DNA from: Rhodopirellula baltica SH 1
GTDB lineage: Bacteria > Planctomycetota > Planctomycetia > Pirellulales > Pirellulaceae
DNA length: 64,000 nt
Assembly: GCF_000196115.1 (NCBI RefSeq)
Contig: NC_005027.1
Coordinates: 1,426,001 to 1,490,000 of the forward strand
Reading direction: 5' to 3'
In this document: positions 1 to 64,000 of the stretch, in pieces
How positions within the stretch are numbered: position 1 is the first letter of the stretch
Layout: each line of letters begins with the position of its first letter
Notes under the pieces: model-generated
Database searches by the model: none
Seen by the model: only the letters and a program-made list of their open reading frames with translations
Told to the model about the DNA's origin: nothing
Made by a program: the position numbers and the translations under genes

Positions 1-1
1 C

Positions 2-343
2 ATCGAAAAGCACTTGATGGGCGTCAAAGGCAACGGTGAGCTGAACAACAAGTATTGGCAGACCTGGGTGTTTCAGTGCTTTGAACAGCCTGAGCTACTT
101 CGTCTGATCCAGCGATACCAGTTGCGCCCGAAAGAGGAGCTCTATGATCTTGCCAACGATCCGTATGAGATGACCAATCTGATCAACGACGAAGGGTTGG
201 CTGGAGTCCGCGAGGAGTTGGGCCGAGAGCTGGAGCGTTGGATGGAATCGCAGGGCGATCCGGGAGCGGAACAGGATACAAACGAGTCCCTGCGAGCAGC
301 CAAGCGTGGCGAGCATCGGTTCGGAGTTGGAACCGAAGGGTAA
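2..343 (+). CDS. sulfatase, C-terminal end only (partial)
   Basis: This is the 3' end of a gene that begins before the window. The reading frame is open from base 2 to the TAA at 341-343. The tail contains EELYDLANDPYEMTNL, the pattern at the C-terminus of family S1 sulfatases (ELYDL..DP.E..NL). The formylglycine site and metal ligands would lie upstream and cannot be seen. Sulfatases remove sulfate esters, in planctomycetes mainly from algal polysaccharides, and are usually exported. The last 30 or so residues (GDPGAEQDTNESLRAAKRGE) look like a variable tail. The gene converges on zwf across a hairpin-repeat array. Confidence 0.85.
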   Translation: MEKHLMGVKGNGELNNKYWQTWVFQCFEQPELLRLIQRYQLRPKEELYDLANDPYEMTNLINDEGLAGVREELGRELERWMESQGDPGAEQDTNESLRAAKRGEHRFGVGTEG

Positions 344-346
344 GGT

Positions 347-590
347 GGGACGTAGGCGATCGGGGCCCCCGATCGCATCCGAGAAGGTCGACTGAGAGGC
401 CTCAGTCGACTACACAGGGAAAGGTCGACTTTGAGGCCTCAGTCGAATACACGCGGGAAGGTTGAACGAGGGGCCTCAATCGACTACACGCGGGAAGGTC
501 GACCGAGAGGCCTCGGTCGACGACGTGATTTTCGACTGGAGGCTTTGGTTGATTGCGGGACGCGACTGGGAGGCCCCAGTCGCATACGAG
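347..590. repeat. array of palindromic ~37-bp repeats
   Basis: About seven tandem units fill the gap between the convergent sulfatase and zwf genes. The motif AAGGTYGA starts at 384, 421, 458 and 495, a spacing of exactly 37 bp. Each unit is a hairpin around AGGC: arms 387-396/401-410, 498-507/512-521 and 562-570/575-583 are perfect, and 356-365/367-376 forms a related GC-rich palindrome. Arms differ between units but stay complementary in the perfect units, e.g. a T-A pair in one becomes C-G in another. The units near 421, 458 and 532 carry mismatches. No T-tract follows, so this is not a classical terminator. Confidence 0.85.
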
Positions 591-594
591 CTGC

Positions 595-2049
595 TTAAAT
601 AACTGGGCAGACGTCGAACCATTCGCGTTTTTGGTCGAACAGCCACTGCGAGCATTCTTCGGGGCCCCAAAGGCCGGTTTGGTACGTGTGCAGTGGCGGA
701 GCGGCCGGGCTTCGCCACGCTTCGATGATTGGATCGATGATGCTCCAGGCCAGTTCGACTTCGTCGCCGCGAGCAAAGAGGCTGGCGTCGCCTTGCACCG
801 CGTCCAGCAGCAGTCGCTGATAGGCGTCGGGCATTTCTTGGCCGCCGATCGAATCTTGGAAGTTGAAGTCCAAGTGGTTGGTTCGCGTCTTCATTCCGGC
901 GTCGGCAACCTTGGTTTCGAAGTGCAATTGGATGCCTTCGGCCGGTTGGACTTGAATGACCAATCGGTTGCCAAGTTTGTTCTCCTTCTTCGATCCGCCA
1001 AACAATTGGTGCGGAACGTTTTTGAACTGGATCACGATCTGGGTCGTTCGGCATGACATGCCTTTGCCGCTTCGCAAGAAGAACGGCACGCCCTGCCATC
1101 GCCAGTTGTCGCAGTACAGTTTCAACGCGGCAAAGGTTTCCGTTTGGCTGTTCGCCGGGACGCCTTCCTCTTGCAGGTAGCCGTCGTACTGGCCGCGAAC
1201 GGTTTGAGATGCGAAGTCGCCACCCGTCATCTTGCGAACACTGTGCAACACTTTGACTTTCTCATCGCGAACCAAAGCGGCGTCAAATTTCGCCGGCGGT
1301 TCCATCGCCGTGATCATCATCAGTTGCAGAATATGATTCTGGAACATGTCGCGGAGGATTCCGCTGTTGTCGTAGTAGCCAGCTCGCCGGCCGATGACGA
1401 CTTCTTCGGCCACGGTGATTTGCACGTGGTCGATGTAGTTCCGGTTCCACAGCGGTTCGAAGATACTGTTGGCAAAACGCAACGCGAAAATGTTCTGTAC
1501 GGTTTCTTTGCCGAGGTAATGATCGATCCGGTAGATCTGATCTTCGCGAAAAACGTTGTGGATCGATTCGTTCAGACGCTGGGCCGTTTTCAGATCCGTG
1601 CCGAACGGTTTCTCGATGATCACCCGTCGCGGTCCGGTTTTGTCGCAGGCGAGTCCCGCGGCCCCGAGTTGCTGGATCGCTTCTTCGTACAACTGTGGCA
1701 TGGTCGACAGGTAGTAGACTCGACCGGTCGATTTGCCTTCTTCGATTTCATCCAAAAACGTCGCCAGCGATTGAAACGACTCTGCGTCTTTGATGTCGCC
1801 GGGCTGGTAGTAGATGTTCGGTGCGAATGATTCCCAGGCTTCTTCGCTGAAAGACTTGCCGACAAATTTGGCGGTGGTTTCGCGAAGCGATTTTCGCCAC
1901 TCGGAATGTTCGTAGGGACTTCGCGAAACACCGACAATGCGAGTCGAGTCGGGCAGGCGTCCGCGTGAGAAGAGTCGGAAGAGTGCCGGGACCAGTTTGC
2001 GGCTGGTCAGGTCGCCGCTGGCACCAAAGATGACAATTGTATGTGACAT
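595..2049 (-). CDS. zwf: glucose-6-phosphate 1-dehydrogenase
   Basis: The 484-residue protein oxidises glucose 6-phosphate to 6-phosphogluconolactone with NADP+, the first step of the oxidative pentose phosphate pathway, in the cytoplasm. The N-terminal nucleotide-binding motif GASGDL is at residues 9-14, EKPFG at 146-150, and the signature RIDHYLGK with the catalytic His at 174-181. Length is normal for the family. The ATG at 2047-2049 opens directly into MSHTIVIFGASGDL, which fixes the start; no Shine-Dalgarno sequence is evident. The gene is transcribed toward the hairpin array. gnd, for the third step, is at 35.4-36.9 kb, so the pathway genes are not in one operon. Confidence 0.97.
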   Translation of the reverse strand: MSHTIVIFGASGDLTSRKLVPALFRLFSRGRLPDSTRIVGVSRSPYEHSEWRKSLRETTAKFVGKSFSEEAWESFAPNIYYQPGDIKDAESFQSLATFLDEIEEGKSTGRVYYLSTMPQLYEEAIQQLGAAGLACDKTGPRRVIIEKPFGTDLKTAQRLNESIHNVFREDQIYRIDHYLGKETVQNIFALRFANSIFEPLWNRNYIDHVQITVAEEVVIGRRAGYYDNSGILRDMFQNHILQLMMITAMEPPAKFDAALVRDEKVKVLHSVRKMTGGDFASQTVRGQYDGYLQEEGVPANSQTETFAALKLYCDNWRWQGVPFFLRSGKGMSCRTTQIVIQFKNVPHQLFGGSKKENKLGNRLVIQVQPAEGIQLHFETKVADAGMKTRTNHLDFNFQDSIGGQEMPDAYQRLLLDAVQGDASLFARGDEVELAWSIIDPIIEAWRSPAAPPLHTYQTGLWGPEECSQWLFDQKREWFDVCPVI

Positions 2050-2177
2050 GGTCTGCGTTTCGGGTCAGAAGGAATCGCGATCAAACGGAAACGGAATGGA
2101 GGTGTGCGTTGATTGGCTGGGACCGAAGTTTGTCGCAGAGTGCGTCGCCGGGAGGTTATGCAAGGCAATGCCGAGAC

Positions 2178-3287
2178 TCAGTCGTCATCATCGTCCGGTT
2201 TATCAGGATCAAACGGTTCTGAGTCGAGGTACTCGGTACCACTGGGATCAAACTCGCTGGAACCAAAATCGTGATCGTCCAGAAAGGCTTCGTCGACATC
2301 GTCGTCGAGCGAAGTGAAATCTTCTTCAATCGTGCCGGGGTCCAGCAGGTGTTCGGGAATGTTGCGGCCGTCTTCGGGGATCCAACGGATGGTCGGTCGA
2401 GGCGGATCGGAGAGCGATTGGTCGCACTCCATCGCCAACCATGTTTGGCCTCCGGGGCCGTCGGCGGTGTCACCCGTCGTGACTTCCTCATCGCCCGCCA
2501 ACAAGTACAGCGACGCGTGTCGAAGAAAACGTTCGACGTCTTCGGCGACGTATTCGGAAAGTGGGAACACCGCTTCCATGTCCGGTAAATCGAACTGGCC
2601 GTTACCAACCGTGTCCATGATTGCGAACCGATTGTCATCGACATACACCCGGACATTGGTCCACATGTCGAGCGGAGGCAGTTCCAAATTCCAGGCGTGA
2701 TTGAGTCCTTGGCGAAGCACGTTCTCATCGCAGAGGACTTCACCGCCAGGATTGAAATAGCAAATCGCTTCGGGAGCTTCCAGAATTGCGGCGACGGCTT
2801 TCGTCAAGAAATGCAGTTCGTCAATCGCCTCGTAGTCATCCGGGACCAGCGGCAGATCGTCCTCGTCGTCGTCGTCTTCCTCTTCGGTGCCCAGGACATA
2901 GCTGATCAGAAACCGAATGTGACAGGTGTGCTCGGATTGGATGTCCGGCATGTCGTCCCAATGGCGCGTTTGATCGCAAGCTCGTGACAGGCAACCGGGG
3001 AACGCGAGCGGGCCGAACTGGCCCAACGACCAAGCGACAAATCGTTCGGGTGATTCGTCTGGGTCACCCATGTCATCAGGCCATGGGATTGACGAGGGAG
3101 TGACAAGCAGATGGCCGCCGACTTCTGGCCGAAAGTCATAGATCAGCGTTTCGGGCGAGTCCTCATCATCGAGAGACTCTTGGCGACCTGCCAATTGGAA
3201 TTGGTTCAACCGCGATTGGATTTCGTCCAACTCGAGCGGACGGCGCAATAGCACGCACATGCCCTGGGTGAACAATCCTTTCGCCAT
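2178..3287 (-). CDS. conserved acidic hypothetical protein
   Basis: Function not recognised. The predicted 369-residue protein is strongly acidic, with an EEEDDDDED stretch near the middle and a C-terminus ending in a run of Asp. There is no signal peptide or membrane segment, so it is probably cytoplasmic. I chose the ATG at 3285-3287 (MAKGLFTQGMCVLLR) because GGAG lies about 10 bases upstream; the frame extends 11 codons further to a weaker start at 3320. It lies upstream of zwf on the same strand with a gap of about 130 bp, so co-transcription is possible but not shown. Confidence 0.75.
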   Translation of the reverse strand: MAKGLFTQGMCVLLRRPLELDEIQSRLNQFQLAGRQESLDDEDSPETLIYDFRPEVGGHLLVTPSSIPWPDDMGDPDESPERFVAWSLGQFGPLAFPGCLSRACDQTRHWDDMPDIQSEHTCHIRFLISYVLGTEEEDDDDEDDLPLVPDDYEAIDELHFLTKAVAAILEAPEAICYFNPGGEVLCDENVLRQGLNHAWNLELPPLDMWTNVRVYVDDNRFAIMDTVGNGQFDLPDMEAVFPLSEYVAEDVERFLRHASLYLLAGDEEVTTGDTADGPGGQTWLAMECDQSLSDPPRPTIRWIPEDGRNIPEHLLDPGTIEEDFTSLDDDVDEAFLDDHDFGSSEFDPSGTEYLDSEPFDPDKPDDDDD

Positions 3288-3751
3288 CAATCCTATTCTC
3301 CGTGTCCGGTTTGGTTTCAAACCGCGGAGTTTACCCGCATTGCATCAGTCTCACGACCCCCGCACGCACGGCACGAAATCGCACAAAATGGGAGATTCCG
3401 CCGATGCGTCTCGCTAGCGACCAGTGGCGGGAACTCGCGAGTTTCAATCTCAACACGATCGATGCGTGAGCACGCTTGCTAGCGGCGTTTGATTTTCCCT
3501 TGCGTTCACTCGTTGAGGCCGCTGTTCGCGATGGTGGGTGGGTGCTTGTCTGGATCTGAAGCAATCAATGCGGTTTCGATCCTAGCGGGGTGATGCTCAG
3601 GGTGATGCTCGGGCGGCAAGCCGTGAATGCCACGTGACGACCGAAATTCAGGTAAGATATATTGTCATTTCGAGCGGTGTCGATTTTCCGCTTCCAATCG
3701 GGCTATTGCGAGAGCTTTTTGTAAACTTTTCAGTCACGACCGCCGATATGA

Positions 3752-3772
3752 TTTGCGCATCTTTTGCGCATC
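3752..3772. repeat. 11-bp spaced direct repeat TTTGCGCATC
   Basis: Two identical 10-bp copies, one base apart, give an 11-bp period, close to one helical turn. This is the arrangement expected of a tandem transcription-factor site. No partner protein is known. Confidence 0.4.
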
Positions 3773-3960
3773 GACTTACAACCAGCGGCGATGATGGCAG
3801 CGCCCCGATCGGGGCGAATCGGGCGACTTTACAGGCCGAAGTGACCCAATCGGGGAAGCCCGTCGTACAGAGATGCATTGATGGTCCATCCGGGGGTGGA
3901 GGGTAGAGTTGTCCTTTCATCGGCGGATGGAAAATCAGTAAAGACATTGTGGACTTATCA

Positions 3961-3988
3961 TTTTTTTTGGAACCTTTTCCGAAAAAAA
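3961..3988. repeat. AT-rich inverted repeat
   Basis: Twelve-base arms, a T-run plus GGAA and TTCC plus an A-run, surround a CCTT loop with one T-G mismatch. It could be a DNA-binding site or a structured RNA element. The T-run precedes the hairpin on both strands, so it does not look like an intrinsic terminator. Confidence 0.4.
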
Positions 3989-4326
3989 TACGTTTACCAG
4001 TCGTGTGACAAATTCGGATTAAAAACACCCTTGCAGTGATACGGGTTGAACCACCGCAGGGGGATAAAATTGAGCATCGCTTGTTTTGCCAACTGTCTCG
4101 CTCGCTGGAGGGGATTGGCGGAAACCCCCAGTTTTTGCTTGCATTGGGTGTTTTTCAGCCGGTTTGGCACCGGGGGTGCTAGTAGGACATCGCTCGAATG
4201 ACCGGATCGCGGCTGGCCTCTTGGTGTTAATGAGCTAAGATTTAGCGTGCAAAGGATCGTGCGGTGCGATGTCGATGGTCAGATGCGTCACATGTCAACT
4301 AAACCGGTTTGCGTTATTAGTTGATT

Positions 4327-4338
4327 GAGTTACAACTC
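4327..4338. promoter_or_regulatory. inverted repeat, possible operator of response regulator
   Basis: GAGTT-AC-AACTC is a perfect 5-bp inverted repeat 73 bp upstream of the response regulator ATG. The position suits an autoregulatory site for a NarL-type dimer, but that is inference. Confidence 0.3.
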
Positions 4339-4411
4339 GCTTTTACCCCTCGATTGCCCAGCAGCCCACCACGGCTCCCGCTCATACCTCTTCTCTGAAT
4401 GGAAAAAACTG

Positions 4412-5044
4412 ATGTCAAAACGCCTACTGATCGTCGATGATCACGAAGTTTCCCGCTTGGGAACTTTAGCCGCCCTTGAAGGAACCGGCATTGAAGTGGT
4501 CGCGCAAGCTGACAAAGCTGCCGACGCTCTGGAGATTGTTTCGAACACTCCTCTCGACACCGTGTTGCTCGATATCCGGATGGAAGGTGGCGATGGCCTG
4601 AATACGCTTGGTCGTATCAAGCTCGATCACCCCGACCTGCCGATCCTGTTGTTCTCCGGCTATGACAACCCAACCTATGTCGCTCGTGCCGTTGCACTTG
4701 GTGCTTGCGGTTACATCCTGAAAACGGCGCCCGTTTCGCGTCTGATCGAAGCTCTGAACTTGGCTTTCGATGGTCAGCAGTCCTGGACTCGCGAAGAACT
4801 TCGTCGCGTTACCGGTGCTTTGGCGACTCCTCGCATGAACCAAGACATCGACGTGCCGTTGACTCAGCGCGAAAGCGAAGTTTTGCGTCAAATGGCGTTG
4901 GGGCTGACCAACAAAGAGATCGCCAAGATGCTGGGCATCAGCTACGAAACGGTCAAAGAGCACGTGCAGCATATCCTGCGTAAGCTCGGCGTCTCGGATC
5001 GTACGCAAGCCGCCGTTTGGGCCGTTCGCAAGAACTTGGTCTGA
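4412..5044 (+). CDS. NarL/FixJ-family response regulator
   Basis: The 210-residue protein has an N-terminal receiver domain (RLLIVDDHEVSR; phospho-acceptor Asp in TVLLDIRMEGGDG; later LKTAP with the conserved Lys) and a C-terminal LuxR-type helix-turn-helix (LTQRESEVLRQMALGLTNKEIAKMLGIS). It should bind DNA when phosphorylated. I chose the ATG at 4412 because MSKRLLIVDD is the normal beginning of a receiver domain; an upstream GTG-type start would add 29 unrelated residues. No histidine kinase is nearby, so it is an orphan regulator. The long non-coding stretch upstream suggests complex control of its own expression. Confidence 0.93.
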   Translation: MSKRLLIVDDHEVSRLGTLAALEGTGIEVVAQADKAADALEIVSNTPLDTVLLDIRMEGGDGLNTLGRIKLDHPDLPILLFSGYDNPTYVARAVALGACGYILKTAPVSRLIEALNLAFDGQQSWTREELRRVTGALATPRMNQDIDVPLTQRESEVLRQMALGLTNKEIAKMLGISYETVKEHVQHILRKLGVSDRTQAAVWAVRKNLV

Positions 5045-5519
5045 TCTCCTTCGAATTCTTTGAAACTAGTCGTCGTTTCCATGCGGATTTGGCGACCCGG
5101 GAATTCAACAGACGTCTCGCACTTCGGCAACGCAATTGTGCTCCTGCCGAACTTCTTCTCTGCGGACGTGTCTGAATCAGGGCGAGTCGAACGATTCCTC
5201 GTCCCCATGTATCGATTTCTGGCAGGTGCCGCGTTTGGTGCCTGGTTGAGCATCGCTCGCGATCGAATCACTGTTTGAGTCCAACCGCGGATGAGATCTG
5301 TCTTTCGCGTCGAGCGATCATTTCCAAGCGGAAGTGGTCGGTCGGAGGCGATTGGGCGGTCGCTGCTGGTTGCGTCGGGAATAGGGTAATCGAGACGTGA
5401 CCCGCTGTTCAGACTGTTCTTTTCGGCCACATTTTGGCCCGTGAAATGTTTTGAGAAAACGTTAAACTGCTCGCTTGTTCCATGACCCCGTTTTTTGACT
5501 TTTGTTCCGGACGTGCTTG
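5045..5519. other. intergenic stretch before dapA
   Basis: About 475 bp with no supported gene; the small frames here show no conserved features. A possible hairpin, GGCC-ACATTTT-GGCC, lies around 5429-5443. The dapA promoter is presumably near 5430-5500, which is relatively AT-rich, but I see no clear consensus boxes. Confidence 0.5.
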
Positions 5520-6446
5520 ATGTCTCCCAGAAAAGGCAGCGATTTCGCTGGTCTGTCCACCGCCATTGTGACTCCCTTTCGTGATGGACAAGTCGACGAG
5601 AAACGTTTGGCTGAGCAGATCGATTTTCAAATCGACTCGGGTGTCACGTGCATCGTGCCATGCGGAACGACTGGTGAGTCACCGACGTTGACGCATGACG
5701 AGCACGAACGTGTGATCTCGTTGACGATTCAACACGTCGCCGGCCGCGTCAAAGTCATGGCTGGCACGGGCAGTAACAGTACAGCGGAAGCGTTGCGACT
5801 GACTCGTCGAGCTGCCGATGAAGGCGCGGATGCGACTTTGCAAGTCGCCCCGTATTACAACAAGCCAACTCAAGAAGGCATGTATCAACACTTCCGCGCA
5901 GTTGCGGAAGCTGTCGACATTCCAGTCTGCGTCTACAACATTCCTGGGCGTTCAGCGAAGAACATCGAAGTCGACACGATTGTGCGATTGGCAGAATTGC
6001 CGAACATCACGATGGTCAAAGAAGCGACCGGATCACTGGATCAATGCACCGCGGTCTTGGGTGCAACCAATCTGACCGTTCTATCAGGCGATGATTCGCT
6101 GACATTGCCAATGATGAGCGTCGGAGCCGAAGGCGTGATCTCCGTGGCGGCCAACTTGGTGCCATCGGTGTTGTTGGAAATGGTCCAAACGGCAGCGGCA
6201 GGTGATTACACGAAGGCTGCCGAACTGCACCATCGTTTGTATTCTTTGTGCAGTAAGATGCTGGGGCTCGCTACGAACCCGATCCCGGTCAAAGCAGCGA
6301 TGCAAATGGTCGGTCGTGACACCGGCGAAATGCGTTTGCCGATGGTTCCGCTTGACGATGCCGATCGAGCGATCTTGCAAGAGACGCTGATGAAGTTTGG
6401 CATGGAATCGGCCATTGCTGGTCAATTGCAAGCCAGCGGCGCGTGA
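5520..6446 (+). CDS. dapA: 4-hydroxy-tetrahydrodipicolinate synthase
   Basis: The 308-residue enzyme condenses pyruvate with aspartate semialdehyde, the first committed step to diaminopimelate and lysine, in the cytoplasm. It is a TIM-barrel class I aldolase: GTTGES at 49-54, YYNKP at 112-116, Tyr140 in VYNIPGR, and the Schiff-base Lys167 in MVKEATG. A glycine-rich segment, [13 protein letters not shown], follows in the C-terminal half. Length is slightly above the usual ~292. I chose the ATG at 5520; a TTG at 5502 would add six residues. It is single, followed by a strong terminator. Confidence 0.96.
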
Positions 6447-6477
6447 TCGAAGGACGCGTCCCAGCTAAACCCCATCC

Positions 6478-6510
6478 ACGCGGCATCCTCCATGGTTGCC
6501 GCGTTTTTTT
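6478..6510 (+). terminator. intrinsic terminator of dapA
   Basis: Eight-bp perfect stem (6478-6485 with 6497-6504), an 11-base loop and a run of seven T, starting 31 bases after the dapA stop. Confidence 0.85.
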
Positions 6511-6557
6511 AAGCCCGGATGACGGATGTCTGGCCGGTGCTCTGGGCGTGTCCTTGC

Positions 6558-6610
6558 TTACGCTGCGGGTTATCCAACGTGGGTGGTGTGCCTTGGTTAC
6601 GCTGCGGGTT
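6558..6610. repeat. direct repeat TTACGCTGCGGGTT, two copies
   Basis: Identical 14-bp copies at 6558-6571 and 6597-6610, 39 bp apart, with related flanks (GTGTCCTTGC and GTGTGCCTTGG). They lie between convergent dapA and mqnE, where dispersed intergenic repeats often sit. Whether they belong to a genome-wide family cannot be told from this window. Confidence 0.6.
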
Positions 6611-6640
6611 GTGACGGATGGCACCTATCTCCCGCGTTTC

Positions 6641-7804
6641 TTAGGCTCCGGCCAGCTGAGCGTCAGCATCGACGCTTTCGCCTGATTGCCAAACCGTGAA
6701 GTCGTTTTCGTCGCGAATCACACGGTTGTAGGTCGTGTCGCGTTCGATCGGATCCCGACCCGCTTCGCGAATCAGGTCTTTGATCTGGTCGACGGACATG
6801 AACTCAGGTGTCTTCGCACCCGCGTCGTGATAGATCAGTTCATGCCGAACGGTTCCGTCAATGTCATCCGCTCCGTACGCCAACGCCGTCTGAGCGGTCT
6901 CGATGCCGAGCATGATCCAGTACGCTTTGATGTGTTGGATGTTATCCAGCATCAACCGGCTGATCGCCATCGTTCGCAAGTCCATCAATCCAGAGGGCTT
7001 TTTCAGGTCCGATAGCTTTGTGTTGTCGGGGTGGAACGCGAGCGGGATAAAGACCTGGAAACCATTGGTCTTGTCCTGCAGTTCCCGCAGACGCATTAGA
7101 TGGTCGATCCGGTGATAGGCCTTTTCAACGTGCCCATACAGCATTGTGCAATTGGTTTTCAAACCAATCTGGTGAGCGGTGCGGTGGATTTCCAGCCAAG
7201 CCGGCGTATTGGCTTTGTGTTCGCACAATTGGTCTCGCACTTCGGGATGGAAGATTTCGGCTCCACCGCCCGGCATGCTTCCCAGTCCCGCGGACCGCAT
7301 ATCGTCCAGCACCCACTCAAAAGACTTCTTGGTTTGGAAACGGAACCAATCGATTTCAACGGCGGTCCAGGCTTTCAAGTGAATCTTCGGGTAGTTCTCT
7401 TTTAGCATCGAGATGATGTCGCGATACCACTCGTACTTTCGTTGGTGGTGCAATCCGCCGACGATGTGCATTTCGGTGCACCCGTTGGCCGTTGCTTCCG
7501 CACCGCGATGTAGGATTTGCTCATCCGACATCGCATACCCGTTCTCGTCCCGGAGGTCTTTGCGGAACGCACAGAAGCGGCATCGGTACACGCACACGTT
7601 TGTGGGGTTGAGGTGCGTGTTGATGTTGTAGTAGCCGACGTTGCCATTCTTTCGTTCGCGAACAAAGTTGGCCAATTCGCCAACCTGTTGGATCGAAACT
7701 TCGGGTTCGTACAGAAACAAACCGTCTTCCATCGACAGACGTTGTTCAGATTCGACCTTGTCACGAATTTCGCGAAAACGGGCGTCTCGTTCGTTGGCTT
7801 GCAT
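6641..7804 (-). CDS. mqnE: aminodeoxyfutalosine synthase (radical SAM)
   Basis: The 387-residue protein carries the radical-SAM cluster motif CVYRCRFC (Cys71, Cys75, Cys78) inside the NVGYYNINTHLNPTNVC context typical of MqnE. MqnE joins SAM-derived adenosyl radical to a carboxyvinyl benzoate to make aminofutalosine in menaquinone synthesis by the futalosine route. Later motifs GSMPGGGAEIF and NCTMLYGHVE fit the MqnC/MqnE/CofH family. MqnC is a close relative; the context motif favours MqnE. It is the last gene of a minus-strand operon with mqnP 61 bp upstream. mqnA, B, C and D are not in the window. Confidence 0.9.
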   Translation of the reverse strand: MQANERDARFREIRDKVESEQRLSMEDGLFLYEPEVSIQQVGELANFVRERKNGNVGYYNINTHLNPTNVCVYRCRFCAFRKDLRDENGYAMSDEQILHRGAEATANGCTEMHIVGGLHHQRKYEWYRDIISMLKENYPKIHLKAWTAVEIDWFRFQTKKSFEWVLDDMRSAGLGSMPGGGAEIFHPEVRDQLCEHKANTPAWLEIHRTAHQIGLKTNCTMLYGHVEKAYHRIDHLMRLRELQDKTNGFQVFIPLAFHPDNTKLSDLKKPSGLMDLRTMAISRLMLDNIQHIKAYWIMLGIETAQTALAYGADDIDGTVRHELIYHDAGAKTPEFMSVDQIKDLIREAGRDPIERDTTYNRVIRDENDFTVWQSGESVDADAQLAGA

Positions 7805-7865
7805 GGTGATGATTCGAAGGGAAAGGCAATGCGAAAATGGCGATTGGTCGGTGTGCTATTAACCG

Positions 7866-8783
7866 CTAAATGAAGCAGTCGATCACTCCGGCGGTCATCA
7901 GAATCAGGCTGACGATCGCGTTGGTATGAAAAAAGGCTTGGTTGACGCGAGACAGGTCGCTCGGCGAAACCAATCGATGTTGGTAAATGACCAAAGCGGC
8001 AGTCAGCATGACGGCGATGAGGAAAACCAGTCCCAAACCGGAGGAACCTCCCGTCCAGGCCAGCAGCCCCAGCGCTAAAATCATCGCAACATGTGAGACC
8101 GCCGCAACCCGCAGAGCGCCGGAAACGCCGCGGCGAGATGGAACGCTGTGCAGTCCTTCGGCAGCGTCGAACTCAGCGTCCTGGCATGAATAGATGATGT
8201 CGAATCCTGCCACCCAAAACGCGACTGCGACGGCCAGCCATCCGGGGACCCAGAAATCGCTGGGTTGCTGCAGCACGAATTCTCCTCGAATCGCTGCCCA
8301 GACACAGATCGGGGACAAGCTGAGTGCGATGCCAAGCCACAAGTGCGCCGAGGAGGTGAAACGCTTGGCGAGCGAATAACCACACAGAAACAAGAGCACC
8401 GGAACGGATGCAAAGAGCGGCAAACGGTTTGGCAGAAACAGCAGCGTCGAGACGATGAATCCAACGCCACACGAAATGGTGAACGCCAGCACGGCTGGGG
8501 CGGACAACGTTCCGGCGGGAATGTGGCGAGTCGCGGTGCGAGGATTCGCGGCATCAATTCGTCGGTCGACCCAACGGTTGAATGCCATCGCGGCACTGCG
8601 GGCTAGGACCATGCACAGCAGGATGCCAACAATGTCTTGCACTCTGATTTGCGGGTAGGTCACGGGGGAGGTCTCGGGCAACGGCGTCGCCCAAGCCAGG
8701 AATGCCGCCAAAATCGCGAAGGGGAGTGCGAAAATGGTGTGTGAAAAGCGGATCAGGCCAAGCCAGTCGTTTAGTTTTGCCAT
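7866..8783 (-). CDS. mqnP: UbiA-family prenyltransferase (menaquinone synthesis)
   Basis: The 305-residue integral membrane protein has the first Asp-rich motif as N69-D73-D77 (NRWVDRRIDAANPRTATRHIP) and a second, DIIYSCQDAEFDAAEG, near residues 195-210, which bind prenyl diphosphate through magnesium. About eight hydrophobic segments are visible. The family attaches a polyprenyl chain to an aromatic acid; in the futalosine route the UbiA-like enzyme is MqnP. GGGA sits about 6 bases before the ATG, and mqnM ends 13 bases upstream. Operon context with mqnE and menG supports menaquinone rather than ubiquinone or heme A. Confidence 0.88.
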   Translation of the reverse strand: MAKLNDWLGLIRFSHTIFALPFAILAAFLAWATPLPETSPVTYPQIRVQDIVGILLCMVLARSAAMAFNRWVDRRIDAANPRTATRHIPAGTLSAPAVLAFTISCGVGFIVSTLLFLPNRLPLFASVPVLLFLCGYSLAKRFTSSAHLWLGIALSLSPICVWAAIRGEFVLQQPSDFWVPGWLAVAVAFWVAGFDIIYSCQDAEFDAAEGLHSVPSRRGVSGALRVAAVSHVAMILALGLLAWTGGSSGLGLVFLIAVMLTAALVIYQHRLVSPSDLSRVNQAFFHTNAIVSLILMTAGVIDCFI

Positions 8784-8796
8784 CGTTGTTCCCGCT

Positions 8797-9465
8797 TCAT
8801 GCGTCCTTCCATCGTTGGATCAATCCGTTGTCCAAGCCGATTTGATCGAGGATCCTTGCGACGACGAAGTCGACCAGGTCTTCGATTCGTTTGACATCGT
8901 GGTACCAACCCGGCATCGCGGGAAGCAGCACGGCACCGGCCGCAGCCAGACGTTGCATGTTCTCGATTTGCAAAACGCTCATAGGAGTTTCGCGAGGCAC
9001 GACGACCAGTTTGCGATGCTCTTTCAGGTGCACTTCGGCGGCACGTTGGACCAAATTCGATGCGGCCGAACGAGCGATGCCTGACAGGGTGCTTCCGCTA
9101 CAAGGGCACAGCACCATCGCGTCGGTTAGAAATGAACCGCTGGCGATCGGTGTCATGTAGTCATCGTGCTGGTGGTAATGCAGACGCTCGTCGCCGGTGG
9201 GTCCGATCTCGTCGAATTCAGGTGCAGGTTCGCTGGCCCACTGTGGCACACAAGCGAGCAATGCATTCAGGTCCGGCGATCGCAAATTCAGTTGCAGGCC
9301 CATTTCCTGATGCAGGACCGCCGCGCCACTGGGGCTGATCGTCAGGTGAACTTCCACACTGGGATCTCTCCGCATGACTTGCAGCAAGCGAACCGCGATC
9401 GGTGCACCGGAGGCACCCGTCATCGCCAGGACGATCCGGCGACGACGTTTCGTTGCATCACTCAT
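8797..9465 (-). CDS. mqnM: UbiX-like flavin prenyltransferase
   Basis: The 222-residue protein opens with [18 protein letters not shown], the FMN-binding loop of the UbiX/Pad1 family, and has the family pattern [24 protein letters not shown] and [10 protein letters not shown]. UbiX makes prenylated FMN for the UbiD-type decarboxylase; in the futalosine route these partners are called MqnM and MqnL. The UbiD partner is not in the window. Its ATG overlaps the menG stop (9462-9465), indicating translational coupling. Symbol ubiX would be equally valid. Confidence 0.9.
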
Positions 9466-10337
9466 GTCGCCACCAAGGCTTCGCGTTCGCGGTGAGCCGC
9501 CATCTCAGCGTGATCCGTTTTGCCGCCTGGTTTTTCGCCCACGTAGATTGTCGCGACACCGAGCGTCAGCGGACGGAAGGTCACGTGCTGCAATCCGACG
9601 TCCCGCATCCGGCCAGCCAAAGCATCACCGCAAGGGAACTTGCCGACGGATTCGGGAAGGTACTCGTAGGCGGACTTGTCGTTGCGAGCCATCCACTGGC
9701 CGATGCGAGGCAACACGTGTCGGAAATAGAAGTTGTAGGCTTGCTTCAAAACCGGCAGCGTCGGCTGAGAGAACTCGAGCACCAACACTTGTCCGCCTGG
9801 TTTGCAGACGCGAGCCATCTCGGAGAGGCCCTGGTCGGTGTCGGCAATGTTTCGCAATCCGAACGCGACGGTCACGCATTGGAAGGCGTCGTCGTCGAAG
9901 GGCAGCGCCATCGAGTCCGCTTCCAGGAACGGGATCGTGTGCCGGCCGGAGCCGCCCGCCGTGTCGCGAGTTCGTTTGGATTCTTTGACGCGAGCGATCT
10001 CCAGCATCGCGTGACAAAAATCGCTGCCTATGACTTGGACGTCCGAGCCTGCCGAATCGGCGATAGCGATCGCCAAATCTCCGGTGCCACAGCAGAGATC
10101 CAGAATTGGATCGTCGCCTTTGATTTTGAGGGTTTGCACCGCTTTGCGTCGCCACCATTTGTCGATGTTCAGCGACAGCAGGTGATTCATCACGTCGTAT
10201 CGCGGCGCGATTTGCCGAAACATTTCGCGAACTCGCTCGCCACTTTTGTCCAGTCCCTCGGCCGCTGGCGACGGTCGCGTTGCCTCATTCGCCGAAGCAT
10301 TGGACTGGTGGGACGGGTCAACGTTTGGGACACTCAT
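9462..10337 (-). CDS. menG: demethylmenaquinone methyltransferase
   Basis: The 291-residue SAM-dependent C-methyltransferase (UbiE/MenG family) performs the last step of menaquinone synthesis. Motif [13 protein letters not shown] binds [30 protein letters not shown] is the family N-terminal signature; [16 protein letters not shown] is the third signature. The first ~35 residues are a Ser/Asn/Ala-rich extension. I chose the ATG at 10335-10337; the frame continues 77 codons upstream into the HAD gene region but without family similarity. It heads the menaquinone operon and is divergent from the HAD gene, with only 44 bp between the two starts. Confidence 0.93.
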
Positions 10338-10381
10338 GCGACAACTTAGGAAGACAACAAGAGGGAAGGGGCAGCGGTTAA

Positions 10382-11071
10382 GTGCGAGTGTTGCTATTTG
10401 ACATCGACGGGACACTTTTGACGACCGCCGGTGGCGGGAATCGAGCGATTCGGCAAGCGATTGAAGAGGAATTCGCGGTCGAAAATCCTGATACTCAGAT
10501 TTCGTTTTCGGGCCGCACCGATCGCAGCCTGATGGTGGAGTTGTTGCAGCGAAACCGGGTTTCGCCAACGAAGATCAATTGTGGTCGATTGCGACGACGT
10601 TACGGGGCCCTGTTTGGAGCCGAATTGCGGCGATCGGGTGGCGCATTGTTGCCCGGCATCGTGCCGTTGTTTCAGGCATTGAATGCGCTGCCCAACCTCG
10701 ACATTGCAGTAATGACCGGGAATTTTCCGGAGACGGCAACTCAGAAACTGGAACATTTCGAGATCCGGCGGTGGGTTCGGTGGATCATCGGCGGCGATTT
10801 GGACGTGCATCGCGACGATATGGCGCGGAGGGCCGCGATGATGGTGGCTCGACGGCACGGCGATGCTCATCAAGAAACGATCGTGATCGGCGACACTCCG
10901 GCCGACGTGTTGTGTGGCCGAGCGATCGGTGCAAAAACGCTGGCGGTCACGACGGGCGAGTTCTCCCGCGAACAATTGGCACCAGCCGAGCCGACGTTGT
11001 TGCTGGACGACCTGTCGGATACCGAACGAGTGATGCGTTTCCTGGTCGATGATGAGGTTCTGGCGGATTGA
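10382..11071 (+). CDS. HAD-superfamily hydrolase (phosphoglycolate phosphatase-like)
   Basis: The 229-residue protein begins with a GTG in the purine-rich context GAGGGAAGGGGCAGCGGTTAA. HAD motif I is [12 protein letters not shown] (nucleophile Asp), motif II MTGN, and motif [13 protein letters not shown] helical cap lies between motifs I and II, as in the phosphoglycolate phosphatase subfamily. The substrate is not decided by sequence. It shares a 44-bp divergent intergenic space with menG, so the two promoters must overlap or be leaderless. Confidence 0.85.
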
Positions 11072-11266
11072 CGCTTCCGTCGGCACGTCGCCGCAGTCGG
11101 CCGGTGGTGTTCGACGTACGAGGCGGATGTGCCGGGTTTGTAAATCAGGCGTGTGTGCCAGTGGGTTTCGGGATTTGGCAATTCTTGAGTGAATCCGCAC
11201 GAATTTTTGAAAGTCGATTCGAATCGGTGTTGTGATCGGGTGGTTTCGTTTCGTAACGTCCGTGCC

Positions 11267-12115
11267 ATGAACGTTCTACGTCAACGCTCCGATATGCCAT
11301 TCCTCGCGGTCGCCCTTGTGTGGGTCTGCGTCGCGATGGGCTGCTCGCAAAACCCGTATTTGGCGGGCGGCGGTACTTCTGTGTGGCAACCGCCACCAAG
11401 CACCACCGCCGTCAATGGCATCCAAGCCCAGGTGGCCGAGCTGAATCGTCGAGTTCAATTGCTGGACGACAACAACCGTCAGCTCACCACGCAATTGGCT
11501 CAAAGCGAACAGCAATCTCAGGTCTATCGCGATGAGCTGAACCTGGTCCGCAAGCAATTGTCGGACACGACGCAACAATACGAGTCCGCTCGCATCGCGG
11601 CTCAAGACGCTCAGACGCAAGCACGAAGTTTTCAAGCCTCCGCACAAATGCGTGGTGGTGCGACGATTCGTGCGAACACGAACTTGAATCAAATGGCCGG
11701 CCGATTGAACTTGGGCGGTTTGAAAGTCGAACAAGACGGCGAAGTCCTGCGGGTCGTGTTGCCAAGCGATCAACTGTTCGCTCAGGGAACCGGTCAACTG
11801 CAACCTTCAGCCGGTGCGATCCTCGATCCAACCGCAGCACAGCTTCGTTCCGTGTTCCCTCGTCAAAGAATTGGGATCGAAGGCTACACCGACAATGCTC
11901 CGATGTACGGCGGAGCAGCCGGGAGTGCTCATCAACTCACATCCGCTCAAACGGGCGCGGTGCTGGATTGGTTGACACGGCGAAGTGGTATGCCCGAACA
12001 ACAATTGTTCACGGTCGCTCAAGGATCGAACAATCCACGGAAAGACAACACGACGCCCGCCGGTCGTGTCGCCAATCGCCGCATCGAGTTGGTGATCTAT
12101 CCCGAATCGTTTTGA
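11267..12115 (+). CDS. OmpA-family peptidoglycan-associated lipoprotein
   Basis: The 282-residue protein starts at the ATG at 11267 with a lipoprotein signal peptide ending in VAMGC (Cys26). A coiled coil follows (about residues 48-110, starting VAELNRRVQLLDDN), then a C-terminal OmpA domain with IGIEGYTDNAP and NRRIELVIYP, the peptidoglycan-binding core. It probably tethers the outer membrane to the wall. The longer frame from 11189 would put 26 residues before the signal and is rejected. It is single, converging on the DUF1552 gene. Confidence 0.88.
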   Translation: MNVLRQRSDMPFLAVALVWVCVAMGCSQNPYLAGGGTSVWQPPPSTTAVNGIQAQVAELNRRVQLLDDNNRQLTTQLAQSEQQSQVYRDELNLVRKQLSDTTQQYESARIAAQDAQTQARSFQASAQMRGGATIRANTNLNQMAGRLNLGGLKVEQDGEVLRVVLPSDQLFAQGTGQLQPSAGAILDPTAAQLRSVFPRQRIGIEGYTDNAPMYGGAAGSAHQLTSAQTGAVLDWLTRRSGMPEQQLFTVAQGSNNPRKDNTTPAGRVANRRIELVIYPESF

Positions 12116-12148
12116 TTAGGTCGTTCTGATCTGGGATGCGATGTGGCG

Positions 12149-12170
12149 AACGCCAAAAATCGGCGGCGTT
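12149..12170. terminator. weak hairpin between convergent genes
   Basis: AACGCC pairs with GGCGTT across a ten-base loop, in the 74-bp gap between the OmpA-like and DUF1552 genes. Only three T follow, so terminator activity is uncertain. Confidence 0.3.
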
Positions 12171-12189
12171 TCAGGTCACGGTGGACTGT

Positions 12190-13626
12190 TCAGCTCAAGT
12201 CGACTTTTCCGTCGCTGGTTCCGAATTGTTCTGCGTCGATTCCCATCGCGTTGAACATCGAAACGTATAAGTTGCATAGCCTGGATTTTTCGGGTGCAAC
12301 CAACCGGCGTCCCGTGCGAACGACTCCGCCGCCGCGACCGGCCAATAACAGCGGAAGGTTTTCGATGTCGTGTTTGTTGCCGTCTCGGATGGTCGAACCG
12401 AACATGACCATCGAGTTGTCCAGCAACGTCGAGTCGCCTTCTTTCAGCGACCGCATTCGATCAATCAGATACGCGTATTGTTCGATATGCCATGTGCCGA
12501 TGCGTTCGTATTCCGCAATTCGATCCGGTTCATTTCGGTGGTGCGAGATCCCATGGAAAGAACTGTTCACGCCATCGATGAATGAGAAGTTTCGACCGGT
12601 TTGAGCGTTGCCCATCATGAAAGTCGCGACGCGAGTCGAATCGGTCCAAAACGCGAGGACCATGATGTCCATCATCAGTCGAACGTGTTCAATGTGTTGT
12701 TCCGGCAGCCCTGGGCCCGGACGCGGCACGTCGATCTTGCCTTCGTTGATCCAGCGACGTTGGGGCTTCATCGACGCTTCGATGCGTTGCTCCACGCTGC
12801 GGACGCTTTGCAGGTACTCGTCGAGCTTCGCACGGTCTTCGCTGCCGAGTTGCCGTGACAGCCCGTGGGCGTCTTCGAGAACGATGTCGAGGACGCTGGT
12901 TGTGTCTCGTTGCAGTGATTTCGCGACTTTCGGATCGTGCAGATTCAATCCCGATACGGGCGGAGAGGCTGCGCCGCCACGGAACAGACGATCAAAGGCG
13001 AGCTGCGGAACGATCTCATTTGGCAGCGGCGTGTTTCGGTCTCGCCAAGCGATGTGAGAGCCGTAGATTCGAGTGAATCCGCCACCCACATTGTCGACAC
13101 CCGTGTAAGCCGAGTCGACGCCGAGTTCTAAACTTGGCAGAGGCGTCTGCGAACCGATCTTTGATGCAATGAATTGGTCGGCCGACATGCTGCCCGTGTC
13201 CATGTCTCGTCCCGATGTTCGAAGCACGAAACCGCCGGACAAGAAAGCGGGCACCTTGGGCCAGTGTCCGTTTCGCATGTTCAGGTTGGGGTGATGCAGA
13301 TTTTCCAGCAGCACGACTTCGTCGCGTACACCGGCCAGAGGTTTCAGCATCGGCGTCAGTTCAAATTGGTCGCTGTTTTCAATTTCCGGCGGAGTCCAAT
13401 TGGCTGGATTGACACCATTGGGCATGAACAGAAACGCCGTGCGGACAGGCGGGCGATCGAGCGGTTTGACTTTGCCGTTTGCATCCACCTCCGGTGGCGA
13501 ATTGTCGGGTGACTCTCCGGCCATCGCGTGCAGCCAAGGCAGACTCAATCCAACCGCGGAACCGCGTGACAATCCACGGAGCAACCGCCGTCGCGACAAA
13601 CTGGCACGCTTGGTTCGAAACAGCAT
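12190..13626 (-). CDS. DUF1552 protein, Tat-exported
   Basis: The 478-residue protein has a twin-arginine signal (LSRRRLLRGLSRGSAVGLSLPWLHAMAG, residues ~9-36), so it should be exported folded. The rest matches DUF1552, a planctomycete family usually found beside DUF1592-group cytochromes and thought to share the alkaline-phosphatase fold of DUF1501; the molecular activity is unknown. Landmarks are FLFMPNGVNPANW near residue 66 and MVMFGSTIRDGNKHDIENLPLLLAGRGGG near the C-terminus. Three bases separate it from the upstream cytochrome gene, so they form a tight operon. Confidence 0.92.
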   Translation of the reverse strand: MLFRTKRASLSRRRLLRGLSRGSAVGLSLPWLHAMAGESPDNSPPEVDANGKVKPLDRPPVRTAFLFMPNGVNPANWTPPEIENSDQFELTPMLKPLAGVRDEVVLLENLHHPNLNMRNGHWPKVPAFLSGGFVLRTSGRDMDTGSMSADQFIASKIGSQTPLPSLELGVDSAYTGVDNVGGGFTRIYGSHIAWRDRNTPLPNEIVPQLAFDRLFRGGAASPPVSGLNLHDPKVAKSLQRDTTSVLDIVLEDAHGLSRQLGSEDRAKLDEYLQSVRSVEQRIEASMKPQRRWINEGKIDVPRPGPGLPEQHIEHVRLMMDIMVLAFWTDSTRVATFMMGNAQTGRNFSFIDGVNSSFHGISHHRNEPDRIAEYERIGTWHIEQYAYLIDRMRSLKEGDSTLLDNSMVMFGSTIRDGNKHDIENLPLLLAGRGGGVVRTGRRLVAPEKSRLCNLYVSMFNAMGIDAEQFGTSDGKVDLS

Positions 13627-13629
13627 CGT

Positions 13630-16149
13630 TTAGCCTCGGTTTAAAAATGGAGTGCTTTGAATGATGGCATGAATCAACTCGCGAGTTTGCAAGTCGTTTT
13701 GCAACATCTGATTTCGGATCGAGTCGATCGTGCACGCGTCGGCTTCTTCCAAACTTCTCGCTAGGGCGAAGCCAAGCATGCGTCGGATGTATTCGTCGAG
13801 GAAAGCGTCTTGGCGAGCCATCAGGACAGCTCTTAGTTCATCAACGCCCTCGAATGTTTCTCCGCTGGGCAACCGCCCCGAGCTGTCGATTTTCGGAAGC
13901 TTCGCGATCGTCTCAGGTGCCTTCTCGATCTTCTTCTGCCAATCCTCTTCGCTTGCTGAGCCACGTTCGTGGTCACGCCATCGACCGATCACGTCGAAGT
14001 TTTCCAATGCGAAACCGATTGGATCGATCAGGTCATGGCAGGCGGCGCAGGTCGGGTTCTCTCGGTGTTGTTCGAGTCGTTGGCGGACAGTCTTTTTGCC
14101 GTTCTCTTTTTCACCGCCTGGCAGCGATGGGACATCCGGCGGCGGTGCAGGCACTCGCGTTCCAAAGATTGTTTCCAATACCCATGCACCTCGAAGCACG
14201 GGACTGGTTCGCCGCGAATAACTGGTCAGCATGTGAACGGCACCCAGTCCTAGGGCACCCGTGCGACGCGACGCTTCGGGATCGTCCGCGATGCGAACGG
14301 CAACGAATCTTTGTTGGTCGTCTTTTAGTTTCTCCGCAGCGGTTTCCATTCCGTAGTGCTTGGCTAGCCGGTGATTGATGACGACTGTGTCGGAATCGAT
14401 CCAATCCGTCACCGGCCGATTTTCGCGAATCATCCAGGCCATCGTTTGGCCGACTTGTTCGCGCAGGTCGATCACAAGTTTGTCGGAGTATGCCGGTTTG
14501 AAAAAGTTGGTGTCGGGGATGACCGTGTTTCCAACCGCAGTGGTTCCGAGCCACTGGCTAGCAAACGCATCCGCAAAACGTTTCGATCGCGGGTCGGCGA
14601 GCATCCTGTCAACTTGTTTGCGAAGATTCTCAGGTTGGCTGAGCTCACTACGCTCGGCCAGGTCCAGCAATTGATCGTCGGGGATCGAATACCAAAGAAA
14701 AAACGAAAGCCGAGTCGCGAGTTCCAAATCCGTGATGCGATGAAGGTGCGATTCATCGGAATCGGATTCACTGATGTACAGAAAATTGGGAGATGTCAAA
14801 ATTGCCTGCAGGGCCAGTTGAAGTGCTGCTCGAGAAGTTTCGCCTCGAGCAACCACATGATCGAACAAAACCATCCAACGTTCGGTCGTGGTTTGGTCGA
14901 TCGGACGCCGCCAGGCTCGACGGGCGAAGCGAGTCAAAACCAGCTCCGCATCTTCGCGAGACACCGGATGAGTCAGCGGGTCCGCTTCTGGTGAGAGCCC
15001 CAAGATCGTTGCGGTTGCGGTCAGTCGTTTCTTCAGCGAGTCGCGACCGTATTCTTGGAACCCGCGATAGAACTTGGGCCCGAGTTGATCGATTGAGACT
15101 TCAGAGTTCTTCAGAGCGAAATCGCGGACGACGTCGGACATTTTTTGCCGATCGCGTTCGATCTGTTGGCCTTTGCGGTATTCAATTCGAGGCAATTGAA
15201 ACAAACGAACATGTGCGATGGTTAATGAGGCTTGGTCGTTTACATCGCTCGCGGCGGAATCGATTTGGACAGCAATGTGGTGCTGGCCTTTGGGGAGTGA
15301 CAGTGTCATCCAGTGGTGATCGTTCTCTCGGCGGCTCTGATCCAACACGGCCGCGACGATGCCATCCACACGCACTTGAACGCGAGTGTCGTCCGGAACA
15401 TCTCGTGGTAAGCGAATGGATAGTCCGTATGTTTCGTCGGTGCTGCAAAGCATCGTGTGCGTTGCGATGGAGGCTTCGCCGTCCGGTTGAAACTCAACCA
15501 GCCGCGGCGTGAGCACGATCGCTTCATCGATGACTTGGGATGCCACCTCTAAATAGCGTTCCATCAACAGAGGTGGCATAAACAATGTTTCGCCGTTGTT
15601 GTTGAAGCCTTCGCCGCCGCCTCCATCGGCGGGAAACGTTTCAACGAAATCAAAGTTCAGACTGGTCAGGTCGTTGATCGCATGTGTGTATTGGTCGCGA
15701 TTCAATCGTCGTGGCACAGGACGCCCCGCGAATTCACCACCATCGCAGGCGGTGGCCTTCAAGTGATCTTCAATCCATCGGTTGAGTCGCAGTCGTTCCG
15801 CTTCGGTGGGCTGGTCCGCATCCGCGGGAGGCATTGTGCGATTGTGCAATTGCTCCGCCGCACTGGACCAAACTTCGCGGCGACGTTGGATCTCATCGAC
15901 CGTGATTGACTTTAGAAAGCCGACGGGAGCCTCGTCGTCATCTGGCGAATGGCAATCGCCGCAGTAGTCGACCAGCATTGGACGGATGTCGTCTTCAAAC
16001 GCCGTTGTCGATTCAGGATTCGGAATTTCGGCCGCACCGATTTTGTTTGGTTCCTCGCCAAGGCAGGACGATTGCTGCGCGAGCAGGGCAAGCAAAACGA
16101 TCGACGCGAGAAAAGCCGCGTGCGATAAGAGGGAGAGCCTGGTTGGCAT
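13630..16149 (-). CDS. exported cytochrome-domain protein (DUF1587/1592/1595/1588/1585)
   Basis: The 839-residue protein has a signal peptide, then a PSCyt1-type heme site CGDCH (Cys63, Cys66, His67) after FEDDIRPMLVDY, then the large planctomycete module conventionally split into DUF1587, DUF1595, DUF1592, DUF1588 and DUF1585. A second CxxCH, CAACHDLIDPIGFALENFD, lies near residue 715. c-type heme would be attached outside the cytoplasm. Function is unknown; a redox or substrate-handling role at the cell surface is inference. I chose the ATG at 16149; a GTG lies two codons upstream. Confidence 0.92.
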   Translation of the reverse strand: MPTRLSLLSHAAFLASIVLLALLAQQSSCLGEEPNKIGAAEIPNPESTTAFEDDIRPMLVDYCGDCHSPDDDEAPVGFLKSITVDEIQRRREVWSSAAEQLHNRTMPPADADQPTEAERLRLNRWIEDHLKATACDGGEFAGRPVPRRLNRDQYTHAINDLTSLNFDFVETFPADGGGGEGFNNNGETLFMPPLLMERYLEVASQVIDEAIVLTPRLVEFQPDGEASIATHTMLCSTDETYGLSIRLPRDVPDDTRVQVRVDGIVAAVLDQSRRENDHHWMTLSLPKGQHHIAVQIDSAASDVNDQASLTIAHVRLFQLPRIEYRKGQQIERDRQKMSDVVRDFALKNSEVSIDQLGPKFYRGFQEYGRDSLKKRLTATATILGLSPEADPLTHPVSREDAELVLTRFARRAWRRPIDQTTTERWMVLFDHVVARGETSRAALQLALQAILTSPNFLYISESDSDESHLHRITDLELATRLSFFLWYSIPDDQLLDLAERSELSQPENLRKQVDRMLADPRSKRFADAFASQWLGTTAVGNTVIPDTNFFKPAYSDKLVIDLREQVGQTMAWMIRENRPVTDWIDSDTVVINHRLAKHYGMETAAEKLKDDQQRFVAVRIADDPEASRRTGALGLGAVHMLTSYSRRTSPVLRGAWVLETIFGTRVPAPPPDVPSLPGGEKENGKKTVRQRLEQHRENPTCAACHDLIDPIGFALENFDVIGRWRDHERGSASEEDWQKKIEKAPETIAKLPKIDSSGRLPSGETFEGVDELRAVLMARQDAFLDEYIRRMLGFALARSLEEADACTIDSIRNQMLQNDLQTRELIHAIIQSTPFLNRG

Positions 16150-16288
16150 GATCACTCGGTGGGAAAAGCAAGCGCGAGCAATTCACGAGTGCTTTCGAAG
16201 GTGGGGCGAGGTGGCGGGGAAGCCTGTGGTGGGGAACTCATTGTCGCCGCTGGCGGAGGGCGATGCAAGTTTTGCAAGCTCCAGTTTT

Positions 16289-17530
16289 CTAAGGCGACGT
16301 TTCGACTCGCAGCATGCTGAGGCTTTTCTGCGCGGCGTCGATTTCGAATTTGAACTCGCCCAGATAACTCATCCCAAGCATCGGATCGGCTCGCGTCGCG
16401 ATTGGCTCCAGAACCGCACAAGAGACATTTTTCGCTTCGAACTGGCCGACGCGCACGGAGTCCAGTTCGACTCGTTTGGCTGAGATCTCGTCACCGTTGG
16501 CCATCACGAGACGCAGGAGTGGTGCGTCCGTTGGGATTTCAACTTTGAGTTCTTTGGCTGCTTCGGCGGTCAACGTCACCAGCGTTGCACCGCTGTCGAC
16601 GATCATGCGAATCGGTTGGTTGTTGACGCTGGCGGTCACATAAAGCGAGCCGTTGCGTTCGATTTCCAAAGGAATCGATTCTGAAAAAACTTCCTGCTCG
16701 ATCTTTGCGAGTCGTAGCTCGATCGTTTGCAAAATGTCTACGGCCGAGATCGATGCGGGAACGCCCTGGTTCGCATTCATGACTTGGACCGCGATCTTGA
16801 CTTTGGGATCTTCCAGTGTTTTCGCGAGCAACGTTCGCAGTGCATCCAGGTCCTGCCGAATCTGGAAAACGGATTCTGCGTAGTCGGCTTGTTTGGAATT
16901 GAGTGAGGACCGTTGCTCGTTGGCTTGTTCTTGTGTCTTGGTTCGTTGTGACCGAAGTTGGCTGACGCGAGTTCGGTTGGCGTTGATCAATGCGACGATT
17001 CGATTGTTGGACGCGACATCGTTTCCCGCGACGCGCGCTAATTGCAAATTCAGTTCACCGTCTTGATTCTCCGAAGCGCGGATTTGGTCGTTGATCTGTT
17101 GGACTTGCCCCAGCACCGAATCCAGTTCCTTCTGTTGCAGAATTAATTCGCGTCGCTGTTTGACCAAAGCGGTCATCGCTCGAGCGATCTCGGCGGATTC
17201 ATTCGCGATCAATGACTTGCCGCTGCGGCGCAGTCCCGCCTCGTGCAGGATTTTTTCTGCCTTCGCTTCGACACTGGCGGAGTAACGAGTCGCTCTCGCC
17301 GTTTCGGTGGGCTGGTCGTTGGTCTCGGTGGGTTCCTGTGCCGCCGCGTCCTGGACCAGAGCGTCGTTGGCCGGCGCTGGTACAGAGCCGATTGTGGCTA
17401 GGCAGATCGCAGCCATCACTGACGCCCACACCGACGAGCGGCGATGCGGACCTTCAGTTGAGTCCAACACCTGTGACGATTGGCGCGGTCGGTTGCTCGT
17501 TTGGAGGCGGCGATGGCATTCGGATTGCAT
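16289..17530 (-). CDS. retropepsin-like aspartic protease with coiled coil
   Basis: The 413-residue protein starts at 17530, with a basic N-terminus and a hydrophobic segment (SVWASVMAAICLATIGSV, ~residues 33-50) as signal or anchor. A long helical, probably coiled-coil section follows (residues ~115-275). A C-terminal clan AA domain begins with PIRMIVDSGATLVTL, the DSG catalytic motif, and ends with MLGMSYLGEFKFEID, as in bacterial TIGR02281-type proteases, which act as dimers. The longer frame to 17728 is rejected because it would cover a terminator hairpin. It lies 139 bp upstream of the DUF1592-group gene on the same strand, possibly one operon. Confidence 0.85.
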   Translation of the reverse strand: MQSECHRRLQTSNRPRQSSQVLDSTEGPHRRSSVWASVMAAICLATIGSVPAPANDALVQDAAAQEPTETNDQPTETARATRYSASVEAKAEKILHEAGLRRSGKSLIANESAEIARAMTALVKQRRELILQQKELDSVLGQVQQINDQIRASENQDGELNLQLARVAGNDVASNNRIVALINANRTRVSQLRSQRTKTQEQANEQRSSLNSKQADYAESVFQIRQDLDALRTLLAKTLEDPKVKIAVQVMNANQGVPASISAVDILQTIELRLAKIEQEVFSESIPLEIERNGSLYVTASVNNQPIRMIVDSGATLVTLTAEAAKELKVEIPTDAPLLRLVMANGDEISAKRVELDSVRVGQFEAKNVSCAVLEPIATRADPMLGMSYLGEFKFEIDAAQKSLSMLRVETSP

Positions 17531-17686
17531 CGGGCGAGCTTGACGAAAGGACGTGAGAAAGCCAGTTTGATTGACAACGGTGTTGCGGACCGAGGATTGA
17601 CTCGATCGAATCCTGTCTGCAGCAAATGGTTGCAGCGAGACTCGCGTGTCGAAGCCTCGATCACGTGCAACCATGACGATTGTAGC

Positions 17687-17713
17687 AAGCCCTCCTGCGG
17701 GAGGAGGCTTTTT
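17687..17713 (+). terminator. terminator-like hairpin upstream of yacG
   Basis: A stem of AAGCC/GGCTT and CTCC/GGAG around TGCG, with a two-base bulge, is followed by TTTTT. It points toward yacG, about 73 bp before its ATG, with no plus-strand gene immediately upstream. It may end a short RNA or act as an attenuator. Confidence 0.6.
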
Positions 17714-17785
17714 CCACCGCGAGATCACCGAGTGCGTCGCGAAAACGATGCGACTTGACCAACCGAATCGACTGAGGAGCCTTGC

Positions 17786-18034
17786 ATGGAACCACCCGTC
17801 AAAATCAATTGCCCAACGTGCGGCCGCCGTTTTCTATCGGATGAGACGCCCGCGATGCCGTTTTGTTCCAAGCGGTGCCAGCTCATCGATCTCGGACGCT
17901 GGATGAACGAAGAGATCGGTTTGCCCCATGAAGGCGATCCCGGTGACGCACCCGTCGAGTACTTGGACGACCGTGATCTGACGCAACCAAGTCCCGAGCG
18001 GCAAAACGAGAGCTTTCATCGATACAGCGAGTAG
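17786..18034 (+). CDS. yacG: DNA gyrase inhibitor YacG, zinc-binding
   Basis: The 82-residue protein carries CPTC at about residues 9-12 and CSKRC at about 28-32, the four cysteines that bind zinc in YacG, followed by QLIDLGRWMNEE, the family signature. In E. coli YacG binds the GyrB C-terminal region and blocks gyrase DNA binding. The C-terminal 35 residues are acidic and variable. The ATG follows TGAGGAGCCTTGC, a good Shine-Dalgarno sequence. Confidence 0.93.
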   Translation: MEPPVKINCPTCGRRFLSDETPAMPFCSKRCQLIDLGRWMNEEIGLPHEGDPGDAPVEYLDDRDLTQPSPERQNESFHRYSE

Positions 18035-18240
18035 CAGAGCGGTAACTAGTAGATCGAGAGTGACCAGCGGCGAGCGAATTGGCTTGTGATCCGAAGGAAA
18101 GGGCATCGCGGATTTTCGCCTTTGAAAGGGTTGGATCGAATGGTTGGTTGGCTTTGAACAGGAGCCCACCATTGCCGGCCGATTAGGTCCTGGGACTGGA
18201 CTTTTCAATCCGACTGGTCGACAATTGCGGTTTGCGAACG

Positions 18241-18271
18241 AACCTTTCCCTCGGGGAAGGTTTCTTTTTTT
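18241..18271 (+). terminator. intrinsic terminator between yacG and greA
   Basis: Ten-bp stem with one T-G pair (18241-18250 with 18253-18262), tight loop, then TTTCTTTTTTT. It begins 206 bases after the yacG stop and 65 bases before greA. It should separate the two genes, or act as an attenuator in the greA leader. Confidence 0.8.
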
Positions 18272-18305
18272 ATGTCTCCAGCCAAACACATGTAGGATCG
18301 CGACA

Positions 18306-18785
18306 ATGGTTGAATCGGTACCAATGACCCGAGAGGGCTACAACAAGATCAAGGCCGAGATCAATCGCATGGAAAACGAAGAAATGCCCATGATCGTCCA
18401 GAAGATCGCGGAAGCTCGTGAAGAAGGTGACTTGAAGGAGAACGCGGAATACCACGCGCAGCGTGAGAACCAAGGCATGTTGATGGCGAAGATCAACGAG
18501 CTGCGTGACAAGATCGCTCGCGCATCGATCATCGATGTGTCGTCTCTTCCCAAAGATGAAGTTGTGTTCGGTTGCACCGTTACGGTGGAAGACGTCGCCT
18601 ATGGCGACGAAGAACAATTCACATTGGTGGGGGCTGGCGATGAAGATTACGACAGTGGCAAAATTCTCGTTACCAGTCCGTTTGGTCAGGGGTTGGTTGG
18701 CAAGAAGGTCGGCGAGACGGCTGAAGTCGACGTGCCAGCAGGTAAGTTGAAATTCAAAATCCTGAAGATCGAATTCAATCTGTGA
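18306..18785 (+). CDS. greA: transcription elongation factor GreA
   Basis: The 159-residue protein has the normal GreA length and layout: an N-terminal coiled coil ([42 protein letters not shown], with the acidic tip that reaches the polymerase active site) and a C-terminal FKBP-like domain ([36 protein letters not shown]). It rescues backtracked RNA polymerase by stimulating transcript cleavage. The ATG at 18306 gives the standard start. Its stop overlaps the GTG of the next gene. Confidence 0.97.
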
Positions 18786-19540
18786 GCTCAGCCAAAGATG
18801 ACAGCGAGCCGGCACCGGAGATGACCGGAGCTGGTGCCGATTCAGATTCGACGCCCGGTGGCGACTCGAAACCACAAAGCAGCACCCCGGAACAACAAGA
18901 ACCGGGGTGCATGCCCATTGTGGTTGCATGCACGCTGCTGATGGGAATCGTGTCGTTTGTCTTTTGCGGTGTCACGACGTGGGTGTTGTTTCAAAAACGC
19001 ACCGAAGTCGCGATCCGTACATTGGTGGGTTACGTCGACGTGATCGAGCAGAGCCTGTTGCCACCGGACGAGAAGAAGTCGGTCATCGCTCAGTTGGAAT
19101 CGACGATCAAGGAAATGCGAGCGGATGACTACCCGCAAGAAAGGGCGTCCGCGGTGATGCAGCGTTTGGTGCGTTTACCGATCCCGCAGTACGGCGAGTT
19201 GGACGTGATCGACTCGTTCGTCCAAGAAAACTTTGGCGACGATGAACGCAATGACGCGCTGAAACAGATTTCTCGGTTGAGGCGTGCAATTGAGCTTGGA
19301 AAGGCAACGGTGATTGACGTCAATGACGTCTTGTTACCAACAACCCAAGTCGACACGACGCACCCGCTCGGCCGTGTGCTGAAGCAACCACTTGCGGCCG
19401 AAAATATTCGCGAAGTGGTCCAGCGAGCGAAATTGATCGGCGATCGTGAGAAGCTGGCCGACCAGCCTTTCGAACGCAAGCCAATCGATGAGATCTTGAA
19501 ACGAGAGCTCACCGCCGCGGTGGATCAGGGCGGCTTCTAA
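18782..19540 (+). CDS. single-pass membrane protein of unknown function
   Basis: The 252-residue protein has an acidic, Ser/Pro-rich N-terminus (~40 residues) and one membrane helix ([24 protein letters not shown], ~residues 44-67). A charged helical C-terminal domain follows. The family is not recognised. It starts with GTG inside the greA stop codon (GTGA overlap), so translation is coupled to greA, an unusual partner for a membrane protein. No terminator separates the two genes. Confidence 0.75.
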
Positions 19541-20115
19541 GCCCTTTTGTTCGGTGTGAGATACCTTCGCGATTCATGTTTGAATTGGACGTAGGGTTGT
19601 CGGCGTTCGCTTCGCGACTCGCACTCGCTCGACGCTCTGCCTGTCTGAGGCATTGTCGCGATGTCCAATTTTTCGCGACGCTGGCGATCGTAGCCATTGA
19701 CGATCCGCCAAAATGTCCAGCTCGAGATTGCTTGCAAACAAGATCGGCAAATGGCGCTTTAGATTGCTTTTCCGCCGTGAAACTTTGCTTGGCCAACATG
19801 ATTTTGGCTCAATGTCGACGCTTCCATCGCCATCGTTTTGAGAACGCCTCGCATTTGGGGGGCAGTGGATCTCCGGCGATTTGTTGGCCGATTGTCGTTC
19901 AAGCTGCCAGAAAGGCACGCAGATGGCCTGCGTGTGACCGCAAACATCCGCCAGTCCGCACGAGATGGTGCGTTAATCCCCCACTCGAGCGAAGGGAAGG
20001 GTGTTCTGAGTTGCAATTCCCGTCGTGGCTTGGAATAATGGTATCGCTAGCGATCGAACAGACCGGCGACTGCCGGATCGCGTCGTCTCTTATCTCTTCG
20101 CCTATGGACACCGCC
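19541..20115. other. intergenic stretch before the DUF1559 gene
   Basis: About 570 bp in which the DUF1559 reading frame stays open by chance but shows no conserved protein. A TCGCTAGCGA palindrome lies at 20044-20053. It presumably contains the promoter and 5' leader of the DUF1559 gene. Confidence 0.45.
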
Positions 20116-21345
20116 ATGAAAACCAAACCATCCGGTTTCACTCTCGTTGAATTGCTGGTGGTGATCACCATCATCGGCATCTTGATGGGCCTGCTCATCC
20201 CCGCTGTGAACACGGCCCGGGAAACAGCTCGACGTAATCAATGCAGCACACAGATCAAAAACTTGTCCTTGGCGGCGATTCAGTATGAGAATACTAAAGG
20301 TGAAATGCCGGGGTACGTCCAAAGTTTCGGGCGTCACGACAGCTATATCGATCCATCGGACCCGAGCAACTCAGGTGCCGCGCTGGCCCCTCACATGAAA
20401 ATCGGGACTTGGGCAGTCGCTCTTCTTCCTTGGTTGGATGCTCAGCCAACGTATGAGCACTGGAGCGAAGACCGTTATCCAATCCTGCACACCAACGTTT
20501 CTGGTGCTGAACATGAAGCAACTAGTGGTGCATCTGGAGATGGTTTCCACTCGTTAGCAGCACCGAACTTGGCAGTCATGCAATGTCCAAGTAACCCGGT
20601 TGCAGTCGGCGACTTTGCGAAGAACAGCTACATTTCAAACAATGGTTTGTGCCACAGTTCGGGGCCATCGAGCTTTCTTAATGCACCGTCAGGTTCCAGC
20701 GTTTTCGCTGAATCGCAGAACCGGGCCAATGGTGTGTTTAATTGCAAGTACAACGTTACCAGTGTGAATTCACGAGGAGACGGTGTTCATGAATTCGAAG
20801 GACCGCGAGTCCGCTTGGATGACTTCAAGGATGGAGCTGGAAACACAATGTTGTTTGCAGAGAGTGTTCAAGCTCTTCCATGGAGCCGTGCTGGTTTCAT
20901 CAACGCTAGCAACGTGACGCTCGCCGATCCAGCTCACAAAGACGTTGTTTTTGCGGTCGAGAACGCCCGTTATGTTCATGGGATGGTTTGGCACTATGCC
21001 GATCCTAAGAACTCGGATGCCGCTTTGGCGTCATTTTGGAACAAGAACGGCAACGCTGCTCCTCAACTTCCAAATGCCGTTGTAGGTTTCTACAGAATCA
21101 ACGGTGGTGGCACTTCTGTTTCAGATGAAATCTTCAACTTGCAAATGACTACAGCGAATGCCGCTCAGATTGCACGTCCTTCTTCGGCTCACACCGACGG
21201 AGTAAACGCGGCAATGGCTGACGGTGGCACGCGGTTCATTGCAGATTCCATTGACTACCGTGTCTATCAGGCCTTGCTGACACCTCGCGGGAAAAGCAGC
21301 AACGTTCCATTCCCAGAGTACGTCTACAGTGACGAAGAAAACTGA
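20116..21345 (+). CDS. DUF1559 protein with type IV prepilin-like N-terminus
   Basis: The 409-residue protein begins MKTKPSGFTLVELLVVITIIGILMGLLIPAV, the prepilin cleavage and methylation signal (cut after Gly, Phe at +1, Glu at +5). It ends with the planctomycete H-x9-DG motif (H in AHTDGVNAAMADG) typical of DUF1559. These proteins are expanded in the phylum and thought to form surface pseudopilins; function is otherwise open. The start is the ATG at 20116 (an ATG at 20104 adds four residues). The 540 bp of open frame upstream is not needed for the family. Confidence 0.92.
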   Translation: MKTKPSGFTLVELLVVITIIGILMGLLIPAVNTARETARRNQCSTQIKNLSLAAIQYENTKGEMPGYVQSFGRHDSYIDPSDPSNSGAALAPHMKIGTWAVALLPWLDAQPTYEHWSEDRYPILHTNVSGAEHEATSGASGDGFHSLAAPNLAVMQCPSNPVAVGDFAKNSYISNNGLCHSSGPSSFLNAPSGSSVFAESQNRANGVFNCKYNVTSVNSRGDGVHEFEGPRVRLDDFKDGAGNTMLFAESVQALPWSRAGFINASNVTLADPAHKDVVFAVENARYVHGMVWHYADPKNSDAALASFWNKNGNAAPQLPNAVVGFYRINGGGTSVSDEIFNLQMTTANAAQIARPSSAHTDGVNAAMADGGTRFIADSIDYRVYQALLTPRGKSSNVPFPEYVYSDEEN

Positions 21346-21373
21346 GCGTCTGTTCGCCAGCTAGTTCAACGAA

Positions 21374-21402
21374 GACGGTGTCCCTCGGGATGCCGTTTTT
21401 TT
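21374..21402 (+). terminator. intrinsic terminator of the DUF1559 gene
   Basis: ACGG and TCCC pair with GGGA and CCGT around a very short loop (21374-21396), followed by seven T, 28 bases after the stop codon. Confidence 0.8.
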
Positions 21403-21453
21403 GTATCTGGACAGAAGGTAGTAACGCACGCTCAGTAGACTGACGACTGGATC

Positions 21454-22065
21454 TCAAATACCAAGGTCGTCGAGATTGACTTCGTCGAGTGTTTTGGCGG
21501 AGTTGGGAGACACGTCGGGGGAGCTTGTTTCTGCCGACGTGGTGGCGGGTTGAGATTGGGGTTCGTCAGAGGTTGCTAGTCGGACTTGCAGATTGCCGGC
21601 TTGGACTCGGACGACCTTGATGGGCTGCCCCGTGTCGATTGGCATTCCGGTGCTGACCGCATCGACCTTGTGGCCGTCGACGATGACCCTGCCGGCTGGT
21701 AACAGGTTCGATGCAGCGACTCCGTAGCGGCCTACCAAGTCAGAGAGTGGTGTACCGTCGGGAGCTGTTGCAGTGGGCATCGTGCTTTTCGAGTCGCTTG
21801 AACGCCGGTTGAGGACTTCTTTGCCAATTGCCGTTTGAGGCCAGAGTCTCAGGACGATGCTGAGCAGGATGGGTGTCAGTACAAGCAGTGCGAGTATCAC
21901 AGCGAGGGCAAAGTTGAGGCTGACGGTGAATGCGATCAGCACGGCCGTGATTGCTGCGGCGATGGCGAATAGCCCGAGCAAGCCTGCACTCGGGACAAGG
22001 ATCTCGGCGATGGCCAGTGTGAAGAAGAGCACCAGCAACCCGATCGTATACAGAACCGGCATCAA
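21454..22065 (-). CDS. NfeD-like membrane protein
   Basis: The 203-residue protein has about three N-terminal membrane helices (VLYTIGLLVLFFTLAIAEILV; LGLFAIAAAITAVLIAF; LALLVLTPILLSIVLRL) and a C-terminal OB-fold domain (DLVGRYGVAASNLLPAGRVIVDGHKVDAVSTG) as in the short NfeD1a/NfeD2 proteins. NfeD proteins work with SPFH/stomatin partners in membrane organisation; none is in the window. It overlaps the end of the long NfeD gene by four bases, so the two form an operon. Confidence 0.88.
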   Translation of the reverse strand: MMPVLYTIGLLVLFFTLAIAEILVPSAGLLGLFAIAAAITAVLIAFTVSLNFALAVILALLVLTPILLSIVLRLWPQTAIGKEVLNRRSSDSKSTMPTATAPDGTPLSDLVGRYGVAASNLLPAGRVIVDGHKVDAVSTGMPIDTGQPIKVVRVQAGNLQVRLATSDEPQSQPATTSAETSSPDVSPNSAKTLDEVNLDDLGI

Positions 22066-24326
22066 TCCACCGCCTCGACGGTGATACGGTTTCCGAGCAC
22101 CTGAATCACGCGAATGGATTGACCGGCATCAATTGCGGTGGCATCGCTCACGACAGGCACAATTCGTTCACCAAATCGAGCTTTGCCGCTCGGACGCAGT
22201 GGCGTGGTCGCTTCTCCGGTTTGTCCCATCAGATCATCGTAGTGGGCTAAACGCTCGGATTCATCCAGGTTCGCCTCGGGCACTCCCATCGAAAGTCCCG
22301 TCGCGAGTGCCGCTTGGGGCAGATACATCCGGACCAAGATCATTCCAAGAACGCAACCTCCGAGTCCACCGAGTGCGACCCAGAGGCCTCGCGTGAGTTC
22401 GCCGAGCTGATAGGCGTTCTGCGGAATCACAAACGTCTGACTCATCAGCATCACACCGATCGCGGTCAAAATCAGACCACCGACTCCGAAGATACCGAAT
22501 CCGGGCAGCACAAAAATCTCGATTCCAATGCATGCTAGCCCCAGTCCAAACGCGAGAAGTTCGGCCCATTCGGCGGTTCCCGCCAGGTATTTGATCCAGA
22601 AGAAGAAGGCGAAGCAGACCAAGGAAATGAATCCAGGAAGGCCAAGTCCAGGGGCGCTCGCTTCGATCGACAGCATCATGAAGCCAATCACGAGCAGCGA
22701 CATGGCGAGACCGGTTTGGCCTCCGAGGCGTTCGACCCAGCGGACGAGCCCGCGGTCGGAAAGTTCGGGCGGAACCTCGTTCAAACCCACCGACGAGGCG
22801 GCTGTCTGAAGCGATTCGGCAGTCGCCTCGGCCAATCCTAGTTCAATGGCTTGAGCGGCATTCAGTCCGGTGGCGAGTTCAACTTTTTCCATTCGTTGCC
22901 AGTCACTTGGGGCGTCCTCGTTCGATTCCTGGCGAATTTGTTCCGACGTGGCGTACCGGACTCGTCCTGACCGACGGTGAACGTAACGATGCACAGAGAT
23001 CGACGGATCCAGCATTCCGCGAATCAGTGCGGCGCTGCGTCCTGTTGATTCGGCGATCATGTCGATCAATTCCGATTGCCGTCGCACATCATCGGCCGAC
23101 ATCGCATCCGCACCGCTTCCGCCAATGGTCGCTTCAGGTGACATCAGCAAAGGTTGGCAGGCCAATGCGATCAATGCTGCGTCGCCGCGAGCTTCACCCG
23201 TAACCCAACCACCAACGGACTGGATCGCGATGCCGGGATCAGCCAACGAGGCCGCGAGTGAGGCACTGCGATTTAGATTGCCACCGGGAGAATCGATGGC
23301 AACCAGCCAAGTGTTCACGTCCGGTGAATCGATTGAAGCCGCTAGGTTGCTCTGCCAACGGCGAACTCTGGATCCGGTGATGTTGCCTGTGACTCGGACC
23401 AGTCGCCCAACTGCCTGGTTGATTGACCGTGGATCGTCGCTTTGCAACTCCTTCAGTTCCAGCCAGTCTGAGACGGTGGCCACTGAATCAACGACCGCCG
23501 CAGCAGCGCGGATCTGTCGAAGCTGGTTGGCATCCAGTACAAGCGGTTCGCCCGCATTTGCCAAGGTGGTTTCAGACGCGACCCGTCCATCGGCTCGATC
23601 AGCTAGGAGCGAGTCGCCCGATAGAAAGCTTGATTCGCCATCGATCAAGTTGACCTTCGCGACTTCCAGCCCGGAATCAACCAATCCATCGACCAGCTCA
23701 GAAGGAATCAAAGCTCGACGCCGAGCGATGGACTGATACAGAACACCGATCGTGTCATCGAGCTGAGTCTCGAATCGACCTGCATCGCCAATTGAACCAG
23801 AAGACGAAATCAGGATTGTTTCGGAGGCCAGCGGAAGGAGCACGTCGTGGCCGCTGACCGCTCCATCAACCCAGGCAACCACCCGGACACGCTTGAGATC
23901 GGCACTGGAAATAGTCCTCGCGATCTTTAGAGCGTCCTCGAACGCGGTTGCTCGAGTGGAAGCCGCTCTGTTGCTATCCCGTGTTGGCTTGTTCTCAGAC
24001 GGCCTGTCGGCAGCGACTTGATCGGCTGAGCCAGATTCTCGCAGTCGCAAAACCACGGTGGTTCGGCCATTGTCGGATGCGTCACCTCGTTTAGACGTGA
24101 CAGCAATCTGAGACAGCCGGCCCAAAATTTGGTCAACATCGCGGCCGGTCAGCGGTGAGGGCACATCGATCAACACTCCGGTTTCTGGAGTCGCGATTGT
24201 TTGTGCCCATCCCGGCCGGACGAAAAGCATGCAGAGGGATGCGAACATCAAGCACCAAAGCGATCGCCCCCAGCCGGGGACAACGCTGTGCCGGAAACCA
24301 ACTAAGACGAACCATTGACCGTTCAT
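22062..24326 (-). CDS. NfeD1b-type protein: ClpP-like domain, membrane helices, OB domain
   Basis: The 754-residue protein has a signal peptide, a diverged Ser-protease-like region (about residues 20-260), a ClpP-class core (LVAIDSPGGNLNRSASLAASL), four to five membrane helices (~560-690) and a C-terminal OB fold (PSGKARFGERIVPVVSDATAIDAGQ). In canonical NfeD the serine sits in an ASAG-type motif after the PGG loop. Here the segment reads GEARGDAALIALACQP with no Ser at that place, so proteolytic activity is doubtful. I chose the ATG at 24326, next to a -10-like TATAAT; the frame can extend to 24374. Confidence 0.88.
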   Translation of the reverse strand: MNGQWFVLVGFRHSVVPGWGRSLWCLMFASLCMLFVRPGWAQTIATPETGVLIDVPSPLTGRDVDQILGRLSQIAVTSKRGDASDNGRTTVVLRLRESGSADQVAADRPSENKPTRDSNRAASTRATAFEDALKIARTISSADLKRVRVVAWVDGAVSGHDVLLPLASETILISSSGSIGDAGRFETQLDDTIGVLYQSIARRRALIPSELVDGLVDSGLEVAKVNLIDGESSFLSGDSLLADRADGRVASETTLANAGEPLVLDANQLRQIRAAAAVVDSVATVSDWLELKELQSDDPRSINQAVGRLVRVTGNITGSRVRRWQSNLAASIDSPDVNTWLVAIDSPGGNLNRSASLAASLADPGIAIQSVGGWVTGEARGDAALIALACQPLLMSPEATIGGSGADAMSADDVRRQSELIDMIAESTGRSAALIRGMLDPSISVHRYVHRRSGRVRYATSEQIRQESNEDAPSDWQRMEKVELATGLNAAQAIELGLAEATAESLQTAASSVGLNEVPPELSDRGLVRWVERLGGQTGLAMSLLVIGFMMLSIEASAPGLGLPGFISLVCFAFFFWIKYLAGTAEWAELLAFGLGLACIGIEIFVLPGFGIFGVGGLILTAIGVMLMSQTFVIPQNAYQLGELTRGLWVALGGLGGCVLGMILVRMYLPQAALATGLSMGVPEANLDESERLAHYDDLMGQTGEATTPLRPSGKARFGERIVPVVSDATAIDAGQSIRVIQVLGNRITVEAVD

Positions 24327-24332
24327 GCCCAG

Positions 24333-24338
24333 ATTATA
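24333..24338 (-). promoter_or_regulatory. -10-like TATAAT close to the nfeD start
   Basis: On the minus strand TATAAT ends six bases before the ATG at 24326, so a transcript from it would start at or near the AUG and be leaderless. No good -35 hexamer is visible at 16-18 bp. Confidence 0.4.
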
Positions 24339-24447
24339 CGGCGGATGGAAGGCGAAAGACCATGACAGGTCCATTTCGTCCGCGATTATAAAGGTCGTCT
24401 GGCGTTTAAATTATGCGAATTGCACGGGCGGGATGTCGTTGCGGACT

Positions 24448-25719
24448 TTAGGTCGGCGTTGTGGGTTCGGCGTCGGGAATCGTTGTCCCCACAACCGCGG
24501 CGCCGATGCTGTCCCCGAGCACATTGACCGCGGTTCGAAAGCGATCCAGTAGCCAGTCAACGGCCAGGATCAGTCCCAGATACTCCAGTGGCAATCCGAC
24601 GGCACCGAGGACAATTAGCATCGTGACCAGTCCGGCTTCTGGGATTCCGGCTGCCCCAATAGCGGCTAATGTCGCGGTGACCGCGACGATCAACTGATCC
24701 GACAGCGTGAGGTCAAACCCGATAGCCTGCGCGATGAAGATCGCCGCGGCGGCTTCGTACAACGCGGTGCCGTCCATGTTGATCGTTGCTCCCAGAGGAA
24801 TCACGAACTCGGTTGAGCGTTTGGAGACACCGGCTGATTCGGCGCATTCCAGCGTGACCGGTAGGGTTGCAGAAGAGCTGGCCGTCGAGAACGCGGTCAG
24901 CAACGCTTGGCTCATCGCCCCCATGTAGTGATAGGGGTTCTTCTTGGTCACGACATAGTAAATCAAAGGAAGCACGATGAATCCATGAATCGCTAATCCG
25001 ATGATGACCGCGGCGAAGTACCAGCCGATTTGGCTGATCTCCTCAAAGAATCGCCCATCGGCATGCGCCTTGCCAAAACGTGCGGTCACCAAACAGAAGA
25101 TCCCGATCGGCGCGAGTTTCATCAGAGCCAAGACGAATCGCAGAAGAAGGTCATTTGCTTCGGTGACCAAAGTCGCAATTGAGCGAACCCGATCCATCAT
25201 CGTTGTCATCAACGCACCGATCGCGATGGTGAAGACGATGATTGGCAACAACTGCGTGTCTGCTGCGGCGGCAAACAAGTTGTCCGTGATCAGCATCAAT
25301 GCCAAGTTCTCCAGCACGACGCCCATACCCGGTGCTTCGGTTTGCCCATTGGGCAGTTCTGCTCCCTGAGCGAATTTTTCCAGGACCGCGGGATCAACCG
25401 TTCCGACTCCAGGCCGAATGACGTTCACCACGATCAGTCCGATGACGACGGCCAGGACGGTTGTGCATAGGTAGTATCCCACCGCGGTCGCACCTGGTCG
25501 CCCCAATTGCCGGACGTCGCCCAGCCCCAGCACGCCGCACATCACTGATGTGAATACCAGCGGAACCACAATCATTTTCAACGCTCGGAGAAACAACTCA
25601 CCGCCGATTTCGAAGTGAACCGCGAATTCCGGCGCAGTCAGTGCAACCGCGATCGCCGCCACAATCGCACCCGCAATCCAATACGTCAGTGACTGATTGT
25701 GCTTGGGTGATTCCGTCAT
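24448..25719 (-). CDS. dicarboxylate/amino acid:cation symporter (DAACS family)
   Basis: The 423-residue inner-membrane transporter has many hydrophobic helices and the family motifs: ALKMIVVPLVFTSVMCGV near residue 46, the serine-rich re-entrant loop AFSTASSSATLPVTL, and NMDGTALYEAAAAIFIAQ, which forms cation and substrate sites in GltPh-type transporters. Members carry glutamate, aspartate or C4-dicarboxylates with Na+ or H+; the exact substrate is not decided. The start at 25719 (MTESPKHNQ) follows AAGGGA at a good distance; the longer frame to 25896 is not supported. It is divergent from the next gene. Confidence 0.93.
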   Translation of the reverse strand: MTESPKHNQSLTYWIAGAIVAAIAVALTAPEFAVHFEIGGELFLRALKMIVVPLVFTSVMCGVLGLGDVRQLGRPGATAVGYYLCTTVLAVVIGLIVVNVIRPGVGTVDPAVLEKFAQGAELPNGQTEAPGMGVVLENLALMLITDNLFAAAADTQLLPIIVFTIAIGALMTTMMDRVRSIATLVTEANDLLLRFVLALMKLAPIGIFCLVTARFGKAHADGRFFEEISQIGWYFAAVIIGLAIHGFIVLPLIYYVVTKKNPYHYMGAMSQALLTAFSTASSSATLPVTLECAESAGVSKRSTEFVIPLGATINMDGTALYEAAAAIFIAQAIGFDLTLSDQLIVAVTATLAAIGAAGIPEAGLVTMLIVLGAVGLPLEYLGLILAVDWLLDRFRTAVNVLGDSIGAAVVGTTIPDAEPTTPT

Positions 25720-25913
25720 GCTTGTATCCCTTGGAGCGTCCATCGCGCGGCGTTGTCTCTTCACTGCGACACAAAATAGCGGTTTCTTTCCGACCTCGCA
25801 CGGCACCCGCGAGGAGTGCGACCTAAGTTTTGGATGGAATGGTTCGTCCCCCACCCTCATGTAATTCATTTGGCCATCGGCCACGCCTTCGCCCAATCAA
25901 CGAGTAGCCTTGG

Positions 25914-27692
25914 ATGCCCTCCTCAAAACGACGTAACACTCGACGTGCAGCAGTCGGCAGCGTTTTGTTCTCGGCCGGTCTCTTTTGCGGGACTCTCGTC
26001 GCCGTTCCCAAGCTTCACCGTGCGTTGTCATCGGAGCAAACTCCGGTCGAGATGACTTGTGCAGAGCTGGTTCAATATGGAATCGGTGAATCCTCGGTCG
26101 TGCGATTGACCGACGCAACCATTGCGGAGCCATCCGAAGAGATGGAGTTCGCCATGTTGGAACCGGATCCCAACCAATCGGCCCCGTTGCCAGTCGGAAC
26201 GGGAATGCGAGCTTGGATGTCAGGTGACAAAGTCGCGATGGCAAAATCAACGATCGCGAAAACACTCAAGCATCCTCGTTCAAAGAAACTGATCGATCAG
26301 ATGGTTCGCGGCGAAGTCATTCCACGTGACTTCATCGGCGCTTCGATGCCACAACCATTGAAGTTGTCACCAGGACGAGACATTGCCTCGTTGGCACTAG
26401 AAGAAGTGAAGTCGACCGGCACCTTGACCGCATTCGTTGCCGAGGACCCAACGTCGAAATGGATCGCAAAATCGGCTGACTACCTTGGTCTCGAATTGCC
26501 CGAACCGTTTGTAAAGGCGGCTGAAATGGATCAGTACTCTTTGCATCCAGTTTCGCAAACCGAAACCAAGTCCAATGCGGGGCTTTGGGTAGGCGGTTCT
26601 GCTTTGGCGATGACTCTGGGATGGCTGCTGTGCAGTTCGGCAGGATGGGGGCTTTGGATTGTGTTTTGTCCCATCGCCGCCATCGTTGGATTGTTCGGAC
26701 TTCCTTTGCGATCCGGTCGTGGCAACCGAGTGACATGGACACTGGCATTCTTCGCAGGTGTGATCAGCTTGGTCGCGGCCTACGGATTGGCCTTTCAACT
26801 CGGAGGACTTGGGCAGGCTCAATCGATATGGACATTGCAAGCCGCCGGATTTGTTGCTGCTTGTGGTGGCACGGCGTTGTTGCTGGGGATCCGCGGAAGC
26901 GTGAAAACGAAGCGAAGCATTGCGTTGTCGCCTGGTTCGTTGGACGACTTGATCGTGCCAGAGAAAGGTCGTTCGAAACGTGCGAAGCCCTCGAAGAAAC
27001 AAAAGGGTTCCAAGAAGAACAAAGGCATGGAAGTGGATGCAGACCAGTACGCAACCACAGGCGTTCAACAAGACAAGCTGCAAGAAACGCTGAACAAGAA
27101 CGCCAGCTACTCCAGAAAATACCTGGATCCGCGTTTGAGCGTGCCGGCCAATGCACAACCATCTCCCGAAGCGATGGAACACAATGTGCTTTGGCAAAAG
27201 GCCGATTTTGAAGAACCGCTGTTGGTTGAAATTGGTCGCGGAGAAGCGGCGTGCTACGCAACGATTCAGGTCGGATGTCAGAACCTCGTTCTCGGAATGA
27301 CCGATGAACTCGACGGGAAGGTCCGCCTGCGAATGATCAGCATTCTCGAAGACGGGCATTGCCTCATCAGCGTTGACGATTCATATCAAGACCTTCAGGT
27401 TGCGGGTGCAAATGAGCATGCGACCTTGGCGGTCCACGAATCGATTACCGCACCCAAGCTGTTGGCAAAGCACTTGGAAAAAGCCGCCGACTTGGCAGAG
27501 CAACGAAATGCCGGTTTGGTGACATTGGACACCAACGAATGGCGCGATGTGGTGCTGCTGACGGAACGGGTGATCAAGTCCGTTCTGCACGACGAAGGAC
27601 ATCAAAAGTGGGACATCTATGACATGGCCTACGGCCGGTTCGCATACCCAATCCAGCCAGTGCGGATGTTCCAGGACGCTTCACCCGTCTGA
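25914..27692 (+). CDS. membrane protein of unknown function
   Basis: The 592-residue protein has one N-terminal membrane helix (~residues 13-35), a soluble part to about 220, three or four helices between about 222 and 325, a Lys-rich linker (KGRSKRAKPSKKQKGSKKNKG, ~345-368) and a soluble C-terminal domain of about 200 residues. No family recognised; it resembles hypothetical planctomycete proteins. The Lys-rich linker suggests contact with nucleic acid or lipid head groups, but that is only a guess. Single gene with divergent and convergent neighbours. Confidence 0.75.
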   Translation: MPSSKRRNTRRAAVGSVLFSAGLFCGTLVAVPKLHRALSSEQTPVEMTCAELVQYGIGESSVVRLTDATIAEPSEEMEFAMLEPDPNQSAPLPVGTGMRAWMSGDKVAMAKSTIAKTLKHPRSKKLIDQMVRGEVIPRDFIGASMPQPLKLSPGRDIASLALEEVKSTGTLTAFVAEDPTSKWIAKSADYLGLELPEPFVKAAEMDQYSLHPVSQTETKSNAGLWVGGSALAMTLGWLLCSSAGWGLWIVFCPIAAIVGLFGLPLRSGRGNRVTWTLAFFAGVISLVAAYGLAFQLGGLGQAQSIWTLQAAGFVAACGGTALLLGIRGSVKTKRSIALSPGSLDDLIVPEKGRSKRAKPSKKQKGSKKNKGMEVDADQYATTGVQQDKLQETLNKNASYSRKYLDPRLSVPANAQPSPEAMEHNVLWQKADFEEPLLVEIGRGEAACYATIQVGCQNLVLGMTDELDGKVRLRMISILEDGHCLISVDDSYQDLQVAGANEHATLAVHESITAPKLLAKHLEKAADLAEQRNAGLVTLDTNEWRDVVLLTERVIKSVLHDEGHQKWDIYDMAYGRFAYPIQPVRMFQDASPV

Positions 27693-27731
27693 GTCGAATG
27701 AACTCGTCCAGTTCACCAATCTGGTAAACAA

Positions 27732-28883
27732 TCACCGAGGCGGAATTTCGTAGACTCCGAATTCCGCCCAAACCGGCATGTGGTCACTGACTTTCAGTGC
27801 TTGCTCTTCGGTGATTCTCAATGCGGCTTTGAGGTCCAGCACACCAGCTCGACCTGTGAATTCTCGCGTTGTTGCGGCGTCGATCAGTATGTGATCGTAG
27901 GTCTTTGTTTGCAGCGTGTTGGTAGGTTTGTCGCCGACCAGCGATGTCACGTTGGGGATGCGTCCTGTTTCGAGCAACCACTGAGTGTCGACATTCAAGT
28001 CGCCCATCAGGATGAAGTCTTCTTCGCCTGTGTTTTGATATTCGTACATTCGTACGCTATGAAAAACGTCATCCAATACGTTCATCTCATTTGCTGGCGT
28101 GTCACCGATGCGTGAACCGACTTCGTCGGGATCCGTGTGTGCATTTAGCAAAGTGAATCGGAATGGTTTGCGAGTCGCGGTTGGTGTGACACGCGTTTGG
28201 AAACTGGCGACCATCGGAGCACGGTGCATGCGATCAAGGTCGTCGTTGACCAAGTAGTCTGACTCGGGGATCAAGTCGATGCGATCGGTGTCCCAAACGT
28301 ATCCGTATCGCTCGGTCTGTGAAGTTCTGCCTTGAGGGGCGCTCACGGTGGCATCGTAGCGACCACCTAGGCTAGCGATCTCGTCGAGCAAGCCATTCAT
28401 CGGCAGTGCAGGATCACCTTTGATCTCTTGGATCGCGACGACGTCGAATAGCAAACAGACTTGAGCGAGTTGACGCATCACGTCTGGCTTTTCCGATTTG
28501 CTCTTGCCAAAGACTTGAATGTTGAATGTCGCGATGCGAATCGACGTGTCGTTTTTCTGCTCGCGTCCGCTGACGGGCGTGACCAAACTTACCGGAGCAA
28601 TTTGGCCGATCGGTGCTTTTCCGGAATATCCACGGGACGCCATTTGTTCGGGCGTCAACGATGCTGCCAGCGGATCTTCATAGACCGGTTCTTCGCTGCC
28701 TCGCAACGAATCCAGGCTCGGCAAATTGACCTGTCCGGTCAACGCCGCGATGACCAACGCGATGACACCGGTGACTGAGATTCCTGGCGTGAACCAGCGC
28801 AGCAATGAGCCGCTGGATCGACGAGACCGCCGCCGCGAATTGGACTTATCGCCCCAGATCAGTTTCCATAACAGTTTGATCAC
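27732..28883 (-). CDS. endonuclease/exonuclease/phosphatase-fold protein, membrane-anchored
   Basis: The 383-residue protein has a basic N-terminus and one membrane helix (FTPGISVTGVIALVIAAL, ~residues 33-50), then a DNase I-like domain: IRIATFNIQVFGKS (metal-binding Asn), DVVAIQEIKGD (catalytic Glu), FILMGDLNVD and the terminal SDHMPVWAEF (catalytic Asp-His). The catalytic set is intact, so a phosphodiesterase or nuclease acting outside the inner membrane is likely. A perfect AAGGAGG lies five bases before the second of two tandem GTG codons, so I take 28883 as the start. Confidence 0.88.
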   Translation of the reverse strand: MIKLLWKLIWGDKSNSRRRSRRSSGSLLRWFTPGISVTGVIALVIAALTGQVNLPSLDSLRGSEEPVYEDPLAASLTPEQMASRGYSGKAPIGQIAPVSLVTPVSGREQKNDTSIRIATFNIQVFGKSKSEKPDVMRQLAQVCLLFDVVAIQEIKGDPALPMNGLLDEIASLGGRYDATVSAPQGRTSQTERYGYVWDTDRIDLIPESDYLVNDDLDRMHRAPMVASFQTRVTPTATRKPFRFTLLNAHTDPDEVGSRIGDTPANEMNVLDDVFHSVRMYEYQNTGEEDFILMGDLNVDTQWLLETGRIPNVTSLVGDKPTNTLQTKTYDHILIDAATTREFTGRAGVLDLKAALRITEEQALKVSDHMPVWAEFGVYEIPPR

Positions 28884-29236
28884 CACGGCCTCCTTGCCGC
28901 GTGTATCACAAGCTCACTGGCGGTCGCCGAGAATCCTTCTCGATGCGTTCCAGTGGCTCTTGCTAGTCACTTCTTCTGTTTCACGAAATGTCGACGCTGA
29001 TTGCCTTCGTGGCGGGGCGCAACAAGATCGCTCGATCACAGAACCTGCTTGGGCGATAGTCAATCCGTTTCAATCGCGTCAACTGCAATATCACGTCCAC
29101 ACCGACCAACCATTGCGAACGCATCCCCCGGTTGACCGATCGTGCCACTCGCGTCGAAGCGAAACAGAACGCACGCAATCGTGTCGTAAATTTGAACGGC
29201 TAAAACTGTTTTGTCCGCTGTTTCAATTGCGTCCAC
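28884..29236. other. divergent intergenic stretch
   Basis: About 350 bp between the nuclease and the tetraheme cytochrome gene, with no convincing reading frame. It should hold both promoters. AACGGCTAAAACTG at about 29198-29211 lies close to the cytochrome start, but I see no clear consensus box. Confidence 0.4.
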
Positions 29237-30379
29237 ATGTCATTCTGCATCAACCGTCTTCCAATCGCATCTGTGATCACGGGGCTGGTCCTCGCCATGA
29301 CCGCCATCGGATTGTTGCAGATGCCCAGCACAAAGAATTCAGCACCGGAATTGGATGCATCGGCGGATGACCTGATGCGGTGGGCTCCCGCTCAAGGCGG
29401 CGTGTTGGTCAGTTCGGTGGTCGATACCGCAAGCGTCGCGGGAGCGGCGGCCAAACCCGTGGATCCACATCTGACGATGGGCAGCGAGACATGCATCAAA
29501 TGTCATGCAAACGAAGTGAAGGTGTGGAAGGCAACACCTCACCATCGCACCTTTGATGAGTTACATCGTCGTCCGGCGGCAAAAGAAATCGCATCCAAGT
29601 TGGGTGTTCGTTCCATCAAGCACGACGGACGATGTGTGCATTGCCACTACACGCAAAAAGTTGATGTGGCGTCGGGTAATGTTCACGCGATCGAGGGTGT
29701 CAGTTGCGAATCGTGCCATGGTTCTGCCAAACAATGGTTGGACCTGCACCATGACTATGGTGGCGAACAAGTCACGCGTGCAATGGAAACGCCAGAGCAT
29801 CGACAGCAACGTTTGGCACAAAGTGTCGCCGCCGGAATGCGAAACCCCGTCAACGTTTACTTGGTCGCACAGAGTTGCTTGCGTTGCCATACGACCGCCG
29901 ACGAAGAACTCGTTAATGTCGGTGGTCACCCGACCGGTAGTTTGGATTTCGAATTTGTTTCATGGAGCCAAGGAACGATCCGGCACAACTTCATTGATTC
30001 CGATGGCCAAACCAACGACCAAAACACTCGCGATCGATTGCGAGTCATGTTCGTCAGCGGCATGATCGCGGACTTGGAAGCCAGTCTTCGAGCGACTGCC
30101 GAGGCGACTGAAAAAGCAAAGTTCGGTGTCACCGCCGCCAAACGTGCCGACCGAGCCGCGAAACGTTTGCTTTCAGTCTCTCAAAAAATCGACTCGAAAC
30201 AGCTCGAAGACGTTCTCATGATTTACAGCGGCGTGACCTTGAAACTCAACAACCGTGAGCAACTCATTCAGGCAGCTGACGCGATTGCCGAGATCGGTTT
30301 TCGCTTCGCTGCGGAAACAAACGGTCACGTACTCGAACCGCTCGACGCGTTCATTCCTCCGGCGAATCGCTGGAAGTAG
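29237..30379 (+). CDS. exported tetraheme cytochrome c, c554-like
   Basis: The 380-residue protein has an N-terminal signal or anchor (INRLPIASVITGLVLAMTAIGLL) and four CxxCH heme sites: CIKCH (~residue 92), CVHCH (~133), CESCH (~157) and CLRCH (~214). Their order and spacing match the cytochrome c554 family of multiheme electron carriers. HHRTF shortly after the first site and HDYGG after the third offer possible distal heme ligands. No partner oxidoreductase lies beside it. Its 3' end overlaps the convergent aldo/keto reductase gene by 29 bp. Confidence 0.9.
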   Translation: MSFCINRLPIASVITGLVLAMTAIGLLQMPSTKNSAPELDASADDLMRWAPAQGGVLVSSVVDTASVAGAAAKPVDPHLTMGSETCIKCHANEVKVWKATPHHRTFDELHRRPAAKEIASKLGVRSIKHDGRCVHCHYTQKVDVASGNVHAIEGVSCESCHGSAKQWLDLHHDYGGEQVTRAMETPEHRQQRLAQSVAAGMRNPVNVYLVAQSCLRCHTTADEELVNVGGHPTGSLDFEFVSWSQGTIRHNFIDSDGQTNDQNTRDRLRVMFVSGMIADLEASLRATAEATEKAKFGVTAAKRADRAAKRLLSVSQKIDSKQLEDVLMIYSGVTLKLNNREQLIQAADAIAEIGFRFAAETNGHVLEPLDAFIPPANRWK

Positions 30380-31280
30380 CGAAGAGTTCGTTGACTTGTC
30401 GGCGCACTGCTTTGGGAAGTGGGCCCGCGGTTGCAAACCCGGCAATCTGATCGGGACGATGAGCGCCAACCAACGCGGCGGTGACACCAGGTTGCGATAC
30501 TGCCCACGAAATTGACAAGTTCGCAACCGAACGTCCGGTGTCGGCGGCGATTGCCTTGAGCTTGTCGACGATGTCATGAGCCCTTTCGCGGGCGGCACCC
30601 TGAAAGATCGGATAGTTTGGCCGGCTGTCTCCCTCGGCGAAGACATGATCACGCTCAATTTTGCCGGCCAGCAATCCTTTCATGAGCGTCCAATAAACCC
30701 ACGCGTCGCAGTCGTGTTCTTTCGCATCGGCAATCTCGTTGGAAAGAGCATCCTGTTGAAGTCCATTGAGCGGACACTGGATCGCTGAACACGGAACGAC
30801 GCTCGCGAATGCCGCACGTTGTTCGGGGGTGGCGTTGCATACCCCCACGCGTTTTGCCATGCCGCGTTGCATCAATCGTTGCAATGCCCAGGCACTCGCT
30901 TCGATTGGCACTTCGTCATCGACGCAGTGCAACATCAACGTGTCAAAGCAGCGAGTGCCAATGCGTCTGAGCGAGTTCTCGGCGTCGACAACCAGTGTCT
31001 CTGGATTGCCATCGTTCACGCGGACGCCGTCTTCACCGTAGCGTTGTCCAACTTTACCGATGATTTGGATTTCATCACGGGTTGGCCCGTCCAAGTCCTT
31101 CAGAGCTGCCCCGAGGCGTACATCCGCCTCCCCCTGCAGGCCATAGCTGTACGCCGTGTCGAACTGACGAATTCCCGCGTCGATTGCGGCATGAATGGTC
31201 GCGATTGCATTTTCGCGAGTGACGCCAATGGTGGTGACTCCCGCGATGGGCCAGAGCCCCAGGATGATGTGTTGGTTCAA
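30351..31280 (-). CDS. aldo/keto reductase
   Basis: The 309-residue protein has the AKR barrel pattern: FDTAYSYGLQGEADVRLGAAL (catalytic Asp and Tyr), IQIIGKVGQRYG (Lys) and DTLMLHCVDD (His), a complete tetrad. It should reduce a carbonyl with NAD(P)H in the cytoplasm; the substrate is unknown. The only upstream start in frame is TTG (31278-31280), leading directly to the first beta strand. Its C-terminus overlaps the convergent cytochrome gene by 29 bp. Confidence 0.88.
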   Translation of the reverse strand: MNQHIILGLWPIAGVTTIGVTRENAIATIHAAIDAGIRQFDTAYSYGLQGEADVRLGAALKDLDGPTRDEIQIIGKVGQRYGEDGVRVNDGNPETLVVDAENSLRRIGTRCFDTLMLHCVDDEVPIEASAWALQRLMQRGMAKRVGVCNATPEQRAAFASVVPCSAIQCPLNGLQQDALSNEIADAKEHDCDAWVYWTLMKGLLAGKIERDHVFAEGDSRPNYPIFQGAARERAHDIVDKLKAIAADTGRSVANLSISWAVSQPGVTAALVGAHRPDQIAGFATAGPLPKAVRRQVNELFATSSDSPEE

Positions 31281-31395
31281 AACAGTTGCGAGAATGAAAA
31301 AGGGAACTAAGTTGGGCGCAGGACGTGGTTAATTCGTAGTGAGAATTGACGATCGTTCGATCCGATGACCTCTAGAAGAACAATTCAAAAGCAAG

Positions 31396-31911
31396 ATGGC
31401 AACGACACCCACCAAGGCAACGACAGTTGCTCCCGGAATCACCCGAGTCGAAAAGAACAACTCGAAAGGATACGTGGTCCGCGTTTGCCGCGATGGAGTG
31501 CGGAATTCAGAATATTACTCCGACAAAATGTGCGGCGGAAAACGCAAAGCTCTTCAGTTGGCAAAGCAGAGCCACGCCGCTTTGTTGGAAGTCCTGGGGC
31601 CGGCCAATAACTCGACCAAAGACAAATTGACCAGTCGGAATACCACTGGCAAGGTGGGGGTGCACCTGGCCCACTCCGTCGACAATCGCTATCCGGGATG
31701 TGAATACCAAGCGTACTGTGCGTCTTGGAAAACCGAGGATGGGCGACGGCAAAAGATCAGTTTCGCGTTCAATCGCTACGGCGAAGATGAAGCGTGGGAA
31801 CTGGCCTGTCTGGCTCGCGATTATGAAACCGTGGACCGAGAAGAGGTGCTCGCGATTCGCGAAAAACAGTTGAAACGAAAAAGCCGGAAGACCAAAGCTC
31901 GTCGGAAATAG
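31396..31911 (+). CDS. AP2-like DNA-binding-domain protein
   Basis: The 171-residue basic protein has a core TGKVGVHLAHSVDN...YQAYCASWKTEDGRRQKISFAFNRYGEDEAWELACLARDYE, which resembles an AP2 domain (three strands then a helix with G.V...W...I....G..K...F....EEEA..LA). The first half (GITRVEKNNSKGYVVRVCR...) may be a second, degenerate repeat. The tail is Lys/Arg-rich. Bacterial AP2 domains usually sit in homing endonucleases, but no HNH motif is seen. A regulator or nucleic-acid-binding protein is inferred. Confidence 0.7.
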   Translation: MATTPTKATTVAPGITRVEKNNSKGYVVRVCRDGVRNSEYYSDKMCGGKRKALQLAKQSHAALLEVLGPANNSTKDKLTSRNTTGKVGVHLAHSVDNRYPGCEYQAYCASWKTEDGRRQKISFAFNRYGEDEAWELACLARDYETVDREEVLAIREKQLKRKSRKTKARRK

Positions 31912-31940
31912 ACCGCGAAGAATTCGATCGCGAAAAACTC

Positions 31941-31977
31941 AACGGGTTCGGCGAGCAATCGTCGAACCCGTTTTTGT
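31941..31977 (+). terminator. intrinsic terminator of the AP2-like gene
   Basis: Ten-bp perfect stem (31941-31950 with 31963-31972), 12-base loop, then TTTTT, 29 bases after the stop. Confidence 0.85.
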
Positions 31978-32039
31978 TTGCGCGAATCAGTTCTTTTCGC
32001 AATCAACGAGCCGTTCGTTCCACCGGCATTTCAATCGCA

Positions 32040-32573
32040 TCAAGACAGCAACAATTGCTGGCCTGGTTCTGCATCGTCAATTTCGCGTCGAATCTCACGC
32101 AGCCCGTACGCACACAGTTCGAACTGATCGCTCAACCGGTTGAGCAACTCGCAAGGCGGTCGAGATTCGTCGGCTTGGATCGTCGATGCGATCTTGTACG
32201 ACCGTTTGCCGTGTTCGAAGTAGTTCAGCAATTGATCGGGTGAATCTTTGCCATCACCGCGCACGGATTCAGGAAACATGCCCGACCAAAAGAGTGTGAC
32301 GTCACCAATGTGTCGATGCACTTCACGTTTGGCGATCCCGATCCGACGTTCGGCTTCGCACAACAACTGGAAGACTTCCGTTGCCGGGCGGCCATCGTTG
32401 CGACGCATTTTGTGAACGGCGTCGATGCGAACGAACCGCAACATCAGGTCACTGACGTAACCGATCAACTGGACGTCCGCGACGCCCAACTTGGTTTGAA
32501 AAATCGATTCACTCAGTCCGCTGAGAAAGCGATCGAGTGCCGATCTTTTTTCAGGTGTGTGTTCAGCTGCCAT
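32040..32573 (-). CDS. all-helical hypothetical protein
   Basis: The 177-residue protein has no signal or membrane segment and a strongly helical composition; helices such as VQLIGYVSDLMLRFVRIDAVHKM and TEVFQLLCEAERRIGIAKREVHRHIGDVTLFW suggest a helical bundle. Family not recognised. I chose the ATG at 32573 because AAGGGG lies eight bases upstream; a start at 32645 would add 24 residues. The gene lies downstream of the small membrane and HEAT/TPR genes on the same strand, about 210 bp away. Confidence 0.7.
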   Translation of the reverse strand: MAAEHTPEKRSALDRFLSGLSESIFQTKLGVADVQLIGYVSDLMLRFVRIDAVHKMRRNDGRPATEVFQLLCEAERRIGIAKREVHRHIGDVTLFWSGMFPESVRGDGKDSPDQLLNYFEHGKRSYKIASTIQADESRPPCELLNRLSDQFELCAYGLREIRREIDDAEPGQQLLLS

Positions 32574-32785
32574 TGCTTCATCCCCTTGTTCAGGCTGCGA
32601 AAGGGGGCCAATTGAAAGACCTGAAATCCACAAGTAGTAGCCCACTCACCCAAAGTCAAGACATCTTTTGTAGAGCTTGATGCCCCCGCTGGTCAAGCAA
32701 AGTGGGCTCGAGACACTTGGTGGTACGTCTTTGGCAGCGAGTTTGATCAGACGCGATTGTTGGAAAACAGCGTCAACTGATTTGC

Positions 32786-33043
32786 TTACTGATTTTGGTT
32801 GAGCGTTGCGGGAGGCGAAGCGTAGGTTGGCCGGATGCCATTGAGAATGGCCGCTCCGCAAATTGCAGAAAGGAACGCGATCAACAGCCAAGCACAGCGT
32901 GCGACCAACAGTCCATAGTGCTTTTGAATCGCTGCGATGGAGCGAATTTGATAGGGAGCCATCCAGGGGCCGATCGCAATCGCGGTCGTGATGGCTGCGA
33001 TCAGCAATGCCAAGCTGCCGACCAATGTGTCATCGTGAATCAA
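32786..33043 (-). CDS. small two-helix membrane protein
   Basis: The 85-residue product has two clear hydrophobic helices (SLALLIAAITTAIAIGPWMA and ARCAWLLIAFLSAICGAAIL) joined by a short loop. It starts at TTG 21 bases after the HEAT/TPR gene stop, which supports a real gene in an operon. No family recognised and no useful Shine-Dalgarno sequence, so confidence is moderate. Confidence 0.55.
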   Translation of the reverse strand: MIHDDTLVGSLALLIAAITTAIAIGPWMAPYQIRSIAAIQKHYGLLVARCAWLLIAFLSAICGAAILNGIRPTYASPPATLNQNQ

Positions 33044-33064
33044 GACTACATCCTTCGCTCGAGT

Positions 33065-33745
33065 TCAAACGTCGCTTTGACGCAAACGGCGACGGATGAC
33101 TCGGCGTTGCATGCGAGCCGTTTCGACATCAGGGTTGATATCCAAGCAACGATTCAGTGCATCGAGTGCTTTGTTGCCCTTGCCAAGAAGCACGCGGACT
33201 TTGGCGAGACTTTGCCAAGCCGTGTAATGGAATCGACAATGCCACAAACATGATTGGTAAGCGGCTTCGGCCTTTTCGAAATCTTCCAGTCCATGCCAGC
33301 AAATCGCGAGCTGATGGTGAGCTTCCGCGTACAAAGGAGCTTGGTCGATCAACACCATCGCGGGTGACAAAGCAGCTGCGTATTCGCCACCGTCGTTCAA
33401 GTGAATGACGCGAAGCAGTTTTTGATGGTGCAGTGGAGCGGCGTCGCGAACGATGACCGAATGAAAGGAGTCGTCCGCGACCAATCGCACGCCGCGGTCG
33501 CTATCCGAGAGAGCCCGGCCTAAAAAATCGACAGAACGGCGGTCGCCCAACATCCCCAAAGCTAACGCGGCAGCTCGGCGATGTTCGACTTCACCTCGAG
33601 AAAGCAGTGCGGTCAGCGTGGCCGAGGTGTAGTGCTCATCGACGTCGTGAGCAAACCGGGGTGCGTCCGCGGAGCCGAGGTATCGCCGGTAAGCGGCGAC
33701 TAGGCGAGTCGTGTGGACGATGGGAGCTGTCACGTTCGATTCCAC
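33065..33745 (-). CDS. HEAT-repeat and TPR-repeat protein
   Basis: The 226-residue protein starts at GTG. Residues ~40-90 form one or two HEAT-like repeats (EHRRAAALALGMLGDRRSVDFLGRALSDSDRGVRLVADDSF). Residues ~120-215 form two or three TPR repeats (AEAHHQLAICWHGLEDFEKAEAAYQSCL; TAWQSLAKVRVLLGKGNKALDALNRCLDINP). No catalytic motif is seen; a protein-binding scaffold is likely. The small membrane protein gene follows after 21 bp. Confidence 0.82.
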   Translation of the reverse strand: MESNVTAPIVHTTRLVAAYRRYLGSADAPRFAHDVDEHYTSATLTALLSRGEVEHRRAAALALGMLGDRRSVDFLGRALSDSDRGVRLVADDSFHSVIVRDAAPLHHQKLLRVIHLNDGGEYAAALSPAMVLIDQAPLYAEAHHQLAICWHGLEDFEKAEAAYQSCLWHCRFHYTAWQSLAKVRVLLGKGNKALDALNRCLDINPDVETARMQRRVIRRRLRQSDV

Positions 33746-33911
33746 CTTGGGCTAGTCAGGACGGTCTGGGAGGATTGGGCGGGTCAAACGGCCTGGAGCC
33801 GGTTTTTCACTTGCAATTTGGCTGCTGTGGTTTGACTTCTCGATGTTAGACCGATCAAGCTGTCGGGCAAGACGGCACACCAAAAGAACTTTCCAACGCA
33901 CGGATTGTCGG

Positions 33912-35255
33912 ATGCTATCCCAACCACTTTTCCTCGTTGGCTTTCCGCGTGCGGGAGCTTGCCGAACCAGCCAAAATACGGCGAATGTGCCGACGACCCA
34001 ACGTTCGGTCCAAGCGAAAGATTTGCGGATCCGATCATTTCGAGAAGATTGGAGAAGACTTTTCGCGGCCGCGGTTTTGGGGGCGACGTTTTCCGTTTTC
34101 TGCGGGTTATCGGCGTTTTGTCAGCCCCCAACGGACACCCCGGTGCAGGCATCCGCATTCACCCGGACCGTGATCACGGTGTCGCTGGACGGTCAAACGG
34201 CCGAAGAGGCGATCAATCAAATCGTTTCGCAGGTGAGCTCGGGAAGTCCCGATCGACCCTGGACGTGGTGGCGGGATGGCGGCGTCGACCCAAACGAAAT
34301 CGTTTCGCTAAATTTGGCTGGCGGATCTGCCGCCCAGGCGATGACCCAACTGACGCGTCCGTTGGGCTGGGAAGCTTTTCCGATCCCGGGGGTTTTGCTG
34401 GTCGGGAGACCAGAATGGATCGATCGGACGCTTGGCACTTTGGTGAGTTCTGCGAAGCCAGAATCCGTCGATCTTCAGTGGCCAAGAGGAACATCGTCCA
34501 CGATGGCACTGAGTGCCGTTCTTTCGAAAGCAGAGAATCGACGTTTGAAACTGCAGGACGGTTCATCAGAAGAAGCGACTGGCGTCCGTTGGTTGCCGCA
34601 CGATGTTTGGCCGGAAGGCAAACTGCAGAAGGTTGACCCATGGCATGTTGCATCGTTGATGTTGTCGGAGTTTCAAATGGCTGCACGCCGAGGCACACCG
34701 CTGGCGAGGCTGCGATCCCGCGATGAGTCTTTGCCGGACGGAGTTCAATTCGTCGAGGCGACCGACACGGACTGGAAAGACGTCAAGTTCTTGATGAACT
34801 ATCCGATGGAGGATGGCGAAGCTGAGGTTCGGCGGGCGGTTCAGTCCGTTGATGCGACCGCGTCGTTTCGATCTGGCCGCGATCCAAAGTCGCGCAAGAC
34901 GACGTTGCGCGTGCACACGATTCCGGCTGGTCATCGTGCGGCGCTGGCGGCTCATTGGAATGCCGCTCCGGCACCTGCCCAAATTGCGGCGTCCGGAAGA
35001 GAGGCCACCTACGATTTGAAGCTATTGAACAAACCCGCCGACGAAGTCCTTTCGCAATTCGCGGGCGCGGCGGGAAAGCAACTGACGATTGACGACGATG
35101 CGAAGCTGCGAAGTCAAACATTGGTGAGCTTGGATGCAGCAAAGCAAACGCTTTCGCAATTGGCTCAGACGATTGCTTTGCAAGCCAACCTCAAAGTTGA
35201 CTGGGGCGAGCAAGTTGTCCGCGTTAGCTTGCCGCTTGATCAGCCTGGCGAGTGA
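33912..35255 (+). CDS. exported protein with STN-like repeats
   Basis: The 447-residue protein has an N-terminal region ending in a signal or anchor (RRLFAAAVLGATFSVFCGLSAFCQ, ~residues 48-71). The mature part contains patterns like the secretin/TonB short N-terminal domain: VITVSLDGQTAEEAINQIVSQVS near 84 and YDLKLLNKPADEVLSQFAGAAGKQLTIDD near 373, each a short strand-helix-strand unit. No secretin pore domain follows. It may be a periplasmic binding module. I chose the ATG at 33912; a start at 33843 is also possible. Confidence 0.72.
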   Translation: MLSQPLFLVGFPRAGACRTSQNTANVPTTQRSVQAKDLRIRSFREDWRRLFAAAVLGATFSVFCGLSAFCQPPTDTPVQASAFTRTVITVSLDGQTAEEAINQIVSQVSSGSPDRPWTWWRDGGVDPNEIVSLNLAGGSAAQAMTQLTRPLGWEAFPIPGVLLVGRPEWIDRTLGTLVSSAKPESVDLQWPRGTSSTMALSAVLSKAENRRLKLQDGSSEEATGVRWLPHDVWPEGKLQKVDPWHVASLMLSEFQMAARRGTPLARLRSRDESLPDGVQFVEATDTDWKDVKFLMNYPMEDGEAEVRRAVQSVDATASFRSGRDPKSRKTTLRVHTIPAGHRAALAAHWNAAPAPAQIAASGREATYDLKLLNKPADEVLSQFAGAAGKQLTIDDDAKLRSQTLVSLDAAKQTLSQLAQTIALQANLKVDWGEQVVRVSLPLDQPGE

Positions 35256-35350
35256 GTAGGGCTGGCGGTCTATCGCGACACTCATTGTTTGTGCTGTAGG
35301 TGTTTGTGCTGTGAACTTTGCCCGAGAAGACAGGTTGCGATCATGACACG

Positions 35351-35379
35351 AAAAAAGGCCGGCGTGTGCCGACCTTTTT
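35351..35379. terminator. bidirectional terminator between convergent genes
   Basis: AAAAAGG/CCTTTTT plus CGGC/GCCG stem (one mismatch) around GTGT. The arms carry A and T runs at both sides, so it can end transcripts from the STN-like gene and from gnd. Confidence 0.85.
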
Positions 35380-35424
35380 GTGCGAGACCAATCAGTTGAT
35401 CAATCTTTCGTTGCTGATTGCAAA

Positions 35425-36903
35425 CTAAGCTTTGGGCTCTTTGCGAAGTTGAATCCACTCGCTGTGGAAGGTGCCTTCCTTGTCGACGCGTTGGTAGGTG
35501 TGAGCACCAAAGTAATCGCGTTGGGCTTGCAGCATGTTGGCTGGCAAGCGTTCCATGCGATATCCGTCGTAGTAGCACAATGCGGTGCTGAACGCGGGAA
35601 CCGGAATGCCCATGATCGAAGCGATGGCGACGACCTTTCGCCATTTTTCTTGTGCGTTTTCGACTGCGTCTTCGAAGTACTTGGCCAGCAGCAAGTTTTC
35701 CAGGTTTGGATCGGCGTCGAAGGCTTCTTTGATGCGATCCAGGAACTGAGCACGGATGATGCAACCACCTCGCCATAGCAATGCGGCGGCACCGTAGTCC
35801 AAGCCCCAATTGTGCTCGGCCGATGCGGCTTGCAGTTGAACAAAGCCTTGCGCGTAAGAAACAATTTTCGAAGCGTACAGTGCTTGGCGAACCGCTTCGA
35901 CAAACTCAGCACGATCACCAACCAACGATTGAGCGATCGCACGCATTTCAGGGTTGGACGATTCAGCGGGACCGTTGAGCGTCTTGCTGGCACGAGTCCG
36001 TGCTTCCTTTTGTGCCGACAAACCGCGAGCGAACACGGCGGTCGTGACCAGGGTGCTGGGGACGCCAAGGTCGAGAGCCAGTTGGCTCATCCATTTACCT
36101 GTGCCCTTTGCACCGGCAACGTCCATGATCTTGTCGACGAGGTATCCGTCGCCGCCTTGGTCGTCTTTGACGCTGAAGATGTCGCGAGAGATTTCGATCA
36201 GATAGCTTTGCAGATCACCACGGTTCCATTCGTCGAAGACGTCATACAGTTCGTCATTGGACAAACCGCCGAGTTCTTTCAGCAATTGATAGGCTTCGCA
36301 GATCAACTGCATGTCGCCGTATTCGATGCCGTTGTGAACCATCTTGACGTAGTTGCCCGCGCCACCGGCACCGAGCCATTCGCAGCAAGGGATGTCGTTG
36401 TTGGGTCCGACCTTGGCTGCGATCGACTGGAACATTTCTTTGATGTGAGGCCATGCTTCGGCACTTCCGCCGGGCATCAATGATGGGCCTTTGAGGGCAC
36501 CTTCTTCGCCACCGCTGACGCCGCAACCGACGTACAGCATTCCGGCTTCTTCGACTTGCTTGGTGCGGCGTTCAGTGTGAACGTAGTACTCGTTACCACC
36601 GTCAATGATGATGTCGCCGGGTTCGCAGTGTGGCAGCAATTGCTCGATCAATGCGTCGACGGCGGGGCCGGCTTTGACCAGCATCATCAGTCTGCGAGGT
36701 CGTTTGACTGATTTGACGAATTCTTCGATCGAGTGGCAGCCGACGAAGTTTTTGCCCTTCGCACGGCCTTCCATCAAAGCGTCGACTTTGGACGTGGTGC
36801 GGTTGTAGACGGCGACTTTGTAGCCGCGGCTTTCGACGTTCAAGGCCAGATTTTCGCCCATGACGGCCAAACCAATCAGGCCGAAATCACAATCACCACT
36901 CAT
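35425..36903 (-). CDS. gnd: 6-phosphogluconate dehydrogenase (decarboxylating)
   Basis: The 492-residue enzyme oxidises and decarboxylates 6-phosphogluconate to ribulose 5-phosphate with NADP+. The Rossmann motif FGLIGLAVMGENLALN is at residues 7-22, with YNRTTSKV after it. DGGNEYYVHTERR and GCGVSGGEEGALKGPSLMPGG form substrate-binding loops, and CEWLGAGGAGNYVKMVHNGIEYGDMQ carries the catalytic Lys. Length matches the long (~470-490) type. The ATG at 36903 fits the family start. It is the functional partner of zwf at 0.6-2.0 kb. Confidence 0.97.
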   Translation of the reverse strand: MSGDCDFGLIGLAVMGENLALNVESRGYKVAVYNRTTSKVDALMEGRAKGKNFVGCHSIEEFVKSVKRPRRLMMLVKAGPAVDALIEQLLPHCEPGDIIIDGGNEYYVHTERRTKQVEEAGMLYVGCGVSGGEEGALKGPSLMPGGSAEAWPHIKEMFQSIAAKVGPNNDIPCCEWLGAGGAGNYVKMVHNGIEYGDMQLICEAYQLLKELGGLSNDELYDVFDEWNRGDLQSYLIEISRDIFSVKDDQGGDGYLVDKIMDVAGAKGTGKWMSQLALDLGVPSTLVTTAVFARGLSAQKEARTRASKTLNGPAESSNPEMRAIAQSLVGDRAEFVEAVRQALYASKIVSYAQGFVQLQAASAEHNWGLDYGAAALLWRGGCIIRAQFLDRIKEAFDADPNLENLLLAKYFEDAVENAQEKWRKVVAIASIMGIPVPAFSTALCYYDGYRMERLPANMLQAQRDYFGAHTYQRVDKEGTFHSEWIQLRKEPKA

Positions 36904-37511
36904 AGCTGTACTTTTGTTCGTGTGTTAGACGGGGACGTGACGACCCGGGTTGCGGCGATCCAAGCGTGCCGCAGCGGCTCACGCGGGCCAGCAGTGTAAA
37001 TGACTGGGGCACGGCGAAAAGGCCTGGACACTGTTTGTCCGCTCCGTTTGGCTCCATACACTCTTGGCTCAGGGCATTCCAACCGCTTTAACCGTCCCAA
37101 TCTCGCCTCTCGGCGGAGCCGCTGTAGAAGCGAGCGTGGGCGTGTACGGGAAATCTGGGGTGTCCGGCGTCGTTGCCCCATTCGATTGGCCTGAGATTAT
37201 CGGGTGGGTGTCAAAGAAACGGTCGCACGTGGGGGGGGTAGCCAGTCAGCGTGGCCGCGGCCAAAGCGGGGCTGTCTTTCGGCCGACGGGTGACGACCGT
37301 CGTCATCGCCAACCAAGGGTGAAAAAAGGGGGCCGCGGGATCATTCGTGAGCCCCCGTGACATTCGTGAGTCCCCGTGAAAAGGTCCTCAGGAATTTCGT
37401 TGAGGTTTTCGGCGGGCGTTATTAAACTGACCTTTGGCTGCCGGTCGGAATCCGATCGATGTCGGCCCTCATTCTCACCCTCGACGTTCTTCTCTGCAAA
37501 AGAATCCACCG
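36904..37511. other. divergent intergenic stretch between gnd and DUF1598
   Basis: About 610 bp without a convincing gene; the short frames here lack conserved features. It must carry promoters for gnd (leftward) and DUF1598 (rightward). A 19-bp tandem repeat lies at 37342-37379. Confidence 0.5.
37342..37379. repeat. 19-bp tandem repeat, two copies
   Basis: CATTCGTGAGYCCCCGTGA occurs twice head to tail (37342-37360 and 37361-37379) with one difference. It lies 133 bp upstream of the DUF1598 start, so it may be a duplicated regulator site. Confidence 0.7.
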
Positions 37512-38933
37512 ATGCGACTGATCGATCGCCATTCTCGAATTCGCACCTTGGCCAGTTTCGCGTTCGCAGCGTTCATGGCGATTGCGTTGGTTCCCTCCAG
37601 CTTCGGCCAAGACGGTGGCGGCGGTGGCGGTGATGTCACGAACAACTTTGGCAGCCAGCCTGCTGGTGTGGACGTCGATGCCGCGGGCGTTTTGAAAGTT
37701 CGAACCATCGATCCCCGTTTGGCTCGCCAACATTGGATGCAATCGCGAGCCAACGCGGCTCCCGGCGAAGCGATGGAATCGAGCGAACTGCGGAAGGTTT
37801 CGCTGAATCGTTTGGAAGCCGCCATTTCCGAATATGTCGACGCCGATCGTCCACTTCCCGCTGAAATGCTCGCGATGGCCGGCCTGACCTCCGTCCAGTA
37901 CGTGTTCTTCTACCCTGACACCAACGACATCGTTTTGGCAGGCCCAGCCGAAGGTTATGTCGCTGACGCAACGGACCGCTTCGTCGGGATGCAGTCGGGA
38001 CGTCCAAGCGTTCTTTTGGAAGACGTCGTTGTCGCTCTTCGAGCCTTCCCACCACAAGGCAAACCCGCTCGAGTGATCTCAGTCTCGATCGATCCGACCC
38101 CGGAAGGCCTGCAGCGGATGCAGCAGTTTCTCGTTCAAGTCGGTGGGCGCGCCGGCCGCGGAGACACACAGCAACTCGTTCGTGGACTCAAGCAGAACCT
38201 CGGTCTGCAAACAGTCACCATTGAAGGCATCCCAGCGGCCAGCCACTTCGCTCGCGTGTTGGTCGAGGCCGACTACCGAATGAAGTTGATCGGCATCGGT
38301 TTGGAGCAACTGCCCGTTCCAGTCCGCAGCTATGTGTCACGCACCAACCCGGTCAGTGTTTCAGCAAATTCAATGGAACGTTGGTACTTCCAACCCAACT
38401 ACGACGGTGTGTCCGTTAGCGAAGACAACTTGGCGATGCGAATCAACGAACGTGGTGTTCAGTTGGTCGGTGCTAATGAACGCGTTCAAGGTGACGGTGC
38501 TCGTGTTGGAACCGGACGCGTGAATCGTGCCAGCCAAGCGTTCACGAAAGAGTTCACCGAGAAGTACAACCAAATCGCTGACCGCGTTCGCGTTTACGCT
38601 GAGTTGCGTCAGTTGATCGATTTGTCGATCGCGGCGGCTTACATCCACGAGCAAGACTTCTACGGTCAAGCTAACTGGTCGATGCCTGTTTTGGGTGACG
38701 AAGGCAAGGTCAGCGTCCAGACATACACAGCACCTGAAAAGGTCGAAACCGCTGTCAATGCGATCTGGCGAGGCAACACTTTGATGACTCCTTTGGGAGG
38801 CGGTGTGAACGTCCAGCCACGGATTGCACTGAAGAAAGACCACGTCACAATCGACACCGAAGGCCAGCACGTGCAGGTCAAACAATCCTCGGGGCCAGAT
38901 CAGCTGGCGCCCGGCCAATGGTGGTGGGACTGA
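37512..38933 (+). CDS. DUF1598 exported protein
   Basis: The 473-residue protein starts at 37512 with a cleavable signal peptide (RTLASFAFAAFMAIALVPSSFGQ) and a Gly-rich stretch, then the planctomycete DUF1598 region (QYVFFYPDTNDIVLAGPAEGY, about residues 125-145; GRPSVLLEDVVVALRAF; VSIDPTPEGLQRMQQF). Function unknown; the family is largely limited to Planctomycetes. The frame extends 26 codons upstream but without a signal. A perfect terminator hairpin begins 33 bases after its stop. Confidence 0.9.
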   Translation: MRLIDRHSRIRTLASFAFAAFMAIALVPSSFGQDGGGGGGDVTNNFGSQPAGVDVDAAGVLKVRTIDPRLARQHWMQSRANAAPGEAMESSELRKVSLNRLEAAISEYVDADRPLPAEMLAMAGLTSVQYVFFYPDTNDIVLAGPAEGYVADATDRFVGMQSGRPSVLLEDVVVALRAFPPQGKPARVISVSIDPTPEGLQRMQQFLVQVGGRAGRGDTQQLVRGLKQNLGLQTVTIEGIPAASHFARVLVEADYRMKLIGIGLEQLPVPVRSYVSRTNPVSVSANSMERWYFQPNYDGVSVSEDNLAMRINERGVQLVGANERVQGDGARVGTGRVNRASQAFTKEFTEKYNQIADRVRVYAELRQLIDLSIAAAYIHEQDFYGQANWSMPVLGDEGKVSVQTYTAPEKVETAVNAIWRGNTLMTPLGGGVNVQPRIALKKDHVTIDTEGQHVQVKQSSGPDQLAPGQWWWD

Positions 38934-38939
38934 TTCAAG

Positions 38940-39833
38940 ATGACTTCGATTGAGACAACCTTCTTCGCCGCCGCGACTCGTTTCGCGGCGGCGTTTTCTT
39001 TTGTTGTATGCCTCGGTTTTGGCTCGCTCGAGAATTTGCGAGGGAACGAGAACACGGTGAAAGCCAAGCCTTTGCCGATGATTGTCGCGCACCGTGGTGC
39101 GTCCTACACCGCCCCGGAAAACACGGTGTCCGCATTCAATCTGGCTTGGGAAGAGAACGCCGACGCAATTGAAGGCGACTTCTATTTGTCGGCTGATGGA
39201 GAGATCGTCTGTTTGCACGACAAGACAACGGCCCGCACCGCACCTGGATCGCCGTCGCTCAAGGTCGCTGAAGCAACCCTGCAGCAACTTCGCAAGTTGG
39301 ACGTGGGTGCCTGGAAGCACGAGCGATACGCCGGCGAACGCATCCCAACTTTGAAGGAAGTCATCGCCACGGTACCCGATGGGAAAGGAATCTTCATCGA
39401 AATTAAATGTGGACCCGAGATCCTGCCAATCTTGAAGCAACAATTGGAAGAATGCTCGCTCAAGCCTGAGCAAATTACGATCATCTGCTTCAACGATGAG
39501 GTCGTCCGCCAGGCTCGAGAGATGATGCCTTACGAAGCGAATTGGTTGACTTCGTACAAGAAGCAATTGACGGGAGGCTGGAAACCAAGCCTTGTCAGCG
39601 TGACTGATCAATTGAAGTCAACGAACGCCTCCGGATTTGGGACTCAGGTCAAACCTGAACTGGTCGGCTCGGTTCTCAACGAAGCGTTCTGCGACGCCGT
39701 TCGTGACATCGGTTGCGGAATGCACGGTTGGACAATCGACGATGCCAAGGTTGCCAAGCGGTTGGTCGAGCTCGACTTCGTCAGCATCACGACCAATCGT
39801 CCGGCCTACATTCGAGACGCTTTGAAGAAGTGA
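38940..39833 (+). CDS. glycerophosphodiester phosphodiesterase
   Basis: The 297-residue protein has the GDPD barrel motif IVAHRGASYTAPENTVSAF (HR and the metal Glu), GDFYLSADGEIVCLHD (metal Asp and catalytic His) and FIEIKCG. It hydrolyses glycerophosphodiesters to glycerol 3-phosphate and an alcohol. From the ATG at 38940 it has a possible signal (FFAAATRFAAAFSFVVCLGFG), so export is likely. However, a perfect terminator hairpin (38966-39005) lies inside that segment. The next start, ATG at 39078 directly before IVAHRG, would give a cytoplasmic 251-residue form. It lies six bases after the DUF1598 stop. Confidence 0.88.
   Translation: MTSIETTFFAAATRFAAAFSFVVCLGFGSLENLRGNENTVKAKPLPMIVAHRGASYTAPENTVSAFNLAWEENADAIEGDFYLSADGEIVCLHDKTTARTAPGSPSLKVAEATLQQLRKLDVGAWKHERYAGERIPTLKEVIATVPDGKGIFIEIKCGPEILPILKQQLEECSLKPEQITIICFNDEVVRQAREMMPYEANWLTSYKKQLTGGWKPSLVSVTDQLKSTNASGFGTQVKPELVGSVLNEAFCDAVRDIGCGMHGWTIDDAKVAKRLVELDFVSITTNRPAYIRDALKK
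38966..39005 (+). terminator. strong terminator-like hairpin at the GDPD 5' end
   Basis: An 11-bp perfect GC-rich stem (38966-38976 with 38983-38993), six-base loop, then TTTTCTTTTGTT. It starts 33 bases after the DUF1598 stop and overlaps the first codons of the GDPD frame. It either ends the DUF1598 transcript or attenuates the GDPD gene. Confidence 0.8.
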
Positions 39834-39853
39834 ATTCGCCGCGACGCGAATTC
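39832..39853. repeat. hairpin at the GDPD stop codon
   Basis: GAATTCGC-CGCGAC-GCGAATTC is a perfect 8-bp inverted repeat that begins within the stop codon. It lies in the short gap between two convergent genes. No T-run follows, so it is at most a transcript-end structure. Confidence 0.5.
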
Positions 39854-39864
39854 GCTGGTTGCGT

Positions 39865-41223
39865 TTAGCGGAGCTCGAGGACTTTGCGGAGCTTCGTTTC
39901 AACGATCAGATCCGACTCTGCTTTCAAGCGTTCCTGCAAACGTTGTTTGACGGTTCGGTTCTTCGATGGGGCCAAGATCGAGATCACGTGCAATCGGACT
40001 TGGCGATCAGGGTCGTCGAGCAACATCGACAACCACGGCCATGCGTTCAGGCCTCCGGATTTCAGCATCGAGTCGATGAGTGTGATCTGGTCCTTGGGCT
40101 GAGCGATGGCGATTGCCGTTCCGAACTCAAGTTGCACGTTTGAAAAGCCGCGTTCGATCAATTCGGCGCGGGCTTGTTCTGCCAGGGCCCCATCGGGGTT
40201 GCCCAAGTGACGCAGGATCGTTTCGTCGTCCATTGCTGTGAATGGAGATCCGGTTAGCTCCGCGTTGACGCGAATGACTCGTTCGTCGGCGGAGCGTGCT
40301 AATCGCGGCAACTCAGGGACTCGATGGACCAGGGATTCGTCAGATGGGGATGGAACCTGAGTCAATGGAATCGTGACGCCATCGGGGACCGATTCCAGTT
40401 GCCCGCCATTGGTTTCTGGCGAACCAGCGGACTGCAATCGGGTGGCTGTCTCTTGAACTTGGATTGATTGCGAATCCGATGTTCCCGAACGAATGATCGC
40501 GACGGGACGCGATGGAGGCCAATCGGTCCACATCGAATCGGTGTCCGCGTTTGGCAGTTGCTCCGTGGCTTTCGGCGCCAAAGGGGCTTTTGCCAGAGTT
40601 CGCACCGAATTGTCCAATTGGGCCAACGTGTCGCGTGAGCTTTGCGAAACTTCCGCGATCAATTGACGAAGTTCGTCGGTCAATTCAAGGTTGCCGAGTG
40701 TCTCGGTGCCCGCGAATTCGAGCATTGTTTGTCGAAGGAGTGAACGGGTGCGAGCGGTTTGCCGTGCGGTCCAGTCGGTGGAGGGCTTGGTCGCAATGTT
40801 ATTGCGCACGCCATCGATCAGCCGTTGATGCGAGCGGGCAGCCATCTCCGGCGAAAGGGTTGTCCAATCATTTTGCAGTTGATTGAGAAGTCCGAAAGCG
40901 ACTTCCGAGACCGCGTCCTCATCATCAATCAAGCTTGCTGACAACGGTTCAATGGCGTCGATGCCGAAACCAGCGATTTGGATCAGCCGGTCGCTTTTCT
41001 CGGTGGCGTTGAGCGTCGGAAGTTCCTGGACCAATTGGTTCAGCAGATATTGTTTGCCGTAGACGGTGACCAGCAACCAAACCGTCGTGATCGCGGCCGC
41101 GATTCCAAGGAACTGCAGGGCGTGCACGAACCTTTGCTTCGCTCCGCTGGCGGGAGGCAAAGCAATCGAGAAAGGGTTCGGCGTATCGGCCGTGGAGTGC
41201 GATTGGGAGGGGGACGTCGGCAT
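39865..41223 (-). CDS. membrane-anchored HEAT-like repeat protein
   Basis: The 452-residue protein has a single N-terminal membrane helix (ALQFLGIAAAITTVWLLVTVYG, ~residues 35-56) and a large soluble part. HEAT-like units are visible near residue 90 (EPLSASLIDDEDAVSEVAFGLLNQL) and in the C-terminal quarter (LRHLGNPDGALAEQARAELIERGF; WLSMLLDDPDRQVRLHVISILA). The middle section is Pro/Ser/Thr-rich. Function not recognised; a periplasmic scaffold is plausible. The start at 41223 is preferred; the frame to 41310 adds 29 residues of no interest. Confidence 0.75.
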   Translation of the reverse strand: MPTSPSQSHSTADTPNPFSIALPPASGAKQRFVHALQFLGIAAAITTVWLLVTVYGKQYLLNQLVQELPTLNATEKSDRLIQIAGFGIDAIEPLSASLIDDEDAVSEVAFGLLNQLQNDWTTLSPEMAARSHQRLIDGVRNNIATKPSTDWTARQTARTRSLLRQTMLEFAGTETLGNLELTDELRQLIAEVSQSSRDTLAQLDNSVRTLAKAPLAPKATEQLPNADTDSMWTDWPPSRPVAIIRSGTSDSQSIQVQETATRLQSAGSPETNGGQLESVPDGVTIPLTQVPSPSDESLVHRVPELPRLARSADERVIRVNAELTGSPFTAMDDETILRHLGNPDGALAEQARAELIERGFSNVQLEFGTAIAIAQPKDQITLIDSMLKSGGLNAWPWLSMLLDDPDRQVRLHVISILAPSKNRTVKQRLQERLKAESDLIVETKLRKVLELR

Positions 41224-41627
41224 GGCGGGATTGTGCCGATCGGAGCCTCCTGGCAACAAGATCAATTCGAAGGCGAATGATTGCGTGGTTCCGCCACATC
41301 GCGGCAGCACATCCGCTGCAGTGGCTTTCCAATTGGAAACGCCGAAGTCGAAGGATCGCGATCAGCATGGAAAGATGCGCTGATTAGGCAGGTGAATCCT
41401 CTCGAAACGAAAGGTGCGGTGGATCAGTTTTTGAAGGATTTACCGTTTTGACCAGCAATCTGGCTAAGCCTTTTCGATCAGACGAACCGATACTACCGGC
41501 ACAACCCAATGCGGTTTGCTCAGAAAGTGGGGCGGCGGCGGGACTTAACAGTGATCAGCAGTGACGTTGATTGAGCGAGTTCTCAATCGAACGTGACGGC
41601 AACTCCTAGCATGACGGTGGAACAACG
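41224..41627. other. divergent intergenic stretch
   Basis: About 400 bp between the HEAT-like gene and the outer-membrane protein gene. No gene supported. It must contain divergent promoters. Confidence 0.4.
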
Positions 41628-42854
41628 ATGTCGGTACGGAAGCTGACTGCAAAACTATTGGCAGCCCTGGCGGTATTTGCTGGTGGCGCTTCGGTGTCTG
41701 CCCAGGAGCATGCTTTGGCGGACCCCTTCGCGTTTGACCCAGACTTTCAATGGTTCGAACCGATCTACGATGCTGACATCGTGGACACGAAACCAAAGAA
41801 ACGGGCTCACACGGGCTGGTTCGGAACCTACGACAAGCTGCACATGTGGGGCAAACGCCCTGAAGGTGAAGCGACGACGCTCGGCGGCGACAGCGGCGAG
41901 TATCAGCTCGACTTCGGCGATGGGCACCGATACGAGTTTGGCTACATGACGCCACAAAAGGACACCGGTTGGCTGTTCGGGTGGTCGGATCTAGACATCG
42001 GTGCAGGTGAGTTCACTCGCATCGAACGGATCAACCGCCTCAACGTGTCTCAGTTGGATGGTGAACCCGAGTTTCCGGGTGGCCAGTTCGGGCAGAACGT
42101 TCTGACCGATGACAACAACAACTTCGGTTACGACACTCGGTTCTACGAAGCTGGCCGTTCGACGAACTCCGTCGAGTATGACACCTACGAAATAAATAAA
42201 ACTTGGCGGATGGAACCGTATCACTACGGTGGGATCCTTGAGCCAATGGTCGGTGTCAAATTCGTCACATTGGACGACCGAGCTTTGACGAACACCTACT
42301 CGCGGACTCGTGAAGACGGTGCGGTGATTCTGCCGGGCACAACCGAGCTGACAGAAAATCCATACTTCGTCGACCTCGGTATCAGCGATGACGCCTACGA
42401 GCGTCTGGACCAAGACCTGTCCGAAGTTGAAAACGAGATGTACACGTTGCAACTCGGTTTCCGGTACTTCAAATTCGTGAATCGCTTCCGCTACTCGCTT
42501 GAGTTTCGTGCCTTCAGCGGCGTGAACTTGCAGCACGCAACGCGATACGCTCAGTCTGAGAACACGTTCTACGATGGCTTCGGTGCTGATTCGGAAGTCA
42601 CGTCGTTCTACCGGACTCAGAACAAGCTGGAACACTATCGTGATGAGAGATTCTTCATCGGATATGACGCTCGAGCAGAAATGGGCTACCAGTTGACGAA
42701 CATGATTCACGTCCGTGGCGGCTTCCAAATCTTCGACCTAGCCAAGGGGCTTGGACGAGCGGGACACGAAAGCGATGCGGGCACCATGATTGGGCCATCT
42801 GACCAAAACTTCTTGGCGGTAGGCGGAACATTCGGGATCGAACTGAACCGCTAA
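41628..42854 (+). CDS. planctomycete outer-membrane beta-barrel-like protein
   Basis: The 408-residue protein starts with a classical signal peptide (LTAKLLAALAVFAGGASVSAQ, cut near residue 26). The mature part is rich in aromatic residues with alternating short strands (YEFGYMTPQKDTGWLFGWSDLDI; YTLQLGFRYFKFVNRFRYSLEFRAFSGVNL; AVGGTFGIELNR at the end), as in planctomycete BBP7-type outer-membrane proteins. A role as a pore or surface protein is inferred. It is followed by a strong terminator, so it is probably a single-gene unit. Confidence 0.78.
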   Translation: MSVRKLTAKLLAALAVFAGGASVSAQEHALADPFAFDPDFQWFEPIYDADIVDTKPKKRAHTGWFGTYDKLHMWGKRPEGEATTLGGDSGEYQLDFGDGHRYEFGYMTPQKDTGWLFGWSDLDIGAGEFTRIERINRLNVSQLDGEPEFPGGQFGQNVLTDDNNNFGYDTRFYEAGRSTNSVEYDTYEINKTWRMEPYHYGGILEPMVGVKFVTLDDRALTNTYSRTREDGAVILPGTTELTENPYFVDLGISDDAYERLDQDLSEVENEMYTLQLGFRYFKFVNRFRYSLEFRAFSGVNLQHATRYAQSENTFYDGFGADSEVTSFYRTQNKLEHYRDERFFIGYDARAEMGYQLTNMIHVRGGFQIFDLAKGLGRAGHESDAGTMIGPSDQNFLAVGGTFGIELNR

Positions 42855-42892
42855 TTCAGTCATCGTTCCACTGCTAGCTGATCACATCATTG

Positions 42893-42928
42893 AAGCCGGC
42901 GAGGTGAATTCACCTTGCCGGCTTTTTT
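42893..42928 (+). terminator. intrinsic terminator of the outer-membrane protein gene
   Basis: A long near-perfect palindrome (AAGCCGGC with GCCGGCTT plus a GAATTC-centred inner stem) is followed by six T, 38 bases after the stop. Confidence 0.9.
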
Positions 42929-43128
42929 CGTTTGCATTGAGCATTCTCTAATTGTTGGCGAACTGTGGCAGATCAGGTCGCTCGCCCGATCCACATTGAT
43001 TGCGACAGTGCCCTCGGCACCCATCTGCGATGCACTCCTGAAGGTGGAAGATCCGGTATGATGCAAATCCAATCGCATCGCGGTTGCCTGCCCCATCTCC
43101 CCTCCCTCACCTCGAATGGAGACCTGCC

Positions 43129-44472
43129 GTGCGTCATGCCAAGGATCGTCGTTCCTTCTTAAAGTCCACTACAATCGCAGGAACTGCGATCACGCTCTCT
43201 GCGATGCAATACTCGCGTGTCTACGGTGCAAACGAACGTTTGCAAATCGCGAGTGTCGGAACCGGCGGCAAAGGTTGGAGCGATTTGCTTGGTGTTGCAG
43301 CGAGCCCGAATGTCGATGTGGTCGGACTTTGTGACATCGATAGCTCGGCAAAACACCTCGGACAGGCAGCCGAAAAGTTTTCCTCTGCACGCCAATACGA
43401 TGATTGGCGGAGATTGCTTGACGAAAGCGGTGATGTCCAGGGCGTATTGGTTTCGACACCAGACTTCATGCATGCACCAATTTCTCTGCCCGCGATGCAG
43501 TTGGGCAAACATGTCTTCTGCCAAAAACCGCTGACGCACACGGTGATGGAAGCCCGGCAAATGCGGAAGGCAGCGAAGAAGCATGGCGTGGTCACCCAAA
43601 TGTGCAACCAAATCCAATCACACTCAGCCTATCGAACGGCAGTCCACCTGATTCACGAAGGCATGATTGGCAAAGTCAAAGAGGTGCACTCTTGGCAGGG
43701 CGGTCAGCCTTCTTGGCCGCGTCACATTCCACGCCCCAGCGGAAACGATCCGGTGCCTTCTCATGTTCGATGGGATCTTTGGCAGGGCGTCGCGATGGAG
43801 CGTCCGTACAAAATCGGGATGTATCACCCATTCAATTGGCGTGGTTGGCAGGCTTATGGCACCGGGCAGTTGGGTGACTTTGGTTGCCACATTTTGGATC
43901 CGGTGTTCAAAGCGTTGCAAATCGAATCGCCGACCAAGTTGACGGCCGAAGCACCCGAACTGATGCCGGAGACCTGGACGGATCGATCGACTGTGCGGTA
44001 TGAGTTCCCCGGAACAAAATACACGGCTGAGTCCACGCTGCCGGTCACCTGGTATGACGCAGTGGGGGTATCGCCGCCGCGAGAACGATTGGGGCATATT
44101 CCAGTCGATGCAAAGTTGCCAGGCGCTGGATCGGTTCTAGTTGGCGAAAAAGGATCGTTGGTGATCCCTCATGTCGCGATGCCGCAACTCTACATGGCGG
44201 ATCAAACGTTGGCGGAAAACTTGCCGGTGATTTCGTCGGTCGACCACTACACTCAATGGGCGGACGCTTGTCGCGGAGGTGCCGAAACGACTTCCCACTT
44301 TGACTATGCCGGCCCGCTAACCGAAGCGGTGTTGCTAGGAACAATCGGGATCCGTTTCCCAGGTCAAGAGTTGCACTGGGACACCGACTCGATGCAAATC
44401 ACAAATCACGCCGAAGCACAGCGGTGGATCACGAAACCCTATCGCAAAGGCTGGGAGCCCGCCTGGGTCTAG
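43129..44472 (+). CDS. Gfo/Idh/MocA-family oxidoreductase, Tat-exported
   Basis: The 447-residue protein starts at GTG (43129), supported by GGAG seven bases upstream. It has a twin-arginine signal (DRRSFLKSTTIAGTAITLSA). The Rossmann domain has QIASVGTGGKGWSDLL and VDVVGLCDID; the family motif is FCQKPLTHTVMEARQM, equivalent to the EKP motif with Gln for Glu, which positions the substrate and cofactor. A substrate domain follows. Members oxidise or reduce sugars with NAD(P) pre-bound before export. The gene is followed after 58 bp by a PQQ-repeat protein gene. Confidence 0.9.
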   Translation: MRHAKDRRSFLKSTTIAGTAITLSAMQYSRVYGANERLQIASVGTGGKGWSDLLGVAASPNVDVVGLCDIDSSAKHLGQAAEKFSSARQYDDWRRLLDESGDVQGVLVSTPDFMHAPISLPAMQLGKHVFCQKPLTHTVMEARQMRKAAKKHGVVTQMCNQIQSHSAYRTAVHLIHEGMIGKVKEVHSWQGGQPSWPRHIPRPSGNDPVPSHVRWDLWQGVAMERPYKIGMYHPFNWRGWQAYGTGQLGDFGCHILDPVFKALQIESPTKLTAEAPELMPETWTDRSTVRYEFPGTKYTAESTLPVTWYDAVGVSPPRERLGHIPVDAKLPGAGSVLVGEKGSLVIPHVAMPQLYMADQTLAENLPVISSVDHYTQWADACRGGAETTSHFDYAGPLTEAVLLGTIGIRFPGQELHWDTDSMQITNHAEAQRWITKPYRKGWEPAWV

Positions 44473-44530
44473 GGTCCTGACGTGAACCGACTAATCGAAG
44501 TTCGTCCAGCGAGCGAGGAAGAAATCATCC

Positions 44531-46375
44531 ATGAACGAAGTTCCATCTGAATCCAACGAAGGCACCCCCAACGTCTCAACCGAGCAATCGGCGACGGGGC
44601 ATCCTGCGGGTGACCAATCTGCCAGCGTTCTCAAACCGTTACGGATTTGGCCCGCCGTGGTGTTGTTGCTGGGTATGGCAATCGCTCGTTTTGTCCCAGG
44701 AATGGTGGAAGACGCACCGATCATGCTGCTGATGGTTGCGGTGATTGGTCCAGTGATCCTGGGCGGATTGATATGGCTGTGGTGGCTGACGTTCAGTCGC
44801 GCCTCCACGAAAGAACGTCTGGTTGGATTCTTTGGTGCATTGATGATTGCCGGCGGGTGCATTTATTCGCTGGACGAGACAATGATTGGACCCGGCATCA
44901 TGATGGTCGCCGTTCCATTCGGGACAGCAGCGTTTGGAATTGGTGCTGTGCTATTGAGCCGATGGCTTTCGTTCGGCCGGACAATCATCGTCTTGCTTCT
45001 GACGCTTTGCGGATTTGGATATGCCACTTTGCTGCGTAACGAAGGGATGTGGGGCAACTTCGCGTTGGATTTGCATTGGCGATGGGAGCCAACCGCAGAA
45101 GAATTGATGTTGGCTGATCGATCTGATGCGCCGACCAGTGATGTGGTGAGTTCGTCGGATGAGATGGACGAATGGCTCACCAATCCGCAGTGGCCTCAGT
45201 TTCGTGGGCCTGAGGGAGTGAGCCAGCAACATGGACCGCCGATGCTGACGGATTGGTCAACAAAGAAGCCCGAATTGGTTTGGAAGGTCCCCGTTGGTCC
45301 TGGATGGTCGTCATTTGCGGTTGCGGGAAACCTGTTGTTCACCCAGGAACAACGTGGCGAGAAAGAAACGGTCGTTTGTTACACAGCGGACGCTGGGAAA
45401 GAGGTTTGGGCCCAGGAAATTGAATCGCGATTCTTCGATCCGCTCGGAGGTCCAGGTCCCCGAGCAACACCGACGCTGTCCGGCGGAAGTATCTTTGCGC
45501 AAGGTGCGAGCGGACAGTTGCAACGGTTGTATGCGAAGAGTGGCGAAAAAGTTTGGGAAGTGGATTTGCGAGAAGTGGCTGACCGGGAGCCTCCGATGTG
45601 GGGATTTTCATCTTCACCATTGGTTGTCGGCTCGGTTGTGGTCGTTCACGCGGGAGGAAAAGGCGACAAGGGAACACTCGCGTTTGACGTCGAGTCAGGT
45701 GATCTGAAATGGTCCGCCGCGGCCGGCGACCATTCCTACAGCTCGGCGCAGTTGTTGACGCTTTCGGGCGAAAAGTACGTGGTCATGTTCACCAATGCCG
45801 GAATGAATGTTCTTGATCCAGCAACCGGCGAATCGCGATGCGACTACGATTGGAAATTGGATGGCTACAGCGCCGTGCAGCCTCAGGTTTACTCGGACGG
45901 AATGGTTGTTTTGGCCAGCCAGGAGGAAACACGGTGCCTCGAGATGACTCCGACGGAAAGTGGTTTCGCGGTCGAGGAACGCTGGTCATCGCGAAAGTTA
46001 AAGCCCGACTTCAACGACTTTGTGATTCATGACGGTCACGCTTACGGTTTTGACGCAGAAATCTTCACCTGCATTGACTTGGAATCCGGCAAACGAAATT
46101 GGAAACGTGGACGGTACGGCAAAGGGCAAGTATTGATGCTGGCGGACTTGGATGTGCTGTTGGTTGTCAGTGAGCGAGGTGAGATTGTTTTGTTGGAGGC
46201 GAACCCGTCAAAGCATCAAGAATTGTCGACGTTTCAGGCAATTGAGGGCAAAACGTGGAACCACCCGGTCGTCATTGGTGATCGATTGTATGTCCGCAAT
46301 TCGCAAGAAGCAGCTTGCTATCAATTGCCAATGGAAGCTGAACCGGAGGTGCTGGCCAGCACGCTTTCGAAGTGA
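44531..46375 (+). CDS. membrane protein with PQQ/beta-propeller repeats
   Basis: The 614-residue protein has about five N-terminal membrane helices (residues ~35-180) and a C-terminal eight-bladed-type propeller from about 220: QWPQFRGPEGVSQQHGPPMLTDWSTKKPELVWKVPVG is the typical first blade of planctomycete PQQ-repeat (BamB-like) proteins. Repeats of the AKSGEKVWEVDL and VESGDLKWSAAAGDHSYSS type follow. Quinoprotein catalysis is not evident, as no dehydrogenase residues are recognised. It follows the Gfo/Idh gene and may form an operon with it. Confidence 0.85.
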   Translation: MNEVPSESNEGTPNVSTEQSATGHPAGDQSASVLKPLRIWPAVVLLLGMAIARFVPGMVEDAPIMLLMVAVIGPVILGGLIWLWWLTFSRASTKERLVGFFGALMIAGGCIYSLDETMIGPGIMMVAVPFGTAAFGIGAVLLSRWLSFGRTIIVLLLTLCGFGYATLLRNEGMWGNFALDLHWRWEPTAEELMLADRSDAPTSDVVSSSDEMDEWLTNPQWPQFRGPEGVSQQHGPPMLTDWSTKKPELVWKVPVGPGWSSFAVAGNLLFTQEQRGEKETVVCYTADAGKEVWAQEIESRFFDPLGGPGPRATPTLSGGSIFAQGASGQLQRLYAKSGEKVWEVDLREVADREPPMWGFSSSPLVVGSVVVVHAGGKGDKGTLAFDVESGDLKWSAAAGDHSYSSAQLLTLSGEKYVVMFTNAGMNVLDPATGESRCDYDWKLDGYSAVQPQVYSDGMVVLASQEETRCLEMTPTESGFAVEERWSSRKLKPDFNDFVIHDGHAYGFDAEIFTCIDLESGKRNWKRGRYGKGQVLMLADLDVLLVVSERGEIVLLEANPSKHQELSTFQAIEGKTWNHPVVIGDRLYVRNSQEAACYQLPMEAEPEVLASTLSK

Positions 46376-46492
46376 TCTGGGACGCTGAATTGAAGTTGCT
46401 TTCGTCGCTTCGCCAATTTTCGGCCTCGTATCGAACCGAAGGCGGTTCGGATACAGTTCAGGTTCAATCACCCGCAAGTGGCCGAGGAAAGC

Positions 46493-46798
46493 ATGGCAAA
46501 AGTCGATCAACCAGCCCCGAAGAAAGATGAGCCGGAGTCGCTCGCCGACCACTCGGTGACAATCAAGTCGCAAATACTCGAAAAGATTGGCAGGCCTCCG
46601 CGACTGCATCGTGTGGAGGTTTGTCGGCATCACAACGGCAACTATCGGGTCAATATTTGGGAAGAGCTGGAACCCATCGGAGAGTTTTCACTCTCAAAAC
46701 GCATTCACATCGGCGCGTCTTATTACCTGAAGGTCGCCGATTCAGGCGAGATTCTTCATAGCAATCCGCCGCTGAAAAAACGCAAAAACTCGAAGTGA
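46493..46798 (+). CDS. small hypothetical protein
   Basis: The 101-residue protein starts at ATG 46493, five bases after GAGG. An acidic-basic mixed N-terminus is followed by a compact domain (PRLHRVEVCRHHNGNYRVNIWEELEPIGEFSLSKRIHIGASYYLKVADSG) and a basic tail (LKKRKNSK). Family not recognised. It lies between the PQQ-repeat and CvfB-like genes on the same strand, which supports it being real. Confidence 0.7.
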   Translation: MAKVDQPAPKKDEPESLADHSVTIKSQILEKIGRPPRLHRVEVCRHHNGNYRVNIWEELEPIGEFSLSKRIHIGASYYLKVADSGEILHSNPPLKKRKNSK

Positions 46799-46879
46799 AT
46801 TCGATCGTCCGATCCTCGGCAAATTGGATCGCGATCGATGTACAAAGCTGCTGCTGATGGATTTGCTGGAACACCAAAC

Positions 46880-47710
46880 ATGATGATCGAAATCGGCGGC
46901 ACGTATGATTTGGAAGTGGTCAAGCAAACCGACTTTGGCGTGTTTTTGGACGCCGGCGATTTGGGGGAGATTCTGCTTCCTAAAAAGCACACCCCCGAAG
47001 GTCTGAGTCCCGGCGACATCGTCGAAGTCTTTCTTTATTCGGACTCCGAAGACCGCCCCATCGCGACCACCCAAGTTCCCAAGGCCGAGGTTGGCGAATT
47101 TGCCTATCTAGAAGTCAAAGAAAACACGCCGGTGGGTGCGTTCTTGGACTGGGGATTGGACAAAGACGTGTTGGTGCCTTTTGCAGAACAGCACCGGCCG
47201 ATGGTCTTGGGGAAGTCCTACATCGTTTTTTTGTACTTGGACAACCAAGACCGAATCACGGCAACGTCCAAGATCGACAAATACGTGAGCAACGATCCCG
47301 ATCACGGTTTCTACGCTCAGCAGGCGGTCGAGTTGATCATCGCCAACAGCACTGAGATGGGATACAAGGCGATCATCGATCAGAGTCATTGGGGATTGCT
47401 CTACAATGATGACGTGGACGAACGAATCAGTTTTGGCCAAACGATCCAAGGCTATGTCAAACACGTCCGTGCTGATGGCAAAATCGATCTGAGCCTAAAA
47501 AGTGGTCAACAAATACGAGATAACTACAGCCAGGTCATCGAAGATTATTTGCGTGATCACGGTGGATTTGCACCAGTGCACGATAAGTCGCCATCCGAAA
47601 AAATCTCGGGCTTATTCGGCATGAGCAAAAAGCAATTCAAAAAGGCGATTGGTGGCTTGTACAAGCAAAAAATCATCGCGATCGAGGACGACGGTATCCG
47701 GCTGGTCTGA
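46880..47710 (+). CDS. CvfB/YitL-type S1 RNA-binding protein
   Basis: The 276-residue protein has the CvfB layout: an S1-like unit (YDLEVVKQTDFGVFLDAGD), a second (ENTPVGAFLDWGLDKDVLVPFAEQ), a third (YKAIIDQSHWGLLYNDDVDERISFGQTIQGYVKHVRADGKIDLSL), and a C-terminal winged helix (FGMSKKQFKKAIGGLYKQKIIAIEDDGIRLV). CvfB binds RNA and affects virulence or stress gene expression in Staphylococcus. I chose the ATG at 46880; a start at 46838 would add 14 residues. Confidence 0.93.
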   Translation: MMIEIGGTYDLEVVKQTDFGVFLDAGDLGEILLPKKHTPEGLSPGDIVEVFLYSDSEDRPIATTQVPKAEVGEFAYLEVKENTPVGAFLDWGLDKDVLVPFAEQHRPMVLGKSYIVFLYLDNQDRITATSKIDKYVSNDPDHGFYAQQAVELIIANSTEMGYKAIIDQSHWGLLYNDDVDERISFGQTIQGYVKHVRADGKIDLSLKSGQQIRDNYSQVIEDYLRDHGGFAPVHDKSPSEKISGLFGMSKKQFKKAIGGLYKQKIIAIEDDGIRLV

Positions 47711-47890
47711 ACGCGAGACATAGATCACATCGCGTCGAGCGATCCAAGCGTTTAGCGATGTTCGCCGCTCCAGCCGATTGTTTGCAAATCGACCTTTGAT
47801 CGAATTTCGAGTCGTTTCAAAGATTTTTCGTTCATTCCGAGTCACACTTTTGTTTGTGGCGACATGGTAGGAGCGAAAGGAACATGATCG

Positions 47891-48409
47891 ATGCAACGAA
47901 AAGAATTCGCCAAACTTGTGCTGGAACATCAGGCTCAACTGCGGATGTTTGTCCGCATGCTCGGCGCGATGCCCGACGCGGTGGATGATCTGGCCCAAGA
48001 TGCGTTTGTGGTTGCATACGAGCGAATTGATACGCTGGATGACATGGAAAACGCGGGGCCATGGCTGCGATCGATCGCTCGAAATTTGGTCCGCAACGAG
48101 CTGCGGAAAAGCTCTCGTCGACGCCGGGTCGTCAATGCATCGCTCAGCGAAGCGATGTTGGCAATGTCGAACGAACCAGTCACCGGTCCGTGGTCCGAAG
48201 ATTGGTTCACCGCGCTTCGGGCATGCGTCGATCGACTGCCGGGTCACGGTCGAGCCTTGGTCAATGGCCGGTACACGCGTGGACAGAACGCGACTCAGTT
48301 GGCGAATGAGACCGAGATGACACCGGTCGCCGTTCGCCAGGCTTTGTCGCGTCTGCGTGGTTTGCTTCGGACTTGTGTTGAATCACGTTTGGCGGAGGCG
48401 TCAACATGA
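47891..48409 (+). CDS. ECF-family RNA polymerase sigma factor
   Basis: The 172-residue protein has region 2 (residues ~8-78: LRMFVRMLGAMPDAVDDLAQDAFVVAYERIDTLDD...WLRSIARNLVRNELRKSSRRRR) and region 4 (LPGHGRALVNGRYTRGQNATQLANETEMTPVAVRQALSRLRGLLRTCV). It resembles the planctomycete group of ECF factors that lie next to FecR/LamG genes. It would direct transcription of a small regulon, probably this operon. AGGA lies about 11 bases before the ATG. Its stop overlaps the next start in ATGA, so the two are translationally coupled. Confidence 0.95.
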   Translation: MQRKEFAKLVLEHQAQLRMFVRMLGAMPDAVDDLAQDAFVVAYERIDTLDDMENAGPWLRSIARNLVRNELRKSSRRRRVVNASLSEAMLAMSNEPVTGPWSEDWFTALRACVDRLPGHGRALVNGRYTRGQNATQLANETEMTPVAVRQALSRLRGLLRTCVESRLAEAST

Positions 48410-50130
48410 GCGAACAAAAACGCGAACAAGATTTCGATCAGCAATTGAGCCATTTGCTCGATGGCGAACTCACCGAGGCGGAAGTGGATCGGTTGGCAAA
48501 GTCGCTGGCGACCGACGAAACGTTGCGACGGCGTTTCTGCGACCAAGTTGAAATGGATGAGGGACTTGCGATCGTGGTTCGCGAAGACCGGGCAGGCGAA
48601 AGATTTTCTCAATTGTTGGAGCAGCGTTTGGATGCAGAGTCGCAGAAGTTTGACTTTCTCCACGGCGTCCTGGATCGGTCGAGTTTGAACACGGCACGAA
48701 ACCAGCTTCAACGCTGGGCTCCGCTGGCGGCGGTCGCGATTGCCGCCTGCTTGATGGTCGCGTTCTTGATTGGCATGTGGGCGGGGCAAAAATCCGGATC
48801 TCGCAACGCCGAATCAGTGGCGAAGCGTATTTCGGTGCCAGCGCCAGCGACTGATTCTGAACCGGTTGACGCTTCTGTGGCATTGTTGAAGCGAACGGTC
48901 AATGTCGAGTGGCAAGACGATTCTGCTCTTCGGATGGGCGACTCCGTTTCAGCGAACGAAACACTGGATTTGAAATCCGGATGGGTGCAGTTGCAGTTTT
49001 TCCGAGGGGCGACGTTGACTCTGGAAGGTCCCGCGAAGCTGGAAATTCGCGATCCAAATTTGGTCGTGCTGCATGAGGGAAACGCTTGGGCGAGCGTTCC
49101 AGTTCCGGCGCGAGGGTTCACCGTGCTAACATCGGAAACCAAGATTGTTGATCTTGGGACCGAGTTTGGTGTGTCCGCTTCGATTGACGGGCGGACCGAA
49201 GTTCACGTCTTTGATGGATTGGTGGAGTTGCATGATCCGTCAGTGAGAGACGATACCGCATCGCTGCGTGAGTTGGTCACCGGACAATCAATCAGCGTGG
49301 ATGGGAATGGCAATGCGGTTTCGAATGAGCAGCAGGTTGCCAAGATGCCGTCTGAGTCTTTTCTTCAGCCAGATAGAGAAGAGGCTTGGCAACAAAGGAT
49401 CGAGCGTTGGGAAAGTTGGAGTACCAAGATTCGTAACGACCCTCGTGTGCTGATGTACTACGACTTTGCGTCGCCGGCAGAAACTAGTTCGAACGCATCG
49501 CCAACCATTTTGCCAAACCTTGCGTCGGGCAAAAAGAACGCGGATGGTTCGATCATTGGATGTGCTTGGTCGGAGGGCCGTTGGCCGGGGAAGTCGGCCT
49601 TGGATTTCAAACGGCCGAGTGACCGGGTACGTTTCCATTTGGATGGCGAATACAAATCGATCACCTTGGCGGCTTGGGTCCGAGTCGATGGACTCGACCG
49701 CCTGCTCAGTTCGTTGTTGTTGACGGATGGATGGGACGAGGGTGAGGTTCATTGGCAATTCGATCGAAGCGGACAACTTGGTTTATCCGTAGGCCAGGTT
49801 CCCGGGGTGGCGTGGCGCTACACGCCACCGCTGGTCGATCTCACGACGCTTGGGCAATGGATCCACGTTGCCTCGGTATTCGATGGTTCCACCCAAACGG
49901 TGCGTCATTACTTCAACGGCCGTCGCGTACCCTGCGAAGGCGACCTTCGTTATGACGGGCCGATCCGAATCGGTGACGCAGAGTTGTGCAATTGGGGACG
50001 ACCTGTTGACCAGAACTCTCATGCGATCAGAAACTTCAACGGTCGAATGGACGAGTTTTTGATGCTCAGTGATGCGTTGGACGAAGCGGAAATCATGGAA
50101 ATCTATCATGCCGGAAATCCCACGTTCTAG
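48406..50130 (+). CDS. FecR-domain and LamG-domain membrane protein (putative anti-sigma factor)
   Basis: The 574-residue protein has an N-terminal anti-sigma-like helical part (FDQQLSHLLDGELTEAEVDRLAKSLATDETLRRRFCDQVEMDE), one membrane helix (LAAVAIAACLMVAFLIGMWAG, ~residues 106-126), a FecR domain (VQLQFFRGATLTLEGPAKLEIR...KIVDLGTEFGVSASIDGRTEVHVFDGLVEL, ~190-290) and a C-terminal LamG/concanavalin-like domain (~345-574; ALDFKRPSDRVRF, MDEFLMLSDALDEAEIMEIY). It likely senses a carbohydrate outside and holds the sigma factor inside. Confidence 0.9.
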   Translation: MSEQKREQDFDQQLSHLLDGELTEAEVDRLAKSLATDETLRRRFCDQVEMDEGLAIVVREDRAGERFSQLLEQRLDAESQKFDFLHGVLDRSSLNTARNQLQRWAPLAAVAIAACLMVAFLIGMWAGQKSGSRNAESVAKRISVPAPATDSEPVDASVALLKRTVNVEWQDDSALRMGDSVSANETLDLKSGWVQLQFFRGATLTLEGPAKLEIRDPNLVVLHEGNAWASVPVPARGFTVLTSETKIVDLGTEFGVSASIDGRTEVHVFDGLVELHDPSVRDDTASLRELVTGQSISVDGNGNAVSNEQQVAKMPSESFLQPDREEAWQQRIERWESWSTKIRNDPRVLMYYDFASPAETSSNASPTILPNLASGKKNADGSIIGCAWSEGRWPGKSALDFKRPSDRVRFHLDGEYKSITLAAWVRVDGLDRLLSSLLLTDGWDEGEVHWQFDRSGQLGLSVGQVPGVAWRYTPPLVDLTTLGQWIHVASVFDGSTQTVRHYFNGRRVPCEGDLRYDGPIRIGDAELCNWGRPVDQNSHAIRNFNGRMDEFLMLSDALDEAEIMEIYHAGNPTF

Positions 50131-50335
50131 GAGACGGTTGATGCGTCCGATTGACTCGCGAACTCCGGCTTATGTCCCTGGTTTGGGTGCCCGATCGCAT
50201 CGAAACAGATCGTGCGGTGTTGCTTCATTCTCCCCTTGGTTTGCTTCGCCCTGGCATCGCGAGGGTGATGATAAACGCGTGGAAGTATGGCAGCTAGGAA
50301 ATCCACAATCTCGAAGCGTTGGGGGCGTAGGCCTG

Positions 50336-52816
50336 ATGCAACGCATCGCAATTTGCGGTGTGGTGTTGATGATGCTGTTGGGGCCTGTCACGGCTCGGTC
50401 TGAGGATGAGGTCGATCACAGGGACACGGCCCAGCCCACGCAGGATTCCCTGAATTTCTTTGAATCGAAGATTCGTCCGTTGCTGATCGATCACTGTTAT
50501 GAGTGTCATGGCGAAGACTCTCAGGAATCCGAACTTCGCGTGGACACGTTGGCGGGAATGTTGACCGGTGGATTGGCGGGGGCTTCTTTGGTTCCGGGAA
50601 AACCAGCGAGCAGTTTGTTGGTGACTGCTGTTCGCTATCAGGACAATGACCTGAAGATGCCGCCGGACGAGAAATTGTCGGATGTTCAGGTTGCGGACAT
50701 CATTCGTTGGGTTGAGATGGGAGCACCCCATCCCGACACGAATACTGTCGGACCAATCGTGCAGCGTGGCGAGGTGGACCTGGATCAAGGACGCAAGCAC
50801 TGGGCGTTTCAACCTCCCATCAAAGCCACTCCGCCGATCGGCGATGCATTGACGGATGCACCGAATCCGATCGATGCGTTTGTGCTGGCGCGACTGCGTG
50901 CGGAGGGCCTGCGTCCAAACGCTCCCGCTGATAAACGGACGCTACTTCGGCGCGTCACGTTCGACTTGATCGGTTTGCCGCCGACACCAGAAGAGATCGA
51001 CTCGTTTCTATCTGATAGCTCGAGCGATGCATTCGCGAAGGTGGTCGATCGATTGCTCGCCTCGCCTCAGTACGGTGAGCGTTGGGCACGACACTGGTTG
51101 GATGTTGCTCGCTATGCCGATTCCAACGGGCTCGATGAAAACGTGGTCCATGGAAATGCGTGGCGTTATCGTGATTACGTTGTGCGTTCGCTTAACGGTG
51201 ACAAACCATACAATCAATTTGTTGTCGAACAGTTGGCGGGTGATTTGCTGGATTCAGGCAATGATGTCGATCTTCGTCACGATCGTCTGGTTGCAACTGG
51301 CTTCCTTGTTTTGGGGCCAAAAGTTTTGGCCGAGCAGGATGAAGCCAAGATGGAAATGGACATCATCGATGAACAGATCGATACCGTCGGTCGCAGCCTG
51401 ATGGGGCTGACACTAGGATGTGCTCGTTGTCACACGCACAAGTTTGATCCGATCAGCCATCACGACTACTACGGGCTGGCCGGAATCTTTCAAAGCACAC
51501 AGACGATGGACAGCTACAAGACTGTCGCGGAGTGGCATGAGAACTCAATCGAAACACCCGAGCAGGCGGCCGAACTGAAGCAGCATCAACAAAAGATTGC
51601 CGATCAAGAAAAGTTGATTGCGGAGAAATTCACGCACGCCAAGTCAGAGCTGGAACCTCCGTCCGATGCTGCGGCTAAGCCGGACGAGCTCGAAAAACGA
51701 TTCTCGGAAGAAACTCGGGCGGAACTCAAGACGCTCCGTGATGAACTCGAACGTTTGAAAGAGGAAACACCGGAATTGCCATCTGCAATGGGTGTCGTCG
51801 ATGGTGACATCGCAGATACGGCCGTGCATCTTCGGGGCAGTCACCTGACACTTGGCGATGTCGTCCCGCGACGTTTTCCCGAAGTGTTGATGTCGGACGA
51901 CGATCCCTCGATCCCTGCTGATCAAAGTGGGCGTCTGGAGTTTGCTCGTTGGCTGACCAATGGGCGTCATCCGCTCACCGCTCGCGTGATGGTCAATCGC
52001 TTATGGCGTGGTCACTTTGGCAAAGGCTTGGTTCCAACGGTCGACAATTTTGGTCTGAAAGGCAGTTCACCGACGCACCCTGAATTGCTGGACTGGTTGG
52101 CGGTCCGATTTGTCGAGGAAGGTTGGTCGATCAAGGCGATGCACCGAATGATGGTGTTGTCGCAAACCTATCAACAAAGCAGTGACTTCGACGCGTCCAA
52201 TGCTGAACTAGATCCAAGCAACCAATTCTATTGGCGATTCAGTGTGCGGCGATTGGAAGCCGAAGCCATTCGTGACGGGTTGTTGGCCGTCAGTGGGCAA
52301 CTCGATTGGACGACCGGTGGCAACATCATGCCGTACAAAAACCGTGAGTATGTGTTCAACCACACCTCGCAGGACAAATCCAGATACGATTCAAAGCGTC
52401 GTTCGATCTACGTGCCCGTGATCCGCAATCACCTGTACGACATGTTCCAGTTGTTTGACTACACCGACGCGAGCGTTCTAGACGGCGATCGAAACACCAG
52501 CACAATCGCGCCGCAAGCGTTGTATCTGATGAATTCCGAGATGGTGTCTGACCTGACGTTTGCGATGGCGGATCGTTTGCTGAATGAAGACACCGATTCT
52601 GTGCAACGAATTCAACGTTTGTACTTGGAAGCTTACGGACGACCACCGCGCGATCCCGAGATTTCCGATGGCGTTCGGTTTCTCTCACGATTCGAGACGC
52701 TTCAGCGGCGCGGCGATGTTGAATCGGATGGTAACGCGTCCGATCCGGAACGTTCCGCCTGGCAAGCGTTTTGCCAAGCCGTGGTTTCCTCCAGCGAGTT
52801 TGTCTACCTCCGTTGA
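50336..52816 (+). CDS. PSCyt1-DUF1549-DUF1553 exported cytochrome-domain protein
   Basis: The 826-residue protein has a signal peptide (IAICGVVLMMLLGPVTA), a PSCyt1 heme site CYECH (Cys54, Cys57, His58), a DUF1549 region (NPIDAFVLARLRAEGLRPN...RWARHWLDVARYADSNG...CARCHTHKFDPI with a second CxxCH), a charged helical insert (~420-495) and DUF1553 (FARWLTNGRHPLTARVMVNRLWRGHFGKGLV...). The family is widespread in planctomycetes; function is unknown. The longer start at 50141 has good GGAG spacing but would put 65 odd residues before the signal peptide; I prefer 50336. Confidence 0.92.
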   Translation: MQRIAICGVVLMMLLGPVTARSEDEVDHRDTAQPTQDSLNFFESKIRPLLIDHCYECHGEDSQESELRVDTLAGMLTGGLAGASLVPGKPASSLLVTAVRYQDNDLKMPPDEKLSDVQVADIIRWVEMGAPHPDTNTVGPIVQRGEVDLDQGRKHWAFQPPIKATPPIGDALTDAPNPIDAFVLARLRAEGLRPNAPADKRTLLRRVTFDLIGLPPTPEEIDSFLSDSSSDAFAKVVDRLLASPQYGERWARHWLDVARYADSNGLDENVVHGNAWRYRDYVVRSLNGDKPYNQFVVEQLAGDLLDSGNDVDLRHDRLVATGFLVLGPKVLAEQDEAKMEMDIIDEQIDTVGRSLMGLTLGCARCHTHKFDPISHHDYYGLAGIFQSTQTMDSYKTVAEWHENSIETPEQAAELKQHQQKIADQEKLIAEKFTHAKSELEPPSDAAAKPDELEKRFSEETRAELKTLRDELERLKEETPELPSAMGVVDGDIADTAVHLRGSHLTLGDVVPRRFPEVLMSDDDPSIPADQSGRLEFARWLTNGRHPLTARVMVNRLWRGHFGKGLVPTVDNFGLKGSSPTHPELLDWLAVRFVEEGWSIKAMHRMMVLSQTYQQSSDFDASNAELDPSNQFYWRFSVRRLEAEAIRDGLLAVSGQLDWTTGGNIMPYKNREYVFNHTSQDKSRYDSKRRSIYVPVIRNHLYDMFQLFDYTDASVLDGDRNTSTIAPQALYLMNSEMVSDLTFAMADRLLNEDTDSVQRIQRLYLEAYGRPPRDPEISDGVRFLSRFETLQRRGDVESDGNASDPERSAWQAFCQAVVSSSEFVYLR

Positions 52817-52878
52817 GAAAGCGTTAGCCACGTGCGTCATTTTGCAATTTCTCGCCTTCTTCCATCCCAGCTGATCTG

Positions 52879-54288
52879 ATGCATTTTTCACGACGACAGC
52901 TCTTGCAGAATACCGCCGCGGGATTCGGATCGCTGGCGCTGGCGTCGTTGCTCGCGGACGATGCTCGTGCCTCTAGCGGCAGTGCTGTTTCATCGCTTTT
53001 GGGAACTCCACATTTTCCACCAAAAGCGAAACGAGTGATCTTTCTGTTTATGAAAGGTGGCCCGTCGCACATGGACACGTTTGACTACAAGCCGCAATTG
53101 CAGAAGGACGATGGCAAGCCATTGCCATTCGAAAAACCTCGCGTGCAGTTTGCTCCGACCAGTAACCTGTTGGCTTCGCCTTGGAAGTTCAAACAATACG
53201 GAGAGAGCGGGATCTCGGTCAGTGAATTGTTCCCTCACGTCGCGGAATGCGTGGATGATTTATGCATCATCAATTCGTTGCACGGTACCAACCCAGCCCA
53301 TGGCGGCGCGAGTATGAAGCTGCACACGGGCAGTGATGTGTTTGTCCGTCCCAGCATGGGGGCTTGGGTGACATATGGCCTCGGTACAGAGAATCAAAAT
53401 CTGCCGGGGTTCATCACCATTTGTCCAACGTTGGCCCATGGCGGAACGAAGAATTGGGGTTCGGCGTTCCTGCCCGCCAGCGTTTCCGGGACTCCGATAG
53501 GCAACGCCAGCCAACCATCCGATCAAGCCCGTGTGAAGTACGTTCAAAACGCTCGTTTGTCGCTGGACGCACAACGCATGCAGTTGGATTTGACGCAATC
53601 GATGAACCGAGAATTCTTGGAAACGACCGGTCCGGATTCCGAACTCGAAGCTCGCATTCAGTCTTTTGAGTTGGCATTTCGAATGCAAACGGAGATGCCC
53701 GAAGCGTTGGACTTAGAATCCGAAACGGAGGCGACGCACAAGCTTTATGGGATCGACAACGAGACCACGGCGGACTTTGGACGCCAGTGTTTGATGGCAC
53801 GTCGATTTGCTGAGCGTGGTGTGCGATTCGTCCAAATCACACACAGCAACACGGAAGTGCAATGGGACCAACATGGCAACCTTCGCAAAGGTCACACGCA
53901 GAATGCCGCCGAAGTCGACCTGCCGATCGCAGGTTTGCTGACAGACTTGAAGACACGAGGTTTGTTGGACGACACGCTTGTATTGTGGGGAGGCGAATTT
54001 GGTCGCACGCCGACGTGCCAGGGGTCTGGACAAGACGGCCGAGACCACAACCCGGAAGGTTTCACGATGTGGATGGCGGGCGCCGGTTTGAAAACTGGCA
54101 TCCAGTACGGCGCGACGGACGAGTACGGATACTACGCGGTCGAGAACAAAGTCCATCTGCATGATTTACATGCCACGATCTTGCACCTGTTGGGCCTTGA
54201 TCATGAGCAACTGGCTTATCGCCATGCTGGACGCGATTTTCGCTTGACGGATGTTGCGGGCAACGTCGTCCATGACTTGTTCGCGTAG
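52879..54288 (+). CDS. DUF1501 protein, Tat-exported
   Basis: The 469-residue protein has a twin-arginine signal ([28 protein letters not shown]) and the DUF1501 pattern: [85 protein letters not shown] and [18 protein letters not shown]. The fold resembles alkaline phosphatase/sulfatase, with metal-ligand-like D and H residues. Substrate unknown. It starts 62 bp after the cytochrome gene and ends the operon. Confidence 0.94.
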
Positions 54289-54306
54289 TTGTTGCGAGAC
54301 GATCCG

Positions 54307-54783
54307 TTAGGATTTTTGCGGCGTCACTTCGTTGCCGTTTGGGGCTTTGGTCGCAAATGGATTCGAATGCACGTCGCCGACGATGTTGTTCTGTGAGCTG
54401 ATCCAACTGCGAATTTGCTCTTCCGATTGATAACCGACGTGATCGCCGAGCTTTTGCCCTTCGCGAAACAGCATCATTCGCGGGATGCCGGTGACCTTGA
54501 ATTTTCGCGCGAGGTCTTGGTTGCCACAGAGACTGAGGGAATGAATCTCCACACCCGCCGGAGGATCGGCCTTGATCGAATCCAGTTCCTCATCCAAGCG
54601 ATTGCATGGGCCGCAAGATTTCGAACCAAACTTGACCAAGACCAACTTGTCCTGACCAATCAATCGGTCAAACGATTCTTCGCTGTATGAGCCTGTGATC
54701 TCAGACATGCTGCAACCGCCGCCCAAACAAATGATCGCAATTGTGAGGAGCAATCCAATGCGCAATGGTGACAGGTGGTTCAT
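54307..54783 (-). CDS. thioredoxin-like lipoprotein
   Basis: The 158-residue protein starts at 54783 with a lipoprotein signal (IGLLLTIAIICLGGGC, Cys at about 24), then a thioredoxin fold with KFGSKSCGPCNRLDEEL (CGPC active site) and VTGIPRMMLFREGQKLGDHVGY (cis-Pro loop). It should be a membrane-tethered thiol-disulfide exchange or reductase protein outside the cytoplasm, plausibly serving cytochrome or other exported proteins. The longer frame to 54933 places 50 residues before the lipobox and is rejected. Confidence 0.9.
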   Translation of the reverse strand: MNHLSPLRIGLLLTIAIICLGGGCSMSEITGSYSEESFDRLIGQDKLVLVKFGSKSCGPCNRLDEELDSIKADPPAGVEIHSLSLCGNQDLARKFKVTGIPRMMLFREGQKLGDHVGYQSEEQIRSWISSQNNIVGDVHSNPFATKAPNGNEVTPQKS

Positions 54784-55068
54784 GGGAGACTTCGAGCAAG
54801 CTGAGGGAAACGCGATCCCCGCACGGTTGCGGGAAGAAGGATCACGGTCCTTTCGCAAACACTTGGTCGCAAAACGCATCGTGTCAAACGTTTTGCCACA
54901 GAAGTAGGTCGCGCCCACGACAGCAGATGTCATTTGCTGGAGTCAGCTTGAGTAGAAGCGTTGTCCCCAACTGTTCCGTTAGGCAGCCTTCAATCGCCAA
55001 GCCAAATGGCAACCCAGTCAACTTCAAACATTCACGTCACGCCTCGCGATCGTGAGTATGCCTTGGGG

Positions 55069-55812
55069 TTAGCTCGATTGATCCAAAATGTTACCGGCAT
55101 TCTGTTGCGGAGCATTCGTTTTCGATTTGCGACGGCGTAAAGCAAGTCCAGCACCGCCAATCGCGAGGAAGGCCACCGACGATGGCTCTGGAACGGCACT
55201 CGCATTTGCGGAAACGGTGAAGTTGTCAATGAAGATTGTCGCGTTGTCGATAAGATCGCTTTGGTCTTTCAATCCTAACGCAAAGAAGCGATCCGGCGAG
55301 TTATCGAATTGGATAGTGCCGTTCGTTCCGTCGAATTGGTTTCCCGAGCCCTGCACAATATCAACGCTAAAGGTTCGGCTCGTCGTTGCCCCAATGGTAG
55401 GAAAGGCAAAAAGATCAACTTCTGTGTCGGAGCTTAAGCCTGAGCCCACTGCAAGCTGCATCTCTAAAAGGGTTCCTGCTGCAGGAACGCCTGCTAGCCC
55501 CCATGTGATGTCGTCTCCGGAAATTGAATAGTCGAAGGAGATCGTTCCGCCATTCGAGTACGCCAATGCCATCTCGTCTCCCAAGGCGGTTCCTGGCATG
55601 AAGCTGAGAGTGGCTGCTCTAGATCCATTCTCAAAAAAGTTACTTCCGCCAAGAGCGAGAATTTGCAGCCTGCCTGAATTGTTCGTCACAGTACCTCCGT
55701 TTGTACTCGCGAAGCCATCTGTTCCCGTATTAAAGGTGAGCGCCACTGCGCCCGATGAAGAAGGCACACCGATCGCCACAAATATCAGGGTCGCAAATAG
55801 AACTCGTATCAT
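55069..55812 (-). CDS. PEP-CTERM sorting-domain protein
   Basis: The 247-residue protein has an N-terminal signal peptide (IRVLFATLIFVAIGVPSSSGA), a beta-rich middle part of unknown function, and a C-terminal sorting signal VPEPSSVAFLAIGGAGLALRRRK (residues ~210-230), the motif recognised by exosortase, followed by ~20 residues. No exosortase is in the window. The last residues after the arginine cluster (SKTNAPQQNAGNILDQSS) are unusually long for the class. A surface or matrix protein is likely. Confidence 0.88.
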   Translation of the reverse strand: MIRVLFATLIFVAIGVPSSSGAVALTFNTGTDGFASTNGGTVTNNSGRLQILALGGSNFFENGSRAATLSFMPGTALGDEMALAYSNGGTISFDYSISGDDITWGLAGVPAAGTLLEMQLAVGSGLSSDTEVDLFAFPTIGATTSRTFSVDIVQGSGNQFDGTNGTIQFDNSPDRFFALGLKDQSDLIDNATIFIDNFTVSANASAVPEPSSVAFLAIGGAGLALRRRKSKTNAPQQNAGNILDQSS

Positions 55813-56148
55813 GATGTTTTCCCAAGTAACAAATCAGGTAGACACGCAACATGTGACTGCGACGAGGTGTCCACGTTACTTGGGTGACAACTGTGCACGT
55901 GTGCTCAGATTGCGGAATCGAAAGCCTCTTTTGAGGGTGCCGAGTAGCTCTTGCGGGCCGTGCTCGATTTGACTTTCGCGAGCGTCGAGTTCGTCATTCA
56001 TTGGCGTCGATCCTTCGCTCTCGTCGCTATTGTCCTACTGGCGGTGGTCTCGGGGCTTCGACCCTGAGCTAAGTACGCGGGCTCCTCCGGAGCCTATGTG
56101 CGCTTTCGCACCGGATGGAACCATCACCGCGAACCTGCGTTCGCGATG
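55813..56148. other. hairpin-rich stretch upstream of PEP-CTERM gene
   Basis: About 335 bp without a gene; it contains a row of four hairpins (see 56049-56145). The PEP-CTERM promoter is expected in the part nearest 55812. No clear consensus box is seen. Confidence 0.5.
56049..56145. repeat. cluster of four hairpins
   Basis: In order: CTCGGGG/CCCTGAG (one G-T pair) at 56049-56066; GGCTCC-TCC-GGAGCC at 56080-56094; GTGCG-CTTT-CGCAC at 56098-56111; and CGCGAAC-CTGC-GTTCGCG at 56128-56145. The last three are perfect. Read from the minus strand they follow the CPBP protease stop and precede the PEP-CTERM gene. Confidence 0.7.
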
Positions 56149-56871
56149 CTAACCTGGCAGAAGACCAAACGCAGCGGCCAGGAAGGCGGGGCCGTTGAAC
56201 ATGGCGTGGATCAAGATGGCGACGGTCGTGTTTCGGGTTCGATCGAAGATGAATGGCAAGATCAGCATCAGCGGCAACGAGAGGATTAACGTTGAAACGC
56301 CAAAGGGGATGTGGAAGGCGAGCCATAGCAGTCCAATCACGAACCATCCATTTGGCACGTTGAGGCGTGATTGAACATAGCCTCGCCACAGCAGTTCTTC
56401 TCCAACGATGTTCAGCAGAAACATGGGTATCCAAAGGAAAAGCAACAGTCGGTCACGACCATCCAATGGCGACATGTCGATGCACCAAGGTGCCGTTTCA
56501 ACCGGCGGCAACAATCCAAGCTGAGCCAGGATGAACCATGCAGCGATTAGCGAACCTGTTCCGGCCAGCACTGCGAGTACGCCACCAACTGCGTAGAACC
56601 AGTCTGCTTGATTCATTGGCCGTACACGAAGCGAAGCCATGATTTTGGCGACGGTGTTGGCTCCTTCTCGGTGGGCCTGCCATACCGAGTAGGCGATCAT
56701 GGGAGGAAACAACAGATACCCGATCAAGTACCAGTGGGTTGCCGGGTGAAGTCCTGCCTGGGCTCTCACTATCGGAAGAACAAACCATAGAAGCAGCACA
56801 AGGTAAAAGGTCGCCGCAGAAAAGATCGCGGTTGCTTCCGAGATTGTGAGAGAAGTGTGCTGGCGATTCAT
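56149..56871 (-). CDS. CPBP-family intramembrane metalloprotease
   Basis: The 240-residue protein has about six membrane helices and the CPBP (Abi) motifs: EELLWRGYVQSRL (motif 1, EExxxR), FHIPFG (motif 2, His) and a final HAMFNGPAFLAA (motif 3, His and Asn). These residues bind a metal and cleave within the membrane or cap-lyse CAAX-like targets. Substrate unknown. A hairpin cluster follows its stop. Confidence 0.9.
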   Translation of the reverse strand: MNRQHTSLTISEATAIFSAATFYLVLLLWFVLPIVRAQAGLHPATHWYLIGYLLFPPMIAYSVWQAHREGANTVAKIMASLRVRPMNQADWFYAVGGVLAVLAGTGSLIAAWFILAQLGLLPPVETAPWCIDMSPLDGRDRLLLFLWIPMFLLNIVGEELLWRGYVQSRLNVPNGWFVIGLLWLAFHIPFGVSTLILSLPLMLILPFIFDRTRNTTVAILIHAMFNGPAFLAAAFGLLPG

Positions 56872-57048
56872 TGAGATGCATCCAAGCCGTTTCTACGCAT
56901 CCGTCAAAAGTTTGCGTCAACAAAACACATTGTGTTCAAGTTCGCGATTGAAAACGCGGACAAGGCCATCGTGATTCGTTCTCAATCGCAAATGCCAACC
57001 TGTTTGGTGAATGGCAATACCAGGTCGAAAACATGGTCGTGTTGTATG

Positions 57049-58437
57049 TCAGAACAGCACGCCGCGAGCGGTGAGGTATCCAAATAGGAAACCGATCGCG
57101 GTGAAAAGGAGGATGCTGACCAACCACGTGGGAGTCAAAATTCCGGCTGTGTGCGAAACGGCGGGCGTGGGCGACTCCGCCGGAGGATCTCGAGGCGGCG
57201 GAGGTGGCGTGACGACCGAGTTGGTGCTCGATGTGGTTGAGTCTGGGGCCGATACCGCCGATCCAACGTTGTCCCAGCTCATTTCGTCGAGCATCGATTC
57301 GCCAAATGAGTCCTCTGGGCTTGGGATGCCGGCGGCGGGAATCGCGACCGGACGCATGCCTTCGCCGATTTGGATCGATCCTGAATCGTTGGTGTCCGCA
57401 TCCATTGTCGCCCAAGGACTCAGACGCATCACGACTTCCGCTGCGGTGGTGATTCGCCGAGACACTTCCTTTTCCATCATGTCTGCGATGGTGTCGACAA
57501 ACGCTTCGCTGAGTTCCGGTGCGTGCTGAGTTGGTTTGAGCGGCATCTCATTCAGATGCCGGCGACATTTCGATTTCGAATCCCCACCGGGAAATGGCAC
57601 GGCGCCGGTGCAGGCGTAGTACAGCGTGCAACCGAGCGAATAGATATCGCTGGGCGGACCGACTTGATCGGGCGTTCGAATTTGTTCGGGCGACAAATAG
57701 TCCGCCGTTCCAACCACCATACCGGCCCGCGGGTCATCATCTGGACCGAATGACAAAGCCGCCAATCCAACGTCGGATACTTTTGCGTGACCGTCGGGAG
57801 TGACCATGATGTTGGCTGGTTTCACATCGCGATGGACCAAACCGGATTCATGGGCGTAGGCGAGTCCCGCGGCGGCTTGAGCAATGATTGATGCGGCTTG
57901 TTGCATCGACAGTCGCCCGTGCTCACGAACCAAACGTCGCAGATCGGTACCCGGGACGTACTCGGTGACTAGGTAATGAACCTTGCCATCTTTGCCCGCG
58001 TCAAAGGCCCGCACCAAGTAGGGACTGTCGAGGTTCGACTGAAGCCGAATTTCACGAGCAAAACTTTCGAGGCTCAGTGGGTCTGACTTTTGTAGCGGCA
58101 GAACCTTGATCGCACATTGTCGGCCCATGATTTTGTGCACGCCACCAAAGACCTGCCCCATGCCACCTTGGCCAAGGAACTCGGTGATGACGTAGTTGCC
58201 CAACGTCAGTTTTGTTCGTCCAGCCCGGATTTGTTGGGATTGGTAAGGCGTCAAGATTCGGTCACGAACCAGCACCTTGGACATTTCCTCGCAGACCAGT
58301 TCGGGATTCAAGCGGTCTTCGCTGGCGAGGTTTTGTTTGACCTCTTTGGCAGCGCGTTCCCACTGCTCCGCTTTGAGCAAATCAGATCTCAAGGCGGCTT
58401 CGCGAAAAACGGCGACGGGGGAAAGCGTCTCGGTCAT
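57049..58437 (-). CDS. Ser/Thr protein kinase (Hanks type), membrane-anchored
   Basis: The 462-residue protein has a kinase domain from about residue 80: LGQGGMGQVF (G-loop), AIKVL with Lys111, Glu129, HRDVKPANIM (catalytic loop, 202-211), then SDVGLA where DFG is replaced by DVG (222-224), VGTADYLSPEQ (activation segment) and SDIYSLGCTLYY. The metal-binding Asp of DxG is kept, so activity remains possible. A C-terminal membrane helix (LVSILLFTAIGFLFGYL) follows a Pro-rich linker. I chose the ATG at 58437, four bases after the upstream stop; 58464 would overlap it. Confidence 0.93.
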   Translation of the reverse strand: MTETLSPVAVFREAALRSDLLKAEQWERAAKEVKQNLASEDRLNPELVCEEMSKVLVRDRILTPYQSQQIRAGRTKLTLGNYVITEFLGQGGMGQVFGGVHKIMGRQCAIKVLPLQKSDPLSLESFAREIRLQSNLDSPYLVRAFDAGKDGKVHYLVTEYVPGTDLRRLVREHGRLSMQQAASIIAQAAAGLAYAHESGLVHRDVKPANIMVTPDGHAKVSDVGLAALSFGPDDDPRAGMVVGTADYLSPEQIRTPDQVGPPSDIYSLGCTLYYACTGAVPFPGGDSKSKCRRHLNEMPLKPTQHAPELSEAFVDTIADMMEKEVSRRITTAAEVVMRLSPWATMDADTNDSGSIQIGEGMRPVAIPAAGIPSPEDSFGESMLDEMSWDNVGSAVSAPDSTTSSTNSVVTPPPPPRDPPAESPTPAVSHTAGILTPTWLVSILLFTAIGFLFGYLTARGVLF

Positions 58438-58441
58438 CGGC

Positions 58442-61400
58442 TCACTTCGCGGTATCGAAGACAACGCACAAATGAGTCACCCCGTGACCGGAGGACGCCC
58501 ATTCGATTCGATCGTCTTCGCATTTGACTTCGCCGTCGATCGATGCGGCATCGATGGATTGCATCGAAACGGAGGAAGATGTTTGCGATGCATCGCCGTG
58601 GTCTTTCCCTAGCGGCCGAGACAGGGGCGAGATCGGATGTGCGAGTGCGACTGGTTGGCAGAACCGCACGATTCCGCGTACTGATTTGCTGGTCGTCTGA
58701 ATCGCTCGCAAGTGCATCACCATTCGGCCGTCATCCAACAATCCAGTGCCGACAACTTGAATTCGCATCGTCGATGGTGAGGCATGAATCAGCCACGAAC
58801 CCGCGGGCACACCTTTGCGGAGCATTTGGCCATCGGGAACTTGCAGAACCGTTGGGGTTCGCCAGGGTTGCATGGCCGCATCGATTGGATGAGGGACATC
58901 AAATCCAAAAGCAAATTCGTGCCACGGTGAATAGTCATCGCTGACTTCGGTTGAAGTGCCCGACGTATCCGTCAGCGGCAAGAGTGTTTCGAGAAAACGA
59001 TCTTCGCTGCGTCGATGGAAACCGTTGCCGTGAGTTGCGACCAACGTTTGGCATTCGTCTTCTTCGTGAACAAACCCCAGCGGTGCGATGAAGCGGCGAG
59101 CACTCGTTCGATGCAGCTTTTCACGCACGATCGCTCGCACCACGGGGCTGGCTCCTGGAAACGCCATTCGGAGGACAGGGTGATGGATCCAGTCCAACGA
59201 ATCTGCGACGCCACCAGCATTTTGCGATGAGACGCTGGATGTCTGGAAACGAATGCGATATCGAACCAACCGACTGCCGCGAACCAATTCGATTTCTGAT
59301 TGCCACTTCAGCGTTTTGGTGGAAGCACTCGTTGTCGAATCCATGACCTGGTCGCCAGGCATTTCGATGGTGCCTTCCAAGGCCACAATGCCGCGAGAGA
59401 CACTGTTCTCTTTCGTTTGAACCGAATGGCATTTGGCGACAACGCCCTCGGCGTTCTTTTTCGCTCGCACGAATTCAATCCGAGTCGACAAGCGATTGCC
59501 TCGGACCTTTCCGCTGTAGACGCCTTGGATTCCACCGTGGTCTGAATTGATCGATAATTCCAAGAACTCATTGCTCATTCGTTCGCCGTCGACGATCGGA
59601 CCTGGGCCGCGGCTCATCGATCGACCAAGCTGTTTGGCCCAACGGATCAGTCGAGGATTGTCATCGTCGGTCGAATTTGGGCGAGCACTGTTGTTGGGAT
59701 CAGTCAACGAAGCTTTGGCGGATGCGTTGGAGCTGGTCCATCGGTAACCCCATGCGGGAACGTCCAGTACCGCGTCGGTGTTTCCGCGGTCGGCGTGTGC
59801 ATGGAAGATCGAACGATCGTTGCTTGGCAACTTGCCTTTTACAATCACACGTTGGCGAGTCGGAACACTGCTTCCGTTGACAACCAGCACGCTTTCGGTT
59901 GGTTGGTTTTTGCCAGCGACGTTCGCATCGGCGGATACTTCGATGCAATCGTTGAGGCCAAGCGATTCGGCCAAGCCATGACTGAGATCGGTACGCCGCG
60001 GATTCGCCAACATGGACAATCCGTTGGCGTCACGTTCGGATTGACTGCGAACCAACGATGCATACTGCGACGCGGATTGCCTTGCCGCGGTCGAACCTAC
60101 TCGCATTCGATCGGCTGGTGAATCTTTCCACGATGCGGATGAACCATGGTGATAGGGGTGTTCACCGTCGATGAAGTACTCGTCGATTTTCCAGAATCGA
60201 CCAAGTGCGAGCGTCCAGGTTGCGGCTCGATTGAGATCGTCAAAGCTTTCACAGCCTTTGCCGGGCCAGTGAACCAACAGCGCCGTCGCGATTTCTCCCG
60301 CGTCGATGGCTTCGCCTAAACGAGTTCCGAGAGTGAGGAAAGAGGACTCGTTGTTGGCATCGATGGGCTTCGCGGTCAATGCTTCGATTTCGTGACCGCT
60401 TTCGCCAAGAATGACTTTGGCTTCGTCACCAAATCCGGTTCCGTTGAGGAAATCAATCGGCAGTAAACCGCGGCACTGAGTTTGTGATTGACCGTCGTGT
60501 TTGTGGCTGGCCAACGCCGCGACAATTTCGGGAGTCGTGCTGCCTCCCAAGCGTGCGTGCACGATCATCGGTTGACCGACCGCACGTTGGACTTGATCAA
60601 TCGATTCTCGCAGCGACCGTTCCATTTGATCGATCGTCAGTTCGTCGTAACAAACGGTGGATGCTGGTCCACCGCCCGCCCACGACATGGCATCGGTTGC
60701 CAATCGCGATTGGAAGGATTGCTGCACCGAGTCGTTGGAATTCAATACCGCCTCGGCGACCGCTTGATCGACCAAAACGTTGCGAGGTGTCGACAAGATC
60801 GCTTCGGTGTCGCTGGACTTTGGTTCGGGCAGATCCAGAAAACGATCCAGCGTCGATGGGGTCAGCAGCGTCAAATCGATCAGCGATGGATCGGACGCAA
60901 AGTAGTGGTCACGTTCTTCCGCCAAAGCATCAAAGCAATCGTGCAGTGCCGCGGCGGTCGCTTCGGCGTCGTTTCGCACCCAAGCCTCGGCGGCGTCCAG
61001 GACTCGCGTTTCGAAATAAACCTGGTCGAGGTTGCTGGTGTAGCGAAGCCGTCGGGTGAGCACCTGGATCTGCCACCACGTGTAGCTGAGCGCGAAAAAG
61101 TCGGCTTGCGAAATTTCGCGGCCTTTTTCGGTCACCAAACGGACATCGTCCAGCAACGAGGCCGATTGATTCGGCCAATTGTCGTTTGGATTCTTCTTCA
61201 GCGTGCTCGAGTCACCGAACCAACTGGACTGGATCGACGAATCAATGAGAGCCAGCGCGTTGTTTCGGCTCTGGCATCGGACGCGGATGTCTCGATGTGA
61301 ATCCAGATCGACGGAAACGCTTCGGTTGTCGGAATCGGATGCCGGCAATGATTCACGAACGGAAGCAGTCAATTTTGACAGGCTGGCTTCGGGAATCAGC

Positions 61401-61675
61401 AGCAAACGGACTGGGCCAGCGGTCGAGGAGTCGGATTCGGCTGATTGTGACGCCTGGACGGGGTCCGTCAGGCTGCCGATTGGAGTCGGCGGCGAGGGCA
61501 AATCGTCGGCTCGATGCCAGGTGGGTAGTCGCCCCGCCTGAGCGAGTAGGCGAGGATGCCATGCCGCGGTCAGAGTGCCCAGGAGGCTCCGGGCGGCGTC
61601 ATGATCCAACCGAGAGGGGAAATCTTCGATCGTGCTGCAGGGAATTAGGACGCAACATTCGGCAAAGGACGGCAT
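58442..61675 (-). CDS. large protein, possibly GH38-like
   Basis: Function is not firmly recognised. The 1077-residue protein has no signal peptide. A middle segment near residues 180-300 (FFALSYTWWQIQVLTRRLRYTSNLDQ...WVRNDAEATAAALHDCFDALAEERDHYF) and a later one (FLELSINSDHGGIQGVYSGKVRGNRLSTRIEF, ~680-710) resemble the helical and beta-sandwich parts of alpha-mannosidase-type (GH38) enzymes. Catalytic residues could not be identified. The gene ends four bases before the kinase start, so the two form an operon. Confidence 0.65.
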   Translation of the reverse strand: MPSFAECCVLIPCSTIEDFPSRLDHDAARSLLGTLTAAWHPRLLAQAGRLPTWHRADDLPSPPTPIGSLTDPVQASQSAESDSSTAGPVRLLLIPEASLSKLTASVRESLPASDSDNRSVSVDLDSHRDIRVRCQSRNNALALIDSSIQSSWFGDSSTLKKNPNDNWPNQSASLLDDVRLVTEKGREISQADFFALSYTWWQIQVLTRRLRYTSNLDQVYFETRVLDAAEAWVRNDAEATAAALHDCFDALAEERDHYFASDPSLIDLTLLTPSTLDRFLDLPEPKSSDTEAILSTPRNVLVDQAVAEAVLNSNDSVQQSFQSRLATDAMSWAGGGPASTVCYDELTIDQMERSLRESIDQVQRAVGQPMIVHARLGGSTTPEIVAALASHKHDGQSQTQCRGLLPIDFLNGTGFGDEAKVILGESGHEIEALTAKPIDANNESSFLTLGTRLGEAIDAGEIATALLVHWPGKGCESFDDLNRAATWTLALGRFWKIDEYFIDGEHPYHHGSSASWKDSPADRMRVGSTAARQSASQYASLVRSQSERDANGLSMLANPRRTDLSHGLAESLGLNDCIEVSADANVAGKNQPTESVLVVNGSSVPTRQRVIVKGKLPSNDRSIFHAHADRGNTDAVLDVPAWGYRWTSSNASAKASLTDPNNSARPNSTDDDNPRLIRWAKQLGRSMSRGPGPIVDGERMSNEFLELSINSDHGGIQGVYSGKVRGNRLSTRIEFVRAKKNAEGVVAKCHSVQTKENSVSRGIVALEGTIEMPGDQVMDSTTSASTKTLKWQSEIELVRGSRLVRYRIRFQTSSVSSQNAGGVADSLDWIHHPVLRMAFPGASPVVRAIVREKLHRTSARRFIAPLGFVHEEDECQTLVATHGNGFHRRSEDRFLETLLPLTDTSGTSTEVSDDYSPWHEFAFGFDVPHPIDAAMQPWRTPTVLQVPDGQMLRKGVPAGSWLIHASPSTMRIQVVGTGLLDDGRMVMHLRAIQTTSKSVRGIVRFCQPVALAHPISPLSRPLGKDHGDASQTSSSVSMQSIDAASIDGEVKCEDDRIEWASSGHGVTHLCVVFDTAK

Positions 61676-61760
61676 GAGCGACTAAAATTTGACGTGAAGG
61701 AGCGAAAAGGGGATACTAGCGGTTTGGCGAGATCGCCGGCACCTCCCGGACTCGCCCCTG

Positions 61761-61780
61761 GTGTCAACTTTAGCTGACAC
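61761..61780. promoter_or_regulatory. inverted repeat upstream of pilM, possible operator
   Basis: GTGTCAACT-TT-AGCTGACAC has 9-bp arms with one mismatch, a form typical of dimeric-repressor sites or a small hairpin. TATAAA (61791-61796) lies just downstream and could serve as a -10 box for pilM, 31 bases before the ATG. The site lies between divergent genes. Confidence 0.5.
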
Positions 61781-61827
61781 CACTCATCGATATAAAAAAT
61801 CTTGTCTCTTCGTGTTGAAAGTAAACC

Positions 61828-63987
61828 ATGGCCGGATCCGGCGGCGTTTGGGGAATTGAAATTGGTCAGAGCGCGCTCAAAGCGTTGCACTGCGTCAAAC
61901 AGGGCGATGAGATCGTTGCTGATGCCTTTGATCTGATCGAGTATCCCAAGATTTTGGGGCAAGCCGATGCGGATCCGGACCAACTGATCGCCGATGCGCT
62001 GGATCAGTTGATGCAGCGGAACGACGCGATTCGCGATCGCGTTTGCATCAGCGTTCCCGGTCAAAGTGGTTTGGCAAAGTTCTTCAAGCCACCACCGGTG
62101 GAACTGAAGAAAATCCACGACATCGTCAAGTACGAAGCCAAGACTCAAATTCCGTTTGAATTGTCCGACGTGGTTTGGGATTACCAAACGATGCCGGGTG
62201 CCACCATCCAGGAAGGCTACGCACTTGAAAGCGAAGTCGGATTGTTCGCGATGAAACGCGAGCAAGCTTACCGGCAACTCGCACCGTTCAAAGATGCCGA
62301 CATCGAAGTCGACATGGTGCAGCTGACTCCGATCGCGCTCTACAACATGGTCGCCTACGACCGGTTCCACGAGCGGATCGAGAATGAAGCGTTCGACCCT
62401 GATGAGCCTCCGACGTCCAGCGTCCTTTTGTCGATCGGTACCGACAGCAGTGATTTGATCGTCACGAACGGTTTCCGGATTTGGCAACGCAGCATGCCAA
62501 TTGGTGGTAATCACTTCACTCGCCAATTGACCAAGGACTTGAAGCTAACGTTCGCGAAAGCGGAGCACCTCAAACGCAACGCTCGCGAAGCGGTCGACCC
62601 AAAACTCGTCTTCCAAACCATGCGACCGGTCTTCAACGATTTGGTCACGGAAGTTCAACGTTCAATTGGGTTCTTCCGCAGCATCGACAAAAAGGCCGAG
62701 ATCACCGAACTGTTGGTGACTGGTAACACGGTCAAGATGCCAGGTCTGGCCGCTTACCTCGGTAAGAACCTTGGCTACGAAGTTCACACGCTCGACCGAT
62801 TCAATCGCTTGTCTGGCGATGACGTTCTCAGCATCCCAACTTTCCGTGACAACGCGCCGACGTTTGCGGTTTGCTACGGTTTGTGTTTGCAGGGCTTGGG
62901 TCTGAGCCAGATCCACACGTCGCTGATTCCAGCTGAGATCAAGACGGAACGCATGATCCGCGCGAAGAAGCCCTGGGCTTTGGCGGGGATGGCGGCGCTG
63001 CTGCTGGGGACGACGACCCAGTACGCACTCACTCAGCGATCTTGGCAAACGACTCACGAAAAACTGTGGTCCGGTGCCGCTCAGGCCGTTTCGAGCATGT
63101 CGTCGCACAGTTCGGATCAAAAGTCAGAGGATTCGTTGTTGGTCAGTCGCTTGACGTTTTTGAATCGTCTGGGCGAAGAAATTTCCGGCAACGCGGAACG
63201 TCGACTGGTTTGGTTGGAAGTCATCAACGCGGTCAACGCTGCGATTCCTCGAGCCGAATACCCCGATGACAAAATTCCGAGCATCAAAGAACTGCCACTG
63301 GAAGATCGCATCGACTTCCACATCTCCGAAATCGACACCAAATACTACGAAGACCTCGCGGAAGATTGGTACTCGGAGCGTTTGGATGCTCGGTACAAAG
63401 AAGAAATGAAGAACTGGTACGACCTGATGCGAGATTCCGCGCCGCCGGAAGAACTCGCCGAGGACACCGGTCCCGAAGAAGACGGTTGGGTGATCCAATT
63501 GAAGGGATACCACTATTACAACAGCCCCAAACACAAGGGCGAAGAAGGTAGCCAACACGTTCGGAAGTATTTGACGACTGCCTTCCGCGAAAAACCGATC
63601 ACCTTGATCGACCCACAGGGCAACCCAATCACCTTCACACCAGAGGAGTTTGGTTTCAGCTACCCAATCCTGCTGAACGACAACCAACCTCAATTGGTCC
63701 AGGTGCCAAACCCGGACTACGATCCCGTCGCTGCGATGACTGCGATGCAGTTGCGAGCTGATGGCGACGAAGACGTCGAAGTTGAAACGCAATTTCTGGA
63801 AGTGTTGCGACTGGATTTTGTTTTCCAGGTCGTTTGGAAAGAAAGCGTTTTGAGCGAACGAATCAAAGCAAAACGATTGGCAGAGGAAGAAGCTGCCGCC
63901 CAAGCGGAATTGGAAGGTACCGGCGACGGATCAGGACCAGACGACGATGTTGATGCCGATCCGGATTCAGTCGCGATGGCCAACTAG
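61828..63987 (+). CDS. pilM: type IV pilus assembly protein PilM with fused C-terminal PilN-like part
   Basis: The 719-residue protein begins with the PilM actin-like domain: GIEIGQSALKALH, YEAKTQIPFELSDVVWDYQ, SVLLSIGTDSSDLIV, and TELLVTGNTVKMPGLAAYLGKNLGYEV. This spans about 345 residues, the full usual PilM length. After it lies one membrane helix (PWALAGMAALLLGTTTQYAL, ~residues 383-402) and a ~310-residue acidic periplasmic-type tail. In other bacteria PilN, encoded next to pilM, supplies that helix and periplasmic part. The tail is not a clear PilN match. The stop at 63985-63987 completes the gene. Confidence 0.9.
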   Translation: MAGSGGVWGIEIGQSALKALHCVKQGDEIVADAFDLIEYPKILGQADADPDQLIADALDQLMQRNDAIRDRVCISVPGQSGLAKFFKPPPVELKKIHDIVKYEAKTQIPFELSDVVWDYQTMPGATIQEGYALESEVGLFAMKREQAYRQLAPFKDADIEVDMVQLTPIALYNMVAYDRFHERIENEAFDPDEPPTSSVLLSIGTDSSDLIVTNGFRIWQRSMPIGGNHFTRQLTKDLKLTFAKAEHLKRNAREAVDPKLVFQTMRPVFNDLVTEVQRSIGFFRSIDKKAEITELLVTGNTVKMPGLAAYLGKNLGYEVHTLDRFNRLSGDDVLSIPTFRDNAPTFAVCYGLCLQGLGLSQIHTSLIPAEIKTERMIRAKKPWALAGMAALLLGTTTQYALTQRSWQTTHEKLWSGAAQAVSSMSSHSSDQKSEDSLLVSRLTFLNRLGEEISGNAERRLVWLEVINAVNAAIPRAEYPDDKIPSIKELPLEDRIDFHISEIDTKYYEDLAEDWYSERLDARYKEEMKNWYDLMRDSAPPEELAEDTGPEEDGWVIQLKGYHYYNSPKHKGEEGSQHVRKYLTTAFREKPITLIDPQGNPITFTPEEFGFSYPILLNDNQPQLVQVPNPDYDPVAAMTAMQLRADGDEDVEVETQFLEVLRLDFVFQVVWKESVLSERIKAKRLAEEEAAAQAELEGTGDGSGPDDDVDADPDSVAMAN

Positions 63988-64000
63988 TTCAATACAACGG

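Follow-up and report, generated by a model that had tools for sequence, protein, structure and literature searches.

A putatively autoregulated ECF sigma/FecR-LamG cassette with exchangeable cargo ahead of a PSCyt1-PSCyt2-PSD1/DUF1501 pair in Rhodopirellula baltica

Background

Why would one pair of probably exported proteins, among dozens of its kind in a genome, sit behind a sigma factor and a putative membrane sensor of its own? Rhodopirellula baltica SH 1 encodes greatly enlarged sets of PSCyt/PSD and DUF1501 proteins, with 41 PSD1 and 41 DUF1501 genes and a PSD1-DUF1501 pairing at 38 of the 41 PSD1 genes, and we asked this question of one such pair within a 64,000-nucleotide stretch of the genome (hereafter the window). 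ECF control of PSCyt/PSD genes is not a new idea: the available part of PMC2754498 credits Studholme et al. with proposing it for ECF sigma-PSCyt/PSD units in this organism (RB10049/RB10051). Within the excerpts they returned, literature searches on FecR combined with LamG and on ECF units of planctomycetes yielded no description of such a unit, and searches on DUF1501/PSD1 yielded no tested function.

Results

Four genes in one direction with tight or probably tight junctions

The locus consists of four genes arranged head to tail on the + strand (47891-54288), preceded by a predicted promoter:

47841..47869, +, predicted self-promoter of the sigma gene, GTCACACT (47841-47848, -35-like), N11, CGACATGGTA (47860-47869, -10-like), from genome comparison
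47891..48409, +, ECF sigma factor, TIGR02989 (Rhodopirellula/Verrucomicrobium family), 172 aa, 177.3 bits and clade membership
48406..50130, +, FecR-LamG membrane protein, anti-sigma-like sensor, FecR 28.1 bits and Laminin_G_3 53.3 bits
50141..52816, +, PSCyt1-PSCyt2-PSD1 protein, probably exported, PSCyt1 69.8, PSCyt2 290.8 and PSD1 300.8 bits
50495..50509, +, CxxCH heme motif 1 (PSCyt1), from sequence, with C54, C57 and H58 each conserved in at least 90% of alignment A3
51419..51433, +, CxxCH heme motif 2 (PSCyt2), followed by invariant H368, from sequence, with C362, C365, H366 and H368 in 61/61
52879..54288, +, DUF1501 protein with Tat signal (SRRQLLQ), 531.9 bits, modelled alkaline-phosphatase-superfamily fold

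Coordinates and domain scores bear out the original prediction of four co-directional genes of these families, including its ATGA overlap between sigma and sensor genes (the former ends at 48409, the latter starts at 48406) and its 62 bp ahead of the last gene (52816 to 52879). The gap between the second and third genes had not been covered there. Starting the PSD1 gene at 50336 would leave 205 bp after the FecR-LamG gene and give a hydrophobic signal-like N-terminus. An in-frame ATG also lies at 50141, 10 bp past the FecR-LamG gene, with a Shine-Dalgarno-like GGAGAC stretch, and the PSD1 genes of four relatives (G002, G009, G006 and G004) have an ATG at the same place preceded by GGAG; this junction is therefore probably tight as well.

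A predicted subgroup-specific promoter ahead of a single sigma clade

The sigma factor belongs to TIGR02989 by its score (cut-off 124.55 bits). Ahead of 19 sigma genes of its subgroup, of which the first seven sites were picked out by eye in 7 loci, we found a two-box consensus, GTCACACT-N11-CGACAWGGTA, with fixed boxes and a variable spacer. Scanning the 7.1 Mb genome of R. baltica returned one exact site, none at one or two mismatches and six at three mismatches (control, 7). Across 149 genomes of the family, there were 53 near-matches in 43 genomes (control, 42), and inspection of all 53 placed 15 of them ahead of a window-type sigma, with the other 38 at background level. The association follows match quality: a window-type sigma lies downstream of 6/6 exact, 6/8 one-mismatch and 3/39 two-mismatch sites. 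Searching by sigma protein alone, we recovered sigmas in 12 of 196 genomes, nine of them preceded by the motif, including six that were not used in defining it. With boxes kept across genera, a conserved, subgroup-specific autoregulation promoter upstream of the sigma gene is strongly predicted. Promoter-like sites in G006 (1 mismatch) and G004 (2 mismatches) fall within a 264-aa frame in both genomes and were treated as chance.

In a tree of 74 sigmas, the 19 motif-bearing members formed one clade (SH-aLRT 88; none of 500 shuffles as low), with 12 of the 19 having been added once the motif was known, some through the motif itself; three sigmas on its sister branch carry no motif.

A FecR-LamG protein as candidate membrane sensor

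The sensor comprises an N-terminal part with an LLDG motif (residues 1-100), a hydrophobic span at about residues 105-125, a FecR domain (192-274; PF04773, cut-off 24 bits) and a LamG domain (417-563), making it a FecR-type membrane regulator adjoining an ECF sigma. Anti-sigma profile NF052375 reached 20.5 bits, far under its cut-off of 100, and a sequence search of solved structures returned no match. Class I (RseA-like) anti-sigma domains are N-terminal, helical and sigma-binding. In 18 of 19 sensor sequences, by our count by eye, an Asp is conserved as part of an LLD(G/D)-like segment. For RseA itself, the available part of PMC7406223 describes a conserved Asp of helix 1. Sensors of the two sigma subclades described below, A and B, share on average 41% identity in LamG, 40% in the FecR region and 26% in the N-terminal part. 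An in-frame TGA recurred in FecR-LamG matches and, in L069 of the same genome, proved to be the terminal stop as last alignment column; the others look alike, with coordinates checked for L069.

In FecI-FecR-FecA cell-surface signalling, an ECF sigma and a FecR membrane regulator work with a TonB-dependent receptor that carries a signalling domain. The FecR domain, together with the two heme motifs, could be taken to mean that our locus senses how much iron or heme is available and answers by producing a heme protein. We regard this as highly improbable, since scanning the four genes and five neighbours revealed no TonB-dependent receptor, LamG occupies the place where FecA would act, and the cargo of sister units is partly carbohydrate-active. 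The window unit shares an ECF sigma and a membrane FecR-domain regulator with the Fec system but has LamG fused to the regulator, and its only predicted target is its own operon.

Two probably exported proteins of a conserved pair

The third gene product belongs to the PSCyt1-PSCyt2-PSD1 family, as each of the three Pfam domains is present. It has two CxxCH motifs, a number shared by 54 of 61 homologues (one motif in 6, three in 1). Its structure model is of good quality, yet has no matching PDB fold, and searching solved structures by sequence gave weak cytochrome c matches for PSCyt1. Profile comparison of the PSD1 C-terminal domain with the DUF1800 C-terminus reached 89.5% (E 2e-6; five controls, 0.3 to 8.1%), using an alignment (A5) of 21 of 30 DUF1800 loci; seven with a frame on the strand opposite the match were left out, as were L238 and L255, to which this reason does not apply. 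PSCyt2 against the DUF1800 N-terminus was not significant (E 0.061), whole-length comparisons were weaker (57.1% and 62.9%; forced global alignment, 2.3%), and DUF1800 Pfam PF08811 matched neither this protein nor any other in the genome. Profile likeness between PSD1 and DUF1800 is supported for the C-terminal domain only.

The DUF1501 protein models as an alkaline-phosphatase/sulfatase superfamily fold, matching 160 PDB entries with E <= 0.001, of which sulfatases rank highest, and with TM of 0.31-0.42 among the matches listed; solved structures searched by sequence gave nothing useful. Of 58 homologues, 56 have RRxx[LFIVM] close to the N-terminus. S1 sulfatases carry the formylglycine signature [CS]x[PA]xR, which is absent from the window DUF1501 and occurs in residues 41-200 of 3/58 sequences, and we rejected a sulfatase assignment on this ground, although the fold agrees. 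In a wide collection, DUF1501 follows 57 of 65 PSD1 loci with room downstream.

Differing cargo and loss of the regulator among relatives

Gene order in relatives, which had been named as a check, is conserved, with the full order of sigma, FecR-LamG, PSD1 and DUF1501 in 9 species. Grouping cargo by eye, we found PSD1 and DUF1501 downstream of subclade A (8 sigmas, plus one found later), with no sugar hydrolase among the recognised genes (the four unit genes), whereas subclade B carries GH29 fucosidase with sulfatases, DUF1559, or GDSL-DUF7133-cytochrome genes. Fucosidase cargo was present in 4 of 10 readable subclade B loci, and there were also GH141-like genes, whose GH141 domain matches fall under the Pfam cut-off. 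Given the lone genome site, the single sigma clade and the differing A/B cargo, the sequences describe a cassette in which one sigma goes with one promoter and the output is exchangeable.

These cargo differences also bear on whether the unit could instead answer heat, cold, salt or envelope damage, with effectors that repair or protect the envelope and a LamG domain whose ligand is a surface glycan of the cell itself. According to the available part of Wecker et al. 2009 (PMC2754498), heat, cold and salinity induce the ECF gene RB10049, for which RB10051 (PSD1/PSC2) is named as the proposed target. In a paralogous unit of this genome, L063, which we take for RB10049/RB10051, a PSD1 gene comes after the gene for a 217-aa sigma, and we recognised no separate sensor gene. 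Both units place an ECF sigma next to a PSCyt2/PSD1 gene that it has been proposed to regulate, but the RB10049-type sigma is of another lineage (L004) and lacks the window promoter. The sigma of the window unit forms a lineage apart, with a promoter particular to it, and is accompanied by a FecR-LamG sensor encoded separately. As part of the sister subclade additionally carries fucosidase and sulfatase cargo, which is catabolic, we consider a stress role unlikely.

In two species of the same genus, G006 and G004, the sigma and sensor have been lost, with a sigma relic retained in one, and PSD1 and DUF1501 remain at the same place under purifying selection. The effectors are thus not tied to the regulator and can do without the coupling. 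The wide collection has 59 PSD1 loci with enough sequence upstream; 4 of these have a sigma and 2 the FecR-LamG type, so that most PSD1 loci lack an upstream sigma. Both observations would fit constitutive housekeeping effectors, with a sigma and sensor that can be gained, lost and dispensed with. Where present, however, the sigma (dN/dS 0.05-0.07) and the sensor (0.09-0.17), the latter retained across cargo classes, are under purifying selection by pairwise Nei-Gojobori estimates, which indicate constraint and not exact ratios since several dS exceed 1, and the promoter boxes are retained across genera; we find this reading improbable. For the earlier proposal of a unit that expresses its own effectors, the predicted self-promoter and the order kept in 9 species speak in favour; exclusive coupling does not hold, as G006 and G004 illustrate, and the pair is one of 38 in the genome.

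Discussion

The full explanation that we favour, with a probability of roughly 65%, is an autoregulated cassette of ECF sigma, membrane anti-sigma and effectors, in which the only promoter we can recognise for the sigma is its own. The N-terminal domain of FecR-LamG would hold the sigma at the inner membrane until its extracytoplasmic LamG/FecR part senses a ligand and the sigma is released. Freed sigma would then transcribe from the two-box site just upstream of its own gene, which would raise sigma, sensor and both exported effectors together, the latter being a conserved extracytoplasmic pair of a helical, two-heme-motif PSCyt1-PSCyt2-PSD1 protein and a Tat-exported DUF1501 protein with an alkaline-phosphatase-type fold. 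The signal would most likely be a sulfated glycan that contains fucose, or something released when it is degraded, because sister subclade members place the same promoter and sigma and a similar sensor ahead of GH29 fucosidase, sulfatase and GH141-like genes; a fucan-type (carbohydrate) signal is a reasonable inference for the window cassette.

These sister cassettes suggest a substrate class for the PSD1/DUF1501 pair, and we tentatively propose that it might process fucose-rich sulfated material by a heme-dependent step. More speculatively still, sigma, promoter and FecR-LamG could form a portable glycan-sensing module with exchangeable output. The pair would then be a heme-dependent counterpart, working without hydrolysis, of the fucosidase/sulfatase/GH141-like set of the sister subclade and hence a new enzymatic route for sulfated fucans. 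Unlikely as we hold this to be, it would, if true, explain dozens of PSD1/DUF1501 pairs in this planctomycete.

Parallels elsewhere are partial, and are drawn from the available portions of each paper. Like RsiV with lysozyme (PMC4183432), the window sensor would be an anti-sigma that itself binds an external ligand, but through a lectin-like domain. In freshwater Verrucomicrobia, genes of the same PSCyt/PSD families have CBM (LamG) domains and sulfatase neighbours, and a carbohydrate role has been suggested (PMC5615132); the portion seen mentions no sigma factor or FecR, and LamG lies in the effector there and in the regulator here. The DUF1800-DUF1501 pair (PMC5122149) likewise joins a Tat-exported DUF1501 to a partner gene, whose C-terminus the PSD1 C-terminal domain resembles, but it is associated with chitin synthase and has no sigma, and the DUF1800 frames read lack CxxCH. 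PMC7563939 has DUF1800 alone, in a table.

A dedicated sigma with one predicted promoter would offer a clean means to switch on one PSD1/DUF1501 pair, and G006 and G004, with effectors and no regulator, present a natural experiment on the purpose of regulation.

Anatomy of the sigma factor unit

Using reading frames and domain profile matches, we recovered all four genes of the original prediction, running in the same direction, in the window strain (own genome searched as one contig of 7,145,576 bases, of which the window covers 1426001-1490000):

47841-47869, + strand: two boxes of the predicted self-promoter
47891-48409, + strand: ECF sigma factor, matching TIGR02989 ('Rhodopirellula/Verrucomicrobium family') at 177 bits
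48406-50130, + strand: sensor, a putative anti-sigma membrane protein with a FecR and a LamG domain, strongly hydrophobic at residues ~105-125
50141-52816, + strand: three-domain protein (PSCyt1, PSCyt2, PSD1) with two CxxCH motifs, hereafter the PSD1 protein
52879-54288, + strand: DUF1501 protein with a twin-arginine signal

The original prediction is silent on how the second and third genes join. The third gene probably starts at 50141 rather than at 50336, because an in-frame ATG with a Shine-Dalgarno-like GGAGAC lies there, 10 bp past the second gene, and an ATG behind a similar stretch occupies the equivalent place in four other genomes (G002, G009, G006 and G004). Immediately downstream of the operon, the - strand encodes a thioredoxin-like protein (54307-54933) and a PEP-CTERM protein (55069-55812). 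Elsewhere in the window, an 841-aa frame without a Pfam type (13630-16155, - strand) weakly matches the PSD protein (E 1.6e-5).

A conserved predicted promoter marks one sigma factor clade

By eye, we identified a pattern, GTCACACT-N11-CGACA(A/T)GGTA (hereafter the motif), that is common, with a few deviations, to the window sigma factor and six relatives (G002, G009, G018, G029, G012, G001), lying in these seven loci close upstream of the sigma start codon with a variable spacer. The window strain's genome contains one site with no mismatches, none with one or two, and six with three, and the control (the pattern read backwards) gave seven sites. Across 149 family genomes at up to two mismatches, there were 53 motif sites in 43 genomes vs. 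42 control sites (a total added by hand from the table). Individual inspection of all 53 placed 15 before a sigma factor of the window type (6 of 6 exact sites, 6 of 8 with one mismatch and 3 of 39 with two). The remaining 38 approximate the number predicted by the control, so there is no sign of a wider regulon among these 149 genomes at this threshold, at which weaker targets would escape detection.

With only the sigma protein as query, 196 genomes of the order yielded 12 with a match at E <= 1e-25, nine of which carry the motif upstream of the sigma factor (three of the nine had defined the motif and six had not; in G180 the spacer is 12 bases); the three motif-less genomes are a distant trio from one family. 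When 74 sigma factors were placed in a tree, the 19 motif-bearing ones formed one clade (support 88), and the motif label needs a single change, compared with an average of 17.2 in shuffles (0/500 as low), although this test is partly dependent, as some of the 19 came to light through the motif itself. Ten other TIGR02989 sigma factors scored above the cut-off in the window strain, and none has the motif, the fewest mismatches being four.

We also observed by eye, at four loci (L039, L040, L053, L054), a different conserved block upstream of the sigma factor, around GCAAATGC and GGCGGAG, in what is apparently another TIGR02989 subgroup, suggesting that subgroup-specific self-promoters may be general. 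Two motif-bearing genomes, G288 (L137/L273) and G116 (L135/L274), carry, upstream of the sigma promoter, a second, mirror-image promoter copy that points away from the sigma factor, 57 nt from the first copy in both, with 2 and 3 mismatches; between the two genomes its boxes are conserved and its spacer is not. This copy possibly serves a divergent gene or a small RNA, and no convincing frame begins directly behind it in either genome.

Cargo exchange behind a retained sensor

The motif clade splits into two well-supported halves (100 and 98). In subclade A (window strain, G002, G009, G018, G098, G128, G103, G131), the predicted gene order of sigma factor, FecR-LamG sensor, PSD1 protein and DUF1501 protein is conserved in 8/8 members, and a ninth full unit in the same order was found later in G040, which is absent from the tree. 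In subclade B (11 members, cargo readable in 10, the G180 contig being cut), the sensor is followed by other genes.

Table. First gene after the sensor in subclade B.
G012, G113, G064: GH29 fucosidase (G012 contig ends within the gene)
G106, G116, G288, G001: DUF1559 protein
G029, G136: GDSL-DUF7133-cytochrome c protein
G132: first protein without assigned type

Further downstream, G113 and G064 have, behind the GH29 fucosidase, sulfatases as well as a beta-helix protein whose GH141 match falls under the Pfam cut-off; in G001 a gap of ~700 bases precedes genes for a GH29 fucosidase and for DUF1552 and PSCyt3/PSD proteins; and G288 has a gene for a PSD1 protein and also a short DUF1501 frame. 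On the opposite side of the sigma factor, G116 carries a class II aldolase, an aldehyde dehydrogenase and a sulfatase.

Mean sensor identity between the subclades is 41% for LamG and 40% for FecR vs. 26% for the N-terminal part. The extracytoplasmic part was thus retained as the cargo changed, consistent with a ligand that is the same or similar in both subclades. In the mechanism we propose, the N-terminal part of the sensor would sequester the sigma factor, a ligand would release it, the sigma factor would then autoactivate its own unit, and the PSD1-DUF1501 pair would act extracytoplasmically. There is some support for the guess that both signal and substrate are a fucose-rich sulfated glycan. 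It is also possible that the unit responds to stress, since heat, cold and salt responses of a paralogous unit are reported in PMC2754498.

That ECF sigma factors regulate PSCyt/PSD genes has already been proposed (Studholme et al., as cited in PMC2754498), and PMC5615132 suggests a carbohydrate role for these families in Verrucomicrobia. Searches of the open-licence literature gave no published account of the promoter, of the FecR-LamG sensor in such units or of the cargo exchange.

Among other TIGR02989 units of the window strain, two (L061, L062) include sulfatases, and at two further sigma factor loci large proteins with YHYH plus PBP domains are encoded nearby (at 7322-9187 in L064 and 7749-9752 in L068). 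The PSD1 protein (4658-8290) of a paralogous unit in this genome, L063, is extended at its N-terminus, as judged by eye in the alignment; the extension includes a hydrophobic stretch and may represent an anti-sigma part that is fused to the effector.

Effectors persist where sigma factor and sensor are absent

Two other members of the genus (G002, G009) keep the unit in the same position. In G001, G007 and G003 it was not found behind the upstream CvfB-like gene within the stretch examined (the G003 contig ends early), and five further members gave no match for that gene. In the same-genus species G006 and G004, the CvfB-like gene (94% and 87% identical) directly adjoins the PSD1 gene, followed by DUF1501, and neither genome yielded a sigma factor of this type. 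Remnants persist in G006, where 55 bases resemble the sigma gene (78%, E 1e-6) and another piece, of 67 bases, spans the sensor end and the start of the third gene; no sigma piece was found in G004. The sole promoter-like site in these two species was rejected as a promoter because it sits within a coding frame. Both effector frames are open, with pairwise dN/dS in comparisons involving these species of 0.09-0.12 for PSD1 and 0.03-0.06 for DUF1501. Since dS places G006 next to the window species and G004 more distant, and other genera possess the full unit, sigma factor and sensor were likely lost twice, separately in each species. This narrows the original prediction of a self-contained operon, in that regulation looks self-contained and the effectors are independent of it, being retained in both species without sigma factor and sensor.

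The effector pair resembles DUF1800-DUF1501

The window strain has 41 PSD1 genes (two pieces of one frame merged), the count also printed for R. baltica in PMC2754498, and 38 of them have a DUF1501 gene within 2.5 kb on the same strand. At 80 loci in other genomes, DUF1501 lies behind PSD1 in 63 (57 of the 65 with >2 kb of downstream sequence), and a sigma factor lies upstream of PSD1 in 4 of the 59 with room. The DUF1501 structure model (pLDDT 90.2) resembles structures of the alkaline-phosphatase superfamily, sulfatases among them (best E 5e-7), but the sulfatase signature is absent. The PSD1 protein model (pLDDT 91.2) is mostly helical, and Foldseek returned no PDB match at E <= 0.001 (best 1.8).

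In profile comparisons, the PSD1 C-terminal domain matched the DUF1800 C-terminus at 89.5% (E 2e-6; controls 0.3-8.1%) and the whole proteins at 57-63%, and this domain (window 50336-52816) is likely a remote relative of DUF1800 (loci L229-L257). A DUF1501 frame also lies within ~1.5 kb at 22/30 DUF1800 loci examined. Given this shared partner and the C-terminal match, the planctomycete PSD1-DUF1501 pair appears to be related to the DUF1800-DUF1501 pair, although PSD1 and DUF1800 proteins gave no significant match over their N-terminal halves.
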